A DNA stretch of 22,566 nt, from the IMG/VR virus record IMGVR_UViG_3300007351_000059, positions 1-22,566 of that record; one strand, given 5' to 3'. The DNA is from a virus. Positions within the stretch are counted from its first letter, which is position 1, and each line of letters opens with the position of its first letter. The notes under the pieces were generated by a model. It worked only from the letters and a program-made list of their open reading frames with translations, made no database searches and was not told where the DNA came from. Shown one piece after another: positions 1-22,566 of this stretch. The translations under genes and the position numbers were made by a program.

Positions 1-707
1 GTGGCCGCGCTATTGCCACCGCCGCCGCCACCGCCGCCACCAGGAACGGTACTAACACCACCAGCGCCGCCGCCAGCCGCTCCGCCAGCACCGCCACCGC
101 CAGTAGTCGTAGCCAGCACACGCGAGCCACCACCAGCGCCGCCGATATATTGAACATTAGCAGAACTTACGCCGCCGCCACCGCCGCCGCCGCTACCACC
201 GACAATGCTTCTGGCACCAGCATTTCCGGCGGCGGCGGTAAGGCCAATACCGCCGTTACCACCGGCGCTTGCGTCCATAAGACTTGTTATGCCACTGCCA
301 GACCCACTGATGCTATCGCCAACGATGCCACCGCCGCCACCGGCACCACCAGGCATTTCCCATGCGTCAAACACAGTAGTTCCACCAACACCGCCACTTG
401 CACCATTAGCACTACTTCCACCAGCACCTCCAGTACCTCCGGCACCGATCGTAACTGTTTCCGTTGCACCCAGTGCAGCGGCAGCGAGAATTATTTTTAC
501 ATAGCCACCACCGCCACCACCGGCAGCGCCGCCCCGGTTAGTTGAACTGGCACCGCCATAGCCACCACCGCCGCCGCCACCAGCGCCCCACATGTGCACC
601 TCTACCATTTTAGCATCTGGATGCTTAGTCCAAGTGCCAGAAGCAGTAAAAATATCTACTTTTAACGCACCGCCAGTTGGTGGCGTAGGAAATACATTAA
701 TACTCAT
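1..707 (-). CDS. glycine-rich tail fibre/adhesin protein (3' end missing)
   Basis: Reads from ATG at 707-705 to the left edge with no stop, giving about 235 residues; its C-terminus lies outside the window. Residues 1-40 form a short module ending FTASGTWTKHPDAKMVEVHM, and from about residue 41 (WGAGGGGGGG) the protein becomes long Gly runs (GGGGGG) broken by Ser, Ala, Thr and a few beta-like stretches such as YVKIIL. This 'F-x-A-S-G-T-W...WGAGGGG' pattern is typical of glycine-rich domains in phage tail fibres and host-recognition adhesins. The start overlaps the previous stop (TAATG) and has a GGAGGTGG ribosome binding site at about 713-722. Its place at the distal end of the tail genes fits a tip or fibre protein. 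The exact receptor role is inferred. Plus-strand frames here are mirror images of the GGN codons. Confidence 0.8.
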   Translation of the reverse strand, partial: MSINVFPTPPTGGALKVDIFTASGTWTKHPDAKMVEVHMWGAGGGGGGGYGGASSTNRGGAAGGGGGGYVKIILAAAALGATETVTIGAGGTGGAGGSSANGASGGVGGTTVFDAWEMPGGAGGGGGIVGDSISGSGSGITSLMDASAGGNGGIGLTAAAGNAGARSIVGGSGGGGGGGVSSANVQYIGGAGGGSRVLATTTGGGGAGGAAGGGAGGVSTVPGGGGGGGGGNSAA

Positions 708-1039
708 TATACATCCACCTCCGAACCAAACAGGCTAAAACTAAAATTAGCAGATGAAGCATATACTGTCACAATATCAGTAGTTGCAAGTGTCATACCG
801 ATAGTTACGGCTATACAGGAACTTGCAGCTAAAGCAGTATCATAGAAAAGATAATGCTGATTAGCAATAGCAGCCCCACCAGGTCTAACTGCAATCCTGA
901 ATGTACCTGCTGACGTTCCTCTGTTGCATACAACTAATGTGCTTATTACCGCCGCTTTGCTTGCAGGCACAGTATATATATTTGTATTTGTAGTTGCTGC
1001 TGGTGCACTTTGTCCTAATACTTTCAATGTCTCAGCCAT
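707..1039 (-). CDS. small distal tail protein, beta-rich, 110 aa
   Basis: A complete 110-residue protein starting at ATG 1039. It is rich in Ala, Thr, Val and Ser with alternating hydrophobic residues, for example the segment around YTVPASKAAVISTLVVCN, which suggests an all-beta structural protein. It has no signal peptide, membrane segment or catalytic motif. Proteins of this look often sit beside tail fibres in phages and are structural. Its start lies 4 nt after the preceding 56-aa gene and its stop overlaps the fibre start by one base, so the genes are probably translationally coupled. I cannot assign a specific function. Confidence 0.7.
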   Translation of the reverse strand: MAETLKVLGQSAPAATTNTNIYTVPASKAAVISTLVVCNRGTSAGTFRIAVRPGGAAIANQHYLFYDTALAASSCIAVTIGMTLATTDIVTVYASSANFSFSLFGSEVDV

Positions 1040-1043
1040 ATTG

Positions 1044-1214
1044 TCACGCTCCCATCAATAGAAAACTTTTTGCGTATTTATGCGCATTATCTGCCTTGTG
1101 CGTCGCATAATCAGAGTCAAGCTCCTCTGTTTTGGTCTCATTGTTATTCAATTTTGCAGCCGTGATGGTATCACCGGTAGCATATGTCGTGGGGATGTAA
1201 TCTCCTATCGCCAT
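1044..1214 (-). CDS. small tail-associated protein, 56 aa
   Basis: ATG at 1214-1212 follows a strong AGGAGGA site and the frame ends at TGA 1046-1044. The 56-residue product begins MAIGDYIPTTYATGDTITAA and then has a polar stretch (KLNNNETKTEELDSDYATHK) that looks like a short coiled coil. The 'T-A-x-K-L-N-N-x-E' and 'D-Y-A-T-H-K-A-D-N-A-H' patterns resemble N-terminal pieces of phage tail fibre and appendage proteins. Spacing to both neighbours is a few bases, so it belongs to the tail operon. A plausible role is a small trimerising tail part, but that is inference. Confidence 0.65.
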   Translation of the reverse strand: MAIGDYIPTTYATGDTITAAKLNNNETKTEELDSDYATHKADNAHKYAKSFLLMGA

Positions 1215-1229
1215 ATTAAGTCCTCCTCT

Positions 1230-1712
1230 CTAATTAAAGCTAATATCCCAGCTGTATGTAATAGCTACTGACGCAGTTTTTGCTATGCCGCTATGGACCA
1301 CCCTTGCAAAAAGTGTTCCGGAATTTGCTACTCCTGATGCATCATCTCCAAAAAGCCCGGCCTCTGTCAATGTGCTACCGTTGCCGGTGCTTGAGTCAAG
1401 GTAATACTGAATGTTTAAATTATTTGAGGTCTTTGTGCTATTGGTAAAAACATCCCTGTGAACCTCAGTACCAAGCTGGGTATCTGTGGCCGCAGCTGCC
1501 GTTGTCCCGGTGCCTATTGCAAAATAATTTAACCCGGTTACCCCTGCAGTTATGGCAAGCAAATCTCGGATCAGATTTTTCCCCGCCGTGGTAACAAGGT
1601 TATGATCTTCAATTACATTTAACAGCTTTTTAGTTTTAGAATCAAAAACCCCGATTCGCACATTTACAATCGGGGTCAGTAATTCAAGTTTCTTTTTTTC
1701 AAAATATATCAT
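1230..1712 (-). CDS. distal tail structural protein, 160 aa
   Basis: Starts at ATG 1712, overlapping the previous stop in an ATGA junction, and ends at 1230. The N-terminal 45 residues look globular, and from about residue 63 there is the segment YFAIGTGTTAAAATDTQLGT followed by a Thr/Asn-rich beta region. This 'xFAIGTGTTxxxxTDTxLGTEV' pattern recurs in small phage tail and baseplate-associated proteins of unknown detailed role. There are no membrane spans or enzymatic motifs. It lies between the large hub-like protein and the fibre-end genes, so it is most likely a distal tail or fibre-attachment component. Confidence 0.65.
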   Translation of the reverse strand: MIYFEKKKLELLTPIVNVRIGVFDSKTKKLLNVIEDHNLVTTAGKNLIRDLLAITAGVTGLNYFAIGTGTTAAAATDTQLGTEVHRDVFTNSTKTSNNLNIQYYLDSSTGNGSTLTEAGLFGDDASGVANSGTLFARVVHSGIAKTASVAITYSWDISFN

Positions 1713-3133
1713 ACTCCCACCTCGCTGAAACCGACCAGGGCATACCCAACTCTTGATTCTGGAGATGCACTGGTTACGATTAAAGTATCGCTTGCGGTAA
1801 CCGTGTCAATGAACTGAGTAATCCGGATTAAAACCTCATTTTCCCGAATAACATATTGTTTGCCGGCTGCCACCATCTTTTTAAAGAAATTTACCCAGCC
1901 TCCGATATTTTCTCCTGACAACGCTCTTATACTGTACCTTAAACCGACCTTTGCAAAATCATTTATTTTAACCGATTGAATAAGATAGGTGCCATTAAGT
2001 CCGTGAGCTGACACATCGATTTTTACCAGTTGACCTGCCTTAAATCCGCTTGCATCAGTAATAATGTCTACATGCTGCAGTATGGTTCCATAACGGCGTA
2101 AAAGAGCTTGTGACTTTTCTTTTGCAGTATTCTGAGACTCAATGGACGAATCTTCTTCAATATTCTCATATATGCCGTTGCCGCCTTCTACAGTTTTACG
2201 GTCTGTTATGGCATCTTCACGGTCAGTTCTTACAATAATAGGGTAAAAGCCCTGATATGTCACGTTTAACGTATCCGAGGATGTCAGTTTTGTACCGCTA
2301 TCATCCTGGGTTATTTCTTTCTGGTTTTTTGACCAATAAAAATCTTTTCCCGATTCAACTCCGCGAATGCCTATTGTTTTAGCAACCCCATTTACATCAA
2401 CTGCAGATGGCACGACTGACACTGGGAATTTTAACACCCAGGTCTGATTCTCGCCGTCGCCTTTAAAAGATTCTGTCCTGGATGACGTTATATCGTACCC
2501 GGCCCTAAGGTATTGCCTGTTTCTGTACTGCTCCCGCGACTTGGTTACTGCTATTGAAATAAAATTATCATTAGCATCAGATATCTCTGCCGGTGCTGTG
2601 TTTGATTCCCTGGCAAAAAAATGAAGGTCTTTGTTGTAATCGATATACCAGTCGTATCCGGTTAAATCGGAAAGATCATTAAATGCCTCGGTTACCGTGT
2701 TATATACGAATACTGCCTTTGATATAGTGGGTCCTGTTTCGACATTCGTATATGTAATGCTCTCTCCGGACAAATAATTATCGACAATGTCATGTACAAT
2801 GGCTTGCAGCGTCTGGTTCTCATATGCAGCCGGAACAGTATACCTGTCGCATATCTGATTGTAGTCAACACAGTCTATGTTGTAATAAAGAGCGTCATTG
2901 TTTTTTGTGAGCTTCTGCTCCACAATATTGTCGATCGTACCGGCAAATACTTTTGTGCCATCCGAAGTTATTACTACAACCTGACCTACCGAGGGCCTGT
3001 AATTTGCTGATTCATCAACCATATCAAAGCTGCAAGAGTTGCGTGCATTGAGCGTGTCGTCTATTTCCAGCGTTTCTTTTTTTACAAGGGAAGTCTTATC
3101 GACTCCCCCTATCGTAACTACTATCGTTGCCAT
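1709..3133 (-). CDS. minor tail / baseplate hub-like protein, 474 aa
   Basis: A 474-residue protein immediately downstream of the tape measure gene; the start ATG at 3133 shares a base with the tape-measure stop (TAATG). Its N-terminal domain (about residues 1-75, MATIVVTIGGVDKTSLVKKE onward) looks like the beta-sandwich that begins many hub or gpD/XkdQ-like tail proteins, with 'VGQVVVITSDGTKVFAGTID' at about residues 49-68. The middle holds more beta-rich sequence (YDWYIDYNKDLHFF at about 160-173), and the C-terminus is a separate short beta domain. Position and length favour the tail-tip hub that joins the tube to the fibres. It may be a Dit/Tal equivalent; I see no peptidase or lysozyme motif. 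Confidence 0.7.
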   Translation of the reverse strand: MATIVVTIGGVDKTSLVKKETLEIDDTLNARNSCSFDMVDESANYRPSVGQVVVITSDGTKVFAGTIDNIVEQKLTKNNDALYYNIDCVDYNQICDRYTVPAAYENQTLQAIVHDIVDNYLSGESITYTNVETGPTISKAVFVYNTVTEAFNDLSDLTGYDWYIDYNKDLHFFARESNTAPAEISDANDNFISIAVTKSREQYRNRQYLRAGYDITSSRTESFKGDGENQTWVLKFPVSVVPSAVDVNGVAKTIGIRGVESGKDFYWSKNQKEITQDDSGTKLTSSDTLNVTYQGFYPIIVRTDREDAITDRKTVEGGNGIYENIEEDSSIESQNTAKEKSQALLRRYGTILQHVDIITDASGFKAGQLVKIDVSAHGLNGTYLIQSVKINDFAKVGLRYSIRALSGENIGGWVNFFKKMVAAGKQYVIRENEVLIRITQFIDTVTASDTLIVTSASPESRVGYALVGFSEVGV

Positions 3134-6100
3134 TATGCCACCACTCCTGCCATCCTGAGTTTTCTTACAAGCTTGTCTCCTATCTCGTTAATGTCCATAT
3201 CCTTTGATATGGTGTTCCCGGTAATAGTTATATTGACGGTGCCAAATTTCCCACGGTTTTTGTCTGCTGGGATGACCGCCTCGCCTTTATGCAGGTATGC
3301 CAGTCCGTCTTTCGGCACGTACGGGGTTCCCTTTGCATACTGCAGCACGTTCCATTTCCCTGTTGACGAATCAAACTGTGCGTTTATTCCATAGTCACTT
3401 CGCAGTATACTTCCCAAGGCTTGATTTTGCTGCTCCAGGCTTTTCTTTGCATCAGCTGTCACAGTGTGCCAAGCCTGGCTGTTTTGAGCCATTTTATCAA
3501 GTATCTCATTTGCGGTTTTATTACTGGTTGAAACAATTCCCGTTGCACCTTTTGATGCAGTGCCACTCGATGCGGCACCATGCGATATGGTACTGCTTGA
3601 TGGAGCGCTGCCCGTTATCGCCTTGCCTGCATTGCTTATCAGTTCCGCTACCTGGTCAGCCCATGACTTAAAACCTTCAAAGAAGCGCTCGCCCAACGTC
3701 TTGCCACTGTCCTCATACTCGTTACCATAGGTTTTAAGCAACTCCGCGATTTCTTCCTGGTTTTTCCCCATGATGAGCTTTTCTGCCTCGGCATTTAGTG
3801 CGGCTGCGCTCAACTTATCCTCGTAAAACTGATCAAGATTCTTTTTGCGCTTTTCAAGGTTTTCTTTCTCGTTCTCATACTGCGTATTAAGATTTTCTTC
3901 CTGAGCCTTCAAGTCAGCATCTAATTGTGCCTTTTTGTCCTCAGCAGCAGCCCTGATAGCCTCTATCTGCTTTTGTAAAGCTTCCTTTTGGGTCTCAATT
4001 TCTTCCCTGTGCAGTCTTTCATTTCTGGACTGGATTGCATCATTCAAATCAGCCTGGATATTTTCTCTTTCCTTTGCGTCAGTCTCAGCGGCAAGCTTGG
4101 CTTCCAAAGAAGCTATTTTGTCAAGCTCCTCTTTTTCCTGCTTTGCCCTCTCCTCAGCTTCCAGTTGAGCGTCAAGGGCATCTATCTGCGCCTGAATTGC
4201 ATCGGTTTTTGATTTTGTTTCGGCATCGAGAGCGGCAACCGCCTTTTCATAGACTTCATTAATGGCCTTTAATTGAGTTTTCTTCCATTTTTCGAGATTG
4301 TTAGTCTCTGCCTGCAAAGCGCTTTCGTCAAGCTTTCTCTGTGCATCATACCTGCGCCGCAAAGCTGCAAGAACGGCATTGTTGAGGCTATTGATATTCG
4401 ATATCATTTCCCGTTTTGCTTTTTCGGCGGCTTCCTTTGCTTTTTGCGCGGCTTCTTCCGCACCAAGCTTTATGCCGTCTGCATAAGCATTGCCTGCATC
4501 CTCCCCCGCTTGCCTCATATCCGGTTCAACTGTTTTGGCAGAAGCAGGAACGGATTTAAACATGTTTTTAACTTTATCAACGGCCTCTTTTATGGTATTG
4601 CCCATGCCTTTGCCTAACTCCGAAGCAGCTTTTGTCATAGTACTCCAGGCCTCTTTTGTTTCTTCGGCGTTTGCTTTTAAGCCATCCTTTGCCTTGGCAA
4701 GATTTTGTTCGGCATCACTAACCATATTTTTTAAGCTGTCGCGGAAAGAATCTATACCATCTTGTGCAGTCTTAAAAGCACTTCCTATATATGGTATTTT
4801 GGACAAAAGCCCCATCAATCCGCTTAAAAAGCTGGCAATCCCGCCTACCACGAAATTTAGCGCTTTTGTAAGTCCAAGCACCATGCCGTTTAGGGAAACA
4901 TTGATTGCCGCAATTCCGGTATTAAATGCATTTTTTATTAACGTCCACATGCTCTGGAAAAATGGAACTGCTTTATCCCAGTTCTTGATAAGCAAATAAG
5001 CTCCTGCTGCAAGGGCAGCCACTGCTGCAATAATACCAACAAGGGTGAGGCTGGTTACTCCTATTGTCGCCGCAAGTTTGCCAAACATGCCAATAGCGCC
5101 TCCTATTCCTCCAACAACGGATTTTAACCCTCCTACGAGTGCTCCGATGCCATTTGTAACTCCACCGATTATAGTTGTTGCCGGACCAACTGCTATAAGA
5201 AGTCCCGCTACTATGCCTATAGTCGCCTGTATGTTTGGATTAAGTCCCTTAAACCAATTAATCAATTCTGTTATATGCCCAGCAAACGATTTGATTGTCG
5301 GCACGACTTTGCTTTCAATAAACGGGACAAGCGTATCTGTAATCAGCGGTATAAAGGCGTTTCCAATTTCTGCGCTAGTGACCTTGAACTGCAATTTAAG
5401 CCTGTCCATATGATCGGTGTATTTTCTTGCGGCGTCTATCCCTTCTTTGCTCATTATAAGGCCCAGTCTATTCGCGTCGTCTATTAATTGGTTTATTGCG
5501 TCACCCCCGGCATTAAGCAGCGGGGCAAGTTCTGACCAGGACCTCCCAAATAGTGCAGATGCCAAAATGTTCCGGTCGCTCTCATTTCTCATCTCGCCCA
5601 GCTTGTTTATCACTTCCATATAAACATCATTTATTGGCCTTGTTTTGCCAGCAGAATCTTCCATGCTGATACCCAATGCGTTTAAAGCCTGAGCAGTATC
5701 GCCGGTGCCTTTCACCGCTTCTTTGAGTTTGTTTGTAAACTGCGTAATGCTTGACTGGACGCTTTCAAACGGGACATCTAATTGATTCGTCACGTATTGT
5801 AATTCCTGAATAGATTTGGTGGAAAACCCTGTTTTTTCAGCCATCAAACCTATCTCGTCGGCATATTTCCCCGCTTCGTTCGCAAGTTTAAGTATTCCCG
5901 CTCCGGCTGCTATGGCAGGGGCAGTAATATACATTGACATGGTTTTTCCGGCAGAAATCATTTTATCGCCGGCTGATTTAAGCTTGTTTGAGATATCGTT
6001 AAGGTGATTCTTAAAGTTCGTAAAAGGTTTCGAAGCCTTTTCAATTTCCTGGTTAAGCTTGGCCTGCTGGGTTTCCAAATCAAGCAGCCTGTTCTTATAG

Positions 6101-6378
6101 GTTAAGGCCGCTTTTGAGCCTTCGCCCTGTTTTTCCGTAACATCGGCCAGTTTTTTCTTAGTAATTTCTATTTCGGAGGCAAGGATGCTTGCGGCCTGTT
6201 TCTGTGTTTTTAATTGCTGTTCAAGGTATTTCGCACTATCTGCAGCAACCTTGTTTTGCGTTTTCCATAGTTTTAATTCTTTCGTTATCTCCTTGGTTGC
6301 CTCTTTTGCGATTTGTATCCCCTTTTGGTACGACGTGGCATCAAGAATGAGTTTTGATACCATTGATTTTTTAGTCAT
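3133..6378 (-). CDS. tail tape measure protein, 1081 aa
   Basis: By far the longest gene in the window, which is usual for the tape measure that sets tail length and is released into the cell with the DNA. Residues 20-120 are Lys/Glu-rich coiled coil. Residues about 140-375 resemble the phage tail tape measure core, including a FGRSWSEL-type segment near 278. Residues about 384-464 and 484-530 are strongly hydrophobic and Gly/Ala-rich, probable membrane-active helices. Residues about 640-850 form a second long charged coiled coil. The C-terminus has the usual AYLHKGEAVIPADK motif. The start at ATG 6378 follows a weak GGTGG site. It directly follows the gp10-like gene and G/GT chaperone, in the canonical order. 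Confidence 0.95.
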   Translation of the reverse strand: MTKKSMVSKLILDATSYQKGIQIAKEATKEITKELKLWKTQNKVAADSAKYLEQQLKTQKQAASILASEIEITKKKLADVTEKQGEGSKAALTYKNRLLDLETQQAKLNQEIEKASKPFTNFKNHLNDISNKLKSAGDKMISAGKTMSMYITAPAIAAGAGILKLANEAGKYADEIGLMAEKTGFSTKSIQELQYVTNQLDVPFESVQSSITQFTNKLKEAVKGTGDTAQALNALGISMEDSAGKTRPINDVYMEVINKLGEMRNESDRNILASALFGRSWSELAPLLNAGGDAINQLIDDANRLGLIMSKEGIDAARKYTDHMDRLKLQFKVTSAEIGNAFIPLITDTLVPFIESKVVPTIKSFAGHITELINWFKGLNPNIQATIGIVAGLLIAVGPATTIIGGVTNGIGALVGGLKSVVGGIGGAIGMFGKLAATIGVTSLTLVGIIAAVAALAAGAYLLIKNWDKAVPFFQSMWTLIKNAFNTGIAAINVSLNGMVLGLTKALNFVVGGIASFLSGLMGLLSKIPYIGSAFKTAQDGIDSFRDSLKNMVSDAEQNLAKAKDGLKANAEETKEAWSTMTKAASELGKGMGNTIKEAVDKVKNMFKSVPASAKTVEPDMRQAGEDAGNAYADGIKLGAEEAAQKAKEAAEKAKREMISNINSLNNAVLAALRRRYDAQRKLDESALQAETNNLEKWKKTQLKAINEVYEKAVAALDAETKSKTDAIQAQIDALDAQLEAEERAKQEKEELDKIASLEAKLAAETDAKERENIQADLNDAIQSRNERLHREEIETQKEALQKQIEAIRAAAEDKKAQLDADLKAQEENLNTQYENEKENLEKRKKNLDQFYEDKLSAAALNAEAEKLIMGKNQEEIAELLKTYGNEYEDSGKTLGERFFEGFKSWADQVAELISNAGKAITGSAPSSSTISHGAASSGTASKGATGIVSTSNKTANEILDKMAQNSQAWHTVTADAKKSLEQQNQALGSILRSDYGINAQFDSSTGKWNVLQYAKGTPYVPKDGLAYLHKGEAVIPADKNRGKFGTVNITITGNTISKDMDINEIGDKLVRKLRMAGVVA

Positions 6379-6393
6379 TTATACCACCGCCAT

Positions 6394-6801
6394 CTATTTT
6401 TTATTGAAAGACTGCTCTATGCCGTCCTGAATTATCTGTTCAATGATTCTGTACGCCTCATCCTGACTTTCGTCAAATGCAGGACGCATCCAAGGTTTTG
6501 CAGGCTGTTTCGAAGTTCCATATTCTGTAAATTTTCCATAAAATACCTTTGAAATATCGCCTTTTCCGGGACCAATTACCTGAGTATATATTCCGTTTTT
6601 TAATTTGCGCACGCTGCCGATTTTAATATTTACTTTTAATAGGCCTGTTCTTACCGGCGCGCGTCTTTCCATAGCTGCCTTAACCGGCTTAGCGCCTTCA
6701 TTGAGAGAGTTTTTAAATATTTTTTCTCCTTCTTCACCCATACTATCAAGAGTATCTATCATCTCTTGAAATCCCAATAAATCAAGCTCAATATCTGCCA
6801 T
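6394..6801 (-). CDS. HK97 gp10-like head-tail/tail completion protein, 135 aa
   Basis: I choose ATG 6801-6799 (MADIELDLLGFQEMIDTLDS) over an upstream TTG at 6816, because a GGTGG site lies just before this ATG and the family usually starts this way. The product has the family hallmarks: a helical N-terminus, AAMERRAPVRTGLLK at about residues 47-61, and YGTSKQPAKPWMRPAFDES near residues 93-111 (the 'P-x-R-T-G-x-L' and 'P-W-M-R-P-A' signatures of HK97 gp10). It acts in late tail assembly. It sits between the G/GT chaperones and the tape measure gene. Confidence 0.88.
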   Translation of the reverse strand: MADIELDLLGFQEMIDTLDSMGEEGEKIFKNSLNEGAKPVKAAMERRAPVRTGLLKVNIKIGSVRKLKNGIYTQVIGPGKGDISKVFYGKFTEYGTSKQPAKPWMRPAFDESQDEAYRIIEQIIQDGIEQSFNKK

Positions 6802-6831
6802 ATTCCACCATCCCAAAACAAAGAAGGGAGG

Positions 6832-7385
6832 TCATCCTCCCATCATTTGCCGTTTTTCGTATTCCCATTCCGCATCCTCTTGCCTTAAGATTGCATAAGC
6901 TCGCCATTCCGTCAATTCTTCGGATGATATCCTGTCCAGCAGTTCATCTATTGTCATACCCAGTTCAAGAGCTAAGCTGAAATAGAATCGTCGTTCTGGA
7001 CAGGACTGGAGTTTTTTGCCGCTTCAGCCAGGGAGTTTACTCCTAAACCGTTCAGGTTCATTGATTCTTCGTATATTTTCTGAATCGCTTCCGCATCAAG
7101 GTCGCCTATGGCTGATAAATCCTCCGGTAAATCGGTAAACAGTCTGTTTCCATGCTCATCGCAAAGACTTAATGCTACAACAAGACTCATGTTTTCAAAT
7201 ATTGTCTCGTATTTGACGCCAATATTATCATCCTCAACTCTGACCGATGCCTGAAGGAATTTAGCTCTGTCCTTACCCGTCCACCTGCGTATGTATGCGC
7301 TGCCCTGCAATTCCGGGATGTCAATTTCTTTTATCCCAAAATTTCTTACGTTAAGGATCTCTTCACGTGTCAAAAGTTTTTTCAT
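6832..7385 (-). CDS. tail assembly chaperone G-T fusion made by -1 frameshift, 184 aa
   Basis: Produced if ribosomes slip back one base at A-AAA-AAC (minus strand, 7017-7011) near the end of the chaperone gene. The first 125 codons are the short chaperone; reading then continues in the -1 frame from 7011 through CPERRFYFSLALELGMTIDE and SSEELTEWRAYAILRQEDAE to TGA at 6834-6832, 59 more codons with no stop. The extension has the typical 'S-S-E-E-L-T-E-W' look of the downstream half in HK97/lambda-like phages. G and GT coat the tape measure and recruit tube subunits. The frameshift is read directly from sequence; its use is inferred from the conserved position. Confidence 0.85.
6972..7385 (-). 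CDS. tail assembly chaperone G-like protein, 137 aa
   Basis: The unshifted product, from ATG 7385 to TAG 6974-6972. It starts MKKLLTREEILNVRNFGIKE and contains IPELQGSAYIRRWTGKDRAK at about residues 23-42, typical of lambda gpG-like chaperones in Firmicute phages. It is acidic and helical with no membrane span. The position between tail tube and tape measure genes is diagnostic. Its last codons contain the slippery heptamer used to make the longer GT form. In related phages the short form is in large excess and neither form is found in virions. Confidence 0.9.
   Translation of the reverse strand: MKKLLTREEILNVRNFGIKEIDIPELQGSAYIRRWTGKDRAKFLQASVRVEDDNIGVKYETIFENMSLVVALSLCDEHGNRLFTDLPEDLSAIGDLDAEAIQKIYEESMNLNGLGVNSLAEAAKNSSPVQNDDSISA
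7011..7017 (-). promoter_or_regulatory. programmed -1 ribosomal frameshift site (A-AAA-AAC)
   Basis: On the minus strand the codons GCA AAA AAC contain the canonical slippery heptamer, in the correct phase for the chaperone frame. The -1 frame is open from here to 6832. A pairing element downstream is not obvious by eye. Confidence 0.85.
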
Positions 7386-7400
7386 CCTGTACCCCCTCCA

Positions 7401-7811
7401 TTAGAACGTAATCCTTGTAACGTTTCCGGTAATCTGGAAGCTGGCCGAGAACGTAACCGCTCCACCCATACCGCTTTTTACGCCGTAGCTCGTGCAATAG
7501 CATTCGCCTGTGTATTTGACTTTACCGGACGTTCCGCCTTCAGGCCCATATTCAAATGTGGAAGTGTTGGCGTTGCCAAGGATTCCACCCAGAATTGCGT
7601 CCACTGCCGGGTCAAAGTTTCCAGATATGCTAATCGTTGCACTTTTAAGCCCTGCGACGAATGTTTTGCTGGTGGCCCCGAAAGTAGTTGTTTCGGTAGT
7701 ATCAACCGGTTGTGGGAAATCTACGTCGTTACAATATGCCGATATGTCCTGTAAGGCGCCGCTGCTGTTATCAATTTTAAAAACCGTGTTTTTTCCATGT
7801 GTAAAAGGCAT
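7401..7811 (-). CDS. tail tube protein (paralogue 2), 136 aa
   Basis: Starts at ATG 7811 after an AGAAGGGAG site. It shares the HGKNT start motif and an ETTTFGATSKTFVAGLKSAT segment (about residues 40-59) with the neighbouring 234-aa gene, followed by the ISGNFDP-type strand found in siphovirus tube subunits. Its length suits a single-domain tube subunit. It lies directly before the chaperone genes, where the major tail protein gene normally sits. Whether this or the longer paralogue builds the main tube cannot be told from sequence. Confidence 0.8.
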   Translation of the reverse strand: MPFTHGKNTVFKIDNSSGALQDISAYCNDVDFPQPVDTTETTTFGATSKTFVAGLKSATISISGNFDPAVDAILGGILGNANTSTFEYGPEGGTSGKVKYTGECYCTSYGVKSGMGGAVTFSASFQITGNVTRITF

Positions 7812-7827
7812 TTATTCCATCTCCCTT

Positions 7828-8532
7828 CTATGCTCTATAAAATCCTATGTTGAACGTAAACGGACCACCTGTAATGGTCCAGTTTGCCCTAACATACCTG
7901 TTGACTGTGCCAGAAAAAGCAATGCGTTCCGCCTTGTTTGGTGCAGTAATATTCGTAAATGTTGCCAAAGTTGTCCATATGGAGCCGTCCGTGGAATGCC
8001 CAATAGTACAGGCCAATGTTCCGGTTGCAGATGTACATTCAATATATGCCGAGCCTCCGTTGGAGCTTGCGGCCCCATTGTCAACTGACGAACCTTGCCC
8101 TGATGCGGATTCCGAAGCCAGTGCATGTAATGATAAGATGCGTTCAATGCCTGTATTGGATTGCGCGGTAACTGCACTGCGGCAAGCCCCGCTGATAGAG
8201 CCTTTCGTATTATATGCCGCATTGATGGCTGACATCCCATATCCGGAATTGCCGACGGCATCACCTTGCGAATACCATACCCATATCTGGCCGGATGCGC
8301 CCAGTGCTACACTTAGAATTTCATCTACCGCATTTGCCGCCCCATCATAAAAGCCTTCGCCCTGTATGCTTCCCGCTTTGATTGCAGATGTGATGTATGT
8401 TTTGGCAGTCGCCGAAAAAGTCGTCGTTTCTACAGTATCAACGTTGCCACTCTGATCTATGCTGTCCAGATATCCTGTCAAATCGTACCCATTAGCATAG
8501 ACTTTTGTATTTTTACCATGTCCAAATGCCAT
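7828..8532 (-). CDS. tail tube protein (paralogue 1) with C-terminal extra domain, 234 aa
   Basis: ATG 8532 overlaps the preceding TAA (TAATG) and has AAAGGAGG nine bases upstream. Residues 1-90 match the neighbouring tube gene in layout (HGKNT near the start, VETTTFSATAKTYITSAIKA at about 34-53, EGFYDGA afterwards). Residues about 155-234 form an added beta-rich domain with STDGSIWTTLATFTNITAPN and RYVRANWTITGGPFTFNIGF, a pattern common in phage surface-exposed Ig-like or decoration domains. So this may be a tube protein with an external decorating domain. Confidence 0.8.
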   Translation of the reverse strand: MAFGHGKNTKVYANGYDLTGYLDSIDQSGNVDTVETTTFSATAKTYITSAIKAGSIQGEGFYDGAANAVDEILSVALGASGQIWVWYSQGDAVGNSGYGMSAINAAYNTKGSISGACRSAVTAQSNTGIERILSLHALASESASGQGSSVDNGAASSNGGSAYIECTSATGTLACTIGHSTDGSIWTTLATFTNITAPNKAERIAFSGTVNRYVRANWTITGGPFTFNIGFYRA

Positions 8533-8696
8533 TAGCTGTCATCCTCCTTTCGTTTTTTAGCCGGAGGTTTTATTGCCGGTTTGGCCGTACCATTATCAAT
8601 CCAGGTTTGCGCCTGGCCTTCAGAAATGTCATATGTTTGGCCTTCGGCAAATACCTCGCCAGCAAGAGTTTTTGTTTCTACCATAACGATTTTCAT
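8532..8696 (-). CDS. small phage protein, 54 aa
   Basis: ATG 8696-8694 to TAA 8534-8532, 54 residues. The N-terminal half (GEVFAEGQTYDISEGQAQTW) resembles short 'V-x-A-G-x-x-Y-D-L-S-x-x-x-A-x-x-L/W-I' proteins encoded in phage head and tail operons; the C-terminus is Lys/Pro-rich (KPPAKKRKEDDS). It sits between the DUF3168-type gene and the tail tube gene and overlaps the next start by one base. Function is unknown; a structural or assembly accessory role is likely. Confidence 0.7.
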   Translation of the reverse strand: MKIVMVETKTLAGEVFAEGQTYDISEGQAQTWIDNGTAKPAIKPPAKKRKEDDS

Positions 8697-8700
8697 ACCA

Positions 8701-9099
8701 TCACTCCTCATGCCAGATTAAAAAATCCATCTTTGTTGAGTATAATTCTGTATTTGGCTCATAGTCGTCAATTTCGCTATCAAGTTCAACGGCATTTACG
8801 GTCACTCCGCCGGGACCGCCCATGACACCATTATAATTTTGCAGTGCAAGCCGTAATTGTTTAGCAACCGCTTTTGATATTGCCCTCGATAACGCGTATA
8901 TTGAAAATTGATATCGGCTACGGGGTAAGTCGGAGTCCTGCTGAAAAAGATGGACGCGCACCCTGGATATAAGTTGCATAGCTATCGCTGGAGTAATAGC
9001 TTTTTGAGGTAATATATCAGGATATATGCGGTCGCCCACCAATGCGGTTAATCCAGGGTAAATTGATAAATAACTGAAAAGCGCATCATTAAATTCCAT
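8701..9099 (-). CDS. DUF3168-like tail completion/terminator protein, 132 aa
   Basis: ATG 9099 follows the previous TAG directly. The protein begins MEFNDALFSYLSIYPGLTAL, then GDRIYPDILPQKAITPAIAM, the pattern of DUF3168/gp17-like proteins ('L-x-x-L-V-G-D-R-I-Y-P-x-x-x-P-Q'). Residues about 55-75 (SDLPRSRYQFSIYALSR) fit the family's central strands. Such proteins close the head-proximal end of the tail tube. The position after the head-tail adaptor agrees. Confidence 0.82.
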   Translation of the reverse strand: MEFNDALFSYLSIYPGLTALVGDRIYPDILPQKAITPAIAMQLISRVRVHLFQQDSDLPRSRYQFSIYALSRAISKAVAKQLRLALQNYNGVMGGPGGVTVNAVELDSEIDDYEPNTELYSTKMDFLIWHEE

Positions 9100-9420
9100 C
9101 TACACCACCTCTCTGCACGCCAGGATCAGTTCGTTTTTCCGCTTGCGTGTATCATCTACAAACAGAATCTCAAATGTCCGGTTGTTATGCACTATTCTCC
9201 AAGTCGTATCAATATCGGATTGATAACGGATTTTGAATACTGCCTGAGTTTCCGCATTTTGTTTTTGTGCTGCATAAAACTCTTTTCCGCTTCTTGCTAC
9301 ATAATTAGCCCAAACTGTAATATTATTTTGAGTATAGTCCTTAATAACCGATCCATCCGCTCCGCGACTATTGGTAAGTGGCTGCAGCGTGATTCGCTGG
9401 TCAAGTTCTTCCGCTCTCAT
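9100..9420 (-). CDS. head-tail adaptor (stopper) protein, 106 aa
   Basis: Starts at ATG 9420, overlapping the upstream stop (ATGA). It has the head-tail joining protein pattern: ELDQRITLQPLTNSRGADGS at about residues 4-23, then VWANYVARSGKEFYAAQ, FKIRYQSDIDTTWRIVHNNR and a closing LILACREVV. The 'R-I-T-L-Q...W-A...G-x-E...I-R-Y...I' layout is characteristic of SPP1 gp16 / HK97 gp9-like small beta-barrel adaptors. It sits below the portal and connector ring. Confidence 0.85.
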   Translation of the reverse strand: MRAEELDQRITLQPLTNSRGADGSVIKDYTQNNITVWANYVARSGKEFYAAQKQNAETQAVFKIRYQSDIDTTWRIVHNNRTFEILFVDDTRKRKNELILACREVV

Positions 9421-9647
9421 ACCGGCACCATCTCCGATTTTATCTCAATTTTTATATCCCCCTGTAACATTTCTCTTGCAGCATAACCATTTGGACCGAC
9501 AAAAAACCCGCCTTCAAAATTGGTTTTATAACAAAGCACGATTCCTAATTCATCATCTGCATAATAACAACGTTTTGTTATGTCTACTCCATTAATTGAT
9601 ACCTTATTGATCTGTTTTGCAATCTTTTCTCCTGCATAAATCATCAT
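9417..9647 (-). CDS. conserved-looking small phage protein, 76 aa
   Basis: ATG near 9647 overlaps the connector stop by 4 bp and its own stop overlaps the adaptor start (ATGA). The sequence includes INKVSINGVDITKRCYYADD at about residues 13-32, ELGIVLCYKTNFEGGFFVGP and a closing GDIKIEIKSEMVPV. It looks like a small beta-rich protein; similar 'V-x-V-N-G-x-D-V-T' proteins occur in this spot in other Firmicute phages, but I know no function. There are no membrane or catalytic motifs. Confidence 0.7.
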   Translation of the reverse strand: MMIYAGEKIAKQINKVSINGVDITKRCYYADDELGIVLCYKTNFEGGFFVGPNGYAAREMLQGDIKIEIKSEMVPV

Positions 9648-10213
9648 ATCGGTATCACTCTCCTCATTTCCAACAATGCATCCCTTGCCTTCTCAAGCCT
9701 CTCCCGCTCATCCGGCTTATAATCGTCATATAACAGCTTCATATGCAATACCATCGCCCATTTGACTGTTTCCGGCACAGCTAAGGCATCGCCATAGCCG
9801 GCTACAAAACGGATCCGGATTGCACTGACGGGCTGCAGGATGACGGACGGCCAGGTTTTGCCGTAGCCCAATACAACTTTGTTGATAAAGCTGTCGTTAT
9901 CGAGGATGTAGTCGCTGAAGCTCATTGTATATTCCGTACCCTCGCTGTCCGTATACTTAATGCTGGTTATGCTCTGTACTGGGGAGCAGGCACGGAATTC
10001 GATATAGTTTTTATCTGGAAAGCTGTCTAGGATAAGTTCTAACGTTTGGGTGATATACTTTTTACCTTGATAGTCCTCACAGTATTCGCGGGCCTGCTTT
10101 ATTAAGCTGGCCATTAATGTATCATCTGTGGTTGTATCGATGCGTAGATGCTGTTTGGCCGTTGCAAGATCAAGCGGCTCGGAATTTGGTGGCGCTATTA
10201 TTTTTATTGTCAT
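9644..10213 (-). CDS. gp6-like head-tail connector protein, 189 aa
   Basis: I choose ATG 10213 (MTIKIIAPPNSEPLDLATAK) rather than an upstream extension to 10294, because a purine-rich GGTGGAGGGGG site precedes it and the extension would cross the hairpin at 10253-10280. The N-terminus has 'P-L-D-L-A-T-A-K-Q-H-L-R-I-D-x-x-x-x-D' (about residues 12-30), the hallmark of gp6-like connectors, followed by AREYCEDYQGKKYITQTLEL. The rest matches the longer 'possible DNA packaging' variants. It forms a ring under the portal. Confidence 0.88.
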   Translation of the reverse strand: MTIKIIAPPNSEPLDLATAKQHLRIDTTTDDTLMASLIKQAREYCEDYQGKKYITQTLELILDSFPDKNYIEFRACSPVQSITSIKYTDSEGTEYTMSFSDYILDNDSFINKVVLGYGKTWPSVILQPVSAIRIRFVAGYGDALAVPETVKWAMVLHMKLLYDDYKPDERERLEKARDALLEMRRVIPI

Positions 10214-10252
10214 ACTATTCCTACCCCCTCCACCTTTGAAATATGGCATAGG

Positions 10253-10280
10253 AAAAGCCACCTGGTACGGTAGGTGGCTT
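10253..10280 (-). terminator. intergenic hairpin after the head accessory gene
   Basis: A perfect 9-bp stem (10255-10263 with 10272-10280, AAGCCACCT/AGGTGGCTT) around an 8-nt loop, followed on the minus strand by TTTTCC. It could be a weak terminator or an RNA-processing or stability element. Confidence 0.5.
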
Positions 10281-10335
10281 ATACAGTTGCGCACACTGCT
10301 CTATGCCAAAATTAATTATTTACTGCGCTTATAGA

Positions 10336-10743
10336 TTAAACTATCGGAATCTCTCTCGCATTGCCAAGCGCTACAGTAACGGCAACTGGTATGGCTGGAG
10401 TAGTGCCTCCGGTAAAAGTAACGGTTGCTACTACCCTAAGGTACCGTTTATATCCGCTCAAATCGACGTTCAAATTACCTTCGGCGTTATCGGTGGTCAA
10501 GGCCGCAATGGTGTCACCGGAAACATCAGCCATATCTGAACCGTCAGAAGCATCACCGGCCTGCATCTTCAAAGATACCCCTTGCGCAGTCGGCGATCCA
10601 GTAGCGGCACCTACCTTAAGATGCACTTTTGCATCTTCAAAGCCCAACCTATCAATTACCAGTCCATTCACGCTGCCAGCAGCTAGTGCGACCGGGTTTA
10701 ATCCTGCTAAAACTTTTGTAGATTCACCCAATTTCTTTGCCAT
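10336..10743 (-). CDS. putative head accessory/decoration protein, 135 aa
   Basis: ATG 10743 to 10336. It begins MAKKLGESTKVLAGLNPVAL and is rich in Ala, Gly, Val and Thr, with a beta-like C-terminal half (GYKRYLRVVATVTFTGGTTP near residues 96-115). There are no enzyme motifs or membrane spans. It stands between the capsid and connector genes, where phages often keep head decoration or fibre genes, and hairpins isolate it on both sides, hinting at separately set expression. A decoration role is inferred from place and composition only. Confidence 0.65.
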   Translation of the reverse strand: MAKKLGESTKVLAGLNPVALAAGSVNGLVIDRLGFEDAKVHLKVGAATGSPTAQGVSLKMQAGDASDGSDMADVSGDTIAALTTDNAEGNLNVDLSGYKRYLRVVATVTFTGGTTPAIPVAVTVALGNAREIPIV

Positions 10744-10767
10744 TATATTTCTCTCCTTTCAAAGATT

Positions 10768-10790
10768 AAGGCGGGATTAAATCCCGCCTT
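10768..10790 (-). terminator. perfect hairpin after the capsid gene
   Basis: A 10-bp perfect stem (10768-10777 with 10781-10790, AAGGCGGGAT/ATCCCGCCTT) with a 3-nt loop, starting 7 nt downstream of the capsid stop. The following minus-strand sequence (AATCTTTG) has only a poor U-run, so partial termination or 3'-end protection is likelier than full termination. Confidence 0.6.
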
Positions 10791-10796
10791 CTGATA

Positions 10797-12107
10797 TTAT
10801 TTCGTCCATACTTTGTTGTAAACAACGAATGCGTCCGCATATCTCGCGCCGAAGTCCTCACGGAGCAGTGCCCTCATGACGGTTTGGTCATTGCCAAATG
10901 CAGAAACCAGCGTCCCGCCGTCGTAGTATGATGCTTCCTGGGATACTGCAATCTGCAGGCCCAGAGTTTCACCGACGATAAACTGACTCCAATCACCGAA
11001 GTAGATTTCGGTCAGGCCGTGTAAATCTGTGCCTACAACGATGTTGTTGTTGATTGCAAACTTGAATCCAAGCAGTTTACCCTGATTCATCTCATCCCTG
11101 TGGATATAGTTGCCGGTACCGTCCTTCAAGTTATAGAATACGGACCAGAGCGCGCCATTGAATACCCATCCGAAGGCAAACTTGTTGGGAAATTTCTTTG
11201 CCATGACCTTGCCGACAATGATACCAAGCGTATCGCTGGTAGGCAGGGCCACAAGGTCGGTTTGATCAGTGGATATCTTTCCGATTCCAAGCGGTTCATT
11301 CTCCGTGCCCTTGCCGTAAATGCCTGTAATGTCCTCGGATTCCGCAACACCGTTAACCAATTCGTCCCTTACAAACTGATCCGCTGAAATCGCTGAATCC
11401 GCAATCAGTTCGTTGGAAAGCGGAATTAATCCGGCGAGCTTCTTGGCAAACAGGCTCATCATTCCGAGTGCTACTTTGCTGGCATTGATAGGCTTGTTTT
11501 CTCCTACCCATATAAAATTTGCCGCGCCTGTCTGCTTTGCCATTTTTAAATTGCCTCTCGGCATAGGAACGGTTCTTGCGCCAAGGGAGCGAATTGAGGA
11601 CCTTTCACGGAGTAAGGGAATGATTTCACTTGAAAAATCATCCGGTACCAATACGCCACCATCGCTAGGGGTTCCAGTGCTCATTGCGGCACGCGCTTCC
11701 TGAAGCGTTATGTCTTTGGGGTACATTCTCTTTGCGACATCTTCGAATGACCTGCCTTCTTTCTGACTGACAAGAGTAACCTTGGTATACCTTGCCATCC
11801 GGATTCCGGGCTCAAGGTCGTCTTTGATGCCGCCCTTAATAACGTTCGGCGCATTCCTCTGCCCGTCATCAGGCCCTGGCTTATGTGCCGGATTGCCTAC
11901 TTCGCCCAGCTGGCGTTCCATTTCGAGCAATCTTTCCTCGCGCTCAATGTCTTTCTGCATGCGCTCTGCCTGTGCAATCAAGTCATTATACTGCTTTTCC
12001 TCATCTTCACTGAGGCTTCTTTTTTCGCCTTCGGCTTTATCAAGCAAGGCGCGGGCTTGCTTGATGATGTCTGCCCGCTTTTGTTTCATTTCTAAGATTT
12101 TATCCAT
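10797..12107 (-). CDS. major capsid protein, HK97 fold, 436 aa
   Basis: ATG 12107 follows AAAGGAGC. Residues 1-70 form a charged coiled coil (KRADIIKQARALLDKAEGEK), the delta scaffolding domain removed by the prohead protease. From about residue 140 the mature shell begins (STGTPSDGGVLVPDDFSSEI), followed by RERSSIRSLGARTVPMPRGN and FIWVGENKPINASKVALGMM, classic HK97-family signatures. The C-terminus has LLREDFGARYADAFVVYNK. Cleavage probably falls between about residues 105 and 140. It follows the protease gene in the usual order and lies between two strong hairpins. Confidence 0.96.
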   Translation of the reverse strand: MDKILEMKQKRADIIKQARALLDKAEGEKRSLSEDEEKQYNDLIAQAERMQKDIEREERLLEMERQLGEVGNPAHKPGPDDGQRNAPNVIKGGIKDDLEPGIRMARYTKVTLVSQKEGRSFEDVAKRMYPKDITLQEARAAMSTGTPSDGGVLVPDDFSSEIIPLLRERSSIRSLGARTVPMPRGNLKMAKQTGAANFIWVGENKPINASKVALGMMSLFAKKLAGLIPLSNELIADSAISADQFVRDELVNGVAESEDITGIYGKGTENEPLGIGKISTDQTDLVALPTSDTLGIIVGKVMAKKFPNKFAFGWVFNGALWSVFYNLKDGTGNYIHRDEMNQGKLLGFKFAINNNIVVGTDLHGLTEIYFGDWSQFIVGETLGLQIAVSQEASYYDGGTLVSAFGNDQTVMRALLREDFGARYADAFVVYNKVWTK

Positions 12108-12144
12108 TTTTCATGCTCCTTTCAAAGTTTTTTGGCTTAAAATA

Positions 12145-12171
12145 AAAAACCGCTTATTTTAAGCGGTTTTT
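12145..12171 (-). terminator. strong hairpin with U-tract between protease and capsid genes
   Basis: A 12-bp perfect stem (12145-12156 with 12160-12171) and 3-nt loop, with minus-strand TTTTTTATTTT continuing from it. It looks like an intrinsic terminator active on the minus strand, yet it lies inside the head operon, 10 nt after the protease stop. Confidence 0.75.
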
Positions 12172-12181
12172 CGGTCTTTAG

Positions 12182-12838
12182 TTAAATTTTGCTTAAAATA
12201 TCGAGTTTTTTCTGTAAAATCGGGATTTTCCAGGCTTCTTTTTCTCGCTTTATAGCCTCCAATTCCTGCTTATGCGCTTCGTAAACGCTTCTTGCCGATT
12301 CAACTTCCGCCTCGCTCTGTGGGTATGCGGGATGTGTGACCGGTGCAACTTCTATTAGTTCGGCTTCGATTATGGTCCGTATATCCATATCGGGGTTTGA
12401 TTCATCCCATTCGCTTCGGATTGTTTTGAATATAAAGCTTGAACCGGTTACGTCGCCACGCTCGATGGTTTCTATATATCTTCCGGCCCATGAGGGGGGG
12501 GTGATTTCATACCGTAGTCCGATATCATCCTCTTCAACAAGCAGTGTACCTGCCGTCGTCCTTCCAATGATTTCCTCAAACTTATGTTGCCAGGATGCTA
12601 TTACATCAGCATCAGCACGTTTCAGAAAGTTGGCAAAAGCGCCTTTGCGGAATTCTTCCTGGAACCAATTCCAAATTGGGAGAGAGCGCTGCCCCCACTT
12701 AACCGCATAGCCGACTATTTTTTTTTGTCCTTCACCTTCGTTTTCGCCGACAGCCCTGACTTCAACTTTCAGATTGTTACTACGAATCTCCCTTTGCTGT
12801 AGGTCCGGATTCTTTTTGTTTGCCGTTATTTTGCCCAT
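12182..12838 (-). CDS. HK97-type prohead maturation protease, 218 aa
   Basis: ATG 12838 with AAAGGAGG about 10 nt upstream; the gene overlaps the portal gene by 59 bp in another frame. Residues about 38-70 (KKIVGYAVKWGQRSLPIWNW, then RKGAFANFLK) match the family start. The catalytic His is in ASWQHKFEEIIGRT (about residue 85) and the Ser in RGDVTGSSFIF (about residues 127-137), the usual His/Ser pair of family U35. ELIEVAPVTHPAYPQSE is the conserved strand before the C-terminal helix. It trims the capsid delta domain during head maturation. The C-terminus is Lys/Glu-rich. Confidence 0.92.
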   Translation of the reverse strand: MGKITANKKNPDLQQREIRSNNLKVEVRAVGENEGEGQKKIVGYAVKWGQRSLPIWNWFQEEFRKGAFANFLKRADADVIASWQHKFEEIIGRTTAGTLLVEEDDIGLRYEITPPSWAGRYIETIERGDVTGSSFIFKTIRSEWDESNPDMDIRTIIEAELIEVAPVTHPAYPQSEAEVESARSVYEAHKQELEAIKREKEAWKIPILQKKLDILSKI

Positions 12839-14090
12839 TGTTATTGTTGCCTCCTTTCTTAAAAAATGTCCCAGCCATTGTAATAGGGACCATGTTACCG
12901 TTTATCAGTAGTAAGTCTCCGCCCTCTTCCTCCGAAATTAATTCCATATCCTCCAACTCACGTACATCGTTAGCGCTATACACGCCATCTTGCCGCATCC
13001 AGTGATAGCCCTGCATCCTGGTTTGGAAATCTCCGCGTAGCAGACCATTAAGATTGTTCTTGATATACATCCGCTTTTGCTCATTTGGCAAAAGCAGATA
13101 TAGCCATGCAGCCTGCTCGATGTTCGTGCACCAAGGAGTGAGTGTTGTCTGAACGAATTCAATGTTCGCCTGCTCCGCTGTGTTGTAGTTTACGTTCTCA
13201 TACTCAAAAGCCTTATGCGGCGGGACGCTGAAATGCCGACAGATTTCAATCGTCTGGAACTTTCTCGATTCTAGAAACTGTCCGCTATTCGGCGGCACTG
13301 TAAGTTGGGTATACTTTACGCCTTGCTCCAGGAATATGATTCGGTTTGTTTTACCCAAGCCTTGGTAAGAATCATGAAACGAGCTTTTGTATCGCTCGAA
13401 TGCATCATCGCTCATTCTCCCGGGATATTCCACAATGCCTCCGGCATTTGCTCCGTTTGCAAAGAATTCTTCGCCAAATTGTTCGAGCGCCGTTGCCAGG
13501 CCCATGGCCTCCCGTGCGAGCCGAACCGGTTCATAGCAATAAATGCCGTCTTTGGTAAAACCTTTGATGTAAAGATACTGTCCTGGATAGAGATTGGCGT
13601 AGATATCCTTCTCTGGATAACTCACATTTAAGTAAAGCTCTCCAGTTCGCTTGTTGCGGCTTGGCGTTACAAATTTCCCCGGAATCGGCCAGAGTTCTTT
13701 GATTACTCCAGAGTCATCCCTGACAATTTCGGCAAAACCGCCCCTAGAAATCAGAACGTTAACCATCAGGCATTTCCAAAAATCGAAGGCAGTAATTTCA
13801 GGGTTTACGGCCATATTTAATATGTTCCACAGGGGGTGATCCCGGGCTTTTTCATTGCCCTTCTTCTTGCTCTTATAAATCGGTTTTGGCAGGCAGGCAA
13901 TTGCATTGCTAATCAGGTTCACACAAACAAAAACAGCCATTATTTTCAGGGCATTTTCTTCGTTTATTGCTATGCCTGCTTTTGATTTATTCGCATTAAT
14001 CAGTCTTCGCAACCAATCGGTAGGGTCACCTATATAATCAATAGGCTCTGTGCTACGCTTTTCTGTGATTAAGTTTGTTAGTATACCCAA
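12780..14090 (-). CDS. portal protein, HK97 family, 436 aa
   Basis: The only good start is TTG 14090-14088, directly after the stop of the small membrane protein and preceded by AGGTG at a suitable distance. The sequence carries family signatures: VFVCVNLISNAIACLPKPIY (about residues 53-72), HPLWNILNMAVNPEITAFDF, and GVKYTQLTVPPNSGQFLESR with SVPPHKAFEYENVNYNTAEQ near residues 270-325. The portal forms the 12-fold ring through which DNA enters. The C-terminus is low-complexity (GGNNNNGQNNGKQK) and overlaps the protease gene. Confidence 0.93.
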   Translation of the reverse strand: MGILTNLITEKRSTEPIDYIGDPTDWLRRLINANKSKAGIAINEENALKIMAVFVCVNLISNAIACLPKPIYKSKKKGNEKARDHPLWNILNMAVNPEITAFDFWKCLMVNVLISRGGFAEIVRDDSGVIKELWPIPGKFVTPSRNKRTGELYLNVSYPEKDIYANLYPGQYLYIKGFTKDGIYCYEPVRLAREAMGLATALEQFGEEFFANGANAGGIVEYPGRMSDDAFERYKSSFHDSYQGLGKTNRIIFLEQGVKYTQLTVPPNSGQFLESRKFQTIEICRHFSVPPHKAFEYENVNYNTAEQANIEFVQTTLTPWCTNIEQAAWLYLLLPNEQKRMYIKNNLNGLLRGDFQTRMQGYHWMRQDGVYSANDVRELEDMELISEEEGGDLLLINGNMVPITMAGTFFKKGGNNNNGQNNGKQKESGPTAKGDS

Positions 14091-14318
14091 TTATTTCACC
14101 TGCCTTTTTCCGGGAAGTCCAAGATATATTGCAAAACCACCAACGATGATCCACATGGAGGGGGGATATATCATATACAGTCCCTTGCCGACCATGGCAG
14201 TGCCTGCGATTATAAGGAGTTCTTGTATGGTGCTTTTGGTGCAAAGCGACTTTAAAAATGATTTAATTTTATCCAGAGCGCACACCCCTCTCTTCGTATA
14301 CTGATTTTTTGGGACCAT
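14091..14318 (-). CDS. small membrane protein between terminase and portal, up to 75 aa
   Basis: An open frame whose stop TAA (14093-14091) touches the portal start. It encodes two hydrophobic stretches (about residues 31-50, IQELLIIAGTAMVGKGLYMI, and residues 55-68, SMWIIVGGFAIYLG) before a basic tail. Two-span proteins of this kind commonly sit between terL and the portal gene in Firmicute phages. The start is uncertain: ATG 14318 overlaps the terminase end by 50 bp, while GTG 14285 would give about 64 residues. Function is unknown. Confidence 0.55.
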   Translation of the reverse strand: MVPKNQYTKRGVCALDKIKSFLKSLCTKSTIQELLIIAGTAMVGKGLYMIYPPSMWIIVGGFAIYLGLPGKRQVK

Positions 14319-15945
14319 TTCTCACTATCACCCTCGCCATAGCATTAATTAGGGCAACAATACCGTCAATTTTGTAGTACTCTGTACCTTTTTTGTTCTT
14401 TGAATTGCCCCGCTTAATCCCTTTCGTTGGCCGTATGTCTCCATTTGCATTGGTTATTACTTCCAGGTTTCCGAACATCCAGTTCAAAATTGGGTTGTTG
14501 CCATGGTTAAAGTGCTTGCCATATAAAAAGGCCTCCGTCTCTTTCATTGCAGGACTCATATATTGAAACCGCTGCGGAATTTCAAGCATTGTAAGGCCTG
14601 CTTCATCCAGATCCGTTGCAATCATGTCTGCCAGGAATGGGTCGAATCCGATTTCCTGTATCTGGAATTCCTTGCCCTGCTCTATAATGTCATTGACAAT
14701 AAAATGATAGTCGATTTTGTTTCCGGGGGTAGTTTTAAGCAGCCCCTGTTCAATCCATCTGCGGTATGGGAGATTGTATGCTCCCACAAATTCTGTCACG
14801 TTGTCTTCTGGAATCCAGAACGTAGGCAGTATCAGGTATTTCGAATCATTTTCAGTTGGAGGAAAAACAGCAACATAGGCCGATATATCCCTTTTACTCG
14901 ATAGATCCAAACCGCCGAAGCATTCCCGTCCCCTGAGTCTTTGTCTATCTACAATGCCGGTATTCTGTTCCCATATTTCGTATGGCACCCATTTCGTTGA
15001 TTTATATTTTACCCAGATGTTTAGTCTGAGCCATTTGAATGTACGCTCATCGGCTTCATTTCCTTTTACGCTGGTGAATGCCTCGTCTAATTTTTCAGGC
15101 TTTATGGTTTGACCGAGCGATGGATTTATAATTGCCCATATTTTGCGGTTCCGGTTGTCTTTCCACCATTCGGATTCTTTGCCTTTTGTAATTTTTACTC
15201 CTGCCTGTCTGAAGGTTTTATATCTCCAGCCTTCCCAAATACGCTTATTTTCTTCATCGATGCCGAATATCACTGGATAGAATGTAGGATCGTTCCTATG
15301 TCCAAGCAGTATTTGCTCGGCTTTTTCGTGCAGTTCCCAACAAATTGACATGCGATCCGGATCGTCGCCTGCTGTGGTTATGACTACGTACAGTGGCTGT
15401 TCTCTAGCATCGCCAGAACCAAATGTCATTATGTCCCACAGTTCGCGGTTGGGCTGTGCGTGAAGCTCATCGAAGATACAGGCTGAAACATTCAATCCAT
15501 GTTTGGAATAGGCTTCCGATGAAAGCACCTGATAAAAACTTTTTGTCGGCAGGTATACAAGCCGTTTCTTTGATAGGACCGGCTTGCACCGTTTTTTTAA
15601 CTCCGGCTCCTGCTCTACCATTTCTACAGCGACGTCGAATACGAGCGACGCTTGCGCCCTGTCTGCTGCGCAACCGTATACTTCAGCCATCATTTCATTG
15701 TCGGCACAGAGTTGTTTTAATGCAAAGGCAGCTCCAAATTCCGACTTGCCTGTCTTTTTCGGAGCTTCAATGTATGCCATCTTATATTGTCTGTTTCCGT
15801 CCAGTTTTACAGTGCCGTAGACGTCCCTGACGATTTTCTCCTGCCAGTCCAGGAGATCAAAGTAGTAACCATGGAATTTGCCTTTCGTGAGCTTCAAGCT
15901 TTGAAAGAAATCAATCGCTGCCTGGGCTTTTTGTTCGTCGAACAT
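14269..15945 (-). CDS. terL: terminase large subunit, 558 aa
   Basis: ATG 15945, 4 nt after the small-subunit stop. The N-terminal ATPase has a Walker A-like APKKTGKSEF (residues 61-70) and Walker B ACIFDELHAQ (residues 155-164, D159/E160). The C-terminal RNase H-like nuclease has acidic residues at D347 (FGGLDLSSKRD), D435 (IGFDPFLAD) and D527 (YKIDGIVALINAMAR). Length and motifs match the HK97-type Terminase_1 family, which cuts concatemeric DNA and drives it through the portal. All catalytic residues seem intact. Confidence 0.96.
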   Translation of the reverse strand: MFDEQKAQAAIDFFQSLKLTKGKFHGYYFDLLDWQEKIVRDVYGTVKLDGNRQYKMAYIEAPKKTGKSEFGAAFALKQLCADNEMMAEVYGCAADRAQASLVFDVAVEMVEQEPELKKRCKPVLSKKRLVYLPTKSFYQVLSSEAYSKHGLNVSACIFDELHAQPNRELWDIMTFGSGDAREQPLYVVITTAGDDPDRMSICWELHEKAEQILLGHRNDPTFYPVIFGIDEENKRIWEGWRYKTFRQAGVKITKGKESEWWKDNRNRKIWAIINPSLGQTIKPEKLDEAFTSVKGNEADERTFKWLRLNIWVKYKSTKWVPYEIWEQNTGIVDRQRLRGRECFGGLDLSSKRDISAYVAVFPPTENDSKYLILPTFWIPEDNVTEFVGAYNLPYRRWIEQGLLKTTPGNKIDYHFIVNDIIEQGKEFQIQEIGFDPFLADMIATDLDEAGLTMLEIPQRFQYMSPAMKETEAFLYGKHFNHGNNPILNWMFGNLEVITNANGDIRPTKGIKRGNSKNKKGTEYYKIDGIVALINAMARVIVRNGPKKSVYEERGVRSG

Positions 15946-15949
15946 GCTA

Positions 15950-16420
15950 TCACCCGCTTAGGAGGCTGGCAAGCTTGCTTTGCTTTTCCGGACCTTTCGG
16001 ATTCACCATTCCGACACGATCGGCAGGAGATAGCCCGAATTTGCTTAGATATGTAGACATCAAAGCCATGTACTTTTGGGCAATTACCACTTGCGGGACC
16101 TGCTGTATGTATCCGGATGTGGTCTTAAAAACGGTATTGTGCCTGCTCATAAATTCTTCTGCCTCTCTCCATCGCGCGTATGCTTGGCAGTATGCCGCAA
16201 GTGCGGTTGCATCGACTTCCGTTAACAGTCCGTATTCCTCCAGCTTCGGCACAATGGCTTTCCATTCTTTTTTTGCATATTTGTGCAGCCAGTTCGGGCA
16301 TTTTGGGGCCATTGGTTTCGGTTTCCATTCGTTTGTCGGGAGTGGTCGCTTCCCCGGATTGCCTTCCAATATTTTTAGTTCTGTGGGCTTGCGTGGTCTA
16401 CCCTGCTTTCGTCCTGTCAT
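15950..16420 (-). CDS. terS: terminase small subunit, P27 family, 156 aa
   Basis: ATG 16420 with GAAGGAAGG upstream. It starts MTGRKQGRPRKPTELKILEG, followed by NPGKRPLPTNEWKPKPMAPK: the 'G-R-x-x-K-P...L-K-x-L-x-G-N-P-G-K-R' opening of P27-family small terminases. Helical residues about 45-135 (YAKKEWKAIVPKLEEYGLLT; YMALMSTYLSKFGLSPADRV) follow. It recognises the packaging site and regulates the large subunit, with which it forms a two-gene unit. Confidence 0.93.
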   Translation of the reverse strand: MTGRKQGRPRKPTELKILEGNPGKRPLPTNEWKPKPMAPKCPNWLHKYAKKEWKAIVPKLEEYGLLTEVDATALAAYCQAYARWREAEEFMSRHNTVFKTTSGYIQQVPQVVIAQKYMALMSTYLSKFGLSPADRVGMVNPKGPEKQSKLASLLSG

Positions 16421-16490
16421 AGTATTGCCTTCCTTCTATGCTCTTTTGGAGCTCTTTTATATAATCCAATGATTGGTTATAGGATTGTTA

Positions 16491-16550
16491 AAATAAAAAC
16501 TCCAGAAACAAATGTCTACTATGTAGTAAACTCGGTATTTCTGGGGTTTT
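16491..16550 (-). terminator. terminator-like hairpin enclosing repeat copy A
   Basis: CCAGAAA (16502-16508) pairs with TTTCTGG (16538-16544), and on the minus strand the stem is followed by GTTTTTATTT. The long loop holds the 28-nt repeat copy A with its TACTA-TG-TAGTA dyad. Confidence 0.5.
16517..16544 (+). repeat. direct repeat copy A
   Basis: Matches copy B at 17862-17890: 22 of the first 25 bases are identical and the three differences are all C/T. The shared core AGTAAACTCGGTA is exact. The two copies lie in the same orientation on either side of the radical SAM cassette. Confidence 0.7.
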
Positions 16551-16579
16551 GCACTCAAATTGTATAGATTTTTATACAC

Positions 16580-16631
16580 AAAAATGCGGCTTTTCCGAAG
16601 GTTTTTGTCCCTTCCGTACTACGCCGCATTT
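16580..16631 (-). terminator. terminator-like structure after the radical SAM gene
   Basis: A 9-bp stem AAATGCGGC/GCCGCATTT (16582-16590 with 16623-16631) encloses a smaller GAAGG/CCTTC hairpin, and the outer stem runs into a short U-tract on the minus strand. It begins about 20 nt after the radical SAM stop. Confidence 0.65.
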
Positions 16632-16653
16632 GTAGGGCTTTTAAGTTTGTATT

Positions 16654-17406
16654 TTATGCCGATACAAGATGTAGATGTTTTTTTAAATCATTCTTGATGT
16701 AGTACTTTTTCCCGAGCTTTTCCAGTCTGTTCACAATTTCATAGGCAAATCTTTCCCAGTTGATTTCTTTGTCTGGCTTAAACCGACTGACCTTGCCGAC
16801 TTTGTACAGGTCTACATACTCATGTGTAGCGTCCAGTAGTCGAAACACTTCTTCATCGTTAAGGACCGGCTCGAAAGAAACCCATGTTTCTATGCCAGCA
16901 GCCTTCGCTTTTTTGACAGTTTCTATTCTATCAAATGGAACCGCTGCTTGTGGTTCGTAGTCCAGGCTTTTATAAGTGCTCATAAAAGTCAGTGTTGTTG
17001 CGAAAGCATCTCCAGGTTTATAAAGGTCGAAGTCCCTTCTTGCACGGTTTCCGGCTTTCGTCAGCACCTGAAACGGAATATTGTAAAGTTTGAATAATCC
17101 AAGGGCTTCGCGGGTTAGTTGCAGGTCCGAGTCAATGTCTTGATATGGATCTCCTATAAAACTCAAAAGTATTCTTTTACCAGCAAATTCGCTTTGCCAA
17201 TATCCCTTGCAGTCTCTTTCGAGTTTGTCAAGTAAACCCTGTCTCGGTTTTGTTTGCGTATAAAATTCTTGTCTGTCGCGTTTCATACAATCAGGGCAGT
17301 AGCAGTATTTACAAGAAAAGTTGCATGAATTATAGATATTTAAAGCAAGGTCTGAATATTCCCTGGCCCGTCCTGCAGGTTCATAAACAACTTTCAGTTT
17401 ACTCAT
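16654..17406 (-). CDS. radical SAM enzyme, SplB/COG1533-like, 250 aa
   Basis: ATG 17406 has an AAGGAGGT site and overlaps the 54-aa gene by 8 bp. The radical SAM cluster motif is C28-x3-C32-x2-C35 in NIYNSCNFSCKYCYCPDC, with extra Cys at 37 and 40. Later segments (RILLSFIGDPYQ, about residues 78-89; IPFQVLTKAGNRARRDFDLY; IETWVSFEPVLNDEEVFRLL) match the TIM-barrel pattern of SplB-like enzymes often annotated as phage radical SAM proteins. There is no SPASM domain. Its substrate is unknown. It lies in its own promoter-terminator cassette between DNA-modification genes and terminase, so DNA, tRNA or peptide modification are all possible. Confidence 0.85.
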   Translation of the reverse strand: MSKLKVVYEPAGRAREYSDLALNIYNSCNFSCKYCYCPDCMKRDRQEFYTQTKPRQGLLDKLERDCKGYWQSEFAGKRILLSFIGDPYQDIDSDLQLTREALGLFKLYNIPFQVLTKAGNRARRDFDLYKPGDAFATTLTFMSTYKSLDYEPQAAVPFDRIETVKKAKAAGIETWVSFEPVLNDEEVFRLLDATHEYVDLYKVGKVSRFKPDKEINWERFAYEIVNRLEKLGKKYYIKNDLKKHLHLVSA

Positions 17407-17563
17407 GTTGCAACCTCCTTGCGTGTACGGCTGTTATTCCAAGCCAGCGATCTGACGGCTTGAATCCCCAGAGCTTGCACGCCTTACGTTTTGCCTGCGT
17501 GCTGTCCTTTGCCTCCAGAATAATCTCCCTATCGGAAAAGTCCCTAACCAGATATTTAGCCAT
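17399..17563 (-). CDS. small partner protein of the radical SAM enzyme, 54 aa
   Basis: ATG 17563-17561 with GGAGG upstream; TAA at 17401-17399 lies inside the start of the radical SAM gene (ATGAGTAA). The protein begins MAKYLVRDFSDREIILEAKD and continues STQAKRKACKLWGFKPSDRW. It is basic, with two Trp and one Cys, and has no membrane span or leader-like cleavage site. The close coupling suggests it works with the radical SAM enzyme as partner, substrate adaptor or (less likely) modified peptide. I do not recognise the family. Confidence 0.75.
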   Translation of the reverse strand: MAKYLVRDFSDREIILEAKDSTQAKRKACKLWGFKPSDRWLGITAVHARRLQHE

Positions 17564-17586
17564 TTGAAAAACCTCCATTTTCTTTT

Positions 17587-17615
17587 ATTATACCACATTT
17601 CAGGAGGTTTAGCAA
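17587..17615 (-). promoter_or_regulatory. promoter of the radical SAM cassette
   Basis: Minus strand: -35 TTGCTA (17615-17610), a 17-bp spacer and -10 TATAAT (17592-17587) preceded by TGG (extended -10). It lies 24 nt upstream of the 54-aa gene's start codon. A good housekeeping sigma match. Confidence 0.75.
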
Positions 17616-17663
17616 CACTATTCTAAATTACATGCCTATATCTTTTAATTTCTTCATTTTTCT

Positions 17664-17843
17664 TTAACTCTCTAAAAATTTCGACTTCGTATAATCGTTT
17701 TTAAGCCATTTATTTGAACCAGCAATATAAAAATACATCCTATTTTTTAAAACAATTTTAGAGGCATGCCTGCTATCCTTGATATTAAAGGATTTGCGGG
17801 ATTTTTTATGTAAATATACTCTGTTTGCGGCTTCGGTTGATTC
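17664..17843 (-). pseudogene. possible gene remnant, 59 open codons
   Basis: Between the methyltransferase stop and the radical SAM promoter lies an AT-rich stretch with no intact gene. One frame is open for 59 codons and reads like a genuine basic protein end (ANRVYLHKKSRKSF, later MYFYIAGSNKWLKNDYTKSK), ending at TAA 17666-17664. It has no good start or ribosome site; the only ATG is at codon 36. Another frame is also open for about 38 codons, so this may be chance in AT-rich DNA. It could be the tail of a decayed accessory gene. Confidence 0.25.
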
Positions 17844-17861
17844 TTACTTTTGATTGCACCG

Positions 17862-17890
17862 TACTACGCAGTAAACTCGGTACTTCCAGG
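17862..17890 (+). repeat. direct repeat copy B
   Basis: The partner of copy A (16517-16544), in the same orientation. It abuts the methyltransferase stop codon. An 11-nt piece of it (CCGTACTACGC, 17859-17869) also recurs at 16614-16624 inside the radical SAM terminator. Confidence 0.7.
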
Positions 17891-18472
17891 CTATAACTTT
17901 TTTAATTTTATCACCCAGTAGTATACGGACCGTCTGTTATTGTGAAAATATTTCGCCAGCTGTATTTTACAGTTGTAGCGGCGCTCCAGGTCCTTCAACA
18001 TGGTAGCGAATATATCTACATAGAATCTGTTTATCCCGGGCAGGTTCATATCCTGCGGAATTTTCTCGGTGCCGGATACAAACTTTGTCACCTGACCATC
18101 GACTTTCTGGTGCATGACCAAACCGTCTGTGATAAAGAAGATATATTCCCCGGGTAAAATCTTTTTAACAATCAGGTATAATTGCTTCCATGGACTACCG
18201 TAATCATCAAGGTCAAAAACATTAAAACGACCGATATCATTGTGTTGGATATATACAACATTATTCTGGAGTTCGCATAGTTCAGGAGTATGAATTTTTT
18301 CTTTATCAAGCCCATGATATTCCTTTGCTCTTCCCTTGTATGCGCGTCTATACATTTCGCCGTTTCCGCAAAAGCAGTCGAGGACCTGGGCATCTTCTGG
18401 GAGATACTTGATTCTCATGAGCGCTTTCTCAATCTCCATGGAATTGTCATTCAGTTCCCATCTACGTTTCAT
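17891..18472 (-). CDS. class I SAM-dependent methyltransferase-like protein, 193 aa
   Basis: ATG 18472 overlaps the ParB-like gene by 11 bp. Residues 28-38 (AQVLDCFCGNGE) form the SAM-binding motif I, D56 in YHGLDKEK is the acidic motif II residue, and residues 85-95 (VFDLDDYGSPW) are motif IV. That 'D-D-Y-G-S-P' resembles the D-P-F/Y-G-S-P motif of Trm1-type guanine-N2 tRNA methyltransferases more than the DPPY of DNA adenine enzymes. The protein is short and lacks an evident target-recognition domain. It may depend on its ParB-like neighbour for targeting. Substrate (DNA or RNA) is unresolved. Confidence 0.65.
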   Translation of the reverse strand: MKRRWELNDNSMEIEKALMRIKYLPEDAQVLDCFCGNGEMYRRAYKGRAKEYHGLDKEKIHTPELCELQNNVVYIQHNDIGRFNVFDLDDYGSPWKQLYLIVKKILPGEYIFFITDGLVMHQKVDGQVTKFVSGTEKIPQDMNLPGINRFYVDIFATMLKDLERRYNCKIQLAKYFHNNRRSVYYWVIKLKKL

Positions 18473-19034
18473 AACTTCGCTCCACCTTTATGCCGCAGTT
18501 TTCGAGGGCTGTCATTGCTTTTTCGAGTACTTCCTGGTTTGCTGCGTCGGTCCGGATTGTTGCCCAGATAGGCTTATCTATGGCCTTGCTTATGTCTAAA
18601 TCGTTTAACAGTTCGTCTATGTCTGCTGGAGAATTATTTTTAGTCATCATATCCTCAATCTCGCCATGGTCAAAACCGGTAATTTCTATATCGAAAGCGC
18701 CGGTATCCAGTTCCTGGAGCAAGTCCTTCAATTTCGGGATGTCCCATTGTCCGGCTATCTTATTCAATGCTATATTAAGGGACTTTTCTTTATCTTTATC
18801 CAGGTTAACAATAACACATTCGACTTCAGTATACTCCAAATCTTTTAATACTGTGTACCGTTGGTGCCCTCCGATTATTGTCATATCTGAATTGATTATG
18901 ATAGGGTCAACATAACCAAAGGTAAGAATGCTCTTTTTGATTTTCTCATATTCCTTGTCGCCTGGTTTCAGCTTTTTACGCGGATTGTAGTCTGACGGCT
19001 TCAAATTTTGAATTTTAACTTTTTTCACTTCCAT
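18462..19034 (-). CDS. ParB/sulfiredoxin-fold phage protein, 190 aa
   Basis: ATG 19034. Residues 1-100 are a ParB-type domain: DYNPRKKL, then SILTFGYVDPIIINSDMTII, the GGHQRY motif at 55-60, and SLNIALNKIAGQWD at 85-98. This is the variant usually fused to phage DNA methylases ('I-I-G-G-H-Q-R...A-L-N-K-I-x-G-x-W'). Here the C-terminal part (about 130-190) is a small helical tail rather than a methylase, and the methyltransferase is the next gene, overlapping by 11 bp. The domain can bind nucleotides and, in relatives, act as CTPase or nuclease. A role in DNA modification or targeting is inferred. Confidence 0.82.
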   Translation of the reverse strand: MEVKKVKIQNLKPSDYNPRKKLKPGDKEYEKIKKSILTFGYVDPIIINSDMTIIGGHQRYTVLKDLEYTEVECVIVNLDKDKEKSLNIALNKIAGQWDIPKLKDLLQELDTGAFDIEITGFDHGEIEDMMTKNNSPADIDELLNDLDISKAIDKPIWATIRTDAANQEVLEKAMTALENCGIKVERSYET

Positions 19035-19038
19035 TTTG

Positions 19039-19288
19039 CTAAAACACCTGCCTTAGAGTTTTTGCGAAAATTTGCGTTTGAATGGACCCGCGGTTTTGAG
19101 GCGAAGGCTCGTAGTTTTTCGCCCCCCCCCTACCGCATATTGCCAAGGCTTTCCCTCTCCGGTGAACTACATCGCATTTGAAAAGGCGAGCTTCGGGCTC
19201 TCGACAAAACAATGACAGTGCAGATTTTACATTCCCGATGTTCAATAGAGGTCTTTGTTAAACCCTCAATGATACATTTATTTTTCAT
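19039..19288 (-). other. gene-poor stretch with overlapping frames, G9 tract and hairpins
   Basis: This stretch, more GC-rich than its surroundings, separates HNH and ParB genes. It holds a 52-codon frame with a good ribosome site (next entry), a second 68-codon frame (TTG 19245 to TAG 19039) offset from it, a run of nine G on the minus strand (19122-19130) and a GGCGAA/TTCGCC hairpin just after it. A single frameshifted gene, two overlapping genes or a structured RNA are all possible. Confidence 0.4.
19130..19288 (-). CDS. small Cys-containing protein, 52 aa
   Basis: ATG 19288-19286 has a strong TAAGGAG seven bases upstream and the frame runs to TAG 19132-19130, just before the G9 run. The product begins MKNKCIIEGLTKTSIEHREC with a C-x2-C (ECKIC), followed by an Arg/Ser-rich tail, so a small zinc-knuckle protein is possible. 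The overlapping 68-codon frame includes SALSLFCREPEARLF and KCDVVHRRGKALAICGRGG, which also looks protein-like; a frameshift could join the two. Function unknown. Confidence 0.5.
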   Translation of the reverse strand: MKNKCIIEGLTKTSIEHRECKICTVIVLSRARSSPFQMRCSSPERESLGNMR

Positions 19289-19330
19289 AAACATTCTCCT
19301 TATGTTTAATTCTCCATATTTTTACATAAG

Positions 19331-19356
19331 AAAAAGAGCGGTGGAGTTCCGCTCTT
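19331..19356 (-). terminator. intrinsic terminator after the HNH gene
   Basis: Perfect 8-bp stem AAGAGCGG/CCGCTCTT (19334-19341 with 19349-19356) and a 7-nt loop, followed by a U5 run on the minus strand. It lies 35 nt beyond the HNH stop. Confidence 0.8.
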
Positions 19357-19390
19357 ATCGGGCTGCAGTTCCCTATTTTCTTATAAATTT

Positions 19391-19762
19391 TTACTTTACT
19401 TTGTTACCAAACCCTCCATCTTCCATTGCAGTTTTAATATCATGATGCTTTCTGCATAATGGTTGCCAGTTGCTTTCATCCCAAAATAAATCCACGTTGC
19501 CTTTATGAGGGACAATGTGGTCGACAACAGTTGCAGGCTCAATATGCCCTTCTTTTTGACATTCAATACATAATGGGTTTTTTTGAAGAAAAATCAATCT
19601 TGCTCTTTGCCAACGTGCATCATATCCTCTTTCCGCAGCACTTCCCCTTCTTTCATCCTGCCTCCGCTGCTCCTGTTTGCGATGGCGGTCGCAGTAGCCA
19701 GACGTAACCAATTGTGGACATCCCGGGTATCTGCATGGCCGCATTGCTTGCATGGCCGACAT
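19391..19762 (-). CDS. phage HNH endonuclease, 123 aa
   Basis: I choose ATG 19762 (preceded by AGAAAGGA at good spacing) over a TTG at 19786. Residues 10-27 (CRYPGCPQLVTSGYCDRH) and C65/C68 with C103/H106-H107 give zinc-ligand pairs. The HNH core is VVDHIVPHKGNVDLFWDE and NWQPLCRKHHDIKT (about residues 79-111), with the D-H and N...H residues present. Small HNH proteins beside terminase genes help head-full or cos cleavage in HK97-like phages. Here it stands about 3 kb upstream of terS, separated by the accessory genes. Confidence 0.9.
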   Translation of the reverse strand: MSAMQAMRPCRYPGCPQLVTSGYCDRHRKQEQRRQDERRGSAAERGYDARWQRARLIFLQKNPLCIECQKEGHIEPATVVDHIVPHKGNVDLFWDESNWQPLCRKHHDIKTAMEDGGFGNKVK

Positions 19763-19786
19763 GGGCGTCAATCCTTTCTGCAACAC

Positions 19787-19816
19787 AAAAGCCCCGGTTC
19801 AATTGCCTCCGGGGCT
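19787..19816 (-). terminator. hairpin between the late promoter and the HNH gene
   Basis: Perfect 8-bp GC-rich stem AGCCCCGG/CCGGGGCT (19790-19797 with 19809-19816), then U4 on the minus strand. It lies downstream of the promoter at 19882, so it may act as an attenuator of late transcription. Confidence 0.6.
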
Positions 19817-19881
19817 CTCGAAGTGAGGTTGCTATAACGCGCCGAAGCACTTTTTTATTCGATAGTTCTTCCATTGGCACC

Positions 19882-19939
19882 ATTATAGCACTTATTTGTG
19901 CACAGGAAAAGTGCATGGTTTGTGCTCGGTATTTGTGCA
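19882..19939 (-). promoter_or_regulatory. probable late promoter with three GCACAAA repeats
   Basis: An extended -10 TGCTATAAT lies on the minus strand (TATAAT 19887-19882) with no good -35. Upstream are three direct GCACAAA copies (19895-19901, 19919-19925, 19932-19938), of which the outer two share the 10-mer TGCACAAATA. A poor -35 plus upstream repeats fits an activator-dependent promoter. The regulator gene ends at 19944, next door. Confidence 0.65.
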
Positions 19940-19943
19940 TCAA

Positions 19944-20528
19944 TCAAATAACGTCTGCCCCATACAATCTTACCATAATTCGCTGCAAAAGCTTATTTTT
20001 ATGCCGCCTCACAGTGCTTTCATCACAGTACATTTTCTCTCCTATTTCCACATCCTTCATGCCGTCAAAGTACTTATATTCGACAATCATATAATATTCA
20101 TCATCCTTGACAGCATTTAAGGCGTAATTAATCTCGTCAATCTCAGCCTGGTCCCGTTTGATTTTTCTTTTAAGACTTTCGATTCTTGCTTGCTGAATCT
20201 CTTGTGGAGTCAGTCGTATTCCAGAGTTTTCAGAAAACTTAACCATGTCTTTTGACTTCTCCGAAAAAAACTCTCTCTCCAGATCCTGAATATCAAGTGT
20301 ATACTTCTGTATGTTCTCATATAACTCAGGATAAGAGTAAAGCCTTCTTTCCGTCTGCTTAAAATAATTTTTAATCTCCTGGCACCTTTTCTCGTAGCCG
20401 GAGGCGACTGCTTTTTTTAGTGCATCTTCTATTCCCTTCAGTATTCTATCAACAGCCTTATCAACCAAAGTATTAATAAAACCTCTGATTCCTGTTTGCT
20501 TTTCTTTTACTTGAGTTTTCTTACCCAT
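19944..20528 (-). CDS. ArpU / sigma-70 region 4-like late transcription regulator, 194 aa
   Basis: ATG 20528 with a strong AAAGGAGGG site. The first 130 residues are charged and mostly helical, probably coiled coil. The C-terminal helix-turn-helix (about residues 156-184, MKDVEIGEKMYCDESTVRRH) resembles the ArpU family and sigma region 4, with the preceding YYMIVEYKYFDG matching 'I-I-x-x-x-Y-x-x-G'. Such proteins often close the early region and switch on the late operon. The GCACAAA repeats downstream are a plausible binding site. Confidence 0.8.
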   Translation of the reverse strand: MGKKTQVKEKQTGIRGFINTLVDKAVDRILKGIEDALKKAVASGYEKRCQEIKNYFKQTERRLYSYPELYENIQKYTLDIQDLEREFFSEKSKDMVKFSENSGIRLTPQEIQQARIESLKRKIKRDQAEIDEINYALNAVKDDEYYMIVEYKYFDGMKDVEIGEKMYCDESTVRRHKNKLLQRIMVRLYGADVI

Positions 20529-20898
20529 GATGACCCTCCTTTAAATCTTTAAGTATTTGTAACGTATTTTGTAACGTCTTGTAACGCCTTGTAACGGTCC
20601 TTGTAACGTACTCAAACCCGCTTGGCTCTAAGATGTAACGATTGTAACGGTATTTCCTGTATAGCACCCCTATATATATAATTTTTATTGTCTTATTTTT
20701 GTCTTTTTCCTCGCGCGCGCGTATGTATCTCTGTAGGAAAAAGCGTTATAAACGTTACAAAATCTTATAAGTATTGATACTATTATGTTTTAAGGTTTTT
20801 TTAAAACGTTACAACAACGTTACATCATCGTTACAAACGTTACACTTTTACGTTACAAACATATATTTTTGTTGCAAATGTTACCGTTTTTTATTTTT
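20529..20898. other. candidate replication origin: opposed GTAACG iteron arrays
   Basis: This 370-bp stretch has no gene. On the plus strand GTAACG begins at 20559, 20571, 20581, 20591, 20603, 20635 and 20644; the inverse CGTTAC begins at 20753, 20807, 20818, 20829, 20838 and 20851 (plus CGTTAT at 20744). Most spacings are 9-13 bp, about one helical turn. The shared form is TTGTAACGt. Between the arrays is AT-rich DNA, TATATATATA at 20671-20680, and a 9-bp inverted repeat (CTTTTTCCT 20703-20711, AGGAAAAAG 20735-20743) enclosing a (CG)5 run. Adjacent to the replication ATPase gene, it resembles phage and SaPI iteron origins; operators are the alternative. Confidence 0.7.
20656..20667 (-). promoter_or_regulatory. 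possible promoter for the late regulator
   Basis: Minus-strand GTGCTATACA (TATACA 20663-20658) resembles the extended -10 of the late promoter (GTGCTATAAT) but lacks a clear -35. The left GTAACG array would lie just downstream of its start point, so bound protein could repress it. Confidence 0.3.
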
Positions 20899-22527
20899 TT
20901 ACATGATAAATGGATTATGCTTTATATAATCATCTATGTCATCATATCCATTTTCCGCCTCGCTTTTTTCGCTTTTATCATTACTCTCTTCTTGCAAAGT
21001 TCCTGAAAACGTGGGAATATTTGCTTTAAGTTTTTTTAAGTCAATTATCAGACATTTTATAGATTTGCTTGTTGTCGATCCTATATCAAACAGTCTCACC
21101 GCTCTATCATTATCTATAAAAAAATCACTCCGCCGAACTTGAGTCATAAAGTCGCGCTGCGATTGTAATTCGGTTTTTGTTTTTGCGCAATGCTCTTTTG
21201 CCCGCTCAAAGCAGCGGTTAGCACAGAGTGCAAGTTCATCGGTATCCCTTATTTTTTTGTAATGAACACCATCAATCAATACTCCTATATCAGCAAGTCG
21301 GTCGAAAAACTCAAGCGTATTAATTACATCCGACTTTGGCTCCTGTCCTTCATAAATGTCAGCTTTCAATTGTTCAATCGTTTTGTTTAAGATTTTGTCT
21401 AGTGACATGGATATATTCTCGTTCTTGAAAGCCCTGGACACTAAGCTCAGTCCGGTGCAAACAACAGCGATCCCGCTACGGATGCGTTCATCGTAAACAG
21501 ATGAGAGCTTATTATAATAAGCTTTATGCCATTCAATTAACTTGTTTTCATCAATAAACAGCGCAGTCTTCAATAATAAAAACCCAAACTTCTCAAGCAA
21601 TTTACGGTTGCATTTCAGTTTCAAAAACCCTTCCGCATGAGGTTTTGAATCCTTTTTTGACAATATAAGTTGCATCGACCGCTCTTTTACTGCTGTTTCG
21701 TGTGCGGGACTGCCTTCTCCTAATAACATTATCGGGGTTCGATATGGGTAATTGATTAGAACCTGTTCAGTTGTCCCTCGCTGGCCTTCTTGCCTGTCAT
21801 AAGAATTTCTCAGTAGTTCTGATATCTCTCGAACAATCCAATCAGGTAATTTTTGCGGCTTATATTCGCCGATTACGTATGGAACGAAATTGCTTGCCGC
21901 TGCGTTTTTCATTGCAGAAAACCGAGTAATCTGCCCCGCTGATGCCGGTTGTCCATCCATACCAAGAATCGGCATTATAATGTTTTCTGCTGTTTCGGAC
22001 TTACCACTGCCGGCTTCGCCAATGATAAGCAGATGCGGATGCTTGATTCGTCCTGCTTTCCATAGTTTTTCCCTGATAAACAGCGAAGCCGTCCAGCCGA
22101 TGACGGTTCCGGCAATGCCTAGTTTGTTGAAACTGAATAGTGAATCAAATAATTCTAAAAGTTCACCTTTTTGCATAGTTTCAGCCTTTAATAAATCAGT
22201 CTTGCCCCCATATGTGGAAACCGCCATGCTGTCTACCTGATTCATACTGCTGTCTATAATCCTATCTTGCGTTGCAAAAAGCCACTGATTGTTTTTATGC
22301 ACAAAACCTGTATATGTAATTCCCTGTATTCTCGGAAAGCTTTCTTTTAGCAGCAGCGCTTTGACACCTTCCAACTCTGTATCATGCCCGTTAAAAACAA
22401 GCAACTCTCCTAAAGCTTTTTTGAATGGGATTGTAGATGTAAAAGCTTTAATGTCAATATCCCGGATACATGAACCTGTTAAGCTTTTTATTTCAACGGT
22501 CAAGATGCTATCATGCTCATACTGAGT
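20899..22527 (-). CDS. replication ATPase/helicase-like protein, N-terminus missing
   Basis: About 542 residues remain; the frame enters from the contig end. The apparent GTG start at 22542 lies in adapter sequence, so its first five residues (MLFRS) are not real. A Walker A motif GEAGSGKS is at 21997-22020 with KSETAENIIMPILG following; a candidate Walker B is FVPYVIGEYK. Later ERSMQLILSKKD may carry the arginine sensor. This layout fits DUF927 or VapE/primase-type phage helicases whose missing N-terminus is often a primase or zinc domain. The C-terminus is acidic. The candidate origin lies immediately downstream. Family assignment is tentative; ATPase is firm. Confidence 0.75.
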   Translation of the reverse strand, partial: TQYEHDSILTVEIKSLTGSCIRDIDIKAFTSTIPFKKALGELLVFNGHDTELEGVKALLLKESFPRIQGITYTGFVHKNNQWLFATQDRIIDSSMNQVDSMAVSTYGGKTDLLKAETMQKGELLELFDSLFSFNKLGIAGTVIGWTASLFIREKLWKAGRIKHPHLLIIGEAGSGKSETAENIIMPILGMDGQPASAGQITRFSAMKNAAASNFVPYVIGEYKPQKLPDWIVREISELLRNSYDRQEGQRGTTEQVLINYPYRTPIMLLGEGSPAHETAVKERSMQLILSKKDSKPHAEGFLKLKCNRKLLEKFGFLLLKTALFIDENKLIEWHKAYYNKLSSVYDERIRSGIAVVCTGLSLVSRAFKNENISMSLDKILNKTIEQLKADIYEGQEPKSDVINTLEFFDRLADIGVLIDGVHYKKIRDTDELALCANRCFERAKEHCAKTKTELQSQRDFMTQVRRSDFFIDNDRAVRLFDIGSTTSKSIKCLIIDLKKLKANIPTFSGTLQEESNDKSEKSEAENGYDDIDDYIKHNPFIM

Positions 22528-22566
22528 AGATCGGAAGAGCACACGTCTGAACTCCAGTCACCGATG
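22528..22566 (+). other. Illumina TruSeq adapter contamination
   Basis: From 22528 the sequence reads AGATCGGAAGAGCACACGTC and continues as the TruSeq read-1 adapter, then CGATG, which matches the start of index 2 (CGATGT). It is a library artefact joined to the true end at 22527. Confidence 0.97.

Follow-up and report, generated by a model that had tools for sequence, protein, structure and literature searches.

Towards one end of the IMG/VR virus record IMGVR_UViG_3300007351_000059, analysed here from position 1 to 22,566 (the window, 22,566 nucleotides), a gap between two genes holds two arrays of a short repeat that face each other on opposite strands. One of the flanking genes codes for an ATPase and the other for an ArpU-like regulator. 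This raises the question of what function the arrays serve and which protein reads them. Very probably, the region is the replication origin of a tailed phage of the Clostridia type and belongs to the origins that work with a self-loading helicase. A replication origin had been put forward in the original prediction, and it is the most likely reading in view of the fold match of the neighbouring ATPase to initiator helicases and the recurrence of the array downstream of distant homologues. Such an origin is of the SaPI/Cch kind, a type already known. The virus is one of gut bacteria, and the best matches of its large terminase (~50%), found in phages of Blautia, other Lachnospiraceae and Syntrophomonadaceae, suggest a host group of the Clostridia type. 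For an uncharacterised phage, a likely origin is identified in this way and its helicase is linked structurally to the initiators of SaPI and SCCmec elements.

The iteron arrays and the core between them

The region singled out originally coincides exactly with the gap from the ArpU-like gene to the ATPase stop codon (Table 1). A recount confirmed the 13 exact copies of GTAACG/CGTTAC, seven on the + strand and six inverted, which together span 20559-20856, the outermost exact copy lying ~40 bp from the end of the helicase gene. The seven copies in the 22.2 kb outside the array lead to an expectation of 0.12 copies inside it (Poisson P ~1e-22), and the window total of 20 copies compares with a maximum of 12 in 100 dinucleotide shuffles of the whole window. 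Successive copies are spaced by 12, 10, 10, 12, 32 and 9 bp in the left array and by 54, 11, 11, 9 and 13 bp in the right array. The claim that the iterons lie on the same face of the helix holds, because the two arrays display phase coherence at 10.5 bp (R 0.89, P ~0.004 and R 0.80, P ~0.02, respectively). The repeated unit is TTGTAACG rather than TTATCCACA-like boxes, which sets the region apart from DnaA-type origins. Mirror symmetry of the iteron positions about one centre was considered and dropped, as its five pairs were equalled by 416 of 2000 shuffles of the spacing order.

The centre had been described as holding TATATATATA, a perfect 9-bp inverted repeat and a (CG)5 tract, and all three elements were located between the arrays. 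An AT-rich, easily melted stretch beside the iterons, as is typical of SaPI/Cch-type origins, is present and would constitute the unwinding element. The proposal of a Z-DNA core is not supported. Relatives usually keep only 4-8 bp of CGCG, mostly as ACGCG or CGCGCG, and not a long alternating purine-pyrimidine tract; the archaeal virus CGphi46 has a longer alternating tract, but this is G+C-rich. The 9-bp hairpin around (CG)5 was rejected as a shared element, since relatives do not keep it consistently. The cumulative GC skew, which had been suggested as a check, is uninformative at this locus because the skew is negative throughout the window, with no turn, and the phage sequence continues for only 1.6 kb past the array.

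Table 1. Positions of the arrays, the core elements and the flanking genes in the window
Feature	Position	Strand	Remarks
ArpU/RinA-like late transcription regulator	19944-20528	-	Far side of the array, context only; start codon at 20528
Intergenic region	20529-20898		370 bp, from the ArpU-like gene to the ATPase stop codon (20899)
Left iteron array	20557-20649	+	7 copies, 6 of 7 being TTGTAACG and one ATGTAACG; starts 20557, 20569, 20579, 20589, 20601, 20633, 20642; exact GTAACG starts 20559, 20571, 20581, 20591, 20603, 20635, 20644
25-nt inverted repeat, 84%	20634-20658 and 20735-20759		Arms contain the inner iteron pairs
Origin core (predicted)	20650-20743		Between the inner iterons; inner exact copies ~109-111 bp start to start, on opposite strands
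Least stable 40 bp of the whole window	20670-20709		Includes TATATATATA at 20671-20680; putative unwinding element
Perfect 9-bp inverted repeat CTTTTTCCT / AGGAAAAAG	20703-20711 / 20735-20743		Encloses the CG tract
(CG)5 tract	20712-20721		Matches the CGCG element of relatives
Right iteron array	20744-20858	-	6 copies CGTTACA(A/T/C) and near-copy CGTTAT at 20744; exact CGTTAC starts 20753, 20807, 20818, 20829, 20838, 20851
Outlying degenerate copy TGTTACC	20879-20885
Cch/SaPIbov1 Rep-type initiator helicase, C-terminal part	20899-22527	-	Walker A GEAGSGKS at 21997-22020
Predicted winged-helix C-terminal domain	21040-21261	-	Putative iteron reader
Illumina TruSeq adapter and following bases	22528-22566		Adapter at 22528-22561; contig end, not biological

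The neighbouring helicase and its distant relatives

Sequence libraries returned weak P-loop matches and one phage family of unknown function for the ATPase. Pfam detected no D5/DUF5906 domain in the window protein, and phmmer found no match for it in the PDB. A structure model that combined the window protein with 25 viral homologues reached a mean pLDDT of 84. Its best match is SCCmec Cch (5dgk; Z 23.7 over 436 residues, rmsd 5.0), together with SaPIbov1 Rep (8tch; Z 21.1 over 418 residues, rmsd 5.3); the next-best matches are MCM proteins, with Z 15.0 over ~250 residues. The alignment with Cch and SaPIbov1 Rep spans nearly the whole model, the C-terminal region included, at a sequence identity of only 12-13%. 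Both folds are those of self-loading initiator helicases, and the window ATPase is modelled as one. Its C-terminus is predicted as strand-strand-helix-helix-strand-strand, which is consistent with a winged helix.

The comparison with SaPIs drawn in the original prediction is apt, because SaPIbov1 Rep and SCCmec type IV Cch share their fold with the ATPase. The iteron origin of SaPIs sits directly downstream of the initiator gene rep (PMC7581432). In the window, the arrays (20557-20858) likewise lie directly downstream of the gene end at 20899, and the likeness to the SaPI origin is one of published position. The window system differs in that it is found in a phage and that, in full-length relatives, the helicase is fused in the same polypeptide to an N-terminal NrS-1-like PrimPol with its HBD. 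The window protein may also have had a PrimPol domain. The N-terminus of the ATPase had been described as lost; it is indeed missing, but as an artefact, because the contig ends in sequencing adapter. The public record includes this read-through into adapter, which makes 22542 an artificial start of the ATPase ORF. A fragment of a glycine-rich, collagen-like protein is encoded at positions 3-707, at the opposite end of the contig, and a radical SAM protein gene (16654-17406) lies between the small terminase and ParB-like genes.

Relatives of the ATPase occur in 11 of 391 genomes from the class of a clostridial seed genome, at 25-38% identity. Arrays with a GTWAC core, of the TGTAACTA, AAGGTAACAA and TGTTACC types, stand directly after the gene in nine of these loci, and homologues at 28-35% identity have GTWAC arrays just past the stop codon. 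A single-sequence search for the ATPase in viral contigs returned nothing; a profile search of viral contigs gave 50 homologue loci, 27 of which are non-redundant. Within the 300 bp after the stop codon of these 27 loci, GTAAC/GTTAC is enriched 10.3-fold, TATATA 10.7-fold and ACGCG 4.5-fold, with two control pentamers at 0.8-0.9-fold. The motifs are common, not universal, with GTAAC/GTTAC present at 15 of the 27 loci and ACGCG at 22. The densest repeat array of a locus lies at the 3′ end of the gene in 15 of 19 loci (named phages and the window) and in 34 of the 50 viral homologues. Under a strict test of the non-redundant loci, eight of 27 have all their best arrays at the gene 3′ end (P 4e-4) and 19 do not; no array was detectable at homologue loci L512, L515, L517, L549 and others. 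It had been stated that an array absent or unrelated in close relatives would speak against an origin; this did not happen, as the array recurs immediately 3′ of the genes for distant homologues.

The exact TTGTAACG array is known only from this window, because no homologue above ~38% identity was found in the viral contigs and the 391 genomes, and a nucleotide search with positions 19500-22530 against phages returned nothing. The exact TTGTAACG triple pattern was also not found in the 391 genomes. Raw counts of TGTAACG triple arrays were not used as proof: the control GCAATGT is also very abundant (mostly as period-12 repeats, probably in coding sequence), and 56 loci in viral contigs were returned for a second control.

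The predicted C-terminal winged-helix domain is pointed to as the iteron reader mainly by the pair L472 and L482, which occur in one genome. Their proteins are 95.5% identical in the AAA+ region and 91.8% in the middle, with 58.6% in the C-terminal domain, and their iterons have no hexamer in common (TGTTACC and AAGGCACAA). It is because the two are alike except in this domain, while their iterons differ, that the domain is the candidate. In pairs with 75-90% AAA+ identity, the C-terminal domain is 83% identical where the iteron is shared and 58% where it is not; the middle region of the same pairs also differs (79% and 65%), and only seven of them are non-sharing. Pairs of lower AAA+ identity have no C-terminal difference between iteron-sharing and non-sharing.

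It may be envisaged that the MCM-like initiator helicase binds TTGTAACG through its C-terminal winged-helix domain. The iterons on each side, about one helical turn apart, would gather one hexamer, and two facing hexamer assemblies would form around the core. These assemblies would open the AT-rich duplex at 20670-20709 and, loaded in head-to-head orientation, would give rise to bidirectional replication. The PrimPol domain, part of the same polypeptide in full-length relatives, could then prime.

Known origins and other possible roles for the array

Annotated phage origins offer a further comparison. The Streptococcus thermophilus phage Sfi21 (AF115103) has a 302-bp origin, or phage inhibitory sequence, annotated directly downstream of its primase gene; nine AGTAAC copies, distributed over both strands, surround its AT-rich core. 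It differs from the window in its D5/DUF5906-type helicase, its 77-bp core, the lack of CGCG and the use of AGTAAC instead of TTGTAACG. Given the name phage inhibitory sequence in the Sfi21 record, origin fragments could serve as decoys against phages in fermentation. In the Lactobacillus phage A2 (NC_004112), the annotated rep_origin overlaps the 3′ end of the primase gene and contains eight iterons, four each way, around a TATATATATA core. The A2 iteron is ACGGGA, the core gap is 78 bp, and the primase matches the relatives of the window protein in the N-terminal PrimPol part only. The window has its arrays in the position of the Sfi21 and A2 origins, directly after the primase-helicase gene, whereas its initiator is closest in fold to Cch and not a D5/DUF5906-type SF3 helicase. 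The window origin would work like those of Sfi21 and A2 but is classed as SaPI/Cch type. The layout had been considered unusual and of an undescribed kind; this does not stand, as opposed arrays around a TATATA core are already present in the annotated A2 origin and in most relatives.

The Nitratiruptor phage NrS-1 carries 11-13 GTTACACTT-type copies on both strands, over ~310 bp directly after its PrimPol-helicase gene (gene 28). Its helicase is of the SF3 type (PMC7102993), and the array overlaps the next annotated gene. GTAAC-type arrays are found at the same place in phi105, NrS-1, LP-P111 and the archaeal virus CGphi46.

The array could have a double role, as an origin at which the bound initiator would also repress the ArpU-like gene or set the time of its transcription, and so couple replication to late expression. 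Autoregulation by initiators at their iterons is well known in plasmids, and no terminator is evident between the helicase and ArpU-like genes. Such a role is nevertheless unlikely, as the promoter scan identified no promoter and the gene beyond the array differs in the relatives checked (it is VRR-NUC in L471 and in several named phages, and other genes take this place in the rest).

Improbable, too, is the idea that the repeats are template recognition sites of the PrimPol and not duplex binding sites of the helicase. The relatives do carry an N-terminal NrS-1-like PrimPol with HBD, and the recognition sequence of the NrS-1 polymerase, TTTGGTTA (PMC8718748), has its sole exact copy in the 37-kb genome inside the iteron array that follows the polymerase gene (L492, 17198-17205). 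This single-copy count in the NrS-1 record conflicts with the two TTTGGTTA copies reported in PMC7102993. A function at the origin has been suggested by the NrS-1 authors for the recognition sequence, but not for the array as such. Furthermore, the NrS-1 polymerase primes efficiently at GTG sites too, and the PrimPol blocks of L472 and L482 are mostly 93-97% identical while their iterons are different. The window record itself stops short of the PrimPol region.

It is very improbable that the array is an operator or promoter of the ArpU-like gene, forming a late switch bound by a phage regulator, perhaps the ArpU-like protein. Short repeats are bound by many phage regulators, and the array extends almost to the ribosome-binding site of the ArpU-like gene, ending ~30 bp short of the start codon. 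However, promoter-like sites occur at chance level in the promoter scan (3 against 2.2 expected), with none on the - strand between the arrays and the ArpU-like gene. In the relatives checked, the array keeps its position at the helicase gene's 3′ end when the next gene differs, and the iteron changes along with the helicase C-terminus. That these relatives have different genes beyond the array also counts against an ArpU-like partner as the repeat binder, which the original prediction had allowed.

Least probable of all is a role in packaging, with the small terminase binding the array as a cos or pac site. Among the matches listed in other viral contigs, small terminases do make up 7 of the 130 proteins close to TGTAACG arrays, and in NrS-1 the terminase gene is not far from the array. 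The small terminase gene of the window (15950-16420), however, is ~4 kb distant, the Sfi21 cos site is annotated ~6 kb from its origin array, and the position of the array tracks the helicase gene.

Layout across origins and the GTWAC core

With the array read as a replication origin, its layout can be set beside that of other loci. The largest gap within each array was measured and the strands of the flanking iterons were scored, the hexamer differing per locus. In 30 of 35 loci, the two iterons that border the core have opposite orientations. Most Cch-type loci have a gap of 96-120 bp; in named phages with other primase-helicases it is mostly 71-89 bp, NrS-1 (109 bp) and L462 (99 bp) being exceptions. 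Because the measure takes the largest gap and a different hexamer per locus, the layout is a pattern to test and not proof. No description of it was found in the open-access literature, and as a layout shared across these loci it is apparently unreported.

It is tentatively proposed, with more doubt than assurance, that the origins of phages with self-loading primase-helicases share this undescribed layout. They would have iterons on opposite strands at a family-specific distance (~96-120 bp in the Cch type, mostly 71-89 bp in others), set by the size of two facing hexamers, around a TATATA core that is joined by CGCG in the Cch type. The iteron sequence would change with the C-terminal domain, and the GTWAC core would also recur next to initiators of unrelated types (DnaB and Phage_rep_org modules, D5, PrimPol and an archaeal virus). 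Testable rules follow as to where origins may be sought near primase-helicases, the spacing for loading two helicases and the domain that reads the iterons.

TGTAACG arrays were also observed inside or beside unrelated replication-module genes, namely Phage_rep_org_N, DnaB, AAA_25, DUF1376, PrimPol and Rep_OBD (L029, L108, L165, L235 and other viral and genome loci); in L235, the array is translated as NVTQ peptide repeats. At the control loci L286-L461, which were fetched for other motifs, the commonest hexamer arrays that do not overlap the queries include GTAACA, GTTACA, AGTTAC and CGTTAC, a pattern that would fit a preference of phages for GTWAC as iteron core. Cyanobacterial contigs, many of them from Microcoleus/Tychonema (L167-L285), contain TGTAACG with a strict 9-bp period, and these are apparently simple tandem repeats unrelated to origins.
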